A DNA stretch of 53,614 bases from an uncultured Candidatus Thioglobus sp. (GTDB lineage Bacteria > Pseudomonadota > Gammaproteobacteria > PS1 > Pseudothioglobaceae). Of this stretch, positions 1-53,614 are shown piece after piece (positions within the stretch are counted from its first letter, which is position 1; each line of letters opens with the position of its first letter). Location: the NCBI GenBank assembly GCA_905620445.1, contig CAJQTP010000005.1, positions 1 to 53,614 on the forward strand, in the 5' to 3' direction. Both the position numbers and the translations under genes were made by a program. The notes beneath the pieces are model-generated. The model was given only the letters and a program-made list of their open reading frames with translations. It was not told where the DNA came from and made no database searches.

Positions 1-138
<138 letters not shown>

Positions 139-142
139 CCTA

Positions 143-904
143 ATGAACTTATCAGATTTCTCACTGGAAAATAAAGTAGCACTAATAACGGGTGGTACAA
201 GTGGAGTGGGAAGAATGATGGCGCTTGCGCTTGCCCGTGCAGGCGCATTTGTTTGGATTGCAAGTAGTCGCAGCAATGCAGACGAGACCCTTCAAGAAAT
301 AAACAATCAAGGCTCTAAAGGGGCATTCATCCAAGCCGACGTAACATCAACTGTTGACCTTGAAAATATGGTTTCTGAGGTCTCTAAAAAGTCTGGAAGA
401 ATAGATATTTTAGTAAACGCTGCTGGGATAAATCTTAGAACATCAGCTGAAGAGTTGACGCTCGAAGAGTGGCAGAAAACGATCGACATTAATTTAACTG
501 CTCCTTTCCACTTAAGCCAACTCGTTGCTGAATCAATGGCCAAAAATAACTGGGGACGAATTATAAATATCGCTTCTCTTCAATCTCTTAGGGCCTTTGA
601 TAACAGTATCCCGTATGGTGCAAGTAAAGGTGGCATCATGCAGCTTACTCGAGCTTTAGCTCAGGCTTATTCAAAAAATGGGGTATTAGTCAATGCAATT
701 GCTCCAGGATTTTTTAGAACAAATCTAACTGAATCATTATTCCAAGACCCTGACAAGTTAAAAAATTTAGCGGCTAAAACAATGATGGCTCGCAATGGAG
801 AAGAAAAGGACATTTTTGGTATTAGTGTTTTCTTATGCAGTGATGCAAACTCATATGTCACTGGTCAAACAATATTTTTAGATGGAGGGTTTTCAGCATC
901 ATGA
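143..904 (+). CDS. SDR-family NAD(P)-dependent dehydrogenase (HpsO-like)
   Basis: A 253-residue classical short-chain dehydrogenase. The nucleotide-binding TGGTSGVG lies at residues 16-23, NAAG at 92-95, Asn117, Ser145, and the catalytic Tyr158-x3-Lys162 pair (YGASK). The C-terminus ends with the usual YVTGQTIFLDGG pattern. It starts 4 bp after the HisD-like gene, and its TGA overlaps the ATG of the next dehydrogenase (ATGA at 901-904), so the three dehydrogenases are probably translated as a unit. In characterised DHPS degraders HpsO and HpsP interconvert DHPS enantiomers through a 2-keto intermediate; this gene would suit one of those roles. Family certain, substrate inferred from neighbours. 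Confidence 0.85.
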   Translation: MNLSDFSLENKVALITGGTSGVGRMMALALARAGAFVWIASSRSNADETLQEINNQGSKGAFIQADVTSTVDLENMVSEVSKKSGRIDILVNAAGINLRTSAEELTLEEWQKTIDINLTAPFHLSQLVAESMAKNNWGRIINIASLQSLRAFDNSIPYGASKGGIMQLTRALAQAYSKNGVLVNAIAPGFFRTNLTESLFQDPDKLKNLAAKTMMARNGEEKDIFGISVFLCSDANSYVTGQTIFLDGGFSAS

Positions 905-1911
905 TCAATAAAATGGAAGCGGTAGTTTATACAGCGCCGAACGAAATGACTTTTTACACCGACTACAAGCCCACACAAATTGATCGTGACGATGATGTAT
1001 TGCTGCGTATTGAGTCAGTTGGGATTTGCGGATCTGATATGCACGCCTATCATGGGAAAGACCCAAGAAGAAATCCTGGGTTAATACTAGGCCATGAATT
1101 TTGTGGAGAAATTGTTGAAGGCATCCATAAAGGTCAAAAAGTAACAGGAAATCCTTTAATTACGTGCGGGAAATGCGAGTATTGCCTTCAAGGCAGAGAC
1201 AACCTATGTAGTGATAGGGATATGATTGGAATGAGCAGGCAGGGTGCTTTTGCTCAATATATGACCATACCAAATCAATGCCTTGTTCACGCCCCTAATT
1301 CTATGAATTCAAATCATGTAGCCTTAACAGAGCCTGCAGCAACAGTTGTTCATGCGGTCAATCTTGCCATAGAAAATTCATTCAAGCCTATAAGCGATTG
1401 CAATGTTCTGGTTATTGGCGCCGGCGCTATTGGACTTTTAACTGCTCTTTTACTTAAATCTCATGGCGTTAAAATGAAGGTGCTTGAAACAAATATTGCT
1501 AGGCATCCTTGTGTTAAAGAGCATGTTGGCGTCATTGCCGCAAACCCATTAGTAGAGTCAGTCCAAGACAGTGCATTTGATGTTGTAATTGACTGCGTTG
1601 GAAGTGAGAAAACAAACGCTCTTTCGATTGCATCCGTTAAAGCAGGTGGAACTGTAGTTAATGTAGGACTTCTTAGCTGGAGTAGTAATATTGATATCCG
1701 AAAAATTACTCTGCAAGAAGTAAAGCTGGTTGGTTGTTATACATACAATATGGAAGACTTTAAATCGGCCTTAAAGTCAATTGAAAAGGGTGATTTTGGA
1801 GATTTATCGTGGATAGAGGAGATGCCACTCTCTGAAACTGATTTAGCTTTCAAGAGCCTTCATAATGGTACAATGGCCTCATCAAAGGTCATCCTCAAAC
1901 CTCATTTTTAA
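901..1911 (+). CDS. Zinc-dependent medium-chain alcohol dehydrogenase (HpsP-like)
   Basis: A 336-residue MDR-family dehydrogenase. Catalytic zinc ligands are visible as Cys43 (GICGSDMH), His65-Glu66 (LGHE) and Glu144 (TEPAA). A structural zinc lobe is formed by Cys89-x2-Cys92-x2-Cys95-x7-Cys103. The Rossmann motif GAGAIG is at residues 173-178. Related family members are L-threonine, sorbitol and other polyol dehydrogenases. Its start codon overlaps the SDR stop, so the two are translationally coupled. In a DHPS pathway it would be the second 2-dehydrogenase (HpsP). The substrate cannot be read from the sequence; a sugar-alcohol or amino-alcohol dehydrogenase is the alternative. Confidence 0.83.
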   Translation: MINKMEAVVYTAPNEMTFYTDYKPTQIDRDDDVLLRIESVGICGSDMHAYHGKDPRRNPGLILGHEFCGEIVEGIHKGQKVTGNPLITCGKCEYCLQGRDNLCSDRDMIGMSRQGAFAQYMTIPNQCLVHAPNSMNSNHVALTEPAATVVHAVNLAIENSFKPISDCNVLVIGAGAIGLLTALLLKSHGVKMKVLETNIARHPCVKEHVGVIAANPLVESVQDSAFDVVIDCVGSEKTNALSIASVKAGGTVVNVGLLSWSSNIDIRKITLQEVKLVGCYTYNMEDFKSALKSIEKGDFGDLSWIEEMPLSETDLAFKSLHNGTMASSKVILKPHF

Positions 1912-1931
1912 ACAATTTAACTAAATAGCCT

Positions 1932-2705
1932 ATGAGTATTACTGACCTTACATTCAATATAGACAAAGACAGCAAAACCCCTATGTGGCTTCAAATTAGG
2001 AATGAGCTATTTAATTGTCTATATCGTGATGAGCTTAGGCCAGGTCAATTAATTCCTAATGAAAAAACCCTTGTTGAACTCTTCAATGTCTCAATTGGAA
2101 CAGTTCGAAAGGCAGTAGGTGCCTTAGAAAAAGAAGGTTTTCTTATTCGTAAACAAGGTTTAGGAACTTTTGTCTTTCAGCACGATAAAAGTACTTTCCA
2201 TTTTGCGTATTTTCATTTTGCATTAAACGGAACTGGAGAGGTATCATACCCAGATGTAGAATTCATTTCTTTTGAGACAAAAAAAGCCACTAAATATGAA
2301 GCAGAAACATTAAACATCGCTCCTGGGAGTAATGTTTATCAAATATTTAATAAGCTAGGTATTAACAAAAAAATTTATATCATTGATAGAATTGTCATCT
2401 CTCAAGCTAAATTTCCAATGCTAACTGAAGAGATTTTTACAAGCCGAAGTAATACAATATACAACCTATACCAAAATAAGTTCAACATATTTATAACAAA
2501 CTGCTCAGAGAAGGTAAAAGCAATTTCTGCAGATAAAACAATATCTTCTCTTCTCAATGTTAAGGTGGATTCGCCTATTCTTCGGATAGAGCGTATCGGT
2601 CAAACTTACCATAACGAGACTATTGAGCTAAGAACATCATTCGTTCATACGAGAGATATCGACTACGTCAATACGCAAAACAGCACTTTCGGCGACACGT
2701 TCTAA
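1932..2705 (+). CDS. GntR-family transcriptional regulator with UTRA effector domain
   Basis: A 257-residue HutC/UTRA-type GntR regulator. The N-terminal winged helix-turn-helix spans about residues 14-84 (PMWLQIRNEL, then LRPGQLIPNEKTL, SIGTVRKAVGALEKEGF and RKQGLGTFV). A UTRA ligand-binding domain occupies about residues 100-245. It follows the dehydrogenase genes by 20 bp and sits tail-to-tail with the TRAP transporter, so it is the likely local regulator of both arms. UTRA domains bind small catabolic metabolites; here the ligand would be the transported substrate or a phosphate- or sulfonate-bearing product. Characterised Cupriavidus DHPS degraders use a LacI-type regulator, so the GntR would be a lineage variation. 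Confidence 0.85.
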   Translation: MSITDLTFNIDKDSKTPMWLQIRNELFNCLYRDELRPGQLIPNEKTLVELFNVSIGTVRKAVGALEKEGFLIRKQGLGTFVFQHDKSTFHFAYFHFALNGTGEVSYPDVEFISFETKKATKYEAETLNIAPGSNVYQIFNKLGINKKIYIIDRIVISQAKFPMLTEEIFTSRSNTIYNLYQNKFNIFITNCSEKVKAISADKTISSLLNVKVDSPILRIERIGQTYHNETIELRTSFVHTRDIDYVNTQNSTFGDTF

Positions 2706-2780
2706 GAAGAAGGAAGTCCGCAATACATAGATATTTTATGTATCAAAATTTTAGGTGCATACAATTCTATAGAGCTCTAA

Positions 2781-4103
2781 TTACCCATAAAGGTATGTTG
2801 GCAGCCATAGAACAATTTGTGGGAATATAATAATTAATGCTAATCCAACAACTTGAATAGCCATAAATTGCATCATACCTTTATAGATGTCTGCTAGATC
2901 CCATTCTGGGGCTACGCCCTTGAGAAAGTAGGCAGATAATGCAACAGGCGGCGAAAGCCAAGCAGTTTGCAGATTAACAGCAACAAGAATTCCAAACCAA
3001 GTTAAGTTAAATCCTAATTGCTCAATTAGAGGTAAAACGATTGGAATAATGATTAGTACAATTGGCACCCACTCTAATGGCCAGGCTAATAAAAAGATTA
3101 AGGCCATAACTATCAACAATATAACTGTTGGTGGAAGATCAAGCACCATCAACGCTTCAGTAATCATCGTTGGCGTTCCTAATCTAGAAAAAACTGAGCC
3201 AAAAAAGTTTGAAGCACAAACTAAAATCATAATTAACGTAGTAATTTCAAGAGTCTTTAGTAAAGCCTCTTGAAAAACTTTAAAATTTAATTTTCCATAC
3301 GCAAGTGTTAAAAATATTGAGCCCACTGCACCCATTGCAGCTCCTTCTGTAGGCGTTGCAAGACCACCTAATATACTTCCAAGTGATGATCCTACTAGCA
3401 GAACAGGCGGGACAAGGCCTTTAAAAAACTCAATCCACACCTCTCTCATAGAATCAGGAATCAAATCTTCAGGAACAACTGGGCCCAGTGATGGATTTAA
3501 GTGGCATCTAATAAGCGTATAGCCTGTATATAAAGCTGCCAACATTAGGCCAGGCATAATAGCAGCAGCAAACAAATCAGTTACCGGAACATTTAAAATA
3601 GGACCCATAACAACTAACATAATGCTTGGCGGTATCAATATACCTAGAGTACCGCCAGCAGTAATTGTGCCTGCAGCTAACTGAACATCATAGCCAGCTC
3701 TGTTCATTGTCTTAGCTGACATAATTCCTAAAATTGTAACCGATGCACCTACAATTCCTGTTGCAGCTCCAAAAATGACTGACACAAAAAGAACGGCCAC
3801 AAATAAAGAGCCTTTGGTTCTAGCGAGAGCCATCTGAACTGATGAAAATAATCTTTCCATCAAGTTGGCTTTCTCCATGAGAATTCCCATAAAAGTAAAT
3901 AGTGGGATTGCCGCAAGAGTCTGCTCAAGCATACTTCCAGAAAACTGGAAGGTCATTAGGTAAAAAACAAGGTCTCCAAAGCCTAAATAGCCAAAGAAAA
4001 CACCTAGGAAAATTAGAGTAAATGAAATTGGGAAGCCAATAAAAATGGCAAATAGCATTGTTAAAATTAATAATATGCCTAACACTTCTGGAGTCATGGC
4101 CAT
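2781..4103 (-). CDS. TRAP transporter large membrane subunit (DctM type)
   Basis: A 440-residue very hydrophobic protein with about a dozen membrane segments, typical of the DctM/TRAP large permease of secondary, sodium-driven solute uptake in the inner membrane. Recognisable family stretches are GFPISFTL near the start, GAATGIVGASVTILG, GGTLGILIPPSI and the second-half GLATPTEGAAMGA. Its start overlaps the small-subunit stop by 10 bp, so the pair is translationally coupled. It faces the GntR gene tail-to-tail. If the neighbouring dehydrogenases act on DHPS, this corresponds to one of the HpsKLM components. Solute specificity lies mostly in the DctP partner and cannot be read from this subunit. 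Confidence 0.9.
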   Translation of the reverse strand: MAMTPEVLGILLILTMLFAIFIGFPISFTLIFLGVFFGYLGFGDLVFYLMTFQFSGSMLEQTLAAIPLFTFMGILMEKANLMERLFSSVQMALARTKGSLFVAVLFVSVIFGAATGIVGASVTILGIMSAKTMNRAGYDVQLAAGTITAGGTLGILIPPSIMLVVMGPILNVPVTDLFAAAIMPGLMLAALYTGYTLIRCHLNPSLGPVVPEDLIPDSMREVWIEFFKGLVPPVLLVGSSLGSILGGLATPTEGAAMGAVGSIFLTLAYGKLNFKVFQEALLKTLEITTLIMILVCASNFFGSVFSRLGTPTMITEALMVLDLPPTVILLIVMALIFLLAWPLEWVPIVLIIIPIVLPLIEQLGFNLTWFGILVAVNLQTAWLSPPVALSAYFLKGVAPEWDLADIYKGMMQFMAIQVVGLALIIIFPQIVLWLPTYLYG

Positions 4104-4702
4104 CTCCTATTTCTTACCGCATACACGCACTTAAGTGTCTCAGAAACGCCTTGAATTATTAGAAGCACAAGGCCTATAAATAAAACACTCTTGATTGGGT
4201 ACATAAGAGGCATCCAGGAAGTATCCATACCTCTTTCCATTATCGACCAAGACTTATAAGCATATTTGTAACATGCCCATGAAGCGCCAATCAATCCAGG
4301 GAAATAAAATAATATATATAAAGTTAAGTCTATTGTTGCTTGGGTCTTAACAGACCAATTTCGATACATAAAGTCTGCTCTAATATGAATGCCCTTTGAA
4401 AGTGCGTAACCAGCACCAAGCATAAACATAGCTCCTGCAAACATTCTACTAATATCGTATGCCCACATTGTTGGAGAAGAGAAAAAGTGTCTTCCCACAA
4501 CCTCAATAAACATGGCAGTGAATACTGGAACAGTCAGCCAGCATGCTAACTGACCAACTCTGAGACTGAAGAGATCAATACTGAGAATTATTTTTGCCAT
4601 CAATTTTGGCATATCATCAGGCATCACACCGTTATATGATCTACCTTCTGCGATCATTTCATCAGTAATATCTAATTGTCCAATATCTTCCTCTTCCGAC
4701 AT
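4094..4702 (-). CDS. TRAP transporter small membrane subunit (DctQ type)
   Basis: A 202-residue protein with a roughly 35-residue polar N-terminal extension followed by four predicted membrane helices (about residues 50-72, 85-105, 127-150 and 170-190). The order and spacing match DctQ, which pairs with DctM to form the membrane core of a TRAP transporter. The acidic N-terminus (SEEEDIGQLDITDEM) is longer than in the shortest DctQ proteins. It is separated from the upstream dctP gene by 204 bases holding two strong hairpins, so its expression is probably lower than that of the binding protein. The chosen ATG at 4702 has only a weak Shine-Dalgarno upstream. Confidence 0.87.
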   Translation of the reverse strand: MSEEEDIGQLDITDEMIAEGRSYNGVMPDDMPKLMAKIILSIDLFSLRVGQLACWLTVPVFTAMFIEVVGRHFFSSPTMWAYDISRMFAGAMFMLGAGYALSKGIHIRADFMYRNWSVKTQATIDLTLYILFYFPGLIGASWACYKYAYKSWSIMERGMDTSWMPLMYPIKSVLFIGLVLLIIQGVSETLKCVYAVRNRRWP

Positions 4703-4793
4703 AATTTGTACCTAATAATTTTATAAAAAATCTTAAACTATTGTAACAAAACAAAATAGTTTAAAAAATAAGAACTAGTTTATTAAGGCATTT

Positions 4794-4826
4794 GCTGGCT
4801 CAGGAAAAAGGATAACCTGAGCCAGC
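4794..4826 (-). repeat. Second strong hairpin downstream of dctP
   Basis: GCTGGCTCAGG at 4794-4804 pairs perfectly with CCTGAGCCAGC at 4816-4826 around an 11-nt A-rich loop. On the minus strand it lies downstream of the terminator at 4854-4879 and is not followed by a U-run. It could protect the 5' end of the dctQM message, block 3' exonuclease on readthrough RNA, or be a protein site. The rest of 4703-4906 is AT-rich with no further gene that I can see. Confidence 0.6.
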
Positions 4827-4853
4827 TAAGCCGTCTTACTTTTACAAAAAAAA

Positions 4854-4879
4854 GTTGCCAACAGTAATCTGTTGGCAAC
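4854..4879 (-). terminator. Intrinsic terminator/attenuator between dctP and dctQM
   Basis: A perfect 11-bp inverted repeat (GTTGCCAACAG at 4854-4864 and its complement at 4869-4879) encloses a 4-nt loop. Read on the minus strand, the stem is followed directly by eight U residues (4846-4853). It begins about 27 bases after the dctP stop. This is a textbook Rho-independent signal that should end a share of dctP transcripts and so favour the periplasmic binding protein over the membrane subunits. Confidence 0.85.
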
Positions 4880-4906
4880 TTAGCTTACAAGTCTAACGAT
4901 GAATCT

Positions 4907-5995
4907 TTACTTTAAAGTCTTCGTAAAAGCTAAACCTAACTTAGCGTTAGAAGACTGAGCTCCTGACCAGAAAGGTACAGCTTTTTCAGCAAAATCTCTC
5001 TGTGATGCCCATACTTCAGCAAAGAATGCATTTTCATCAGCATTCTTTTGAAGTTGTGCTTGCGCAGCAGCCATAAACTCTACGAAGTAGTCTTCAGGCG
5101 TATCCATTAGAATAACACCTTGCTCTAGCAAGTCTGCCATTGCAATACCGTTTGCATAGATACGATTTGACATAGAGTCAAGTCTTGCTGCTCTTGCAGC
5201 AACATGAATAGCATGTTGGTCACGATCAGAGATCTTATCCCACACATCGCCATTAATATACATATCTGCATTCACAACGTTCTGGTGCAGTCCTTGCAAG
5301 TAGTAATACTTAAGAACTTTTTGGAAACCAAAGTCTCTGTCTGGTTCTGGGCAACACCACTCTGCTGCGTCAATTACGCCTTTCTCAAGTGCAGGCAGAA
5401 TATCACCACCACCCATAGCTACAGCTGCAACACCAATATCTTTATAAACTTGACCTGGGAGTCCTGGAGGTGCACGGAATCTTAATTTACGGAAGTCATC
5501 CATACTATTAATTGGCTCTTTAAACCAACCCAGCGCTTCAGGACCAACCGGTTGAAGCATCAAACCAACAACATTTAGGTCCATCTCGTCCCATAGTTGA
5601 TCGTATAACTCTTTACCACCCGCACTGTGGAACCAAGAAAGCCATGCGATATTATCAATACCAAGGCCAGCTCCAGCGATTGGTGAGCCAAACAGCATTG
5701 CTGCAGGGTGCTTACCAGACCAGTAGTGAGTCCATGCAAATCCACCATCAATTAGACCAGCGTCTACAGCATCGATAAGGTCAGCATTAGGAACAACAGA
5801 ACCACCTGGAAGAACTTCCATTGTTACCCTACCATCAGTCAAGGCAGCAACATCTTCAGCAAAATCTCTGACATACCCAACTTCACTTCCAGTCGAGTTC
5901 AATACAGATTGAATTTTTAAATTGACCGCCATAGCGCTTGAACTTGCAGTAAGCAATGCTATAGATGTCAAAAGTACAACTTTATTTTTAAACAT
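4907..5995 (-). CDS. TRAP transporter periplasmic substrate-binding protein (DctP family)
   Basis: A 362-residue solute receptor. I place the start at 5995, giving MFKNKVVLL with a clear signal peptide and an AMA cleavage site after residue 23; a strong AGGAG lies 5-9 bases upstream. A longer in-frame start at 6073 would bury the signal sequence. Family features include VLPGGSVVPNADLIDAV, FRAPPGLPGQVYKDIG, and GVIDAAEWCCPEPD, where the GVIDAAEW segment carries the usual solute-contact region. This subtype resembles receptors of the 2-oxo acid/hydroxy acid group. With the HisD-like, SDR and MDR dehydrogenases nearby, a hydroxylated sulfonate such as DHPS is the favoured cargo, as inference. 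Confidence 0.9.
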   Translation of the reverse strand: MFKNKVVLLTSIALLTASSSAMAVNLKIQSVLNSTGSEVGYVRDFAEDVAALTDGRVTMEVLPGGSVVPNADLIDAVDAGLIDGGFAWTHYWSGKHPAAMLFGSPIAGAGLGIDNIAWLSWFHSAGGKELYDQLWDEMDLNVVGLMLQPVGPEALGWFKEPINSMDDFRKLRFRAPPGLPGQVYKDIGVAAVAMGGGDILPALEKGVIDAAEWCCPEPDRDFGFQKVLKYYYLQGLHQNVVNADMYINGDVWDKISDRDQHAIHVAARAARLDSMSNRIYANGIAMADLLEQGVILMDTPEDYFVEFMAAAQAQLQKNADENAFFAEVWASQRDFAEKAVPFWSGAQSSNAKLGLAFTKTLK

Positions 5996-6042
5996 AAAAT
6001 CTCCTAATTTATCTAAATAAAAAACTACTTTGATTAGCAATA

Positions 6043-6073
6043 AGTATAAAACACACCTAAAGCATTTAATCAA
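6043..6073 (-). promoter_or_regulatory. Candidate dctP promoter
   Basis: On the minus strand TATACT (plus 6043-6048) fits a sigma-70 -10 box, with TTGATT (plus 6068-6073) as a weak -35 at a long 19-bp spacing. It would give a leader of about 40 bases before the dctP start at 5995. It is offered mainly because a long palindrome lies just upstream of it. Confidence 0.3.
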
Positions 6074-6080
6074 ATCTGAG

Positions 6081-6100
6081 TATACATCAATTGATATATA
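6081..6100. promoter_or_regulatory. 20-bp palindrome in the dctP/GMC divergent region, candidate operator
   Basis: TATACATCAATTGATATATA is an inverted repeat with 9 of 10 positions matching per half and a perfect ATCAATTGAT core. It sits in the 214-bp gap between the divergent dctP and GMC oxidoreductase genes, just upstream of the candidate dctP -35. Dyads of this size are typical for GntR-type dimers, so the regulator at 1932-2705 is a natural candidate. The rest of 5996-6209 is A/T-rich without another gene. Confidence 0.4.
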
Positions 6101-6209
6101 TGTTTATATTTATTTTAAAAAAAAAGAAGTAAATTAAGCTATATAATTTATCCAGCAATATGACATCTCAATTCTTCTTATAATTTTAATAATTTACTAG
6201 TAATTACCA

Positions 6210-7829
6210 ATGAATGAAAAATATGATTACATTGTTGTAGGTGCTGGTTCGGCAGGCTGCCTCTTAGCCAATAGACTTTCAGCAAACCCTAATAATAGTG
6301 TTTTATTAATTGAAGCTGGCCGAAAAGATGACAATCTTTGGCTTCATGTCCCAGTTGGTTATTTTAAAACCATGAATAATCCAAAGTTTGATTGGATGTA
6401 TAAACTTGAAAAAGATAAAGGACTAAACAATAGAAGAATAGACTGGCCACGAGGTAAAGTTCTTGGTGGCTCTAGTGCACTAAATGGATTGTTATATATT
6501 CGTGGTGATAGGCATGACTATGATAACTGGAAAGATTTAGGTAATAAAGGTTGGGGCTATGATGATGTGCTTCCATACTTTAAAAAGTTCGAATGCCAAG
6601 AAAATGGAGAAAATAAATACCATGGAGTTGATGGCGAATTGAAAGTGTCCAACCTTAGACTTAGAAGAAAAATTGCTGATCTATTCATTAAAGCATCTGA
6701 AGAAATAGGCATACCTTACAATCCTGATTGCAATGGAGAAAAGCAGGAAGGTGTCGGCTATTTTCAGCAAACCTCATTTAAGGGCTTTCGAAGAAGCTCC
6801 TACAGGTCATTTCTAAATGGAAAAATAAGAAGTAGAAAAAATTTAACAATCATCACAAATACTCAAGTGAGCAAGCTTGTCTTCTCTGATAAAAAGGTAA
6901 TAGGTGTTGACTGCATTCAAAGCAATGATCAACCAGATAAAACTATCTATGCTAACCATGAAGTAATTTTATCTGCTGGCGCAATTAGCTCGCCTCAAAT
7001 ATTACAGCTGTCAGGAATTGGAGATGAAAAAAATCTAACAAAACTTGGGGTTAAGGTTATTCATAATAACCCTGCAGTTGGGAAAAATCTTCAAGATCAT
7101 TTACAAGTAAGGATGGTTTTTAAAACAAATACTAGAACCTTAAATGACGAACTAAATACCTGGTGGAAAAAAGCCTTAATTGGAATACAATATGCACTTT
7201 TTAGAACAGGGCCATTAACTCTCAGTGCCAGCCAAGTTTACATTTTTACTAATACATCCTTAGATGGATCAAGGCCAAATATACAATTTCATATGCAGCC
7301 ATTAAGTGCAGATAAGCCGGGAGATGGGGTTCATCCTTTTTCTGCATTTACAATGTCTATTTGTAATCTTAGACCTCAGAGTAGAGGTGAGGTCACTATA
7401 AGGTCAAAAAACCCAGAAGATCTTCCTAAAATTGTACCAAATTATCTATCCACAACGAGTGATCAAAAAATAGCAATTGATTCAATAAAAGTTGCCAGAA
7501 AAATTGCAAATGCCAGCCCACTAAAACAACATATTCTTGATGAGTTTGTACCTGGAGGCTCCATAGTTTCTGATGAAGATTTACTAGAAGCTGCAAAAAA
7601 TAATAGCCAGAGTATTTATCACCCCGTAGGAACATGCAAGATGGGTAATGATAAAAATAGTGTAGTCGATGAACACCTCAAAGTTCATGGAGTTCAGGGT
7701 TTAAGAGTTGTTGATGCTTCAATTATGCCAGAGCTAGTCTCGGGGAACACTAACGCACCTACAATGATGATTGCAGAAAAAGCAGCTGCAATGATACTTA
7801 GTGACAACAAAATCAGTTTGACTAAGTAG
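6210..7829 (+). CDS. GMC-family FAD-dependent alcohol oxidoreductase (choline dehydrogenase-like)
   Basis: A 539-residue glucose-methanol-choline oxidoreductase. The FAD-binding GAGSAG is at residues 11-16, GMC signature 1 appears as WPRGKVLGGSSALNG, signature 2 as SAGAISSPQILQLSGIG, and the catalytic pair is His471 (YHPVGTCKMG) and Asn515 (GNTNAPTMM). The family oxidises a primary or secondary alcohol, passing electrons to the respiratory chain or oxygen. No betaine aldehyde dehydrogenase or choline transporter is next to it, so a choline role is not supported by context. It is divergent from the TRAP operon and could act on the same substrate class. Family certain, substrate unknown. Confidence 0.9.
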   Translation: MNEKYDYIVVGAGSAGCLLANRLSANPNNSVLLIEAGRKDDNLWLHVPVGYFKTMNNPKFDWMYKLEKDKGLNNRRIDWPRGKVLGGSSALNGLLYIRGDRHDYDNWKDLGNKGWGYDDVLPYFKKFECQENGENKYHGVDGELKVSNLRLRRKIADLFIKASEEIGIPYNPDCNGEKQEGVGYFQQTSFKGFRRSSYRSFLNGKIRSRKNLTIITNTQVSKLVFSDKKVIGVDCIQSNDQPDKTIYANHEVILSAGAISSPQILQLSGIGDEKNLTKLGVKVIHNNPAVGKNLQDHLQVRMVFKTNTRTLNDELNTWWKKALIGIQYALFRTGPLTLSASQVYIFTNTSLDGSRPNIQFHMQPLSADKPGDGVHPFSAFTMSICNLRPQSRGEVTIRSKNPEDLPKIVPNYLSTTSDQKIAIDSIKVARKIANASPLKQHILDEFVPGGSIVSDEDLLEAAKNNSQSIYHPVGTCKMGNDKNSVVDEHLKVHGVQGLRVVDASIMPELVSGNTNAPTMMIAEKAAAMILSDNKISLTK

Positions 7830-7870
7830 GAACAGTTGTGTATTGTTAGCTTTTTTTTAAATTCAATATA

Positions 7871-8962
7871 ATGCCCTCCTCACTTTCCGACTTTCGTAGA
7901 AGCGAATTATTTAAACCTGCCATTATTGTGCCAACCGTAATTATGCTGGTTTTTTCAATATTTAATCTTACAGCGCCCTCAGATCCAGCGCGAATTTTAT
8001 CGTCCTTTGAGCTAGGAATTGTTAATGAAGACATTGGCCCATTCCCATTGGTCTCATCAAAAGCCATTAAAGGAATTTCCAAAAGTCTCCCTTTTAGGGT
8101 CACTCTTCTAAAGGATTCTGAGACTGCAAGAGATGCTCTTTTAAAAGGAAAGGTATCTTCAGTGATTACTTTTCCTGAAAGTTTTTCTCAACTTGCTCTT
8201 AGCAATAAAAACTTGTCTATAGGAATATTAAACTCACAACATCTAACGATTGCTGAAACTCAAATGGCTAGCCAGCTTCCCTCTATGATACAAATGGCGC
8301 TCTCCACTTTTGTTTCAAATCTTCGTGCTTCAAAGTTAAATAATCAAGGGTCCAATGCAGGCATGATGGTAACTACAAATGTAGAAACAATGTTTAAAGC
8401 AAAAAGTTTAGCCTCACTCCCTGCGCCTTTTGTAATGAGCTTTACAACTTGGATGGCTTCAATGGTGGGAGCAATTCTTTTATTTCTTGGAACCCGTCAA
8501 ATGGCTTTTCTTAATCGAGCTTATGTTCGAACTATTGTGCCAGTTATGACCATGGGATTTGCCAGCTTTGCTTTAGCAATAGTTGTTACATTAACAACAC
8601 TTCAATGGGAAGTATTTTTGATGACATGGCTAAGTGTATGGCTTATTTGTGTTTGTTTAACTTGGCTATTTCTTGGGGTCTTCGAAATTATTGGACTTTC
8701 AGCCTTACTAATTATCCTACCTTTAGTTCAGTATCAATCTGTTCTCAGCGGATCAGTTGCTCCCATAAGTGCTGCCCCTGATTGGCTTGAACGCATTGGA
8801 ACTGCGGTGCCTTTTGATGCTATCGGCGCAGCCTATAGAGCAATCATTTTTGGCTCAGATGCAAGCTTGCCATATATATGGCTATTAAGTGCAGCTTTTA
8901 TTGGTATTGTTCTCAGCTGGGGATCTGCCATCTTTAAAGGCAGAATGAGAAGGCGCTGGTAA
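7871..8962 (+). CDS. ABC-2/YhgE-Pip-like integral membrane protein
   Basis: A 363-residue protein with one N-terminal membrane helix (about residues 17-33), a soluble extracytoplasmic segment of about 150 residues, and roughly five helices in the C-terminal half starting near residue 190. This layout matches ABC-2-type permease subunits and the YhgE/Pip group. No ATPase or membrane-fusion gene lies beside it, so a transport function cannot be assigned with confidence. It starts 41 bp after the GMC gene, and a run of T residues lies between them without a convincing stem. It is tail-to-tail with the lipoprotein gene, ending 9 bp before it. Confidence 0.6.
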   Translation: MPSSLSDFRRSELFKPAIIVPTVIMLVFSIFNLTAPSDPARILSSFELGIVNEDIGPFPLVSSKAIKGISKSLPFRVTLLKDSETARDALLKGKVSSVITFPESFSQLALSNKNLSIGILNSQHLTIAETQMASQLPSMIQMALSTFVSNLRASKLNNQGSNAGMMVTTNVETMFKAKSLASLPAPFVMSFTTWMASMVGAILLFLGTRQMAFLNRAYVRTIVPVMTMGFASFALAIVVTLTTLQWEVFLMTWLSVWLICVCLTWLFLGVFEIIGLSALLIILPLVQYQSVLSGSVAPISAAPDWLERIGTAVPFDAIGAAYRAIIFGSDASLPYIWLLSAAFIGIVLSWGSAIFKGRMRRRW

Positions 8963-8971
8963 TAATTATAT

Positions 8972-9802
8972 TTATTTATTTAGACTATTAATACTTGATT
9001 TATACTTAGAAAGTTGAGTGCGTAACTTTTTGTCCTGCTTGTCATTTCTAGAATTTAATATTGCTACTAATAGTTTCTGAATTAAATCAGTATTATAGGC
9101 ATATGTCGATTGGTAATTCTCATCAACCAATTCATCACTATGAGTTATCTTTTCTAGCCTTTCTTCCCAGCCTTGTTCTCTCTGAAGGATTAAGTTAAGT
9201 TTTTCTATGAATACTTTTCGGCTCTGGATGCGCTCACCATCAGTCCTCTTCATTTCTTTACTTGTAATTTTCACTAGTTCAAGCTGATCTTTAGTCATGG
9301 AGCCCATAAAACGTCTCAAGTTCTTACGAAGGCTTTTGTAGCTGTCACTTTGATATACCTGATCATTACGCAGTAACAATTTTTTTTCACTTTGAGTTGT
9401 TTTGGTTCTTAATACTTGAATAAATTTAGCAATTTGTTCATCAGATAACTCTCTAGCAAGAGGGACTACCCACATAATCATCTGATCTTCCAGGCGAGCC
9501 CATGACTCCTCAACATTATAAGTAATCAGAGCAATGCTTTCTATATCGATCTCATTATCTATAGCTAACTCTAAGTCACCAATAATTTGCGCATATTTAG
9601 GCATCTCTTCGACTCTATGCCATTGAAAAAATGGAGTTAAAAGCTCATCTAGGTATTGTTTTTGATCACGATCAAGATCGACATAACTTTCAAGATACCA
9701 AGGGAAAAGATTGTCAAACTGATTATAAATAAAAGTAATTGAACTGCACCCTCCTAAAAAGAGTACCAAAATTAACGCAGCTTTTTTCAGTGTATTTTTC
9801 AT
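8972..9802 (-). CDS. DUF6279-family lipoprotein
   Basis: A 276-residue predicted lipoprotein with a signal peptide and lipobox ending at Cys19 (LFLGGC), followed by YNQFDNLFPWYLESYVDLDR, which is characteristic of the DUF6279 family. The mature part is mostly charged and helical. Family members are outer-membrane or periplasmic proteins of unknown role in gammaproteobacteria. It is monocistronic here, transcribed away from the DAHP synthase gene across 124 bases of AT-rich sequence in which I see no gene. Confidence 0.75.
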   Translation of the reverse strand: MKNTLKKAALILVLFLGGCSSITFIYNQFDNLFPWYLESYVDLDRDQKQYLDELLTPFFQWHRVEEMPKYAQIIGDLELAIDNEIDIESIALITYNVEESWARLEDQMIMWVVPLARELSDEQIAKFIQVLRTKTTQSEKKLLLRNDQVYQSDSYKSLRKNLRRFMGSMTKDQLELVKITSKEMKRTDGERIQSRKVFIEKLNLILQREQGWEERLEKITHSDELVDENYQSTYAYNTDLIQKLLVAILNSRNDKQDKKLRTQLSKYKSSINSLNK

Positions 9803-9926
9803 TATTTTAATTAGTCTTCGTAATTACTTCAAAAAAATATAAACAACCTAATTCTTCCTATCTGTTTAAAAAAAATATAGATTTATGCTTAAATCAAAGC
9901 TTAACAATAAATAAACGCCAATTTAA

Positions 9927-10967
9927 ATGAACAACAGAATTCACAATAAGAATATTGAAAGCGAAACTGTCATAACCTCACCTATTGAATTAAAGAAAAC
10001 TATTTCAGTAAGTGACAAAGGTAAAGAGAACATTTTAACTAGCAGACAAACTGTGGATAACATTTTTTCAGGAAAAGATGAAAGACTGATGGTAATTGTT
10101 GGTCCTTGCTCTATTCATGACATTGGAGCTGCAAAGGAATATGCCCTTAAACTTCAATCCCTTCAAAAAGAAGTTGAAAAATCAATCTACTTAGTCATGA
10201 GGGTTTATTTTGAAAAGCCAAGAACAACGGTTGGCTGGAAAGGATTAATTAGTGACCCAGATATGGATAATTCACTGGATGTTGAAAAAGGCCTACGTCA
10301 AGGAAGAGAGTTTTTAGCATGGCTAGCCGATGAAGGGATACCCTCTGCAACTGAAGCGCTTAATCCAATCACTCCTCAATATTTAGGAGATCTTATTTCT
10401 TGGTGTGCAATTGGAGCAAGAACAACCGAATCTCAAACTCATCGTGAAATGTCAAGTGGACTCTCTATGACTGTTGGCTTTAAGAATGGCACTGATGGGA
10501 ATCTCAACATGGCAATCAATGCTATTAAAGCATGCTCTTCACCTCAAAGCTTTCTAGGCATTAATGACGAAGGCAAGATTTCAACTTTTAAGGCTATCGG
10601 AAATAAATCATCTCACATTGTTCTTAGGGGAGGCATTAAGCCTAATTATAAAAAGGATGATATTATTAAATGCGAAAATCTTCTTACAGAAAATGGCCTA
10701 GCCGCAAGGATTATGATTGACTGCTCACATGACAACTCAAATCAAGATTATAGAAATCAAGGGAAAGTAATTAAGGATATAGCTAGTCAAATATCTACTG
10801 GAAATAAATCAATATTTGGTTTAATGCTTGAGAGTAATTTATTTTCTGGAAAACAAAAAATATTAGATAATCAAACCGAAATGAAATATGGCGTATCTGT
10901 AACAGATGGCTGTATTGATTGGAAAGAAACTAAAAATTTGATTAAAAATCTAGCAAAGAGTATATAA
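9927..10967 (+). CDS. 3-deoxy-7-phosphoheptulonate (DAHP) synthase, class I alpha
   Basis: A 346-residue AroF/G/H-type DAHP synthase, which condenses phosphoenolpyruvate and erythrose 4-phosphate in the first step of the shikimate pathway. The metal-binding Cys61 lies in VGPCSIHD; MRVYFEKPRTTVGWKG, GARTTESQTHREMSSG, and IDCSHDNSNQDY are diagnostic active-site blocks. Length is typical (E. coli isozymes about 350). Which aromatic amino acid inhibits it cannot be judged by eye, so I leave the isozyme symbol open. It stands alone between a divergent lipoprotein gene and mmsA, with 135 bp of unassigned AT-rich sequence after it. Confidence 0.95.
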   Translation: MNNRIHNKNIESETVITSPIELKKTISVSDKGKENILTSRQTVDNIFSGKDERLMVIVGPCSIHDIGAAKEYALKLQSLQKEVEKSIYLVMRVYFEKPRTTVGWKGLISDPDMDNSLDVEKGLRQGREFLAWLADEGIPSATEALNPITPQYLGDLISWCAIGARTTESQTHREMSSGLSMTVGFKNGTDGNLNMAINAIKACSSPQSFLGINDEGKISTFKAIGNKSSHIVLRGGIKPNYKKDDIIKCENLLTENGLAARIMIDCSHDNSNQDYRNQGKVIKDIASQISTGNKSIFGLMLESNLFSGKQKILDNQTEMKYGVSVTDGCIDWKETKNLIKNLAKSI

Positions 10968-11102
10968 GAATAAATCACTAAAATTAGAAAAAACCTATTT
11001 AGAGCCAAAGCAACATTACTTGATGATCCATTCAATGAATTAACTCGAATAAAAAGGTAGTTCTTGGTATATTAATCCTAAACAATTCAATAACTTTATA
11101 TT

Positions 11103-12602
11103 ATGTCTATAAATCACTTAAAACACATCATCAATGGTGAGAAAGTTTCAGGAACTTCAGGGAATATTTTTGATATTTATAATCCTGCTTCAGGTAAGGT
11201 CATTAGGCAGATCGAAGGTGCTAGCTCGAAAGATACTAAAAAGGCAATTGAAATTTCTAATGCTGCGTTCAAAGGGTGGAGTCAGGTTCCACCATCTAAA
11301 CGCGCTCAAATTATGTTCAAGTATCGTGAGTTAATTATTAAACATATGGATGAATTAGCTGAGCTAATTTCACAAGAGCATGGCAAAACTTTTTCAGATG
11401 CAAAGGGAGAGGTTGGAAGGGGAATGGAAGTTGTTGAATATTGCACAGCAATTAACAATCATCTTAAATCTGACTTTAGCGCTGATGTATCAAGTGGCAT
11501 TGATAGCCATAATTTACGACAGCCTATGGGCGTTTGTGCTGGAGTAGTTCCTTTTAACTTTCCTGCAATGGTTCCAATGTGGATGTACCCTGTTGCAATT
11601 GCATGTGGAAACACATTTGTTTTAAAACTTTCTGAGAAGGTTCCATCATGTGGATTAAGGCTAACAGAGCTTATGCATGAAGCTGGTCTGCCAAATGGCG
11701 TTTTAAATACTATTGTTGGAGATAAAGAGGCGGTAGATGAGATACTTAAAAATCCATTAGTACGAGCAGTAAGTTTTGTAGGCTCAACTAATGTTGGTGA
11801 ATATATATATCACGAAGGTTCTAATAATAACAAGCGAGTTCAAGCACTTTGTGGCGCAAAAAATCACATGATTGTTATGCCTGATGCTGATTTAGAACAA
11901 AGCAGTGATGCTATTATTGGTGCAGCGTTCGGCTCTGCAGGTGAGCGATGTATGGCAATTTCAGTTGTTGTAGCAGTTGGCGATGAAACCGCTGATCAAT
12001 TAATAGAATCACTAATACCAAAAATAAATTCTTTAAAAATTGGCCCTTACAATGATCCTGAAGTCGAAATGGGCCCAGTAATCTCTAAAGCCAGTCAAGA
12101 AAAAATTGTCTCTTATATTGAATCTGGAATCAAACAAGGCGCTGAGTTAAAAGTTGATGGCAGATCAGAAACTAAAAAAGAAGGCTTCTTTATTGGTGGA
12201 TGTCTTTTTGACAATGTAACTTCAGACATGTCAATCTATACTGATGAAATTTTCGGCCCTGTTCTCTCTGTTGTTAGAGTTTCAACATATGACGAAGCCT
12301 TGGCGCTAGTTAATGATCATGAGTATGGTAACGGAACAGCTATCTTTACAAGAGATGGCGATACCGCTCGCCACTTTACATCACATGTTCAAGTAGGCAT
12401 GGTTGGAGTTAATATTCCAATACCTGTTCCTGTTGCAATGCATAGTTTTGGTGGTTGGAAAAGATCACTTTTTGGAGGCTCTTCAATTCATGGTATGGAA
12501 GGTGTTCGATTCTACACTCAACTTAAAACCATCACTTCAAGGTGGCCTTCTGGAATCAGAAAAGGCGCACAATTTCACTTTGAAAGTGGCAAAGATGTCT
12601 AA
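11103..12602 (+). CDS. mmsA: CoA-acylating methylmalonate-semialdehyde dehydrogenase
   Basis: A 499-residue aldehyde dehydrogenase of the MmsA/IolA branch. The catalytic nucleophile is Cys283 (AGERCMA). The segment GAKNH at 251-255 replaces the Glu-containing ELGGK of hydrolytic aldehyde dehydrogenases, consistent with release of the product to coenzyme A rather than water. PFNFPAMVPMWM is also typical. The enzyme converts (methyl)malonate semialdehyde to propionyl-CoA or acetyl-CoA plus CO2, in valine, beta-alanine or inositol breakdown. A beta-hydroxyacid dehydrogenase that could feed it is at 44594-45478, but not adjacent. It is followed after 116 bases by the mttB-like gene. Confidence 0.9.
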   Translation: MSINHLKHIINGEKVSGTSGNIFDIYNPASGKVIRQIEGASSKDTKKAIEISNAAFKGWSQVPPSKRAQIMFKYRELIIKHMDELAELISQEHGKTFSDAKGEVGRGMEVVEYCTAINNHLKSDFSADVSSGIDSHNLRQPMGVCAGVVPFNFPAMVPMWMYPVAIACGNTFVLKLSEKVPSCGLRLTELMHEAGLPNGVLNTIVGDKEAVDEILKNPLVRAVSFVGSTNVGEYIYHEGSNNNKRVQALCGAKNHMIVMPDADLEQSSDAIIGAAFGSAGERCMAISVVVAVGDETADQLIESLIPKINSLKIGPYNDPEVEMGPVISKASQEKIVSYIESGIKQGAELKVDGRSETKKEGFFIGGCLFDNVTSDMSIYTDEIFGPVLSVVRVSTYDEALALVNDHEYGNGTAIFTRDGDTARHFTSHVQVGMVGVNIPIPVPVAMHSFGGWKRSLFGGSSIHGMEGVRFYTQLKTITSRWPSGIRKGAQFHFESGKDV

Positions 12603-12659
12603 TTAGTAACGGTAAATTTACCTTCGTATAGGCGCTTTAACCCTGCAATAAAAAAACAA

Positions 12660-12688
12660 TTGACAGTACTTTGATTTAGTATCAAAAT
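12660..12688 (+). promoter_or_regulatory. Candidate mttB-like promoter with internal operator-like dyad
   Basis: A consensus -35 TTGACA at 12660-12665 is followed 17 bp later by CAAAAT (12683-12688), a poor -10 element. Between and overlapping them is the dyad TTTGAT-N5-ATCAAA (12670-12686). A regulator bound there would sit across the polymerase spacer. A perfect palindrome GGTAAATTTACC lies further upstream at 12611-12622. A weak -10 plus an internal dyad suggests regulated rather than constitutive expression. Confidence 0.45.
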
Positions 12689-12718
12689 GTGATTAATAGT
12701 TCAACTCAAATCACTATT

Positions 12719-14281
12719 ATGACTAGAAGAAAATCAGGTGGAAGAGAGGCAAGAATTGCACTAAGAAGTGCGCCACTAGCAGAAGAAGAAAAACCTGTTT
12801 TACCAGGTGAGATTGGTGGAAGATATAAACCCCTTAGTGACAAACAAGTTATTGATATTGAAGCTAATATTTTTCGAATTCTAGAAGAAATTGGATTTGC
12901 TGATGCCACTCCACACTGCATTGAAACTTGCGTTGCTTTTGGGGCTATTCTTGGAGATGATGGTAGATTAAGAATGCCAAAAGAAGTTGTTGAAAAAGCC
13001 ATGAACCTTTCACAGCGCAACCTCACTCTTCATGGGCAATCCCCAAAACATGATTTAGATTTAAGTGGCTCAAGAGTTCACTTCTCAACTGCTGGCGCTG
13101 CAGTTCTTATTGCTGACCCTGAGAACAACGAGTATCGAGAATCTGAAAGTCAAGATCTATATGATATGGCTAGAATTGCAGATCAGTGTGAGCATATTCA
13201 TATGTTTCAACGTACTTGTGTTTTGAGAGACATTGCTAGTCCTCGTGAGATGGATCAAAACTCAGTTTATTGTGTGGCAATGGGAACTGAGAAGCATTTA
13301 GGCGCAAGCTTTACAGAAGCACAGCACGTAACTGATGCTCTTGAAATGCTTCATATTATTGCTGGGAGTGAAAAAAAATGGCGTGAGAGACCATTTTTAA
13401 GCATGAGCAATTGTCATGTTGTACCTCCAATGAAATTTGCAGAGGAATCTCTAGAATGTGTTCGTGTTGGCGTTGAAGGTGGCATGCCAATATTACTTCT
13501 ATCGGCGGGTCAAGCAGGGGCAACTGCTCCTCCTCTCCTTCCAGGTGTTGTATCCCAAGCTTGGGCTGAATGTCTTGGCGGACTGGTATATGTGAACGCT
13601 ATTAAACCAGGTGCACCGGCCATTCTTGGTACCTGGCCTTTTGTGTCTGACTTAAGAACTGGATCAATGTGTGGAGGCTCTCCAGAACAAGGATTAATTT
13701 CTGCAGCTTGCGCGCAGATGGGTAACTTCTTAGATCTGCCAACTGGAACTCCTGCAGGAATGACAGACTCTAAGTTCCCAGATTTTCAAGCAGGATCAGA
13801 AAGAGCATCTACTCATACAGTTACAGCAATTGCTGGAGCCAATATAATTTATGAATCTGCGGGAATGTATGCAAGTCTTTTAGGAACTTGTCCTGAAAGT
13901 TTGCTGATGGATAATGATTTATTGGGTGCGTCAATGAGAATGACTAAAGGGTTCAATGACGATAGTGAAGAGTCTCTTTGTTTTGAAACGATTAAAGATG
14001 TTTGCTTGAATGATAAAGCTCACTATCTTGGTTCAGATCTAACAATTAGCGTTATGCAAAGTGAATATATCTTTCCTGATTTAAGTGATAGGGATAGTCC
14101 AAATGATTGGGCTGATATGGGTAAGCCTGTTCTACTAGAAAAAGCAATCCAACGAAAAAAAGAGATACTATCAGAACACTTTCCAAGTCATATTAGTGAT
14201 GACGTTGATCAACAATTACGCGCAAAGTTTAATATCAAATTAAGCAGAAAAGATATTGGACGCAAGCCACTTAAAAAATAA
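12719..14281 (+). CDS. Non-pyrrolysine MttB-family (trimethylamine methyltransferase-like) protein
   Basis: A 520-residue MttB/COG5598-family methyltransferase. I prefer ATG 12719 (MTRRKSGGREARIAL) over GTG 12689, because basic starts of this kind leading into LPGEIGGRYKPLSD are typical of the family. The frame is uninterrupted with no in-frame amber codon, so it is the non-pyrrolysine type, whose characterised members (such as MtgB) demethylate quaternary amines like glycine betaine and pass the methyl to a corrinoid protein. No corrinoid protein or corrinoid-folate methyltransferase is in the window. It is 9 bp ahead of the dimethylglycine-dehydrogenase-like gene, so the two form an operon for methylated amines. 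The exact amine is unknown. Confidence 0.85.
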   Translation: MTRRKSGGREARIALRSAPLAEEEKPVLPGEIGGRYKPLSDKQVIDIEANIFRILEEIGFADATPHCIETCVAFGAILGDDGRLRMPKEVVEKAMNLSQRNLTLHGQSPKHDLDLSGSRVHFSTAGAAVLIADPENNEYRESESQDLYDMARIADQCEHIHMFQRTCVLRDIASPREMDQNSVYCVAMGTEKHLGASFTEAQHVTDALEMLHIIAGSEKKWRERPFLSMSNCHVVPPMKFAEESLECVRVGVEGGMPILLLSAGQAGATAPPLLPGVVSQAWAECLGGLVYVNAIKPGAPAILGTWPFVSDLRTGSMCGGSPEQGLISAACAQMGNFLDLPTGTPAGMTDSKFPDFQAGSERASTHTVTAIAGANIIYESAGMYASLLGTCPESLLMDNDLLGASMRMTKGFNDDSEESLCFETIKDVCLNDKAHYLGSDLTISVMQSEYIFPDLSDRDSPNDWADMGKPVLLEKAIQRKKEILSEHFPSHISDDVDQQLRAKFNIKLSRKDIGRKPLKK

Positions 14282-14290
14282 ATAATTAAT

Positions 14291-16708
14291 ATGAAGTCAC
14301 ATGCTCAAGTAGTAATAATTGGAGGTGGATCACTAGGTGTTAACCTTATGTATCATCTTACTCAAGAAGGTTGGACTGATGTTGTCCTGGTGGAAAAGGG
14401 TGAACTCACAAGTGGCTCGACCTGGCATGCTGCAGGCTTATGTCCAAACTTTAATGGTAACCATACTCTATCTAGCATTCATGAGTACACAATAAAACTT
14501 TACGATGAAATTCTTCCTGAAAAAACTGGGTTAGATTCATCATTTCATAAAACTGGCTCATTAAGGGTTGGATATGACAAAGTTGAAGAACAGTGGTTTA
14601 ATAATATTTTAAGTAAAGCAAATCATATTGGCTGTGAAATGCATTTTGTTTCGAAAGAAGAAGCCTCAATCATCAATCCAATGATGAACTTTGATAAAGC
14701 AAGAAGTATTTTATATACACCCAATGATGGCCATGTAGATCCTACAACGGTAGTCACTCAATTAGCACAACTTGGGAAAAAAGCAGGCGCTGAAGTTAGT
14801 AACTTTAACCGTGTGATTGACATCAATATCTTACCAAGTGGTGAGTATGAAGTTGTTACTGAGTTAGGAAATATTATCGCCCTACATGTAGTTAATGCTG
14901 GTGGTTGCTTCTCGCCACAAGTTGGTGCTATGGTTGACTCTTATGTGCCATTAGTCAACTTACAGCATCAGTATTTAATTACTGATAACCATCCTGATAT
15001 TGCAGCTCTCTCTAAGGAATTGCCCGTAACCCGTGATTCTATTGCAGCCTCCTATATTAGGCAAGAAGGAAGTGGTTTTTTAATTGGTCCTTACGAAACA
15101 AGAGGCTCTAAACCATGGGCACTTGATGGTGTAGATTGGTCATTTGACAGGGAGCTCTTTGAAGGTGATCTTGAGAGATTGATGCCCTGGTTAGAACGAT
15201 GCATGGATATTGTTCCGTTATTTAAAGAAGTTGGAATTAGCACAGTAATTAATGGACTAATAACCCACACTCCTGATGATAATTTACTTGTTGGCCCTGC
15301 CAAAGGATTGAAAAATTTTTGGAATCTTTGTGGTGCAAGTATTGGTATTGCACAAGGTGGGATTGGTAAATACCTAGCCCAGTGGATGGTTCATGGTCAG
15401 ACTGAACTCAACATGGCCTCACTTGATAGTCGTCGGTTTGACAAATGGGCTGATAAAACATATTGCACCACACGTGCTATTGAGTCGTATGAAAGAATGT
15501 ATTCATTCGCCTCTCCAAATGAAAATCGCCCTCATGGAAGACCTATCAGAGTTAGCTCTCTGCACACAGTATTGAGTCAAAAGGGAGCCATTCATACTGT
15601 TAATACTGGCTATGAAAAGCCTTCTTGGTTCACAACTGATGAAATAAGAAATGAAACTTTAACGTGGGCCCATAGTGAAGCTCATGAAGCAGTATTTCAA
15701 GAATGTGCGGCTGTTCAAACCTCCTGCGGCATAACTGATATTAGCGGAACTGCAAAATTTCGAATTACCGGCAAGGATGCTTTTAAATTTCTAAATAATT
15801 TATCCTGCAATAAATTACCTTCAAAAGATGGCAGAATTGGATTAACTCTTTTTCATGCCCCAATGGGCGGAATACGAGCAGAACAAACAGTGAGCCGTAT
15901 TAATAAAGACGAGTTTCTTCTAATGGGCGCTATAGGATCTGAAGTTAAAGACTACCAATGGCTGGAGTGGCACTCAGATGACTTTGATATCACAATAGAA
16001 AATTTAACTGAGGAATGGGGTGGGCTTCTCTTAACTGGCCCTGAAGCAAGAAATATTTTAGGTCAATGCACTCAAGAAGATCTCAGCAACACTGGATTTT
16101 CTTGGCTAAGCTGTAAAACAATTAAGATCGATTCTGCAAATGTCTTTGCAATGAGAGTTTCATATGCTGGTGAATTAGGGTGGGAACTTCATATGCCAAG
16201 CTGGCAAGTTATATCAATCTATGAGTCTTTATTTGAGATGGGATCGACCTTTGGATTGAGAGATTTTGGCGGGCAGGCTTTTAACAGCATGAGACTTGAG
16301 AAAATGTACAGAGCATATGGCGCTGAATTTACTGAAGAAATTTCAGCCTTAGAAGCTGGAATGGATAGATTTCTTGACCTAAGCCGGGAATTCATTGGCT
16401 GTGAAAATATACGCCAAAGAAAGATTGATGGGATTAAGACCAAGTTAGCGTACCTCATATTTGATGATGATATTCCAGCCGAGTGTTTTGGAAATGAAGC
16501 AGTTTTTGAAGGAGACAAGCTTAGTGGAATTATAACTAGTGGCGCTTATGGATTTAGAGTAGGCCATAGTGTCGCCTTTGCTTATCTTCAACCTAGCCTT
16601 TGTGAAGAGGGAGTTAAGCTTAGTGTTGAAACCTCTCTAGGCAGTCGCAGTTGCCATGTCTCAATGAGTGCAGCCTATGATGATAGCAATGAAAAACTTC
16701 GTTCATAA
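14291..16708 (+). CDS. Dimethylglycine/sarcosine dehydrogenase-like flavoprotein with GcvT domain
   Basis: An 805-residue fusion. The N-terminal DAO-type FAD domain has GGGSLG at residues 11-16, and His46 in GSTWHAAGL matches the histidine that carries covalent FAD in dimethylglycine and sarcosine dehydrogenases. An FAD-linked middle region follows, and from about residue 420 to the end there is an aminomethyltransferase (GcvT) module with its C-terminal barrel. The family oxidatively removes an N-methyl group and delivers it to tetrahydrofolate as methylene-THF. Directly after the MttB-like methyltransferase (9 bp), it would handle the later demethylation steps of a betaine-like compound. 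Substrate remains inferred. Confidence 0.88.
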   Translation: MKSHAQVVIIGGGSLGVNLMYHLTQEGWTDVVLVEKGELTSGSTWHAAGLCPNFNGNHTLSSIHEYTIKLYDEILPEKTGLDSSFHKTGSLRVGYDKVEEQWFNNILSKANHIGCEMHFVSKEEASIINPMMNFDKARSILYTPNDGHVDPTTVVTQLAQLGKKAGAEVSNFNRVIDINILPSGEYEVVTELGNIIALHVVNAGGCFSPQVGAMVDSYVPLVNLQHQYLITDNHPDIAALSKELPVTRDSIAASYIRQEGSGFLIGPYETRGSKPWALDGVDWSFDRELFEGDLERLMPWLERCMDIVPLFKEVGISTVINGLITHTPDDNLLVGPAKGLKNFWNLCGASIGIAQGGIGKYLAQWMVHGQTELNMASLDSRRFDKWADKTYCTTRAIESYERMYSFASPNENRPHGRPIRVSSLHTVLSQKGAIHTVNTGYEKPSWFTTDEIRNETLTWAHSEAHEAVFQECAAVQTSCGITDISGTAKFRITGKDAFKFLNNLSCNKLPSKDGRIGLTLFHAPMGGIRAEQTVSRINKDEFLLMGAIGSEVKDYQWLEWHSDDFDITIENLTEEWGGLLLTGPEARNILGQCTQEDLSNTGFSWLSCKTIKIDSANVFAMRVSYAGELGWELHMPSWQVISIYESLFEMGSTFGLRDFGGQAFNSMRLEKMYRAYGAEFTEEISALEAGMDRFLDLSREFIGCENIRQRKIDGIKTKLAYLIFDDDIPAECFGNEAVFEGDKLSGIITSGAYGFRVGHSVAFAYLQPSLCEEGVKLSVETSLGSRSCHVSMSAAYDDSNEKLRS

Positions 16709-16764
16709 ATTCATAACTCGATTAAAATGCCTTTGAAATTACTGTTGAAACACAAAGCCAACCA

Positions 16765-16965
16765 ATGAGTATGAGTGAGCAAAATAAATTAAGGCAGATT
16801 AAAAGTCCATGCGTGAGTATTTGTAAATACAATGAAAATAATTTTTGTATTGGTTGCAATCGTCACATGAATGAAATATTCGACTGGTTTGATTTTACAG
16901 ATGATATGCGCACTGCAATTATGAAGGATTTATTGACTCGAGATATTGATTTAATTCCTGAGTAA
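16765..16965 (+). CDS. DUF1289 small cysteine-motif protein
   Basis: A 66-residue protein with Cys16-x3-Cys20-x7-Cys28-x2-Cys31 in the form SPCVSICKYNENNFCIGCNR, followed by EIFDWFDFTDDMR. This is the DUF1289 pattern (PCvgiC...CiGCxRtxxEI). The cysteines probably bind a metal; function is unknown, though members are common beside oxidoreductases in proteobacteria. It lies 56 bp after the dehydrogenase gene and may be its last cotranscribed partner. A second ATG at 16771 is an equally possible start. Confidence 0.82.
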   Translation: MSMSEQNKLRQIKSPCVSICKYNENNFCIGCNRHMNEIFDWFDFTDDMRTAIMKDLLTRDIDLIPE

Positions 16966-16972
16966 CAAATAG

Positions 16973-17581
16973 TTAAAAATAAAACAAACTCAAGCCAACA
17001 CCAATCATAACAGTGCCAAAAATTCTGTTAACCCTCAGGGCCATTTTTTGACTACTTATTAGTTGCCTTAATTTTTTTCCTAGAACACCAATAAATATCA
17101 AACCAAGCAATAGTGAAATGGCAACAGTGGCTACGATTTTCAATCCATAAGCTAAGCTTACTTGATTGAGATCAATCAGAGAAGGAAGGACTGATAAATA
17201 GAAAATCATTACCTTTGGGTTCGTTCCAGCTAAGAGGAAGCCAGTCAGTAATTCTTTCAAATGGGATTGAGCTGAAACTTCATTATCCATACTGAATTTT
17301 CCAGCCGTCCATTGAGAATAACCCAAATAAAATAAATAACAGGCTCCGAAATATTGGACCGCGTTTGTAACAGGTGTAATCAAGTCGGCCAGAGCATTTA
17401 AAGAAAAAATGACAATGGTTAAATATGACAAATCACCAAGTGTCATTCCAATTGAAAAAAATATTGCTGAAGCTAGCCCTCTCGAAGTAGAAATAGAAAG
17501 AAGTGCCAGAGTTCCCGGGCCAGGGGTTACTGCAAAAACAAAAAGAGTAAAACCAAGGACTAAAAAAATATTTATTTCCAT
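16973..17581 (-). CDS. LysE/RhtB-family amino acid exporter
   Basis: A 202-residue membrane protein with about six hydrophobic segments and the N-terminal family signature TPGPGTLALLSISTSRG at residues 20-36, followed by GMTLGDLSYL. LysE/RhtB proteins export amino acids or related small metabolites across the inner membrane. It is last in a minus-strand row of three transporters (LysE, DMT, LysE), separated by 19 bp from the DMT gene. Substrate cannot be assigned. It ends 7 bp from the DUF1289 stop on the opposite strand. Confidence 0.88.
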   Translation of the reverse strand: MEINIFLVLGFTLFVFAVTPGPGTLALLSISTSRGLASAIFFSIGMTLGDLSYLTIVIFSLNALADLITPVTNAVQYFGACYLFYLGYSQWTAGKFSMDNEVSAQSHLKELLTGFLLAGTNPKVMIFYLSVLPSLIDLNQVSLAYGLKIVATVAISLLLGLIFIGVLGKKLRQLISSQKMALRVNRIFGTVMIGVGLSLFYF

Positions 17582-17600
17582 AATATATCTCTAACCATGG

Positions 17601-18500
17601 TTATCTAAAAGGAATCATATTTTTTATCTTCAAGTCGTTAAGAACAGCGAGAGCCATAACAGCCATAACAATCCCAATAGCATTATTAATAGTGATCATT
17701 TCACCAAAGAAAATAGCGCCTAATGCAATTGCAAAAAATGGAGTTAATATACTAAACGCAGAACTTTTTTTAGAGCCAATAATCCTAAGGCCGGTATAGT
17801 AGACTACTGTAATTGCAGTTCCTGCAATGACTGAAACAAAAAGAATGTTAATCCAAAATATATAATCCATGCCCGCCAATTTAAACAATTCATTACTATC
17901 ATAAGATAAATTCCAATCGATTAAGAAGCCTATAAGACAGACATAGAAGTTAATGGTCAAGACATGAATATTTCTCATGTAAGAGGCAGCCACTGTGAAC
18001 ATTGCATAAGTAAGGGCAGCCAATACAAAATAAATATTTCCCCCACTTACAAGTCTATCAAGATTCATTTGCTCCAAATCAAGCATTAAAGCAACACCTA
18101 TTGCACCAATGGTCAGTGCGAACCAATCCTTCAAAATAGGTTTAGATTTTTTAGAAAAAATCATCATGATATAGACAAAAATTGGAATCAAAACGGTTAC
18201 TAGGGCTGCCCCTAAACCAACCGCACCTCTCTGCATTCCCATGAAGTAAGTTCTATAGTTTCCAATCAGGAAAAAAGCCAAAAGAATGCAAATCACAAAG
18301 TTTTTTAAACTAATTCTGATTGGGATTTTCATCCAAATCAGCAACGGAAGGGTAGAAACAACTGAAAGGAAAAATCTATAAACAACAACTTCATCCTCAC
18401 TGATATAAAAAGAAAGGTATTTTGCAGAAACCCCAGACAAGGCCCAAACTAATGGAACAAGGAGCATGACAAATGTCATATTTTTTTCAGATTGAAACAC
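17601..18500 (-). CDS. DMT-superfamily (EamA) transporter
   Basis: A 299-residue protein with about ten membrane segments in two repeats, matching the two EamA domains of drug/metabolite transporters. Recognisable are WALSGVSAKYLS near the start, YRFFLSVVSTLPLL, and in the second repeat AFSILTPFFAIALGAIFFGEMIT. Such carriers usually export amino acids, purines or other small metabolites. It is flanked by two LysE-type exporters in the same orientation (18-bp gap to the upstream one), suggesting a small export cluster. Substrate unknown. Confidence 0.87.
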   Translation of the reverse strand: MFQSEKNMTFVMLLVPLVWALSGVSAKYLSFYISEDEVVVYRFFLSVVSTLPLLIWMKIPIRISLKNFVICILLAFFLIGNYRTYFMGMQRGAVGLGAALVTVLIPIFVYIMMIFSKKSKPILKDWFALTIGAIGVALMLDLEQMNLDRLVSGGNIYFVLAALTYAMFTVAASYMRNIHVLTINFYVCLIGFLIDWNLSYDSNELFKLAGMDYIFWINILFVSVIAGTAITVVYYTGLRIIGSKKSSAFSILTPFFAIALGAIFFGEMITINNAIGIVMAVMALAVLNDLKIKNMIPFR

Positions 18501-18518
18501 TATACCTCCTCAGTTAGA

Positions 18519-19127
18519 TTAATAAAGCCCGACAAAAATGCCAACTAAAATCATGGTTATGCCAGTAACTTCATTAATACGTTTTATGAATACTGGATTT
18601 TCAATATGCCTTCTAAGCCGAATGCCCAATATATTGGCTAAACTTAATACACAAAAGACAGTGACTCCGATTACAGCTATTACTTTAATTACAGTTAGTG
18701 TCGTTAAATGATTTAAATCTACAAAGATTGGTAGAAATGACAAATAAAAGATTATTGTTTTAGGGTTGGTAACTCCAACAACAAAACCAGCAATTAAAAG
18801 TTTTAACGTTGAACTTTTTTTATTTGACTGTTCAAAGCTGATTCCTTTTGAGCGATATTGCTGATAACCGATGAAGATCAAATAGGATGCGCCAAAAATC
18901 TTAACATACAGCATACTATCACTAATTAGTCCAGCCAAGGCATTGAGAGCCAACATGGCAATTGCTACATAAATAATATCCCCAATAGTGTGTCCAAATG
19001 AAAGCCACATCGCAGGGATAGGCCCATGTCTTGTAGAAATTGCCAGTACTGCAAATAAGCCAGGTCCTGGCGAAATTGCATAAACAAAAGTTGCAAAGGT
19101 TAGAGATAGTAAGGTGAGCAAGTCCAT
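18519..19127 (-). CDS. LysE/RhtB-family exporter, second copy
   Basis: A 202-residue LysE-family protein starting MDLLTLLSLTFATFVYAISPGPG. I place the start at 19127; the frame stays open to 19307, but that extension is polar, lacks family similarity and would run across the accA promoter and start. The motif SPGPGLFAVLAISTRHG and GHTIGDIIYVA match the copy at 16973-17581 in position, and both are 202 residues, so the two are probably ancient paralogues. It is divergent from accA with a 68-bp shared control region. Confidence 0.85.
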   Translation of the reverse strand: MDLLTLLSLTFATFVYAISPGPGLFAVLAISTRHGPIPAMWLSFGHTIGDIIYVAIAMLALNALAGLISDSMLYVKIFGASYLIFIGYQQYRSKGISFEQSNKKSSTLKLLIAGFVVGVTNPKTIIFYLSFLPIFVDLNHLTTLTVIKVIAVIGVTVFCVLSLANILGIRLRRHIENPVFIKRINEVTGITMILVGIFVGLY

Positions 19128-19150
19128 TGCAAGATTATAAACATTGCATC

Positions 19151-19159
19151 TGCTATAAT
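19151..19159 (+). promoter_or_regulatory. accA promoter (extended -10)
   Basis: TGCTATAAT is a perfect extended -10 element (TG-n-TATAAT), with TATAAT at 19154-19159. No good -35 is seen at 16-18 bp, which extended -10 promoters tolerate. A start site near 19166 would give a 30-base leader to the accA ATG at 19196. Confidence 0.6.
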
Positions 19160-19195
19160 TATCATTAAATTTTTCACAATTATTAAGCGTATTAA

Positions 19196-20146
19196 ATGAA
19201 CTTAAACTATCTTGACTTCGAACAGCCAATAGCCGAACTTGAAGAAAAAATTGACGCATTAGAAAGCATAAAAGATGACGCTGATATTGCCAAGGAGATG
19301 GACTCACTTAAATTAAAAAGTGAGCTTCTAACTCAGAAAATTTTTTCGTCACTAACTGATTGGCAAATTTCTCAGCTGGCAAGACACCCTCAAAGACTTT
19401 ACACTTTGGACTATATTGATAATATCTTTGATGAGTTCACAGAGCTCTGTGGAGATCGAGCATACGCAAACGATCATTCATTGATTGGAGGCATTGCAAA
19501 GATTGACGACCTAACATTTATGTTTATTGGACAACAAAAGGGTCGCACCACAAAAGAAAAAATTTTTCATAACTTTGGCATGACGAGACCTGAAGGTTAT
19601 CGCAAGGCTCTTCGACTAATGAAGATGGCTGAAAAATTCTCACTTCCAATCATTACCTTTATCGATACCCCTGGCGCCTATCCTGGAATTGGAGCTGAAG
19701 AGAGAGGTCAAAGTGAGGCGATTGCGCGAAACTTATTCGAAATGTCAACCTTAAGAACGCCAATCTTATCAGTAGTTATTGGAGAAGGTGGCTCAGGTGG
19801 CGCACTTGCAATTGGACTTTGTGACACAATGATGATGTTTGAATACAGTATTTATTCTGTTATTTCTCCCGAAGGCTGCGCCTCAATACTTTACAAGGAT
19901 GCATCTAAAGCGCCAATTGCCGCAGAGTCACTCAAGTTAACAAGTAAGCACTTAAAAAAACACAAATTAATTGACAAAGTAATACCCGAACCTCATGGAG
20001 GGATTCATAGAGATCCTGAAAAAGCTTCTAAATTTCTTAAAAAAGCGCTAATTAAAGAATTAAACAACCTAACTGAACTGCCTATTAATAAACTTATTGA
20101 AGATAGGCATGAAAAACTACTTGGCTTTGGAAGATTTAGCGAATAA
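19196..20146 (+). CDS. accA: Acetyl-CoA carboxylase carboxyltransferase subunit alpha
   Basis: A 316-residue AccA of usual length. With AccD it forms the carboxyltransferase that moves CO2 from biotin to acetyl-CoA, making malonyl-CoA for fatty acid synthesis. Diagnostic blocks are [32 protein letters not shown] and [15 protein letters not shown]. Its 3' end overlaps the tilS start by 38 bp, a tight pairing. accA-tilS adjacency is common in gammaproteobacteria. Confidence 0.97.
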
Positions 20147-21296
20147 AGATCTGTATTTAGTTGACAAGAAAATTGTCGTTGCCTTAAGTGGAGGCATTGA
20201 CTCAGTTGCTCTCCTTCACTTTTTAAATAAACATCACCCTGGAAATGTTCGAGCTATTCATATCAATCACAACCTTTCTAAATACAGTAACGAGTGGTGC
20301 ACTTTTTGTGAAAGCTTATGTAATTCAGCCAAAATCGAGTTTAAATATATAGATATAAATATCAAAACTTCTTCTAATGTCGAGGAAAATGCTCGTAAAA
20401 AACGTTATATATCACTAACATCTGAATTAAGAGAAGATGAGACTCTTTGCACTGCACATCACCAAGAAGATCAAGCTGAAACTTTTTTACTGCAATTATT
20501 TAGAGGGAGTGGGGTCGCAGGCCTCGCTTCAATGCCAAAAATAAAAAGTATTAATGGTTCAGAACTTTATCGTCCATTTCTGAATATTTCAAAACAACAA
20601 ATCATAGATTATGCTTTAACAAACCAATTGGATTGGGTAGAAGACGACAGCAACCTAGATACAAACTTTAAAAGAAACCTATTAAGAATTGCATTTCTGC
20701 CTAAGCTCTCGAGCGCATTCAATGGACTTGTCAAAAATGTATCAAGAAGTGCGGCGCATCAAGGTGAAGCATTAAAACTTATGCATGACTTGGCTAAACT
20801 CGATATTATAAATTTTGAATTGGTCATTAATAACAAAATTCAAGTTAGCTCACTGGCTAAGCTTCCAAATCGAAGAGTAGTTAACGTGCTTCGCTACTTT
20901 ATTGCTAAACAAGATTTTCTATTGCCTTCCAATAAAGTACTTAATGAGCTTATTTCGCTATTAAGCGCTAAAACTGATGCAAATGTCATTTTGAGATGGC
21001 ATCACTATGAAGTTAGGCGATACAATAATGAGTTATATTTTTTTGACAAACCTTTTGAATCTTTAAACTTGCCATGCCCATATTTCGATTCATTAAAAAA
21101 CCTTCCTAATTTTGAAATACGCTTTCGTCTCGAAGGTCAGCGTATAAAACTTAAGGGCAAAAGTCACTCACAATTACTTAAAAAAGTACTTCAAGAATCA
21201 AACATACCTCCATGGGAAAGGGATAAATTAAGGATGTACTATGTAGATGGCTCTTTACGAGCCATGGAAACTATAGGAGAAATTTCCGAAATCTAA
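20109..21296 (+). CDS. tilS: tRNA(Ile)-lysidine synthetase
   Basis: A 395-residue TilS with the PP-loop SGGIDS at residues 27-32 and [20 protein letters not shown] downstream, plus the C-terminal TilS substrate-binding region ([12 protein letters not shown]). It adds lysine to C34 of tRNA-Ile2 so that CAU decodes AUA. I prefer ATG 20109 to TTG 20097, since [11 protein letters not shown] leads straight into the domain. It overlaps accA. Its tRNA substrate is encoded in this same window at 37982-38058. It is slightly shorter than E. coli TilS (about 430). Confidence 0.94.
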
Positions 21297-21311
21297 CTAC
21301 TATTCCGCAAA

Positions 21312-21893
21312 CTAACTATTATTAAAGTCCAACTTAAGCGCATTTTGTATTTCAGAATTCAAGATAATTTCAAAATTATAATGAGGGTGAGTTGCGCCAA
21401 CCTTGACTGAAGCTCCTGAGCTAAACTCAGCAATCATGTCTTGATCAAACTCAAAACGCATAAAGTGGACAGCTGAGGTTTTAACATCCGTTTCTCTTTC
21501 CATATCTTCATTACAAATAGCAAAGACTTTGTCATGACTGCCAACTTGAAAGTAGATGCTTCTTTCAACGCCTATTAACTTAGAAAGTGCCTCTACGCGC
21601 TCTTCAACATCTGTATATTCAATCATCATGGTTGCCTTTAAGTTCGAACCTTCAGGAACCAGGGAGTTGTATACATCGAGCTCTTCCTCGATACCATCAG
21701 CCTCAAAGATTTTTTCTATACGAAGCATCTCTTGAATCTGAAACTGAACTGTTTTCTTATTTTCAAATAGCATCCTTATATGCTCTCCAAGGTTGACCTC
21801 TCTGAGCTTTTTTATTTGAATAGTATCTGAGCGAATAGCTGAACGTTTTTCTGCATATTCTTCAAGAGACAATAGATCTTGTCTTGTTAGCAT
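21312..21893 (-). CDS. DUF3501 family protein
   Basis: A 193-residue soluble protein with the opening LTRQDLLSLEEYAEKRS, a VNLGEHIRMLFENKKTVQFQIQEM block and THPHYNFE near the C-terminus, matching DUF3501. No membrane segment or signal peptide. The family almost always follows a heterodisulfide-reductase-like Fe-S protein and rubrerythrin, as here, where its start abuts the Fe-S gene stop. It is presumed to work with that redox protein; its chemistry is unknown. Confidence 0.85.
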   Translation of the reverse strand: MLTRQDLLSLEEYAEKRSAIRSDTIQIKKLREVNLGEHIRMLFENKKTVQFQIQEMLRIEKIFEADGIEEELDVYNSLVPEGSNLKATMMIEYTDVEERVEALSKLIGVERSIYFQVGSHDKVFAICNEDMERETDVKTSAVHFMRFEFDQDMIAEFSSGASVKVGATHPHYNFEIILNSEIQNALKLDFNNS

Positions 21894-23213
21894 TTAATTA
21901 ACCTCATTATTAAAATCATAAGCCATTTTCACCAAGCTAATTGGATGAATGGATTCAATATCTTGTTTAGCAATATGCGCAACATGGTTTCCAGCCATAA
22001 CGCAATCACTAACAACCAAATCAGTTGTGTCAGTTATTTTTTTTGCAACTGGCATTCCAATTTGGACAGAATAAGTATGAGTATCTTTTCTGACTCCATA
22101 AGTACCATCATGTCCAGAACATCTTTCTGCAATATTTACATCTAAATCTGGAATTAAACCTAGAATTCTTTTCGTATGTGACCCTATGTTTTGTACTCTT
22201 TGATGACAAGCAATTTGATAAAGCACTTCTTTATCAATTGGCTTGAAATTGCTATCAAACTGATTGTTTTCTTTCAAAAACGATAGATATTCAAAAGGAT
22301 CATAAAATGCTTTAGATATGTCATTAATGTTTGTATTTTCTGACATTATCATTGGAAGTTCATTTTTAAACATTAAGACACAAGAGGGTATGGGTGCGAT
22401 TAGTTTATATCCCTCTTCAACTAATTTTATCAATGGCTTTATATTTTCATTTGCATACTTAACTACTGACTCAAGATCACCAAGCTCCATTTTAGGCATA
22501 CCGCAACACTGAGTTTTTTTAATGAGTTTTACTTCTACACCGTTGTGCCTAAGTACATCAACTAAGTCCACAACAGTTTGAGGATCATTATATTCGCCAT
22601 AACAAGTTCCAAATATTGCGACCTTGAATTCGCTTGCAGTATTATCTTCAACGAAAACCTTTGAGAGTTTTTTAGTGTGATATTTAGGAACAACTGCATC
22701 AACATGAACACCTAAAACCTTTTCTGTAACCCTTCTCATTGTTTTATTGCTATTAGACCAATTTACAATGGGTGAAATTAATGGAATTGAGGCAACTGCA
22801 CCTACTTTTTGCGGTGATGTTAAGATTTTATGAGATAGTTTTGTCTCGCCCTTTTTAAATTGAATTGCTTTTGCCCTAAGCATTAGGTGCGGGAAATCAA
22901 CATTAAAATCATGTGGCGGCACGTAAGGACATTTTGCTACAAAACATAAATCACATAAATAGCATTGATCGACTACTTTTTTGAAGTCAGCCTTGTCTAC
23001 ACCATCAACTTCGAACGTTTGAGATTCATCAATTAAGTCAAATAGTGTTGGAAATGATTTGCAAAGGCTCACGCAGCGTCTGCAGCCATGACAAATATCA
23101 AAGACCCTTTCTAGCTCTGTATTTAAAGACTCTTCATTATAAAAATCTTTATCTTTCCAATCTAGAGCGTGGCGAGTTGGAGCCTCTAAGTTGCCTTCTT
23201 TAAATTTATTCAT
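21894..23213 (-). CDS. Fe-S oxidoreductase with two 4Fe-4S clusters and CCG domains (HdrB/GlpC-like)
   Basis: A 439-residue protein. Two ferredoxin-like cluster motifs are visible, Cys41-x2-Cys44-x2-Cys47-x3-Cys51 and Cys84-x2-Cys87-x2-Cys90-x4-Cys95, followed by two CCG-type (heterodisulfide reductase B/GlpC) modules, the first marked by GTCYGE and QCCGMPKMELGD. It should relay electrons or reduce disulfide-like substrates in the cytoplasm. Placed between rubrerythrin and DUF3501, it probably supplies or receives electrons in peroxide reduction. The rubrerythrin-FeS-DUF3501 trio recurs in many bacteria, but the electron route is not established from sequence. Confidence 0.88.
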   Translation of the reverse strand: MNKFKEGNLEAPTRHALDWKDKDFYNEESLNTELERVFDICHGCRRCVSLCKSFPTLFDLIDESQTFEVDGVDKADFKKVVDQCYLCDLCFVAKCPYVPPHDFNVDFPHLMLRAKAIQFKKGETKLSHKILTSPQKVGAVASIPLISPIVNWSNSNKTMRRVTEKVLGVHVDAVVPKYHTKKLSKVFVEDNTASEFKVAIFGTCYGEYNDPQTVVDLVDVLRHNGVEVKLIKKTQCCGMPKMELGDLESVVKYANENIKPLIKLVEEGYKLIAPIPSCVLMFKNELPMIMSENTNINDISKAFYDPFEYLSFLKENNQFDSNFKPIDKEVLYQIACHQRVQNIGSHTKRILGLIPDLDVNIAERCSGHDGTYGVRKDTHTYSVQIGMPVAKKITDTTDLVVSDCVMAGNHVAHIAKQDIESIHPISLVKMAYDFNNEVN

Positions 23214-23261
23214 GGTGTTTTAGTGTTGTCGCCATAAGACAAGCTTATGGCAACAGGGTTT

Positions 23262-23681
23262 TTACAAGCTATCAAACGCTTTTTGGTAGCGGTTTGCATG
23301 AGAACGTTCTGCCTTAGCTAACGTTTCAAACCATTCAGCAATTTCATCAAATCCTTCTTCTCTTGCTGTTTTAGCCATGCCTGGATACATATCAGTGTAC
23401 TCATGGGTTTCTCCATGAATAGCACTCGCAAGCATCTCGCTAACTTCCTTAGCAGGCATATCTGTACCTGGATCACCGACACCACCTTCAATTAGATGCT
23501 CCATATGACCATGAGCATGGCCTGTTTCACCTTCAGCTGTTGATCTAAATAGTGCAGCCATATCTGGCTCACCTAATACATCGCACTGGTTAGCAAAATA
23601 CAAATAGCGTCTATTTGCTTGTGACTCACCAGCAAACGCATCTTTTAAACTTTGTTCAGTCTTACTTCCACTTAATGACAT
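23262..23681 (-). CDS. Rubrerythrin, short form lacking the rubredoxin domain
   Basis: A 139-residue diiron rubrerythrin. The start at 23681 gives [20 protein letters not shown] with GGAG upstream; a longer open frame (to 24092) runs antisense through the regulator gene and is not credible. Metal ligands are seen as Glu19, Glu52-x2-His55 and Glu125-x2-His128. The usual C-terminal rubredoxin domain is absent. Rubrerythrins reduce hydrogen peroxide using electrons from rubredoxin; a free rubredoxin is encoded at 47361-47525. It leads the operon with the Fe-S protein and DUF3501 and is divergent from an OxyR-like regulator, fitting peroxide induction. Confidence 0.92.
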
Positions 23682-23784
23682 AATTGTCTCCGATTGGTTT
23701 AACGAGTCATCATCATACCAGTGATTTATATAAAAATAAATTGAATAAAACTGTATATAATGTCCGTAAAAAACGAATATAAAA
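23682..23784. promoter_or_regulatory. Divergent control region between rubrerythrin and OxyR-like genes
   Basis: 103 bp separate the two start codons. On the plus strand TATAAT at 23756-23761 is a clear -10 for the regulator, with no good -35. On the minus strand TGGTATGAT (complement around 23734-23742) reads as an extended -10 for rubrerythrin. The layout is the classic one for a LysR-type regulator controlling its divergent target. Confidence 0.45.
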
Positions 23785-24642
23785 ATGACGCCTTCACTAA
23801 AAAATCTACAGTATTTAATTGCATTAAAAAACACGAACCACTTTTCCAAAGCAGCCAACAATTGTTTTGTTAGCGCCTCAACATTCAGTGCAGGAATATC
23901 AAAACTTGAAAGTGACTTAGGAGTTCTTCTTGTTGAAAGAGACAACAAAAATGTTCGATTTACACCCGTCGGAAATCGAGTTGTCAAACAAGCTTTATTG
24001 GTGATGGCTGAGATAAATGTTTTATTAAGTACTGCGAAGTTAGATTTTTTTGACTCTGAGGTTACTATAGGTGTAATTCCGACTATCTCCACCTATATTC
24101 TGCCTAATTTTTTATCAAACTTAAACAAACTTTATCCAAAGCTCAAAGTTTCATTTAAGGAAGATACAAGTGAAAATTTGCTTAAACAACTAGAGCAAGC
24201 TAAGATAGATTTTGCCATATTTGCTTTTCCATATGAGTTGCCCAACTTTATTGAAAGCTTTCAAGTTTTTTCTGACCCGATTTATTTTATTCAACATAAA
24301 AAACGCAAATCTAAAGTAATTGATGATGGGTCACTTCTAATGCTCGAACAAGGTCACTGCCTGAGGTCACATATCTTACAAAATAATAAAATTTCAAAAC
24401 AACATATTTCTAGCTTTTCATGTACAAGTATTTCAACACTTGTTGCGATGGTAGACACAAATATTGGTGTGAGTTTTTTACCCAGAATGGCGATTGATTT
24501 TGGAATTCTTAACCATTATCCTAATATAAGCATTGATATGAATTCAACCAATTCAAAGCGAGATATTGGAATAATTTATAGAAAAAATAATCAGCAAGAG
24601 GAGAACATCAAAAAGCTCGCAAAACTACTTATTAAAACTTAG
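23785..24642 (+). CDS. OxyR-like LysR-family regulator
   Basis: A 285-residue LysR-type regulator. The N-terminal helix-turn-helix (LKNLQYLIALKNTNHFSKAA ...) is closest in style to OxyR. In the effector domain EQGHCLRSH places Cys192 where OxyR has its peroxide-sensing Cys (EDGHCLRDQ). The expected resolving Cys nine residues on is absent; the next Cys is 213 (FSCTSISTL). So it may sense peroxide by a different disulfide or by sulfenic acid alone. It is divergent from rubrerythrin, its probable target. Naming it OxyR outright is reasonable but not proven. Confidence 0.8.
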   Translation: MTPSLKNLQYLIALKNTNHFSKAANNCFVSASTFSAGISKLESDLGVLLVERDNKNVRFTPVGNRVVKQALLVMAEINVLLSTAKLDFFDSEVTIGVIPTISTYILPNFLSNLNKLYPKLKVSFKEDTSENLLKQLEQAKIDFAIFAFPYELPNFIESFQVFSDPIYFIQHKKRKSKVIDDGSLLMLEQGHCLRSHILQNNKISKQHISSFSCTSISTLVAMVDTNIGVSFLPRMAIDFGILNHYPNISIDMNSTNSKRDIGIIYRKNNQQEENIKKLAKLLIKT

Positions 24643-24649
24643 TTTTTTT

Positions 24650-25090
24650 CTAATTGTAAGGGTTATTAATACCCAATGTCTTTAAAAAATCAATTTCAAT
24701 TGACTCCATTTTGTTGGCAGAGTCAAGGTCTGCATGATCATGCCCTACTAAATGCAGAATGCCATGAATCGCCATATGAGTCAAATGATCCGAAAATGTT
24801 TTACCCCCAACTAGCGCCTCTTCTCTTACCACGTCAGCACAAATAACAACATCCCCCAATATTGACTCTCCAATTTCTTCAGGAATGTCACTTTGAAAAG
24901 ATAGCACATTAGTAACTTGATTTTTATCTCGATACTCTTTATTAAGTACTTGAATCTCAACAGGTGAAACTATGCGGATTAGCAACTCACTTTCTTGAAT
25001 CCCAGCTTCACTCATGAACTTTTGGCAAACCAACCCTAGCTTGTCTTCATCTATATTTATATCGTTAATGATATTTTGAATAACTACCAT
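24650..25090 (-). CDS. ybeY: Endoribonuclease YbeY (rRNA maturation factor)
   Basis: A 146-residue YbeY with the zinc motif His109-x3-His113-x5-His119 in HGILHLVGHDHADLD and the upstream NVLSFQSDIPEE block. It is a metal-dependent single-strand RNase for 16S rRNA 3' end processing and ribosome quality control. Length is typical. It is monocistronic here, away from its usual phoH (ybeZ) and lnt neighbours, and is divergent from priA. Confidence 0.96.
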   Translation of the reverse strand: MVVIQNIINDINIDEDKLGLVCQKFMSEAGIQESELLIRIVSPVEIQVLNKEYRDKNQVTNVLSFQSDIPEEIGESILGDVVICADVVREEALVGGKTFSDHLTHMAIHGILHLVGHDHADLDSANKMESIEIDFLKTLGINNPYN

Positions 25091-25140
25091 GGCTAATTTA
25101 TATTGATAAAATACTTATTTTATCCCTAAAACATTTTACT

Positions 25141-27105
25141 TTGAGCCAAATCATAGAAGTTGCCATTCCAGTACCTTTACATAACACATTTGATTACATT
25201 TGTAACCAAAATGTGGATGTTGGTGCCAGGGTAAAAGTTCCTTTTGGTCCAAAAAAAGTTATAGGCATTGTCCTTTCTCTCAAAGATAAAAGTGAATTTG
25301 ATAAGCTTCGTATTGTCGAAGAAGTAATTGATACCGAAGTATTATTATCCAAAGAGATTCTTGATTTTTTATTTTGGTCCGCCAACTATTACCATCATCC
25401 AATTGGTGAAGTTCTTACCAATGCACTTCCAAAAAATCTAAGGATAGGTAAGCCAGCAATTATTAAAAAGCCAACCTCGATAAACAATGTTACTTCGCCA
25501 AGTAACTTCAAGCCCACATCTGAACAAAAAAATGCAGTAAATGAGGTGCTTAAATATGAAGATAGCTTTCATGGATTTCTACTTCAAGGAGTTACAGGAA
25601 GTGGAAAAACTGAAGTGTATCTCAATCTTACTAAAAAACTACTAAAGGAAGGAAAGCAGGTTCTTGTTCTAGTTCCTGAAATTGGATTAACGCCCCAAAT
25701 GATCGCCCGCTTTGAAGAGAGGATAAAAGAAAGAGTTGTTGCTGTTCATTCTCAACTAAACGAAACTCAAAAACAAGACGCCTATCTATTGGCTAAAAGT
25801 GGCGAAGCAAAAGTTATTCTAGGGACTCGCTCTGCTATCTTTACTCCAATCCCTAATCTCGGATTAGTCATAGTGGATGAGGAGCATGATGGATCTTTTA
25901 AGCAACAATCAAGCTTCCGCTACTCTGCGCGAGATCTTAGTTTTATGCGCGCCAAGTTTGCAAATATTCCTCTGATTTTAGGAACTGCAACGCCCTCACT
26001 TGAGACTTTAAAAAATGTTGCTGACAAAAAACTTACGCGTCTTACTTTAAACACTCGCCCCGGTGAAGCGATCATGCCGGTTGTTAATTTAATTGACATG
26101 CGGAGCCAATCTGCAGAAGCTCTATCAATACCTCTAGTTTCTAAAATAAAAAAATACTTAGAGGAAGATAAACAAGTCATGCTCTTTATTAATCGTCGAG
26201 GCTACGCACCAGTTTATTATTGCACCGAATGCGACTGGCAATCTGAGTGCACTAATTGTGATTCAAAACTTGTTTATCATCGCAACATTAATCGACTAAA
26301 GTGTCATCACTGTGGACTCGAAAAATCACCAGAGTCCTCTTGCCCCTCTTGCAATAGCCAAAACCTAAAGATACTAGGCTATGGCACTGAAAGGTTAGAG
26401 GAAAATCTTGAGTCGTATTTTCCTAACTCTGATGTAATTAGAATTGATAGAGATACAACACGCAAGAAAAAAGCATTCATAACACATTTAGAAAAAATAA
26501 ACTCTGGGGAGCCCTGCATTATCGTAGGCACTCAAATGTTAGCAAAAGGGCATGACTTCTCTAATTTAGCATTTGTTGGTATTTTAGATGTAGATGTTGG
26601 CCTCATGTCTCTAGACTATAGAGCAACAGAGCAATTAGCTCAATTACTTATTCAAGTTTCAGGAAGGTGCGGAAGAGGCGAGTATAGAGGGGAAGTTAAT
26701 ATCCAAACTCGTTATCCACATCACCCTATTTTTAAGTTTGTAAGAGACTCACAATATATTGAATATGCAAAAACCTTATTATTAGAAAGGGAGGATGCAC
26801 AGCTGCCACCATATGCTCACCAAGCATTAATTTGCGCAAACGCTAAAAACAAAAATGAAGCTGAAAAATTTTTAAATGAAGTAGCGCAGTTAATTAATAA
26901 CATTGATATAGAGTCAATTGAAATTTGGGGGCCAGTTCCTGGTGTAATTGAGAAGAAGTCGAGCTATTACTACTTTAATCTATATTTACAATCTAAAGAT
27001 AGGAGTCAGCTGCATAGATTAATTAAAACCTTTTATAAGCATATTGAAACAATCAAGGTTAGCTCATCAGTTCGCTGGTTTATCGATATTGACCCAATTG
27101 AATAG
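25141..27105 (+). CDS. priA: Primosomal replication restart helicase PriA
   Basis: A 654-residue PriA with an N-terminal 3' DNA-binding domain (IIEVAIPVPLHNTFDY), Walker A GVTGSGKT at 150-157, a DEEH box, and the zinc-finger insertion (eight Cys from CTECDW to CPSCNSQN). It restarts stalled replication forks. It begins with TTG; no in-frame ATG is better placed. It is shorter than E. coli PriA (732), mostly in loops between domains, in line with a compact genome. Confidence 0.96.
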   Translation: MSQIIEVAIPVPLHNTFDYICNQNVDVGARVKVPFGPKKVIGIVLSLKDKSEFDKLRIVEEVIDTEVLLSKEILDFLFWSANYYHHPIGEVLTNALPKNLRIGKPAIIKKPTSINNVTSPSNFKPTSEQKNAVNEVLKYEDSFHGFLLQGVTGSGKTEVYLNLTKKLLKEGKQVLVLVPEIGLTPQMIARFEERIKERVVAVHSQLNETQKQDAYLLAKSGEAKVILGTRSAIFTPIPNLGLVIVDEEHDGSFKQQSSFRYSARDLSFMRAKFANIPLILGTATPSLETLKNVADKKLTRLTLNTRPGEAIMPVVNLIDMRSQSAEALSIPLVSKIKKYLEEDKQVMLFINRRGYAPVYYCTECDWQSECTNCDSKLVYHRNINRLKCHHCGLEKSPESSCPSCNSQNLKILGYGTERLEENLESYFPNSDVIRIDRDTTRKKKAFITHLEKINSGEPCIIVGTQMLAKGHDFSNLAFVGILDVDVGLMSLDYRATEQLAQLLIQVSGRCGRGEYRGEVNIQTRYPHHPIFKFVRDSQYIEYAKTLLLEREDAQLPPYAHQALICANAKNKNEAEKFLNEVAQLINNIDIESIEIWGPVPGVIEKKSSYYYFNLYLQSKDRSQLHRLIKTFYKHIETIKVSSSVRWFIDIDPIE

Positions 27106-27121
27106 TCAAAAAACTTTTTTC

Positions 27122-28357
27122 CTAAAGGTTTTCAGCCACTCCTTTCATTGCATCCGTAATTTTTAATAACTCTTGATCGGTAATTATGAAAGGCGGCATC
27201 GTATAAAGTAATTTTCCATAAGGTCTAAGCCAAATTCCACAGTCAATTAGTTGCTCTTGAGTTTTTTTCATATCAAGAGGTTTTTTGAACTCTAAGACTC
27301 CTATTGCCCCAATTATTCTAACGTCAAATATAGACTTATGCTCCTTTAAAGTCAGAAGTTGAGCGCTAAGGATACTTTGAAGCTCTGAGATTCTTTTTTT
27401 CCAATTGCTACTTAGAAGTAAATCAATACTAGCATTTGCCGCTGAACAAGCCAAAGGGTTTGCCATAAAGGTAGGCCCATGCATCAAAACACCAACAGTA
27501 CTTGAGACTTTTTCAGTAGTTATTGCAGCCGCCATAGTCATGTAACCGCCAGTTAAAGCCTTCCCTATACAAAGAATATCAGGTGAAATATTTGCATGAT
27601 TGCAACCAAAGAGTTCGCCTGTTCGGCCAAAACCTGTAGCTATTTCATCTACGATCAATAAAACCTCATATTGATCACATAATAATCTAACGCCTTGGAG
27701 ATAATCAGCATCATAAATATTCATTCCGCCAGCCCCTTGGACAATAGGCTCAAGAATCATTGCTGCAATATTATTATGATTTTTTTTAAGTGTTGCCTCT
27801 AGATCTGAAAGAGCTTCACGGCTTCGACCTGATTTAGGCTGAGTCACAAAATAATGCTTTGGAAGAACACCACTAAATAAATGGTGCATGCCATTATTTG
27901 GATCGCAAACACTCATTGCTCCAAAAGTATCTCCATGGTAGCCACCTCTCGGGGTTACAAAATGTGATTTTTCTTTTTTGCCTTTATTTTGCCAGTACTG
28001 TAAAGCCATTTTAAGAGAAACTTCTACAGAAACAGAGCCAGAGTCAGCAAAAAAAACCTTATCAAGCCCCTGAGGAGTTATTTTTATGAGCTTTTCGCAT
28101 AAGTCAATCGCAGGCTGATGAGTGAGGCCGCCAAACATTACATGCGATACAGCATCTATCTGGCTCTTCATTGCCTTATTTATAAAAGGATTATTGTAGC
28201 CATGAATCATTGACCACCATGAGCTCATACCATCGATAACACGAGAGCCATTTTTAAAGTTTAGATACACACCATCTGCTGTGTCAACTAAATAAGTAGG
28301 GACTTTATTTGGTATCGTAGCATAAGGATGCCAGATATTATTTTCATCAATACTCAT
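27122..28357 (-). CDS. bioA: Adenosylmethionine-8-amino-7-oxononanoate aminotransferase
   Basis: A 411-residue class III aminotransferase with opening NIWHPYATIPN, the SSWWSMIHGYNNP block and the PLP lysine Lys266 in IGKALTGGYM, all typical of BioA. It uses S-adenosylmethionine as amino donor in biotin synthesis. Its ATG overlaps the upstream gph stop (TAATG). The other bio genes are not in the window, so the pathway is split. BioA fits accA in this window only in the sense that acetyl-CoA carboxylase needs biotin. Confidence 0.95.
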   Translation of the reverse strand: MSIDENNIWHPYATIPNKVPTYLVDTADGVYLNFKNGSRVIDGMSSWWSMIHGYNNPFINKAMKSQIDAVSHVMFGGLTHQPAIDLCEKLIKITPQGLDKVFFADSGSVSVEVSLKMALQYWQNKGKKEKSHFVTPRGGYHGDTFGAMSVCDPNNGMHHLFSGVLPKHYFVTQPKSGRSREALSDLEATLKKNHNNIAAMILEPIVQGAGGMNIYDADYLQGVRLLCDQYEVLLIVDEIATGFGRTGELFGCNHANISPDILCIGKALTGGYMTMAAAITTEKVSSTVGVLMHGPTFMANPLACSAANASIDLLLSSNWKKRISELQSILSAQLLTLKEHKSIFDVRIIGAIGVLEFKKPLDMKKTQEQLIDCGIWLRPYGKLLYTMPPFIITDQELLKITDAMKGVAENL

Positions 28358-29025
28358 TAAAGGTAATCTCGTAATTGCGCCATCGAATCGATTACAAGGT
28401 CAGGATTTTCATCTGATATATTATTACCGTGATTATAGCCATATGACATACAAATTATATCAAATCCAGCTGCTCTAGCAGCCTTTACATCGCTTACTGA
28501 ATCTCCCAGCATAAGGCACTCATTTGGATCTATATTAAAAAAACCAGCGCTATGCAGGAGCGGCAAAGGGTCTGGCTTTTTCTTTTCCAAAGTGTCACCA
28601 GAAATGACTATTTTGAAGTAGTCATAGATATTTAATGACTTTAGTAATGGGTGAGTAAACTGCTCTGCCTTATTAGTTACGCAACCTAAAAGGTAGTTCT
28701 TAGATTGTAAATAATCTAAGCCCTCTTTGACACCATCATATAGACTTGACCTTACTGCTGAATTGTCGGCATAAAGGTCTAAAAAAATTGGATATGCCAT
28801 GTCGAATACCTCTTGACTTGGCTTCAGATTTAAATCGCCTGTCAAAGCTCGCTCTACTAATCTGGGAACACCATTTCCAACCCAATGCCTTACACTTGAT
28901 TCTCCTCGAGCTGGCATACCAAGCTTAATCATCATCTCATCTACACAGTAAGCAAGGTCAGGAACACTGTCAACTAAAGTCCCATCAACATCGATTAATA
29001 TTAGTTTTGGCTGAAATTTTTTCAT
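28357..29025 (-). CDS. gph: Phosphoglycolate phosphatase-like HAD hydrolase
   Basis: A 222-residue HAD hydrolase with nucleophile motif IDVDGTLVDSVPDL (Asp12, Asp14), a helical cap, TNKAEQF and LGDSVSDVKAARAAGF. Closest to Gph, which clears 2-phosphoglycolate from DNA repair or, in autotrophs, from RuBisCO oxygenation. It shares one base with the bioA start and is divergent from proC. Other HAD phosphatases of similar build cannot be excluded by eye. Confidence 0.85.
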   Translation of the reverse strand: MKKFQPKLILIDVDGTLVDSVPDLAYCVDEMMIKLGMPARGESSVRHWVGNGVPRLVERALTGDLNLKPSQEVFDMAYPIFLDLYADNSAVRSSLYDGVKEGLDYLQSKNYLLGCVTNKAEQFTHPLLKSLNIYDYFKIVISGDTLEKKKPDPLPLLHSAGFFNIDPNECLMLGDSVSDVKAARAAGFDIICMSYGYNHGNNISDENPDLVIDSMAQLRDYL

Positions 29026-29091
29026 TAATGTTCTTTATTTATTACAAGTTTGGTAGAATTGAGTTAAGCACTTATAACTAAGATATTTTAT

Positions 29092-29922
29092 ATGGAAAAC
29101 AAAACAGTCATTGGATTTATTGGAGCCGGAAATATGGCATATGCTTTGATAAAAGGTCTTCTCAGTAATGGCTTTGATGCTCAAAACATAAACGTAAGTG
29201 ACTCTAATAATGAGCTTCTGATTAAACGTAAATCTGAACTTAATATCACAACATACCCTGACAATACTTCTTTACTGCATAATAGTGATATCGTTGTTTT
29301 TGCGGTGAAGCCTCAAGTACTCTCATTGGTTTGCCTTCAATTAAAAAATAAAGTTAAACCAAGCCACCTTTTTGTCTCTATCGTAGCTGGAATTAGAAGT
29401 AGTGATATAAATCGTTGGTTGGGTGGTAATTTTGCTCTTGTAAGAACAATGCCTAATACACCTGCACTTTTTCAAAGTGGCGTTACAGGGCTGTTTGCAA
29501 ATGAGCTAGTTAGCAACCAACAACAAGAATTAGTAACCTCAATCTTATCTTCTGTAGGAGAATGTTTTTGGGTAAATGATGAAAAACTAATTGACGCAAT
29601 TACTGCCATATCTGGAAGTGGTCCTGCATATTTTTTTCTATTAATGCAATCTATTACGCAAGCTGCAATTGCTCTTGGTTTGGACGAAAAAACTGCAAAC
29701 TCACTAAGTATTCAAACAAGTTTAGGAGCAAGTTTAATGGCAACTAAAAGTGGCAAAGACTCGAAAACACTGAGGGCAGAGGTTACCTCTCCTAATGGAA
29801 CTACACAAGCAGCTATAGAAAGCTTTCAAGATCAAAATTTTGAAGGATTAGTTGCAGCTGCTACAAGAGCTGCTTATGACCGTGCCCGGGAACTAAGTAA
29901 TGATCTTGGTGATGTTGATTAA
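29092..29922 (+). CDS. proC: Pyrroline-5-carboxylate reductase
   Basis: A 276-residue ProC with GFIGAGNMAYALIKG at the N-terminus, FAVKPQVL, RTMPNTPALFQSGVTGL, and the C-terminal GSGPAYFFLLMQS and AEVTSPNGTT blocks. It performs the last step of proline synthesis with NAD(P)H. Divergent from gph with 66 bp between. Length is typical. Confidence 0.96.
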   Translation: MENKTVIGFIGAGNMAYALIKGLLSNGFDAQNINVSDSNNELLIKRKSELNITTYPDNTSLLHNSDIVVFAVKPQVLSLVCLQLKNKVKPSHLFVSIVAGIRSSDINRWLGGNFALVRTMPNTPALFQSGVTGLFANELVSNQQQELVTSILSSVGECFWVNDEKLIDAITAISGSGPAYFFLLMQSITQAAIALGLDEKTANSLSIQTSLGASLMATKSGKDSKTLRAEVTSPNGTTQAAIESFQDQNFEGLVAAATRAAYDRARELSNDLGDVD

Positions 29923-29944
29923 CTAAGAAAATCTTAAAAAATTA

Positions 29945-30661
29945 TCAACTTCCCCATAAAAGCTGCATATTAGCGATAGCAACAAGCGATGCAGTTTCAG
30001 TCCTTAAAACTCTTTTGCCTAATAATAGAGACTTAAATCCAGCATTCGTTGAATCGATAACCTCTTGATCAGTTAATCCACCTTCTGGCCCAATTAGAAT
30101 TGTCGCTCTTGAATATGAAGGCACTTGGATAAGACTTAAATTTGCACGATGGTGCAAAACAAAACCATTATGATTTTGATCACTCAGCAAATCACTAAGC
30201 AAAGTTGGAGGTAAGATACTAACCATTACAGATCTCCCTGATTGCTCACATGCATGGTTTGCTATCTTTTGCCAATGCTCTATTTTTTTTTGGGCACGGT
30301 CACCCTTTAGCCTTACTACACAACGCTCTAACTGCATTGGGATAATATTTGACACCCCTAACTCGACTGCTTTTTGGATCAAAAAATCCATTTTTTCACC
30401 TTTAGCAATTCCTTGCGCAAGTGTTAAATGAAGTTTAGACTCAGAGTCATTTTTCAACTTAGATACAATGTCAAGACTGGTTATTTTTTCTAGCCTTTGA
30501 ACCGTTGCGTTGTAGTCAAAACCGTCACCGTTAAATATAGTGATATCTTTCCCACCTGGGAAGCGTAAAACTTTGTTAAGATGATGACTATTATCTTTAC
30601 TTAGTTCAACACTTTTGCCCACAGTGAGAGCAGTATTTTGATAAAGTCGTATCTTTTTCAT
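29945..30661 (-). CDS. rsmE: 16S rRNA (uracil-1498-N3)-methyltransferase RsmE
   Basis: A 238-residue SPOUT-family methyltransferase with HHLNKVLRFPGG near the start, AVELGVSNIIPMQLERCV in the middle and the knot motifs LIGPEGGLTDQEV and LGKRVLRTETASL. It methylates U1498 in the decoding region of 16S rRNA. Divergent from pepP with 47 bp between, and tail-to-tail with proC. Confidence 0.95.
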   Translation of the reverse strand: MKKIRLYQNTALTVGKSVELSKDNSHHLNKVLRFPGGKDITIFNGDGFDYNATVQRLEKITSLDIVSKLKNDSESKLHLTLAQGIAKGEKMDFLIQKAVELGVSNIIPMQLERCVVRLKGDRAQKKIEHWQKIANHACEQSGRSVMVSILPPTLLSDLLSDQNHNGFVLHHRANLSLIQVPSYSRATILIGPEGGLTDQEVIDSTNAGFKSLLLGKRVLRTETASLVAIANMQLLWGS

Positions 30662-30708
30662 GGTATCTTTCTTGGGTTATTTATCAATGAATTAATACAC
30701 CTAACAAA

Positions 30709-31959
30709 ATGATACATAAAAAAAGAAGAGAAGAGTTGCTAAGCATACTAGGCGATGATGCAGTAATAATTGTATCTACCAATAGTGAGCAAAAAAGAAA
30801 CAGTGACGTCAACTACCCCTTTCGACCAGATAGTAGTTTTTGGTATCTTACGGGCTTTATAGAGCCTGATGCAATTGCAGTTTTCTCTAAAAATAATTAC
30901 AGCATTTTTTTAAGGCCTAAAGATCAAACCAAAGAAATATGGAATGGATTGAGACTTGGAATAGACCTCGCACCTGAAACCTTATTAGTTGATCAAGCAT
31001 ACGACATTGATAGTTTTTTTGATGAGTCATCCTCCCAGATAAATGAAAGCTCTTCTGTATATTTTGATGCTCCAACTGATGGAGGCTGGAAAGACAACTC
31101 AAGTACAAATAAACTAAACCCAGCAATTACAGCGTTATTAGGAGAAAAATTAAAACCGTTAAACCCATACATTTCAGAAATGAGACTTATTAAAGATACT
31201 TCTGAAATAAAAAATATGCAAGTTGCAGCAGATCTAGCTTCAAAGGCCCATATACAGGCTATGGTAAAAACTCACCCTGGACTCTATGAGTACAATATTG
31301 CCGCTGAATTTGACTCAGTATTTCGAAATGAAAACTCACAGCACTCGTACCCTCCAATTGTTGCAGGAGGGGAAAATGCATGCATACTTCATTACACCGA
31401 AAACAATAAATTATTAAATGATGGTGATCTTCTTCTCATAGATGCTGGCTGTGAAATACTTGGTTACGCGTCTGATATTACAAGAACCTTTCCAGTTAAT
31501 GGAAGGTTTAGTCCGCCTCAAAAAGAAATATATGAAATTGTATTGGATGCTCAGAAGCAAGCTATCGCCTCTATCATGCCTGGTGAAGATGTAAACAAGC
31601 CGCATGAGATTGTATGTGAAATTATTACAAGGGGACTTATGAAGCTAGGGATAATGGAAGATGTCAGTAATTTAAGAGAATTCTATATGCATGGCACTGG
31701 CCATTGGTTAGGTTTAGATGTTCATGATGTTGGCACTAAAGAAAGTGGTAATTTATTTCGAGAATTTCAAGTAGGAATGGTGACCACTGTGGAGCCAGGA
31801 ATCTACATCCGCAAGGATGATAAAATTGATCCTAAATATTGGAATATTGGAATCAGAATTGAAGATGACGTATTGGTTACTATAGATGGAAATCATGTCC
31901 TATCTGCAGCAGCTATTAAAAATATAGATGATATTGAACTCCTAATGAGCCACCGCTAA
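30709..31959 (+). CDS. pepP: Xaa-Pro aminopeptidase (aminopeptidase P)
   Basis: A 416-residue PepP. The N-terminal domain carries NYPFRPDSSFWYLTGF; the pita-bread domain shows metal ligands in IDAGCE, SDITRTFPVNG, HGTGHWLGLDVHDVG, TTVEPGIYI and RIEDDVLVT. It removes N-terminal residues before proline. It starts a plus-strand run pepP-trpD-orn-ispE-tRNA-Gln with gaps of 1-7 bp. In other gammaproteobacteria pepP usually neighbours ubiH, not trpD. Confidence 0.95.
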   Translation: MIHKKRREELLSILGDDAVIIVSTNSEQKRNSDVNYPFRPDSSFWYLTGFIEPDAIAVFSKNNYSIFLRPKDQTKEIWNGLRLGIDLAPETLLVDQAYDIDSFFDESSSQINESSSVYFDAPTDGGWKDNSSTNKLNPAITALLGEKLKPLNPYISEMRLIKDTSEIKNMQVAADLASKAHIQAMVKTHPGLYEYNIAAEFDSVFRNENSQHSYPPIVAGGENACILHYTENNKLLNDGDLLLIDAGCEILGYASDITRTFPVNGRFSPPQKEIYEIVLDAQKQAIASIMPGEDVNKPHEIVCEIITRGLMKLGIMEDVSNLREFYMHGTGHWLGLDVHDVGTKESGNLFREFQVGMVTTVEPGIYIRKDDKIDPKYWNIGIRIEDDVLVTIDGNHVLSAAAIKNIDDIELLMSHR

Positions 31960-31961
31960 CT

Positions 31962-32978
31962 ATGAATATAAACCAAGCTATTAAATCAGTGATTTCAAAA
32001 AAAGATCTAAATGAAAGTGAAATGATTGATGTTATGAATAGCATTATGACAGGCCAAACAACGGATGCTCAAATTGGTGCTTTTTTAGTTGGACTATCTA
32101 TGAAGGGTGAAACAATTGATGAGATTACTGCCAGCGTAAAGGTCATGCGCTCACTGGCGACGTCGGTCGAAGTCAGTAGCACTGAGTATCTTGTTGATAC
32201 TTGCGGAACTGGTGGAGATGGCTTGGGTTTATTTAATATCTCAACTGCCTCTGCCTTTGTTGTTGCCGCTGCAGGTGGCAAAGTTGCAAAGCACGGAAAT
32301 CGATCCATTTCGTCGAAATCTGGAAGCGCAGATGTTTTAGAAGCAGCCGGAATAAATCTTAACTTAAGTCCAGAATCCATCAGTCAATGCATTGAAAAAA
32401 TAGGCGTTGGCTTTATGTTTGCACCCGCCCATCATAGCGCAATGAAGCATGCGATTGGGCCACGAAAAGAATTAGCAGTTAGAACAATTTTTAATGTTTT
32501 AGGGCCCCTAACTAACCCAGCTAAGGCCCCTAATCAAGTTATTGGGGTTTATGATAAAAACCTAGTAGAGCCAATTGCTAACGTCCTAAAAAGCCTTAAA
32601 TCCAGGCATGTTATGGTGGTTCACTCTGCAGATGGACTTGATGAATTTTCTGTAGCAGACAAAACCTTTGTAGCAGAATTACATAATGGTGAAATTTCAA
32701 CCTATACTGTTCACCCAGATGAATTTGGATTAAAGCTAGGCAACCTTAATGACATTAAAGCGGAAAATGCAAATGAGTCACTTTCTCTAATTTATGAAGC
32801 CTTTTCTGGACAAAATGGTACTGCAAAAAATATCATTTCTTTTAATGCTGGCGCTGCTATTTATGTAAGTGGTCTCGAAGATTCGCTAAGCTCAGGAATT
32901 GAAAAAGCAAGCCAAATATTATCAGATGGAAGTGCAAAGGAAAAACTTGAAGAATATATTTTCGCTAGCAATAATTAA
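31962..32978 (+). CDS. trpD: Anthranilate phosphoribosyltransferase
   Basis: A 338-residue TrpD with [37 protein letters not shown] and [18 protein letters not shown]. It joins anthranilate to PRPP in tryptophan synthesis. It follows pepP by 2 bp and precedes orn by 7 bp; trpG and trpC, its usual partners, are absent. Its PRPP supplier prs is 2 kb downstream in the same orientation. Confidence 0.96.
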
Positions 32979-32985
32979 ATTAAAT

Positions 32986-33528
32986 ATGAATAAAAAAACT
33001 AATCTTATCTGGATAGATCTTGAAATGACAGGACTAATTCCTGAACGCGATGTCATTATTGAAATAGCTACAGTGGTTACTGATGCAAATCTAAATGTAA
33101 TAGAAGAAGGGCCCTCGTTAGCTATTCATCAAAATAGTGATCTCCTTGATGGGATGGATGAATGGAATACGAGCCAACACAATCGATCTGGACTTGTAAA
33201 AAGAGTACTAGAAAGTACAATTTCCACCGCTGATGCAGAATCCCAAACCTTAGAATTTCTTATTAACTATGTTGACCAAGGGGCATCGCCAATGTGTGGT
33301 AACTCAATTTGTCAGGATAGAAGATTCTTATACAACTATATGCCAAATCTTGAAAAGTTTTTTCACTATCGCCATATCGATGTTTCGACGTTGAAGGAGC
33401 TAGCAGTTCGCTGGAAGCCGAGCATTCTTTCTTCCTCATATAAAAAATCTAGGCACCTCGCTTTGTCTGATGTTTATGACTCTATTGACGAACTAAAACA
33501 CTATAGAGAGCATTTTATTAACACATAA
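32986..33528 (+). CDS. orn: Oligoribonuclease
   Basis: A 180-residue DEDDh exonuclease. The start at 32986 ([17 protein letters not shown]) fits the family; a longer frame from 32899 lies inside trpD. Visible motifs are [18 protein letters not shown] and [14 protein letters not shown]. It degrades 2-5 nt RNAs and pGpG and is essential in many gammaproteobacteria. One base separates it from ispE. Confidence 0.95.
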
Positions 33529-33529
33529 A

Positions 33530-34381
33530 TTGACTTACTTATCCCCCGCTAAAATTAATTTATTTTTACATGTAACCTCAAAAAGGCCTGATGGATATCA
33601 TAATCTTCAAACCATTTTTCAGCTTTTAAATTATTGCGATGAGATAAGCCTTGATTATAGAGAGGATGGAATAATCAATCGATTAAGTGGCAATGAAAGC
33701 ATTCCACAAGATCAAGATCTAGCAATACGCAGCGCCACTATACTGAAAAAAATGACTGGATCAAAAGGTGGCGTAGATATTGGTATAGCTAAAAAAATAC
33801 CAATAGGAGGAGGCCTAGGAGGCGGGAGTTCAAATGCTGCGACTGTTTTAATTGCTCTAAATAAGCTTTGGAGTCTTAATTTATCTAAAGAAAAGCTGAT
33901 GCATATTGGTCAAAATCTTGGTGCAGATGTCCCAGTATTTGTTAATTGCCATAGCTCATGGGGCGAAGGTATAGGTGAAATACTTACCCCAATAACCCTG
34001 CCTAAATACTTTTATTTAATTGTTTCAATTGACAAACATATATCCACGAAAGAAATTTTCACACACAAAGCATTGACAATGTCTCCAGTACAAAGGAAAA
34101 TAGCAGACTTTTCAATGGTCTCTAATCCACATAACGACTGCTTAGATGCTGCAATTCATTTGGAAGGTGAGATAGAAGAGGCTTTAACTCATCTAGACTC
34201 AACTGAAAACCACCTTGGAATTGCAAGAATGACTGGAAGTGGATGTTGTGTTTTTGTAGCCTTTGAAAAAGAAAAAGATGCATTGATAGCAAATAATAAA
34301 TTGCCATCACAATGGTTTGGTTTTGTCGCTAAAGCGATTGATAAATCACCATTACATAATTGGGGTGTAGCCAAGTGGTAA
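33530..34381 (+). CDS. ispE: 4-(cytidine 5'-diphospho)-2-C-methyl-D-erythritol kinase
   Basis: A 283-residue GHMP kinase of the MEP isoprenoid pathway. Seen are LSPAKINLFLHVTSKRPDGYH at the start, the ATP motif PIGGGLGGGSSNAA, and TGSGCCVF near the end. It uses a TTG start 1 bp after orn. Remarkably, its last six codons and stop (TGG GGT GTA GCC AAG TGG TAA) are also the first 21 bases of tRNA-Gln, so the C-terminus WGVAKW is templated by a tRNA gene. RNase P cutting at 34360/34361 would remove the stop codon from the message. Confidence 0.95.
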   Translation: MTYLSPAKINLFLHVTSKRPDGYHNLQTIFQLLNYCDEISLDYREDGIINRLSGNESIPQDQDLAIRSATILKKMTGSKGGVDIGIAKKIPIGGGLGGGSSNAATVLIALNKLWSLNLSKEKLMHIGQNLGADVPVFVNCHSSWGEGIGEILTPITLPKYFYLIVSIDKHISTKEIFTHKALTMSPVQRKIADFSMVSNPHNDCLDAAIHLEGEIEEALTHLDSTENHLGIARMTGSGCCVFVAFEKEKDALIANNKLPSQWFGFVAKAIDKSPLHNWGVAKW

Positions 34382-34435
34382 GGCATCGGGTTTTGATCCC
34401 GTGTACCGATGGTTCGAATCCATCCGCCCCAGCCA
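34361..34435 (+). tRNA. tRNA-Gln(UUG)
   Basis: A 75-nt cloverleaf. The acceptor arm TGGGGTG (34361-34367) pairs with CGCCCCA (34425-34431) with one G-T pair, discriminator G, and encoded CCA (34433-34435). The anticodon stem TCGGG/CCCG(T) encloses loop TTTTGAT with anticodon TTG at 34393-34395. The T arm reads ATGGTTCGAATCCAT. It closely tracks E. coli tRNA-Gln. Its 5' 21 bases are the end of ispE. Confidence 0.96.
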
Positions 34436-34473
34436 TCTTTGTATGAATTATCTTCTAAAATAAGGCAAGATTC

Positions 34474-34953
34474 ATGAAGGAAAATATATACCAATTTAAA
34501 TTTAACCAGCTTGATGGTGAAGAAGTCTCTTTAAGCAAATTTCAAGGCAAGGCGATTTTAGTTGTAAATACTGCAAGTTTCTGTGGACTAACTTATCACT
34601 ATACTGGACTAGAAAAACTCTACCAAAAGCACAAAGAGAATGGCCTAGTAATAATTGGCTTTCCTTGTAACCAGTTTGGCAAACAAGAGCCTGGAACTGC
34701 AGAAGAGATAAAAGATTTTTGTAACTTAAATTATGAGATTTCATTTCCTATGTCTACAAAAGTTGACGTCAATGGTGAAAATGCCCACCCTCTTTTCAAA
34801 TATTTAAAGAGTGAACTAAAAGGAACATTAAACAATAGCGTCAAATGGAATTTCACGAAATTTCTAATTGACCGTGATGGCATCCCTTTTAAGCGCTTTA
34901 GTTCAACTATTGAGCCTGAAGACATTTCTACATCAATAGATAAAATACTATAA
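34474..34953 (+). CDS. Glutathione peroxidase family (thiol peroxidase) protein
   Basis: A 159-residue GPx-family enzyme with active-site Cys37 in NTASFCGLT, FPCNQFGKQEPG carrying the Gln (and a second Cys that could serve as resolving residue), and VKWNFTKFLID with the Trp and Asn. Cys rather than selenocysteine is encoded. It reduces peroxides with glutathione or thioredoxin in the cytoplasm. It is inserted between tRNA-Gln and prs, which are usually adjacent in gammaproteobacteria. Confidence 0.9.
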   Translation: MKENIYQFKFNQLDGEEVSLSKFQGKAILVVNTASFCGLTYHYTGLEKLYQKHKENGLVIIGFPCNQFGKQEPGTAEEIKDFCNLNYEISFPMSTKVDVNGENAHPLFKYLKSELKGTLNNSVKWNFTKFLIDRDGIPFKRFSSTIEPEDISTSIDKIL

Positions 34954-35014
34954 ATCATCAATTAATTCTTAATTCAAATTCAAAACTATTGTGCTTAGCT
35001 CCGTAATTTGTTTG

Positions 35015-35020
35015 TATAAT
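35015..35020 (+). promoter_or_regulatory. prs -10 element
   Basis: TATAAT lies 30 bases before the prs start; a TTGTGC at 34989-34994 could be a -35, but at a long 20-bp spacing. The start site would be near 35027. Confidence 0.45.
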
Positions 35021-35050
35021 TGCACCTTACATCAATAAAAGCACAGCCGG

Positions 35051-36013
35051 ATGTCTCTAGAAAGAATAAAAATCTTTAGCGGAAACGCAAACCCTGATCT
35101 CTCATCCGAAATTATTTCAAATCTGAACATCAAACAAAGCAAGGCTTTTGTTGGTCAGTTCAGTGATGGTGAGGCTCAAGTTGAAATTCTTGATAATGTT
35201 CGTGGATGTGATGTTTTTGTGATTCAGCCAACCTGCGGCCCCTCTACTGCTGAAACCTTAATGGAATTATTAATAATGGTTGATGCACTTAAGCGCTCAT
35301 CTGCCGGGCGAATCACAGCTGTCGTTCCATATCTAGGCTACTCAAGACAAGACCGACGTTCAAGATTAACTCGCGTTCCAATAACTGCAAAACTTGTCGC
35401 TCAAATGATTGAAACATCGGGAGTAGACCGCATACTAACAATGGACTTACACGCAGATCAGATTCAAGGTTTTTTCAATATCCCAATTGATAATATATAT
35501 GCACTGCCCGTACTTGTTCAAGATGTTTTAGATCATAACTATGAAGATGTAATTGTGGTGTCTCCAGATGTTGGTGGAGTTGCAAGAGCAAGAGCTGCAG
35601 CGAAGAGAATTAATGATGCAGACCTTGCAATTATTGATAAGAGACGACCAGAGCCAAACTTAGTTAAAGTCATGAATGTAATTGGTGAGGTAGAGGGGCG
35701 CACTTGTATTATGATTGACGATATGGTTGATACTGCAGGAACTCTTTGCCAAGCGGCTGAAATATTAAAAGAAAAGGGTGCAAAAAAAGTTGTTGCATAC
35801 GCAACTCACGCAGTTCTTTCTGGCGGCGCTATAGAAAATATATCAAACTCTAAACTAGATGAACTTGTCACAACAAATACAATCCCATTGACAGAAAAAG
35901 CAAAAAAATGCAGCAAGATTAGGCAATTATCTATTGCAACAACTCTTGCAGACGTTATTCGACGAATTAGTGACGAACAATCCATCAGTACAATTTTTGC
36001 AGATTCAAACTAA
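35051..36013 (+). CDS. prs: Ribose-phosphate pyrophosphokinase
   Basis: A 320-residue PRPP synthase with [13 protein letters not shown] at the N-terminus, [26 protein letters not shown] and the PRPP loop [14 protein letters not shown]. It makes PRPP for nucleotides, histidine, tryptophan (trpD) and NAD (nadC), the last two encoded nearby. Length is typical. Confidence 0.97.
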
Positions 36014-36066
36014 TCCTGCGCCTCTATAGCGCTGAATTAATGGTAGAAACAATCTACTCTTTTAGG

Positions 36067-36072
36067 TATAAT
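36067..36072 (+). promoter_or_regulatory. rpoD -10 element
   Basis: TATAAT sits 28 bases before the rpoD ATG, giving a predicted leader of about 22 bases. No good -35 is seen at 17 bp (TAGAAA), so an activator or alternative factor may help. Confidence 0.4.
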
Positions 36073-36100
36073 TTCCTCTCTGTTTTGGAAAAATCAAATT

Positions 36101-37972
36101 ATGAAAACAACTACTGAAGCTCACAAAAAAGCCCTTAATAGTCTTATAACAATTGGAAAAGAACAAGGTTACCTGACTTATTCAGAAATCAATGATCTGT
36201 TGCCAGAAGATTTATTAACGCCTGAACAGGTAGAGCCAATTGTCACAATTTTAGAAGAGCTTGATATCTTAGTTGCTGATGAAGCGCCTGATGCTGATGA
36301 GCTAGTAATGAAATCGGGCGGTAAAGCAGAATCTAGCTCTGCAGAAGTTGCAGTAGCTGCTCTAGCAGCTCTTGATTCAGAATTTGGAAGAACTACTGAC
36401 CCTGTTAGAATGTATATGCGAGAAATGGGCGTGGTTGAACTTTTAGAGCAAAAAGACGAAGTTCGTATTGCAAAAGAAATTGAAGCAGGCGTCTATCAGA
36501 TTTTACAAGCAATTTCTCTTTACCCTGAAATCTCTGACTACTTCTTCAAGGCATACACAAGACTAGAAGAAGGTAAATGCAAGATGACTGATGTTGTTAT
36601 TGGTTACCAAGGTGATGCTGAAGAATTTGAAGAAAAACAAATACTTATAAAGGAAAAGCAAGCGCTTCTGGATGAGAAACAGGCCCAGCTTGATGCAATG
36701 GAGACCGACGAACTTTCAGAAGAGATTGATGAGGATGAAGAAGAAGATTTTGATGAGTTAGAATATACAGGGCCTGATGAAGGGATGGTATATGAGCGCT
36801 TTGATAAAATACAAAAATCTCATAATAGCTACGTTAAATCCTTTGAAAAGAGTGGTTATCTTGATGATAAAACTGTTAAAGCTAGACAAAAATTTTCTAG
36901 CTGTATATCAGAACTAAGACTCGCACCAAAACTTGTTAGCACAATGATGGAGCTTGTCTCAAGTCGAGTGGACAAGGTTAAGAAAGAGGAGAAACTTATA
37001 CGCCAAGCGTGTCTTGATGCTGGTATGAGCTCAGAGCTTTTTTATGCATCATTTCCAGGAAATGAAACTAATTTTGATTGGCTCAAATCTATTGATCTTG
37101 ATAAGGCAACCTTAAAATCATTAGAAATAAGTGGAAAAGAAATTTATTATTCACAAAAGAGCCTTTTAGAGCACGAAGAGGCAATGAAGCTAACAGTTGC
37201 AGAGCTTAAAGAAATAAACAAAAAACTTCGCAAAGGCGACAGGAAAGCTAAGGTAGCTAAAAGTCAAATGATTGAGGCAAATTTAAGACTTGTAATTTCG
37301 ATTGCAAAAAAATATGCAAATCGTGGCCTACAATTCCTAGATCTTATCCAAGAGGGTAATGTAGGCTTAATGAAGGCGGTAGATAAATTTGAATATCGAA
37401 GAGGTTATAAGTTTTCAACCTATGCGACATGGTGGATTCGTCAAGCAATTACTAGGTCAATTGCCGATCAAGCGCGCACTATCCGTATTCCAGTTCACAT
37501 GATTGAAACCATTAACAAACTAAATCGAGTAAGACGCCAGCTTCTTCAAAGGTTTGGCCGAGAAGCTACTCCAGAAGAACTTTCTGTCGAGATGGAATTA
37601 CCAGAATATAAAATCAATAAAATACTTAAAATCGCTAAAGAGCCATTATCAATGGAGAACCCTGTTGGTGATGATGAAGACTCTACAATTGGTGATTTTA
37701 TTGAAGATACAAACCTTTCCTCGCCTGTTGAAGTTACAACTCGTGAAAGCCTTAAAGAAACAACTGGTGATCTTTTAGCTAATTTATCACCTCGAGAGGC
37801 AAAAGTTTTGAAAATGAGATTTGGAATAGACATGAGCACAGACCATACTCTTGAAGAAGTGGGTAGACAGTTTGATGTTACTCGTGAAAGGATTCGACAA
37901 ATTGAAGCAAAGGCACTTAGAAAGCTAAGACACCCTTCTCGTGCTCACAAACTTCAAAGTTTTTTAGAATAG
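36101..37972 (+). CDS. rpoD: RNA polymerase primary sigma factor (sigma-70)
   Basis: A 623-residue RpoD with region 1.1 at residues 1-80, [11 protein letters not shown] (1.2), an acidic non-conserved insertion about residues 205-230, the region 2 core ([25 protein letters not shown] and [14 protein letters not shown]), region 3 and region 4.2 ending [20 protein letters not shown]. It directs housekeeping transcription. The usual rpsU-dnaG-rpoD order is not present here; prs precedes it instead. tRNA-Ile2 follows after 9 bp and probably shares its transcript. Confidence 0.97.
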
Positions 37973-37981
37973 CTCTTCTAC

Positions 37982-38058
37982 GGGCCTATAGCTCAGTTGG
38001 TTAGAGCACTCGACTCATAATCGATTGGTCCTTGGTTCAAGTCCAAGTAGGCCCACCA
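37982..38058 (+). tRNA. tRNA-Ile2 (CAU, lysidine-modified)
   Basis: A 77-nt tRNA with acceptor arm GGGCCTA/TAGGCCC, encoded CCA at 38056-38058, and anticodon CAT at 38016-38018. I call it Ile2 rather than elongator Met because the acceptor has C4-G69 and C5-G68 pairs, which are TilS recognition features, and because the sequence GACTCATAATCGATTGGTC tracks E. coli ileX. A tRNA-Ile2 behind rpoD is also known from Pseudomonas. Confidence 0.85.
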
Positions 38059-38065
38059 TATATAT

Positions 38066-38093
38066 AAAAACCTAGTTTATCACTAGGTTTTTT
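38066..38093. terminator. Bidirectional intrinsic terminator
   Basis: AAAAACCTAG (38066-38075) and its complement CTAGGTTTTT (38083-38092) flank a 7-nt loop, with T-runs on both strands. It ends the rpoD-tRNA-Ile2 transcript and, on the other strand, the S51 peptidase transcript. Confidence 0.85.
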
Positions 38094-38103
38094 GTTGTGC
38101 AAA

Positions 38104-38814
38104 TTAAAAGTTGTTATCATCAAGATATACAGGCTCAATAACTGATTCGCTAATAACACCATTATCATTTCTAATACTATAAGCCTTTGCATTTGATAAG
38201 GACGATACACAACGATCTAACTTTCCATCTATAAAATGTGCGGCAACCCCATCATCACAAGCAATACCTGGCTTCATAGAGCCATTTAGAATAGCCTTAT
38301 GATACTCAGGCCTCCTTTGAACCTCACTATCAAAATGTGGGCAATTACTTCCTGAAAGAAAGCCCAAACAATCTAAAGGAAGCAACTTGCCAGTCTTTGA
38401 ATCCGTCAAGCCTTGTTCAAACCAGCAAATTGAACCCGCACTAAGTCCAGCCATTATTGTGCCATTACACCAAGCCTCATACAAAAATTTATCAAGCCCC
38501 CACTCTTTCCAAAGGACCAAAAGGTTTCTTGTATTACCGCCACCAACATAAAAAATATCTTTTTCTAAAACAAAGTCTCTTAAGTCTCCTTCTGGTGGGC
38601 TAAATAAAGATAAGTGACTTGTTTCACAATTAAGCTTTTTATATGAAGAATAAAAGCGTTTTTTGTAACTCTCATCATCTCCACTTGCGGTTGGTATAAA
38701 GCAAACTTTAGGATTTTTTTTGTTAGTCAATGACAACAAGTACTTATCCAATTTAAGATTCTCTGGCTTTGAAGTAAATCCACCACCACCCATCGTTAAT
38801 ACGTGTTTTTTCAT
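38104..38814 (-). CDS. Peptidase family S51 (dipeptidase E-like) protein
   Basis: A 236-residue S51-family protein with GGGGFTSKP at the start, a YVGGGNTRNLLVLWK block and the nucleophile elbow GLSAGS (Ser125). Family members are Asp-X dipeptidases (PepE) or cyanophycinase relatives, acting in the cytoplasm here since no signal peptide is seen. It is alone between the rpoD-tRNA terminator and cysQ. Confidence 0.87.
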   Translation of the reverse strand: MKKHVLTMGGGGFTSKPENLKLDKYLLSLTNKKNPKVCFIPTASGDDESYKKRFYSSYKKLNCETSHLSLFSPPEGDLRDFVLEKDIFYVGGGNTRNLLVLWKEWGLDKFLYEAWCNGTIMAGLSAGSICWFEQGLTDSKTGKLLPLDCLGFLSGSNCPHFDSEVQRRPEYHKAILNGSMKPGIACDDGVAAHFIDGKLDRCVSSLSNAKAYSIRNDNGVISESVIEPVYLDDNNF

Positions 38815-38907
38815 ATTCTTATCTTCTTATTATTGTTTAAATAAATTTTACTTAAGATATCTTACGAGTAAAAAATAATTGCAACTGTCAATGATATAAT
38901 TTGCCAT

Positions 38908-39729
38908 ATGCCAGCCAAAATTCTTTCGCAGCTAATCTCTCTTACTATGGAAGTAGGCGAAATTATTATGTCTCATCGCAAAAACGCAGGAAACTTTAGC
39001 ATTAAGTCTGACAATACCCCTGTAACTCAGGCAGATAAAGCATCTAATGAGTTAATTATAAACACTTTAAAAAAACTAACCCCCAACATACCAATACTAT
39101 CTGAAGAGTCATCTAACATTCCCTTTTCTATTCGAAAATCTTGGGATGAATACTGGTTAATTGACCCTTTAGATGGAACTCGGGACTTTATAGATGGGTC
39201 GCCAGACTTTTGTATAAGTATTGCTCTTATTCGTAACCATTACCCAGATTTTGGCTTAATCTATTCGCCATTTCACAAAGTCCACTACTATCGACTGCCA
39301 GATCAATCATCAATGAAGATGGTTGACAAAATGAGTCATAAAATTTCTACAAAAAAACCTAAGAGATCAGAAAAAATCGTCGTAGGAAGATACTCGAATA
39401 AAAATAAGCCCCTTAAAAATCATCTCAATTCTAAAACAGATTTTGAAACTTTTAAACTCGGAAGCGCACTTAAATTTTGTTTGATTGCAGAAGGAGTTTA
39501 TGATTGCTATCCTAAATTTGGCAGATGTTCTGAATGGGACACTGCAGCTGGAGTATATATTCTCGAAGGGGCTGGAGGCACAGTTCTCGATTTGAATAAT
39601 AAGCCTTTAACTTATAATTTAAAAGAAAACACTCTAAGTCCAGCCTTTAGAGCAGTTGGGTATCAAGAGAATCTCAAAGATAAATCAACCGAAGTAATAT
39701 CTTTTGTAACTGAGCCAATTGAAATATAA
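38908..39729 (+). CDS. cysQ: 3'(2'),5'-bisphosphate nucleotidase CysQ
   Basis: A 273-residue member of the inositol monophosphatase fold with DNTPVTQADKASNE, the metal site DPLDGTRDF and SEWDTAAGVYILEGAGG. CysQ removes 3'-phosphoadenosine 5'-phosphate produced in sulfate assimilation and sulfonation, and hydrolyses it to AMP. Its last 67 bases overlap the end of nadC on the opposite strand. Divergent from the S51 peptidase gene. Confidence 0.93.
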   Translation: MPAKILSQLISLTMEVGEIIMSHRKNAGNFSIKSDNTPVTQADKASNELIINTLKKLTPNIPILSEESSNIPFSIRKSWDEYWLIDPLDGTRDFIDGSPDFCISIALIRNHYPDFGLIYSPFHKVHYYRLPDQSSMKMVDKMSHKISTKKPKRSEKIVVGRYSNKNKPLKNHLNSKTDFETFKLGSALKFCLIAEGVYDCYPKFGRCSEWDTAAGVYILEGAGGTVLDLNNKPLTYNLKENTLSPAFRAVGYQENLKDKSTEVISFVTEPIEI

Positions 39730-40496
39730 TCAACTCCAGTTTTTGCATAGCTAACAATATTTTCTTCGTTCACTCCGCCTGAAGCCTCAATTGGATATAT
39801 GCCTTGTGCAATTTTGACAGCCTCCCTGAGATCGATAAGACTAAAGTTATCACAAAGAACTCTCGTTATTCCTTTTATTGACAGCGCAGAACGAAGCTGG
39901 CCCATAGTCTCTACTTCAACAACAATTGGTGTATCTGGATATTGCTTAAGTGCTTTATTGATAGATTTATCAAGTGAGCCAATCGATAAAATATGGTTTT
40001 CTTTAAGCATAATGCAGTCATAAAGACCCATCCTATGATTCACCCCACCGCCACATTTAACAGCATATTTTTGCGCACTTCTTAGGCCTGGTATTGTTTT
40101 TCTTGTATCAAGTAATTGTGCTTTTGTTTCACTTATGAGGCTAACAAGATAGTTTGTTTTGGTTGAAGTGCCACTTAGAATTTGCAAAAAATTAAGTGCC
40201 GTTCTTTCCGCAGTAATGATTGCTCGAGATTTTCCTTTAATGTTGCAAATCACTTCGCCAGGCTTAGCTTCAGAGCCATCCTTCAAATTCCATTTTATTT
40301 GCACACCTGGGTCAAGAGATAAGAAGCATAAGTCAAAATATTCTGTTCCACATATAATCGCGCGGTCTCTACAAATTATTTCAGCATTTATTATGACGTC
40401 ATCAAGAAGGCTTGAAGATAAGTCTCCCGATCCCATATCTTCTGAAAGAGCTAGCTCAACTATTTTATTTAACTCTTTATCCATGCAAAAACTCAA
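39663..40496 (-). CDS. nadC: Nicotinate-nucleotide pyrophosphorylase (carboxylating)
   Basis: A 277-residue NadC with RAIITAERTALNFLQILSG, DTRKTIPGLRSAQKYAV, GGGVNHRMGLYD and MLKENH. It turns quinolinate and PRPP into nicotinate mononucleotide in NAD synthesis. Its start overlaps lpxB by 20 bp, and its 3' end overlaps convergent cysQ by 67 bp. The C-terminal SIGSVTKD is a family block, so the overlapped part is real protein. Confidence 0.96.
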   Translation of the reverse strand: MSFCMDKELNKIVELALSEDMGSGDLSSSLLDDVIINAEIICRDRAIICGTEYFDLCFLSLDPGVQIKWNLKDGSEAKPGEVICNIKGKSRAIITAERTALNFLQILSGTSTKTNYLVSLISETKAQLLDTRKTIPGLRSAQKYAVKCGGGVNHRMGLYDCIMLKENHILSIGSLDKSINKALKQYPDTPIVVEVETMGQLRSALSIKGITRVLCDNFSLIDLREAVKIAQGIYPIEASGGVNEENIVSYAKTGVDYISIGSVTKDITSVDLSLRFS

Positions 40497-41562
40497 TAAT
40501 TGCTTCGGCAGATTTAACGCTAGCTTTTTGGTTTAAAAGACTATGAATTTTTTCTAACTCTTGAACTAGATTCGTATTATCAGATTCAATCAATTTCATA
40601 GCATGATCAGAAATATTTTGACCAGTTACATCATTTTGAATTAACTCAGGAACGATGTCTCGCCCTAATATCTTGTTTGGCAGTGAAATATTTTTAGTAT
40701 TTAGTAGACGCTTAACAATTTGATAGCTCACCTTCGAAAGTTTATAAACAACAACCATTGGCACTGCAAGAAGGGCTACCTCAAGAGTAGCAGTTCCAGA
40801 GGCAACAATAACTAGATCAGAATTTTTAATCTTCTCATGCGCGTCGCCAACACTTAGAATAATATCTAGTCCTTGAAGTTTATCTTCAACCCAATCCTTT
40901 AGATGTTCATTTGCAAGTGACAAACTAAATTGGATCTGAGGGTCTTTTTTATGCATCAAATGAACAGCAGATAATAATTCAGGCAATAGAGTTTTAATTT
41001 CAGCCTCTCTTGATCCTGGCATTAATAAAATTTGTTTATTTGGAGTATGCTTTTTCCTAGGTTTTAATTTTTCAGCCAATGGATGGCCAACGAACACAGC
41101 TTTTTGGTTGTGGGTGAGATAAAAATCTACCTCAAATGGAAAAAGACACAGCATTAAGTCGGTTGACTTTTTAATCTTTTTTATTCGTTTTGCTCGCCAT
41201 GCCCATACTGAAGGACTAACAAAATGAATCGTTTTAACTCCATTTCCCTTAAGCTTTTTCTCAATCTTAAAATTAAAATCAGGGGAGTCGACCCCAATAA
41301 AGACATCAGGCCTGTTGGAGGAGTAGTATCGAATCATAGCTCGCCTAAGACTCAACACTGAAGGCAATTTCCTTAAAACTTCACTAAAGCCCATCACGTT
41401 GACTTGGTCAGTGTGCCATAACCTTTTGCAGCCAGCTTCAGTCATCTTATCGCCCACTAAGCCTTCTATTTCATAATCTGGCTGATATGATTTCAATACA
41501 CTCACTAGAGATGATGCGATGAGATCACCAGAAGTTTCTGCAGCGCTGATGGCAATTTTCAT
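40477..41562 (-). CDS. lpxB: Lipid-A-disaccharide synthase
   Basis: A 361-residue LpxB with SAAETSGDLIASSLV at the start, IGVDSPDFNF, FVSPSVWAWRAKRIKKIKK, LPGSREAEIKTLLPE and ASGTATLEVALLAVPMVV. It couples UDP-diacylglucosamine and lipid X in lipid A synthesis at the inner membrane. The usual lpxA/fabZ neighbours are not here; it is grouped with nadC by overlap. Confidence 0.96.
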   Translation of the reverse strand: MKIAISAAETSGDLIASSLVSVLKSYQPDYEIEGLVGDKMTEAGCKRLWHTDQVNVMGFSEVLRKLPSVLSLRRAMIRYYSSNRPDVFIGVDSPDFNFKIEKKLKGNGVKTIHFVSPSVWAWRAKRIKKIKKSTDLMLCLFPFEVDFYLTHNQKAVFVGHPLAEKLKPRKKHTPNKQILLMPGSREAEIKTLLPELLSAVHLMHKKDPQIQFSLSLANEHLKDWVEDKLQGLDIILSVGDAHEKIKNSDLVIVASGTATLEVALLAVPMVVVYKLSKVSYQIVKRLLNTKNISLPNKILGRDIVPELIQNDVTGQNISDHAMKLIESDNTNLVQELEKIHSLLNQKASVKSAEAIIEFLHG

Positions 41563-41607
41563 TTTATCTCAACATTAACAGGGTTTATATAAAAGCTTTT
41601 TGAATCC

Positions 41608-41907
41608 TTATGATCTTGGTAGAATAATATCTGGGTTATCTTCAAAGGGCCTATAAATAACCATCACTCCCCCAATCACTTGTATTAGTTCAGCCTTCGA
41701 GAGTTCTATAATTTTATTAATAATTTTTAGCTTTTCCTCTCGATCACTAATTCTTAGCTTGATTTTAATCAATTCATGTTTTAGCATTGTTGATTCCATT
41801 TCAGCAAGTACTGACTCACTCAGGCCATGCTGACCAATCATCACAAAAGGTTTTAAATCATGCGCCATAGAGCGCAAATATTTTTTCTGGTTGTTAGTTA
41901 ATTTCAT
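41608..41907 (-). CDS. yhbY: CRM-domain RNA-binding protein YhbY
   Basis: A 99-residue YhbY with LTNNQKKYLRSMAHDLKPFVMIGQHGLSE, HELIKIKLR and QVIGGVMVIYR, the complete CRM fold. It binds pre-50S ribosomes in E. coli. Its start overlaps the lysA stop by 14 bp, so it may be the tail of the lptM-lysA transcript. Confidence 0.94.
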   Translation of the reverse strand: MKLTNNQKKYLRSMAHDLKPFVMIGQHGLSESVLAEMESTMLKHELIKIKLRISDREEKLKIINKIIELSKAELIQVIGGVMVIYRPFEDNPDIILPRS

Positions 41908-43147
41908 CTTTTAATATCATCTCATTTTTAAAAAGCGATTCAATAGTTTCTCTCTTACGCACTAATTGATGTCTTGAGCCATCAACCATGACCTCTGCAA
42001 CTCTTGGCCTAGAGTTGTAGTTAGAACTTAAAACAAATCCATATGCACCGGCGGTCATCATTGCAATATAGTCTCCCTGCTCAAGAGTAAGGCTTCTATT
42101 CTTTGCCAAAAAATCTGCAGTCTCGCATACAGGCCCAACTAGATCCCATGAATCACTTATGCCTTTTGAATTATCTTCAATTGTAACTGCCTGATGATAA
42201 GAGCCGTAAAGAGCGGGTCGAAGTAAATCATTCATTGCACCATCGACAATAGCAAAAGATTTCAATTCATTCTGTTTTAAATACTCAACTTTAGTGACAA
42301 AGATCCCTGCATTAGCTACAATCGAACGACCAGGCTCTACCATAATTTTCAAATCACCGGCTTTTTGAATTACAGACTGTATATAGTCATTAATACTAAT
42401 AGTTGCTTCTTTGTCATAAGTAACGCCTACCCCACCACCAATATCTATATGATTTAAAGAAATTTGTTCCTCTTTGAGCCTTATTATTAGCTCCAAAGCT
42501 TTATCAAGGGCTTCTAAAAAAGGTGAAATATCTGTAATTTGAGATCCAATATGATAGTCTAGGCCAAAGACTTCAAGATGGCTTGAGAGGCTTGCCTTTT
42601 TATACAAAGACAAAGCTAAATCAACTCCAACTCCAAACTTATTTTCGGTTAAGCCTGTCGAGATATATGGATGAGTCTTTGCATCTACATTCGGATTCAC
42701 ACGAATTGATATTGGTGCATTCATTTTTATTGACGCAGCAACAGATTCAATTCGATCTAACTCTGCTTCAGATTCAACATTAAAGCAGTAAATACCATAT
42801 TCAAGAGCTTTATGAATCGAATTCTCTGTTTTAGCGACTCCAGAGAATACACATTTTTTTGGATCGCCGCCTGCAGCAATTACTCTTTCGAGCTCACCAA
42901 TTGATACTATGTCAAACCCAGAGCCTAAGTTCGCAAGAACATTTAACACTGCCAAATTTGAATTGGCCTTTACGGCATAACAAATTAAATGAGGATGCGC
43001 ACCAAAGGAGTCCTCAAACTGTTGCCAGTTAAACTCTATTTGACTTTTAGAGTAAATGTAAAGAGGTGACCCATACGCGCCCATTAAGTCTGAAACAGGA
43101 ACAGACTCGGCGCGCAATACTTTATTTTGAAAATAGAATGAATTCAA
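41894..43147 (-). CDS. lysA: Diaminopimelate decarboxylase
   Basis: A 417-residue LysA with the PLP lysine Lys60 in CYAVKANSNLAVL, HIGSQI, DIGGGVGVTY and GPVCETADFLAK. It makes lysine from meso-diaminopimelate. It starts with TTG at 43147, 12 bp after lptM, so it may be translated partly by coupling to that small gene. The lptM-lysA order matches lppL-lysA in Pseudomonas. Confidence 0.95.
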   Translation of the reverse strand: MNSFYFQNKVLRAESVPVSDLMGAYGSPLYIYSKSQIEFNWQQFEDSFGAHPHLICYAVKANSNLAVLNVLANLGSGFDIVSIGELERVIAAGGDPKKCVFSGVAKTENSIHKALEYGIYCFNVESEAELDRIESVAASIKMNAPISIRVNPNVDAKTHPYISTGLTENKFGVGVDLALSLYKKASLSSHLEVFGLDYHIGSQITDISPFLEALDKALELIIRLKEEQISLNHIDIGGGVGVTYDKEATISINDYIQSVIQKAGDLKIMVEPGRSIVANAGIFVTKVEYLKQNELKSFAIVDGAMNDLLRPALYGSYHQAVTIEDNSKGISDSWDLVGPVCETADFLAKNRSLTLEQGDYIAMMTAGAYGFVLSSNYNSRPRVAEVMVDGSRHQLVRKRETIESLFKNEMILKDEIN

Positions 43148-43159
43148 TTAATTATATGA

Positions 43160-43294
43160 CTAGTCGGCACTAGAAGTTGACTCTCCAGAATCTATCTGGC
43201 TAACTTCAGTAGTAGTTAAATCACCCATTCTGCCACATGCAGACAAAGTGAATACAAACGCTATCAATACAACAAATTTAAATAGATTTTTCAT
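43160..43294 (-). CDS. lptM: LptM/LppL-type small lipoprotein
   Basis: A 44-residue lipoprotein: signal peptide MKNLFKFVVLIAFVFTLSAC with lipobox LSAC and lipidated Cys20, followed by GRMGDL, which matches the CGxxGxL signature of LptM (YifL). GAGG precedes the ATG. In E. coli LptM stabilises the LptDE LPS translocon at the outer membrane. The location upstream of lysA is conserved in gammaproteobacteria. The remainder is polar and rich in Ser/Thr. Confidence 0.85.
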   Translation of the reverse strand: MKNLFKFVVLIAFVFTLSACGRMGDLTTTEVSQIDSGESTSSAD

Positions 43295-43327
43295 GGGGCC
43301 TCAGATGCTTTCTTCAATAGTACTATT

Positions 43328-43987
43328 TTACACAAAGGCTTTAAGCTGTTGTATAAACAAATCCCTAGGCATTTTAAAGGCGCCTAAACTTTCTAAATGT
43401 TTATTCTCAACTTGGCAATCAATTAATTGGTATAGGTTTTGCTGAAGTAAATAAGCAAAAGCAACTTTTGATGCATTACTAACTAAAGAGAACATAGATT
43501 CACCAAAAAAAACGCCCCCCAAAGCAATGCCATACAACCCACCAACAAGCTGACCATTTTCGTACACCTCATATGAGTGAGCATACCCAGCATCATGAAG
43601 CCTACAATAAGCCTCAATCATCTCATCATTTATCCATGTACCAGACTGGCCTGGCCTTGCTATTTTTTGACATTGAATAATGACATTTTTAAAGGAAGTA
43701 TCAATAAAAATATCGAATTTAGAGGATTGAATAACCTTTCTTAAGCTCTTTGAAAGATGAAATTTGCTAGGTGTAATAACCATTCTGGGGTCAGGCGAAT
43801 ACCAAAGTATAGGCTCATCCTTGCCATACCATGGGAAGATTCCTAGTGAATAAGCTTTCAGTAATCTTTCAACGGATAAATTACCACCAATTGCAATCAG
43901 GCCGTTAGGCTCTGTTAGAGCAAGACTTAGTTTTGGAAATTCAGAGTTGTTCTCATCAAGCCAAAAAGAAGGTGGTATTTCAGTCAC
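43328..43987 (-). CDS. aat: Leucyl/phenylalanyl-tRNA-protein transferase
   Basis: A 219-residue Aat with PNGLIAIGGNLSVERLLKAYSLGIFPWY, WYSPDPRMVI, GQSGTWINDEM and GGLYGIALGGVFFGESMFS. It adds Leu or Phe to proteins with N-terminal Lys or Arg for ClpAP degradation. It lies 3 bp after nudE in the same direction. Confidence 0.96.
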   Translation of the reverse strand: MTEIPPSFWLDENNSEFPKLSLALTEPNGLIAIGGNLSVERLLKAYSLGIFPWYGKDEPILWYSPDPRMVITPSKFHLSKSLRKVIQSSKFDIFIDTSFKNVIIQCQKIARPGQSGTWINDEMIEAYCRLHDAGYAHSYEVYENGQLVGGLYGIALGGVFFGESMFSLVSNASKVAFAYLLQQNLYQLIDCQVENKHLESLGAFKMPRDLFIQQLKAFV

Positions 43988-43990
43988 CCT

Positions 43991-44536
43991 TTATCGACCT
44001 CGAATAATCTCTCTTGCCATATACAAAGCAAGTATGCTTCGGGCTTCCGTTAAATCTTCATTATAAGTAAGCGTTTCTAGTTCAGATAGCTTATGAGGGA
44101 CAATCTCTAGAGGTTCTGGCTCATCTCCTTCCGCCGATTCCTCATAAAGATCTTCAGCAAGAACAATATGAGTTTCATTTGATTGATAGCCTGGAGCAAG
44201 AGTAATGGTTTTTAGAAAGGTAAGTTTACGAGCGCCATAACCAATCTCTTCTTTTAACTCCCTTCCAGCAGCCTCAATAGGGGTTTCACCCTTATCAATC
44301 TTGCCTTTTGTCAGACCTAACTCATATCGCTCAGTCCCGCCAGAAAATTCATAAATCATTAGAACGGTATCATCATCAAGCATCGGGACTACCAAAACAG
44401 CCCCATTTCCTCTAGACATTAACCTTTCATAAACTCGAGTTGCACCATTTGAAAACTCAACGTCCATAGACTCAAGATTAAAAATTCGACTCTGGGCAAC
44501 TGTATGAATATTTGTTAGTTTAGGCTTTTTTCGCAT
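43991..44536 (-). CDS. nudE: ADP-compounds hydrolase NudE
   Basis: A 181-residue Nudix hydrolase with the complete Nudix box at residues 78-99 (G-x5-E84-x7-RE-x2-EE-x-G). The sequence before it, RVYERLMSRGNGAVLVVP, and APGYQSNETHIVLAEDLYEESAEGDEPEPLE after it are typical of NudE, which cleaves ADP-ribose, NADH and diadenosine compounds. Cotranscribed with aat. Confidence 0.92.
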   Translation of the reverse strand: MRKKPKLTNIHTVAQSRIFNLESMDVEFSNGATRVYERLMSRGNGAVLVVPMLDDDTVLMIYEFSGGTERYELGLTKGKIDKGETPIEAAGRELKEEIGYGARKLTFLKTITLAPGYQSNETHIVLAEDLYEESAEGDEPEPLEIVPHKLSELETLTYNEDLTEARSILALYMAREIIRGR

Positions 44537-44593
44537 CGTGATATTATGCCATTGGTTGGGCGCTATTTTATTAACAAAGAAAAAATTAAGTAA

Positions 44594-45478
44594 TTATTTA
44601 TTCAATTGATCAAACAACATTAAAGCTGAAGTATCACTATAAGAATGGCCTTTATCCATTAAATTAACGTATCGATCGAATACTTCCTTAGTGAATCCTA
44701 AATTTGAATTATTGGTGCTGGATTGATCTATACAATAGCCCAAATCTTTTACCATCCACTTAATTGCAAAGCCAAAATCAAACTCCCTTTGATGCATTGT
44801 TTCTGCTCGATTAACCATTTGCCAAGATTGGGCAGCCCCTCCAGAGATTGCAGATAGTAAGCTATCCATATCAAGATTTTCGGCTTCTGCAAATAACAAA
44901 CCTTCAGACAATCCTTGCAGCAAACCTGCAATACAAATCTGGTTTACCATTTTCGCAAGCTGACCCTTTCCAGACTCCCCCATATAAGTCACATTTTTTG
45001 AATAAGTTTTTATGAGCTCGTTTGACTCTTCTAGAATTGCATTACTTCCTCCTGCCATGACGCTGAGAACTCCATTTATTGCACCTGCCTCTCCGCCACT
45101 AACAGGAGCATCTATAAACGAAACCCCTTTTGCAGTTAATGATTCATTTAAATGCTTAGCTAATTTATAAGACGTTGTTGTATGGTCAATAAAGATTGAT
45201 CCTTTTTTAAGATGTGTAATCATTCCTTGGTCAGAAAATACAATTTCCATCATATCCTCATCTTTTCCAGTACATGTAACAACAAAATCGGCATCCATTA
45301 CCACCTCTTTAATTGAGTTAGAGACTTCTCCCTCATACTCCTTACTCCATTCAGTAGCCTTTTGAGAAGATCGGTTATATACTCTTAAATTAAATAGGTT
45401 TGATTTAGATAAATGGCCTGCCATTGGGTAACCCATTGTTCCAAGACCAATAAATGCTACAATTTTCTTTATACTCAT
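44594..45478 (-). CDS. 3-hydroxyisobutyrate dehydrogenase-family reductase
   Basis: A 294-residue beta-hydroxyacid dehydrogenase. The start at 45478 (MSIKKIVAFIGLGTMGYPMAG) has AAGGA upstream; a start at 45526 is less likely. The nucleotide site is GLGTMG, the substrate loop DAPVSGGEAGA, and catalytic Lys176 lies in GKGQLAKMVNQ. The family includes 3-hydroxyisobutyrate dehydrogenase, tartronate semialdehyde reductase and succinate-semialdehyde (GLYR) reductases. Product of the first could feed MmsA at 11103, but the genes are 32 kb apart, so the substrate stays open. Confidence 0.88.
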   Translation of the reverse strand: MSIKKIVAFIGLGTMGYPMAGHLSKSNLFNLRVYNRSSQKATEWSKEYEGEVSNSIKEVVMDADFVVTCTGKDEDMMEIVFSDQGMITHLKKGSIFIDHTTTSYKLAKHLNESLTAKGVSFIDAPVSGGEAGAINGVLSVMAGGSNAILEESNELIKTYSKNVTYMGESGKGQLAKMVNQICIAGLLQGLSEGLLFAEAENLDMDSLLSAISGGAAQSWQMVNRAETMHQREFDFGFAIKWMVKDLGYCIDQSSTNNSNLGFTKEVFDRYVNLMDKGHSYSDTSALMLFDQLNK

Positions 45479-45561
45479 TAGATTCCTTAATTCTTGATTG
45501 ATGTCATAAATCAGATTATACGACAATGCGTTTTAAACATATAATCAGATGTAGTAAATAT

Positions 45562-45590
45562 TTGTCCTTAAAAAACACTTCTAATATAAA
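45562..45590 (+). promoter_or_regulatory. Promoter of the AlkA-type glycosylase gene
   Basis: TTGTCC (45562-45567) and TATAAA (45585-45590) are spaced by exactly 17 bp, close to sigma-70 consensus. The start codon follows at 45605, leaving a leader of a few bases. Confidence 0.5.
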
Positions 45591-45604
45591 TTAACCCGAT
45601 TTTT

Positions 45605-46228
45605 ATGAAAAACCCAGATTATTGGCAAGACTCACTTCAATATTTAACTAGTGCTGACAAAACACTAGGTGATATTATTAGCCAGCATAAAGATTACTCT
45701 ATAACCTCTCGGGGAGAGGCATACGAAACGTTGCTTCGCGCGATAGTTGGCCAGCAAATATCTGTAAAGGCCGCAGCGAGTGTTTGGAATAAAATAGTTG
45801 ATTTAATTAAAATTATTGAGCCCAATAAAGTTCTGTCAACAAGTAAAGAAAAATTAAAACTTTGCGGCTTATCAAAACAAAAAACGCAATACATTCTTAA
45901 TATTTCTGAACACTTTAAAATCAATAATATTATTGATGACACATACTGGGAAGAGCGAACTTATCTTAGTGTCTATGAAGAGCTAATTACTATTAAAGGA
46001 ATTGGGCCATGGACTGCAGAAATGTTTGGTATGTTTTACTTATTAGAAAAAGACATTTTCCCATTAAAAGATGTAGGGATTCTAAGAGCTATGTATCAAC
46101 TTTATAACAATGGTGAAAGAATGGATATAGATAAAATTGTGAAAATTTCAGATACTTGGAAGCCCTATAGATCTGTTGCATGTTGGTTTTTATGGAGATC
46201 TATTGATAGTGAAGAAGTGCTCTACTGA
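45605..46228 (+). CDS. DNA-3-methyladenine glycosylase II-like (AlkA/HhH-GPD)
   Basis: A 207-residue HhH-GPD glycosylase. [29 protein letters not shown], the helix-hairpin-helix [10 protein letters not shown] at residues 131-140 and the catalytic Asp156 in [12 protein letters not shown] are visible. It excises alkylated bases. It lacks the N-terminal domain of E. coli AlkA (282 residues), resembling the compact archaeal-like/yeast MAG form. Its end overlaps leuB by 7 bp tail-to-tail. Confidence 0.92.
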
Positions 46229-47298
46229 GACTCTAATGCCACAACAATTAAATCACCCATTGCTTCAGTTCCAACTACTTTATCTCCAGCGGCAGCAATG
46301 TCTTTTGTTCTATAGCCTTTATCCAATACAACGCTAACAGCTGAATTAATTTTATCTGCCAACTCTTCCTGATTTAGCGAGTACCTAAGCATCATTGAAA
46401 CAGATAATATCGTTGCCAATGGATTAGCAATATCTTGGCCAGCTATGTCCGGGGCAGAGCCATGGATAGGTTCATACATTCCAAAATTATTTTTATCAAG
46501 TGACGCAGATGGAAGCATGCCAATTGACCCAGTAAGCATTGCTGCGCAGTCAGATAAAACATCTCCAAAAAGATTACTAGTGACCATAACATCAAACTGC
46601 TTAGGGTCCCTTACAAGCTGCATTGCAGCATTATCAACATACATATGAGAAAGTGCAACATCAGGATAGCTGACTGAAACCTCTTCCATGACCTCTCTCC
46701 AAAGCTCACAAACTTCAAGAACATTCGCTTTATCAACAGAGCAAACTCGCTTTCCTCTTTTTTGAGCAATCTGAAAAGCAGAGTGGCCAATACGAGCTAT
46801 TTCGGATTCATAGTAGGTCGCTGAGTTTATTCCAAAGCGCTCTCCATCTCTAATTTCAACTCCTCTTGGCTTGCCGAAATATATACCGCCAACGAGCTCA
46901 CGTACAATCATTAGATCTAGTCCTGAAACAATTTCAGTTTTAAGACTCGATGCATTTGCTAATTGTGGGTAGAGAATAGCAGGCCTTAAATTAGAAAATA
47001 AGTCGAGCTCTGATCGAATGCCTAATAGTCCGCGTTCTGGCCTTAGATCTCTTTCTAATGACTCCCATTTTGGCCCCCCAACTGCTCCTAATAATATTGA
47101 GTCACAGCTCTTAGCAACTTTTATAGTTTCATCTGGAAGAGGTGATCCCGTTTCGTCGTATGCAACTCCACCTATAAGGCCATTCATAAGGGTCATTCCC
47201 ATTTCATGATTGGCATTTAATGAGTTGATTACCTTGACCGCTTGATCTACAATTTCTGTACCAATACCATCACCGGGAAGAATTAATATTTTTGACAT
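46222..47298 (-). CDS. leuB: 3-isopropylmalate dehydrogenase
   Basis: A 358-residue LeuB with [65 protein letters not shown] and [14 protein letters not shown]. It catalyses the oxidative decarboxylation step of leucine synthesis. leuCD are not in the window; rubredoxin lies 62 bp upstream in the same direction. Confidence 0.97.
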
Positions 47299-47360
47299 AT
47301 ATTTATTAGAATTTAAAAAATTTAATTAATGTATTTTACGCTGGCTCAATTGCAATGAAT

Positions 47361-47525
47361 TTACATTTCAACCATAACAAAATCTTCCTTGCCAGATCCA
47401 CAAACAGGGCAAACCCAGTCAGCAGGTATATTTTTCCAAGCTGTGCCTGGGTCAATTCCTTCATCAGGAGCTCCCTTGCTCTCATCATAAATCCAGCCAC
47501 ACATATTACATTTATATTTTTTCAT
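47361..47525 (-). CDS. Rubredoxin
   Basis: A 54-residue rubredoxin with the two knuckles Cys6-x2-Cys9-Gly and Cys39-Pro-x-Cys42-Gly, the aromatic core (Tyr4, Trp11, Tyr13, Trp37) and GIDPGTAWKNIPADW between them. It is a small one-electron carrier with a single iron; likely partners are the rubrerythrin at 23262-23681, which lacks its own rubredoxin domain, or an unlinked reductase. The upstream 160 bp to cysS is AT-rich with no further gene seen. Confidence 0.95.
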   Translation of the reverse strand: MKKYKCNMCGWIYDESKGAPDEGIDPGTAWKNIPADWVCPVCGSGKEDFVMVEM

Positions 47526-47685
47526 AACGATTATTAAGAAGCAGAAGAGCTCTTAAAGTTGCCCTGCACTAAAATGAAATTAAAAAAATAATTATACATT
47601 TTGTTGGTGATTAATTGATAATCATAGTTAGAACAAATATGACTTGTACTCATATTAATTAGATAATCCAGTATAAAATATCGCC

Positions 47686-49074
47686 ATGCTCAAAATTTAT
47701 AATACGCTTACTAATCAAAAAGAAGACTTTCTTCCTATTGACCCAAACAATATTGGAATTTACGTGTGTGGAATGACTGTTTATGATTTTTGTCATATGG
47801 GTCATGCTAGGGTATTGGTTATGTTTGATGTTATTACCCGCCATATGAGACGGAACTATCCAAATGTTAAATATATAAGAAACATTACTGATATTGACGA
47901 CAAAATTATTAGCCGGGCAATAGAAAATAATGAAGATATCTACTCTCTAACAAATCGATTTATCGATGCTATGCATGAAGATGAAAAGTCCCTAGGTGTT
48001 CTTAGTCCTGACATTGAGCCGCGAGCTACTGACTCAATTGATCAGATGATAGATATGATTAAATCACTTTCAAAGCAAGGTCTTGCTTACCAAGGCAAAA
48101 ATGGTGATGTTTTTTATTCTGTCAGAAAATTTAAAGATTACGGTAAGCTCTCGGGAAAAAATTTAGACGACCTTGTGGCTGGAGCTCGCGTAGATATTGA
48201 GAGTAATAAGCAAGATCCTCTTGATTTTGTTCTCTGGAAAAAAGCAAAGCCAAATGAACCTAAATGGCCATCACCATGGGGAGAAGGAAGGCCAGGCTGG
48301 CACATAGAATGCTCGGCAATGTCCACTCATTTCATATCGAATCATTTTGACATTCATGGCGGCGGCATGGACTTAACGTTTCCTCATCATGAAAATGAAA
48401 TAGCTCAATCAGAGGGTGCCAATAATTGCAAGTTTGTCAATACTTGGATGCACGTTGGCTTCGTGAACATTAATGATGAAAAAATGAGCAAATCACTTAA
48501 AAACTTCTTTACGATCCGTGGTGTTTTAGATAAATATGATGGTGAAACTCTGCGATATTTTCTTATAAGTAGTCATTATCGCTCCCCACTAAATTTTAGC
48601 GACACTAACATTGAAAGCGCAAAGTCTGCATTAAAAAGACTCTATACTGCAACAAAAGGTTTCTCTTCTGGTGAAAAAATAGACGCCCAATCAGGTAAGG
48701 TTTTTGATTATGAAGATAGATTTAATGCCGCATTAAATGATGACTTTAATACCCCCATTGCATTAAGTATATTATTTGAAATTGCTAAGCAAGTAAATAT
48801 TGAGCGCTCAAAGAGCGCTGAGCAAGCTGCAACTTTAGCTCAACTACTAAAAAAATTAGGAAATTACCTAGGTATTCTTGAATACGATGCAGATAAGTAT
48901 CTTCAACAAGGATCAGAGTTATCAGAAGCTGAAGTTGCTAAAAAAATAACCCAGAGAGAAGAGGCTAGGGCTACAAAAAACTTTGCAATGTCGGATCAGA
49001 TTCGTGATGAACTTTTAACATTTGGAATTATTCTTGAAGATAGTATAGATGGCACATCCTGGCGAAGAAAATAA
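47686..49074 (+). CDS. cysS: Cysteinyl-tRNA synthetase
   Basis: A 462-residue CysS with YVCGMTVYDFCHMGHAR (HIGH-like HMGH), GWHIECSAMS, the zinc region ending HHENEIAQSEG, KMSKSLKN and the C-terminal DALR region. It charges tRNA-Cys. Its 3' end overlaps the next gene by 26 bp. Confidence 0.97.
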   Translation: MLKIYNTLTNQKEDFLPIDPNNIGIYVCGMTVYDFCHMGHARVLVMFDVITRHMRRNYPNVKYIRNITDIDDKIISRAIENNEDIYSLTNRFIDAMHEDEKSLGVLSPDIEPRATDSIDQMIDMIKSLSKQGLAYQGKNGDVFYSVRKFKDYGKLSGKNLDDLVAGARVDIESNKQDPLDFVLWKKAKPNEPKWPSPWGEGRPGWHIECSAMSTHFISNHFDIHGGGMDLTFPHHENEIAQSEGANNCKFVNTWMHVGFVNINDEKMSKSLKNFFTIRGVLDKYDGETLRYFLISSHYRSPLNFSDTNIESAKSALKRLYTATKGFSSGEKIDAQSGKVFDYEDRFNAALNDDFNTPIALSILFEIAKQVNIERSKSAEQAATLAQLLKKLGNYLGILEYDADKYLQQGSELSEAEVAKKITQREEARATKNFAMSDQIRDELLTFGIILEDSIDGTSWRRK

Positions 49075-49735
49075 ACTAAATTCTTATGTTGATTGGAATC
49101 AAATTGATACCATTTTGCTTGATTTAGATGGGACGCTCTTAGATTTAAATTTTGACCTACATTTCTGGCTTAAATACCTCCCAAAAGTTTATTCTGAAAA
49201 GCATAATGTTAGCTTCGAGGACTCAAAAAACCTAATAATTTCAATGCTTGACTCTCAAGAGGGCAAGTTAAATTGGTATTGTCTAGATTATTGGGAGAAA
49301 AAACTAGATTTCGACATCATGAAGTTGAAAGGCGATATTTCACACTTAATTCAAGTTCATAATCATGTTCTAAATTTCCTTAATACAGCAAAAGAGAAAG
49401 AAAAACGTATTTACTTAGTAACTAACGCTCATCGAAAAGGCATTGCACTAAAAATGCAGATGTCAAAACTGCAAGGCTACTTTGATCAAATTATCTCTTC
49501 CCATGACTTTGGAGTTATAAAGCAAGAACAACAGTTTTGGGAGCAACTGACTAATGTAATTGAATTTGACAAGGAAAGAACAATTTTTTTTGATGATTCA
49601 CTAGATGTTTTAGAGTCCGCTTCAAAATTTAAAATTAAGAATATAATTGCAATAAATAAGCCAAGTAGCATGATTGATAAAAAAGTAGTTCCTGGTTTTA
49701 TTAATATTGAGAATTTTCTGGAAGTAATGCCTTAA
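49049..49735 (+). CDS. YrfG-like HAD phosphatase (GMP/IMP nucleotidase family)
   Basis: A 228-residue HAD protein with ILLDLDGTLLDLNFDLHFW, VTNAHRKGIALKM and FFDDSLDVLESA. The LLDLNFD..FW variant is typical of YrfG, reported as a purine nucleotidase. The ATG at 49049 overlaps the end of cysS by 26 bp; no later in-frame start fits. 258 bases follow before pfp. Confidence 0.85.
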   Translation: MAHPGEENKLNSYVDWNQIDTILLDLDGTLLDLNFDLHFWLKYLPKVYSEKHNVSFEDSKNLIISMLDSQEGKLNWYCLDYWEKKLDFDIMKLKGDISHLIQVHNHVLNFLNTAKEKEKRIYLVTNAHRKGIALKMQMSKLQGYFDQIISSHDFGVIKQEQQFWEQLTNVIEFDKERTIFFDDSLDVLESASKFKIKNIIAINKPSSMIDKKVVPGFINIENFLEVMP

Positions 49736-49886
49736 AAAGCACCCTTAACAGCTACTAATTAATAATGAAACAAATTGACACAAATTCTTAATTTTCTCAC
49801 TTTAAAATTATATTTCTTTAAATGTACTTTGTATTAATATAATTAAACTGTGCTATAGATTTATTGCAGGCTATATATACATCAAA

Positions 49887-49911
49887 TGTTATACTTCTAA
49901 CTTGTTAGAAG
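49887..49911 (+). promoter_or_regulatory. Candidate pfp promoter with overlapping dyad
   Basis: TGTTATACT (49887-49895) is an extended -10, and the dyad CTTCTAA-CTTG-TTAGAAG (49894-49911) overlaps its downstream edge. A second candidate TATAAT lies at 49838-49843. The dyad could be an operator or a 5' hairpin; a T-run at 49927-49932 is too distant for a clear terminator. The rest of 49736-49993 is AT-rich with no gene seen. Confidence 0.35.
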
Positions 49912-49993
49912 AGAATTTTATAGGGGTTTTTTAGTGCTACATCCTAAAATCAACCTCCCTTTTATTTCAACTACAAACTAACAATATAATATT

Positions 49994-51238
49994 ATGAAAA
50001 ATGCTTTTTATGCCCAATCTGGAGGAGTTACAGCAGTAATTAATGCTTCGGCTAGTGGTGTTATTGAAACTGCTCGTAAACATCCAGATAAAATTGGCAC
50101 TGTATATGCAGGTGAGAATGGAATCATTGGTGCCTTAACTGAGAATCTGATTGATACATCACTTGAAACCGATGCAGATATAGCTGCACTTAATCATACA
50201 CCTTCAGGCGGATTTGGATCTTGTCGCTATAAAATGAAATCTCTTGAAGCAAATAGAGTTGAATATGAGCGCTTAATTGAAGTTTTTAAGGCTCATAACA
50301 TAGGTTATTTTTTTTATAATGGCGGTGGTGACTCAGCAGATACTTGCCTAAAAGTCTCTCAACTCTCTGAAAGCATGGGATTTCCAATACAAGCAATCCA
50401 TATCCCTAAAACTGTTGATAATGACCTGCCTGTAACTGATAATTGCCCTGGTTTTGGCTCGGTTGCAAAGTACATTGCTGTCTCTACGATGGAGGCGAGC
50501 TTTGATGTTGCCTCAATGGCTGCGACCTCAACCAAAATTTTTGTACTTGAGGTCATGGGGCGTCATGCTGGTTGGATAGCAGCTGCTGGAGGACTTGTTG
50601 ATTCATCTATTCCTGTTGTTATTCTCTTTCCCGAAATAGATTTTAATGAAGAAAAATTCCTAGCAAAGGTTGATAAAAATGTAAAAGAGTTTGGTTACTG
50701 CACTATTGTTGTTTCTGAAGGAACAAAGTGGCCTAACGGAAAATTCCTGGCTGAGCAAGGGACGCGCGATGACTTTGGCCATGCTCAATTGGGTGGCGCT
50801 GCCCCCGTTGTTGCCAATATAATAAAAAAAGCCTTAGGTTATAAATTTCACTGGGCAGTAGCAGACTATCTTCAGCGATCGGCCCGCCACTTAGCCTCTA
50901 ATTCAGATGTTGAACAGGCTTATGCACTTGGCAAAGCTGCAGTTGAAATGGCGCTAGCTGGAAAGAATTCAATTATGCCTGCAATTATTAGAACATCCAA
51001 CAATCCCTATACATGGGAAATAGGTTATGGTGAATTAAAAGATATTGCAAATGTTGAAAAAATGATGCCAAAAAATTATATATCTGACGATGGATTTTCA
51101 ATAACTAATTCATGTCGCGAATATTTACTTCCACTTATTGAAGGTGAGAACTATCCACCGTATAATAATGGGTTACCCGATTATGTCGTCATGAAAAAAA
51201 CCAAAATTGAGAAAAAACTTCCACCTTTTGAAATTTAA
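49994..51238 (+). CDS. pfp: Pyrophosphate-dependent 6-phosphofructokinase
   Basis: A 414-residue phosphofructokinase. In NGGGDSADT (109-117) Asp113 takes the place of the Gly that marks ATP enzymes, and Lys139 in PKTVDND replaces the second Gly, the pair that marks PPi use; Asp142 is the catalytic base. GRHAGW follows. It interconverts fructose 6-phosphate and fructose 1,6-bisphosphate reversibly, so it can serve glycolysis, gluconeogenesis or a CBB/RuMP cycle. It is 12 bp from adk, an arrangement known in methylotrophs and autotrophs. Confidence 0.92.
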   Translation: MKNAFYAQSGGVTAVINASASGVIETARKHPDKIGTVYAGENGIIGALTENLIDTSLETDADIAALNHTPSGGFGSCRYKMKSLEANRVEYERLIEVFKAHNIGYFFYNGGGDSADTCLKVSQLSESMGFPIQAIHIPKTVDNDLPVTDNCPGFGSVAKYIAVSTMEASFDVASMAATSTKIFVLEVMGRHAGWIAAAGGLVDSSIPVVILFPEIDFNEEKFLAKVDKNVKEFGYCTIVVSEGTKWPNGKFLAEQGTRDDFGHAQLGGAAPVVANIIKKALGYKFHWAVADYLQRSARHLASNSDVEQAYALGKAAVEMALAGKNSIMPAIIRTSNNPYTWEIGYGELKDIANVEKMMPKNYISDDGFSITNSCREYLLPLIEGENYPPYNNGLPDYVVMKKTKIEKKLPPFEI

Positions 51239-51250
51239 ATAAAAGCTCGT

Positions 51251-51904
51251 ATGAATATTATATTATTAGGACCGCCAGGCGCTGGAAAAGGCACTCAAGC
51301 GTCTCACATTTGTGAAAAATTTAATATACCACAGATTTCTACTGGAGATATGTTGCGAGCAGCAGTAAATACAGGTACTTCTATTGGGATAGAAGCCAAA
51401 AAAACTATTGACGCAGGCAACCTTGTCTCTGACGAGATAATCATTGCTTTAGTCAAAGAAAGAATTCAATCGCCAGACTGTAGCAACGGTTATTTGCTCG
51501 ATGGATTTCCTAGAACCATTACTCAAGCCAATGCACTTAAACAACAAGGCATAACGATTGACTATATTGTTGAGGTTAAAGTTCCAGATGATGACATAGT
51601 AGTAAGAATGTCTGGTCGTCGTGTCCATTTGCCCTCAGGAAGGACATATCATATTGCCTTCAACCCGCCAAAAGAAGAAGGCAAGGACAACTTAACTGGC
51701 GAAGATTTAATTCAGCGCGTTGATGATGATGAAAATATTGTTAGAGGGCGTTTAAAAATTTACCACAAGCAAACTGAGCCTTTAGTTAAATACTATCGTG
51801 ATGATGCAAAAGTAGCTACTTCAGGCTCAAAATTTATAGCTATAAGTGGTGTTGGCTCACTTGATGCAGTTAAGGATAGAATTACATCAGCATTAATTAG
51901 TTAA
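51251..51904 (+). CDS. adk: Adenylate kinase
   Basis: A 217-residue long-form Adk with [30 protein letters not shown] and [12 protein letters not shown] opening a LID that lacks zinc cysteines, as in other proteobacteria. It equilibrates ATP, ADP and AMP. It follows pfp by 12 bp and probably shares its transcript; lptA converges 12 bp beyond its stop. Confidence 0.97.
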
Positions 51905-51916
51905 ATTATAAGTTTT

Positions 51917-52402
51917 CTAGAGGTCGATTTTAAACTTTACTCGTTTAGTTCCATCCTCAGAACCCTTAACAATTACTTTATCGTTGTTGATGTCATACGT
52001 TAGCGTGTCACCACTGAATGAGTCAAATCCTTGAATTAAATAGGCGTTTCCAACTAAAAAAATCATACCTTCATTTACATCATAGGTGATTAATGTTGCT
52101 GTTGCCTCTATAAAGCGCGCCTGATTTTCTTGACTTTGAATGTACTTGGCAGGATTATCTAGAGTGCCTGTTGCTTTCATCGTTTCAACGCCCCCTGCAT
52201 TAGTTTGCACCTGGATCAGCTCTGCAGTCATCAGAAGTGAGCCCTGTCTAACTTCAGCATTGCCACTAAACTCATTAAAACCTGACGTCTCATCAACTAT
52301 TACAGATTCTGCTTCAATTTCTATGGGCTGCTTTGCATCTTCCGAAAGTGCAAAAGCAAATGTCGTGAAAAATATGGTAGTTAATAAAATAATTTTATTC
52401 AT
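51917..52402 (-). CDS. lptA: LPS transport periplasmic protein LptA
   Basis: A 161-residue protein with a signal peptide (MNKIILLTTIFFTTFAFA) and an OstA/LptA beta-jellyroll: QPIEIEAESVIVDETSGFNEFSGNAEVRQG, followed by GNAYLIQG and DTLTYDINNDKV. It polymerises to form the periplasmic bridge carrying LPS. Its start overlaps lptC by 8 bp. lptB is not adjacent; the gene beyond is adk on the other strand. Confidence 0.93.
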   Translation of the reverse strand: MNKIILLTTIFFTTFAFALSEDAKQPIEIEAESVIVDETSGFNEFSGNAEVRQGSLLMTAELIQVQTNAGGVETMKATGTLDNPAKYIQSQENQARFIEATATLITYDVNEGMIFLVGNAYLIQGFDSFSGDTLTYDINNDKVIVKGSEDGTKRVKFKIDL

Positions 52403-53351
52403 AAACAGCTACAACCTTATTCATTAATTCAAGTTTCTTTGTAACAGCATCATAATGCATTTTTTTTGCCTTTATGTCAACACTATTTGATTTAAAGTGG
52501 GAAGATGAATTAGATTTTAAGACTTCGCCATCATTGGATTGATCAATTAAAAGATTAGAGCTATTAAGGGTACTGCCAGAGCTATTCAAAACCTCTACTT
52601 TGCCTAGAAGCTTAATAAGCCTTAAATTCATATCTATATCAATACCACTGTCCGCATTAACAATAGTATCTTTTGACTGGTAAACTGTCGCCTCTTTACT
52701 TTTATAAATTTTTTCACCTGCATTATGGCTAGTATATAAATTCATTGTGTCTATCGTCACTCCGGAGTCTTCAAGAATCTTAACAACACCATTTAAATAC
52801 ATAGTATCACTTTCAATACTCATTTCCATGCCTTCAGAAATGATTCTTGCCGTTTCACCCAAATATGTCACCTCTTTATTGCTCTTAATTTTCCCGCTAT
52901 TTGTAAGAACTATTAAAGACTCGGTATCAAGCTCATGGGAGACACCTGTTTTGGTTTGAATGTTGACTTCACCATTAAAAAACATCTCGCCTGATTTAAG
53001 CATTTCAGCACGATTTGATGTTAATACAAGACCTTCTTTTTGTGCCTCATTAAATGTTTTAACCTCTACATCAAGAAGTTGAACTGGGGAATTTTTATAA
53101 CTATAGTATGTTGTAGCTTGTATTGAATGCAAAAGAACTTGGTCTTTTGAATATTCCTTAAGGAGAAAATTATCTATTTTTTCAAGATAAGCTGTTTCTT
53201 TAGATTCTTCATTAATGGATACTAATTGTTCTATAGGTTTTTGGAAGGCCAAAAGCTTTAAAAAATTATCTTGAAACACCCATAGAATGACTACCAAGAC
53301 TATAATGAATACTATAAATGATTGAATTTTCTTAGTTTGAAAAAGTGCCAT
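52395..53351 (-). CDS. lptC: LptC-family LPS export protein with an additional OstA-like half
   Basis: A 318-residue protein, against about 190 for E. coli LptC. An N-terminal membrane anchor (residues about 11-27) is followed by a first beta-rich jellyroll (about 45-190, with ATTYYSYKNSPVQLLDV, LTSNRAEML, FNGEVNIQT). A second repeat-like half occupies about 195-318 (YKSKEATVYQS, LLGKVEVLNSSG, IKAKKMHYD, MNKVVAVYE). It links LptB2FG to LptA in the periplasm. The second half looks like an LptA-type repeat, so the protein may supply part of the bridge itself. It starts 3 bp from thiE, head to head. Confidence 0.85.
   Translation of the reverse strand: MALFQTKKIQSFIVFIIVLVVILWVFQDNFLKLLAFQKPIEQLVSINEESKETAYLEKIDNFLLKEYSKDQVLLHSIQATTYYSYKNSPVQLLDVEVKTFNEAQKEGLVLTSNRAEMLKSGEMFFNGEVNIQTKTGVSHELDTESLIVLTNSGKIKSNKEVTYLGETARIISEGMEMSIESDTMYLNGVVKILEDSGVTIDTMNLYTSHNAGEKIYKSKEATVYQSKDTIVNADSGIDIDMNLRLIKLLGKVEVLNSSGSTLNSSNLLIDQSNDGEVLKSNSSSHFKSNSVDIKAKKMHYDAVTKKLELMNKVVAVYE
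53301..53306 (+). promoter_or_regulatory. Candidate thiE -10 inside lptC
   Basis: TATAAT on the plus strand lies 49 bases before the thiE start, within lptC codons. No fitting -35 is seen. With only 3 bp between the two start codons, any thiE promoter must lie inside lptC. Confidence 0.3.
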
Positions 53352-53354
53352 GAT

Positions 53355-53614
53355 ATGTTAAATCAAAGAATAAAAGGTCTGTACGGAATTACCCCAGACA
53401 AAGACCTGAATATCAGCCTTATTGAGAGTGCAATTAAAAAACATAAAGTAAATATTCTCCAATACCGTCGTAAAAATCAAGATGAAAAACGTAAGCTAGA
53501 TGAGGCAACACAGTTGCTAGAGCTATGTCTACAACATAATACTTTATTTATAGTCAATGATGATGTCAACCTTTGCAAGAAAATTAGTGCTGACGGAGTT
53601 CACTTAGGTCAAAA
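53355..53614 (+). CDS. thiE: Thiamine-phosphate synthase, 5' part
   Basis: The first 86 codons of a ThiE-type protein run off the right edge. KGLYGITPDKDL, ILQYRRKN, LFIVNDDVNLCKKISADGVHLGQ are characteristic (substrate loop ITPD, FIVND.V.LA.. and ADGVHLGQ). It joins the thiazole and HMP-pyrophosphate halves of thiamine. The leader before the ATG is too short for a TPP riboswitch unless this lies within lptC. Confidence 0.88.
   Translation, partial: MLNQRIKGLYGITPDKDLNISLIESAIKKHKVNILQYRRKNQDEKRKLDEATQLLELCLQHNTLFIVNDDVNLCKKISADGVHLGQ

Follow-up and report, generated by a model that had tools for sequence, protein, structure and literature searches.

An ispE stop codon inside tRNA-Gln and a putative tRNA promoter embedded in ispE of Thioglobaceae and other Gammaproteobacteria

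Genes and features of the ispE/tRNA-Gln locus

The window, i.e. the whole stretch of 53,614 nucleotides that was analysed (contig CAJQTP010000005.1), belongs to a 54%-complete draft genome of 0.91 Mb; among named organisms, those closest to this genome are Candidatus Pseudothioglobus and other Thioglobaceae. The window harbors an ispE ORF of 283 codons, which scores 240 bits against TIGR00154 (cut-off 138.7) and ends within the tRNA-Gln gene that follows it. The features of the locus are:

32986-33528, plus strand: orn (oligoribonuclease), immediately upstream of ispE
33530-34381, plus strand: ispE (4-diphosphocytidyl-2-C-methyl-D-erythritol kinase), TTG start, TAA stop at 34379-34381
34073-34078, plus strand: candidate -35 hexamer TTGACA, the Leu-Thr codons TTG ACA of ispE
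34096-34101, plus strand: candidate -10 hexamer GAAAAT, after a 17-nt spacer from the -35 hexamer
34360/34361, plus strand: predicted RNase P cleavage site, placed by the position of the mature tRNA 5' end
34361-34435, plus strand: tRNA-Gln(UUG), found by ARAGORN and by Rfam RF00005 (64.1 bits)
34361-34378, plus strand: last six ispE codons TGG GGT GTA GCC AAG TGG (WGVAKW), equal to the acceptor 5' strand and D-arm of the tRNA
34379-34381, plus strand: ispE stop TAA, located in the D-arm as bases 19-21 of the tRNA gene
34474-34953, plus strand: glutathione peroxidase-like gene, between tRNA-Gln and prs
35051-36013, plus strand: prs (ribose-phosphate diphosphokinase), the usual partner downstream of ispE/tRNA-Gln in the class

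The two genes overlap by 21 nt. The original prediction, according to which the codons for WGVAKW and the stop are the first 21 bases of the tRNA, proved correct in its coordinates when compared with the ORF and with the ARAGORN and Rfam matches; in standard tRNA numbering, assigned by hand, the stop corresponds to U20-A21-A22. The locus is therefore a same-strand overlap in which a coding stop lies within a functional tRNA gene, and this arrangement recurs in relatives (see below). It also follows from the geometry, as had been proposed, that the predicted RNase P cut at 34360/34361 would remove the stop codon from a full-length ispE transcript. Upstream, orn and ispE are probably co-transcribed.

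Elsewhere in the window, Rfam reports PYLIS_3, the pyrrolysine insertion element of mttB, with 55.5 bits at 13760-13859, within an uninterrupted MTTB-family ORF (12689-14281); the gene after it encodes FAD-dependent oxidoreductase and GCV_T domains. Since this MttB homologue contains no in-frame UAG, the match reflects gene homology and not pyrrolysine.

A conserved promoter-like element within ispE

The sequence TTGACA-N17-GAAAAT at 34073-34101 (ispE codons 182-191) has both hexamers of a sigma-70 promoter at a distance within the usual 16-18 nt, with a predicted transcription start at about 34107-34110. The -10 hexamer, which differs from TATAAT at positions 1 and 3, is separated from the tRNA by 259 bases in the window, the median across loci being 284 nt. 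In a pattern scan of 33300-35100 the element is the top promoter-like match (10/12), and promoter-like sites in this region were no more numerous than in shuffled sequences, so that the case for a promoter rests on conservation. Over the final 90 nt ahead of the tRNA, promoter-like sequences were not enriched compared to ispE control windows (mean fraction scoring as high, 0.53).

Conservation of the element indeed goes beyond what protein sequence and codon usage account for. TTGACA is present in all 72 Thioglobaceae ispE sequences, and TTG ACA is used in 152 of the 154 other sequences with Leu-Thr at this position, where about 6% would be expected from codon usage (these and the following figures are raw locus counts, which ignore phylogenetic kinship). 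Each of the 152 non-Thioglobaceae sequences with TTGACA also carries, at a spacing of 17 nt, a -10-like hexamer whose second base is A and whose sixth is T. Even among ispE genes with more than 60% GC, in which TTG represents 17% of the Leu and ACA 19% of the Thr codons, TTGACA is found in 59 out of 59. When 83 conserved ispE dipeptides were compared, this pair was the sole extreme, with 99% observed and 5.9% expected, the next most overused pair reaching 22%. Because neither the protein sequence nor codon bias explains TTGACA, selection on the DNA is the best reading, and the element very likely represents a sigma-70 promoter, embedded in ispE, that drives tRNA-Gln (and prs). Its conservation in most of the sampled Gammaproteobacteria is in our view a more interesting result than the overlap itself.

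Further properties of the region were noted. Three clades show elevated synonymous conservation over the final third of ispE; in two of them, the last 20 columns stand out by themselves. The elevation extends over 34110-34360 in several clades, and the two hexamers do not fully explain the pattern in the last third of the gene. In other Gammaproteobacteria, the stretch after the -10 hexamer has a GC content of 72% vs 55% for the gene. Stable-RNA promoters under stringent control are known for a GC-rich stretch at this place; in ispE, part of the GC richness may stem from the protein motif.

The distribution of TTGACA relative to the downstream genes bears on the question of what the element serves. 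Among 163 non-Thioglobaceae loci with an adjacent tRNA-Gln (taken from a class sample, with some named relatives added, by rank of IspE similarity and hence not at random), 146 have TTGACA and 17 lack it. It is missing in 6 of the 14 loci with a gap of more than 140 nt vs 11 of the 149 others, as if an intergenic promoter could replace the embedded one in long-gap loci. Alternatively, the element might serve prs and the genes further downstream rather than tRNA-Gln. In support of this reading, prs was detected no more than 800 nt away in 123 of the 125 class loci that have tRNA-Gln, and two loci (L155 and L169) possess TTGACA and prs, but no tRNA-Gln. A third locus, L258, keeps TTGACA with neither tRNA-Gln nor prs in the stretch covered, which brings the retention of TTGACA to three of the five non-Thioglobaceae loci with room downstream, but without tRNA-Gln. 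An overlooked tRNA can be discarded for these three loci, since neither ARAGORN nor an Rfam search found a tRNA-Gln downstream of ispE; they are candidates for tRNA loss or for a prs promoter. As they keep TTGACA without tRNA-Gln, prs may be a further client of the promoter, or even its first. However, TTGACA is absent from E. coli, the Pantoea symbionts, L072 and L080, in which ispE is followed by prs without tRNA-Gln, although most of these may represent one lineage, and in the window another gene is located between the tRNA and prs. We therefore consider an element devoted to prs instead of tRNA-Gln unlikely, if still the strongest of the alternatives; tRNA-Gln is the likelier main client, with prs as a possible second one.

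Recurrence of the overlap and capture of the ispE frame by the tRNA

We searched 83 Thioglobaceae genomes, of which 74 gave an ispE match and 71 allowed both features to be read. The 21-nt overlap is identical in 45 of these 71 genomes, including single-contig genomes such as G007 (for L016 the overlap was deduced, since its contig ends within the tRNA), and one further genome, L042 (Candidatus Vesicomyosocius), has an overlap of 36 nt, which results in 46 of 71 with overlap. In the other 25 genomes, the ispE stop is located 0-28 nt ahead of tRNA-Gln. By genus, overlap is the rule in g5 and g9; it also occurs in the sole genomes of g4 and g11, in 20 of 23 genomes of g1 and in one g8 genome. 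The window's own genus also contains members without it: in G008 a TAA is followed by three bases and then the tRNA, and in G015 and G028 four bases separate the stop from the tRNA. On a tree of IspE (core only, with six outgroup rows), the overlap label requires six changes, at least four of which are forced by well-supported branches. Since stops before the tRNA have also been regained, the overlap looks tolerated rather than needed. This tRNA-Gln is the only copy detected per genome: with the 75-nt query, a single match was obtained in 72 of the 83 family genomes, one more MAG having it split over two contigs and the rest none. General genome compaction does not account for the overlap, given that in G007 only one of 30 tRNAs examined overlaps an upstream ORF, namely tRNA-Gln.

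Outside Thioglobaceae, the overlap occurs in 16 of the 163 loci with tRNA-Gln beside ispE, distributed over several families, with lengths of 21 nt (eight loci), 15 nt (three), 10 nt (three), 36 nt (one) and 64 nt (one). These lengths reflect the stops that the tRNA offers. Read from base 1, the first stop ends at base 21 in 210 of 233 tRNA-Gln genes; the second frame contains a TAG ending at base 10 in 46 of 233; the third is stop-free in 221 of 233. In two unrelated lineages, L042 and L327, the D-arm TAA is replaced by CAA, and ispE ends 36 nt into the tRNA at a TGA that overlaps the anticodon. From this we conclude that the ispE frame is caught by stop-like triplets in the conserved core of the tRNA, which is why the overlap lengths are mostly quantised (10, 15, 21 and 36 nt), and that loss of a stop beside a tRNA has repeatedly led to an overlap that is tolerated. 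The longest overlap seen is that of L321, where the ispE frame extends 64 nt into tRNA-Gln and encodes the tail GVSPSGKARGFDLRIPRFES.

The peptide tail of IspE is a by-product of the overlap. The second tail residue (G, A or D) tracks base pair 5-68 of the acceptor stem. This pair is G-C, C-G or A-T and thus remains Watson-Crick throughout, so that RNA pairing rather than a protein need shapes the tail. A protein role for WGVAKW was accordingly rejected, the tail also being absent in relatives with a stop before the tRNA.

It is conceivable that the overlap itself is selected, in that removal of the stop lowers IspE output from an over-transcribed message. The overlap is kept in 46 of 71 Thioglobaceae even though one or few substitutions would create a stop before the tRNA, as in G008. 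Against this stand the repeated changes of the label on the tree and the trinucleotide AAT just before the tRNA (34358-34360 in the window), whose frequency may be due to a leader preference of RNase P; it is common in the family whether it is coding or not. We regard selection for the overlap as improbable.

Slightly less probable still is the view of the original prediction that tRNA-Gln is made solely from the ispE transcript, so that each transcript gives either tRNA or a properly terminated IspE, and isoprenoid synthesis is coupled to tRNA processing. In its favor, the overlap is genuine and has lasted fairly long in several genera, orn, ispE and the tRNA are located on the same strand with almost no space between them, promoters are not enriched in the last 90 nt before the tRNA, and the window's own genome encodes a tmRNA (G000:C2:4429-4778, 198.9 bits) and with it a rescue system. 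However, the putative internal promoter about 260 nt upstream of the tRNA is strongly conserved and is the same whether or not the stop overlaps, and the overlap has been lost repeatedly while the gene arrangement stayed. A separate tRNA promoter had been named beforehand as evidence against a single transcript, and judged from the sequence this is largely what we find. Given the conserved promoter inside ispE, tRNA transcripts without the ispE start codon are to be expected. Moreover, one full-length transcript could serve both products, if translation came first and cleavage later. Regarding the proposed regulatory link between the isoprenoid kinase and tRNA processing, the overlap has been repeatedly gained and lost, with frames and lengths dictated by the tRNA, and thus gives no sign of being kept up for this purpose. 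The strict either/or model is weakened, and non-stop messages from the full-length ispE transcript remain plausible. Finally, an assembly or annotation error, a concern raised by the draft status of the genome and previously put forward as a way in which the overlap could turn out to be spurious, is ruled out by the same overlap in independent and single-contig genomes.

Two putative transcripts and the fate of the ispE message

The explanation that we favor as a whole, with a probability of roughly 0.7, is that two transcripts share the DNA and that the overlap is tolerated. The embedded sigma-70 promoter would give rise to a short RNA whose leader measures about 250 nt; RNase P would release tRNA-Gln from this RNA, which may extend to the downstream genes. 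It would probably be the main source of the tRNA, and such transcripts could fold and undergo RNase P cleavage with no translation as full ispE at all. The full-length ispE mRNA, starting upstream, would read into the same tRNA-Gln. Its ancestral stop would have been lost or shifted and the frame caught by the first in-frame stop of the tRNA, the UAA of the D-arm. Early ribosomes would terminate there and produce IspE with the tail WGVAKW, until the tRNA folds and RNase P cuts, whereupon full-length messages should lose their stop codon and the ribosomes on the leftover mRNA would need rescue. Some ribosome rescue of ispE messages is thus plausible, and in 45 of 50 family genomes a tmRNA match exceeds the cut-off. 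With its probable own promoter, tRNA-Gln supply need not depend on ispE messages; the overlap would be tolerated because this supply is independent of the translated message and because little IspE is needed.

The closest parallel, and a measured one, is the tRNA punctuation of human mitochondria, which yields non-stop mRNAs (PMC9674279; Ojala 1981 cited there), and where, for MT-ND1, flanking tRNA sequence supplies the in-frame stop (PMC9674279). In both systems an mRNA abuts a tRNA, and cleavage at the tRNA end, predicted in the case of ispE, sets the mRNA 3' end and leaves non-stop messages. In contrast to mitochondrial-type punctuation, in which an incomplete DNA stop is finished by polyadenylation, the UAA of ispE is fully encoded at 34379-34381, deep in the tRNA, and no polyadenylation completes it; the ispE locus further differs by a bacterial RNase P, tmRNA and probably a separate tRNA promoter. 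In E. coli, secG leuU and similar mRNA-tRNA operons are separated by RNase P (reference 63 in PMC3985628). Like ispE/tRNA-Gln, secG leuU unites a protein gene and a tRNA on one transcript that is processed by RNase P, but it is not known for a stop codon inside the tRNA.

The open-access papers searched report neither this overlap nor this promoter, subscription papers being outside the scope of the search. Intragenic sigma-70 promoters occur in bacteria. The ispE element resembles them in that a promoter within a coding sequence would drive the next gene, and differs from others in that its hexamers are fixed at synonymous sites class-wide, ahead of a tRNA gene.

A bolder generalization, which we put forward tentatively and at somewhat less than even odds, would be that across Gammaproteobacteria (in the GTDB sense) a promoter written in ispE codons drives an essential tRNA-Gln, while in many lineages ispE borrows the tRNA's stop, resulting in a mutually embedded pair whose non-stop ispE messages are routinely cleared by rescue. 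The recurrent overlap means that there are natural bacterial messages expected to lose their stop by normal tRNA processing, and it offers a direct test bed for the competition among RNase P, translation and ribosome rescue. If the promoter is active, it would explain the unchanging synonymous ispE codons and the stable order of ispE, tRNA-Gln and prs, and the codons of a housekeeping enzyme gene would have harbored an essential tRNA's promoter across the depth of a bacterial class.
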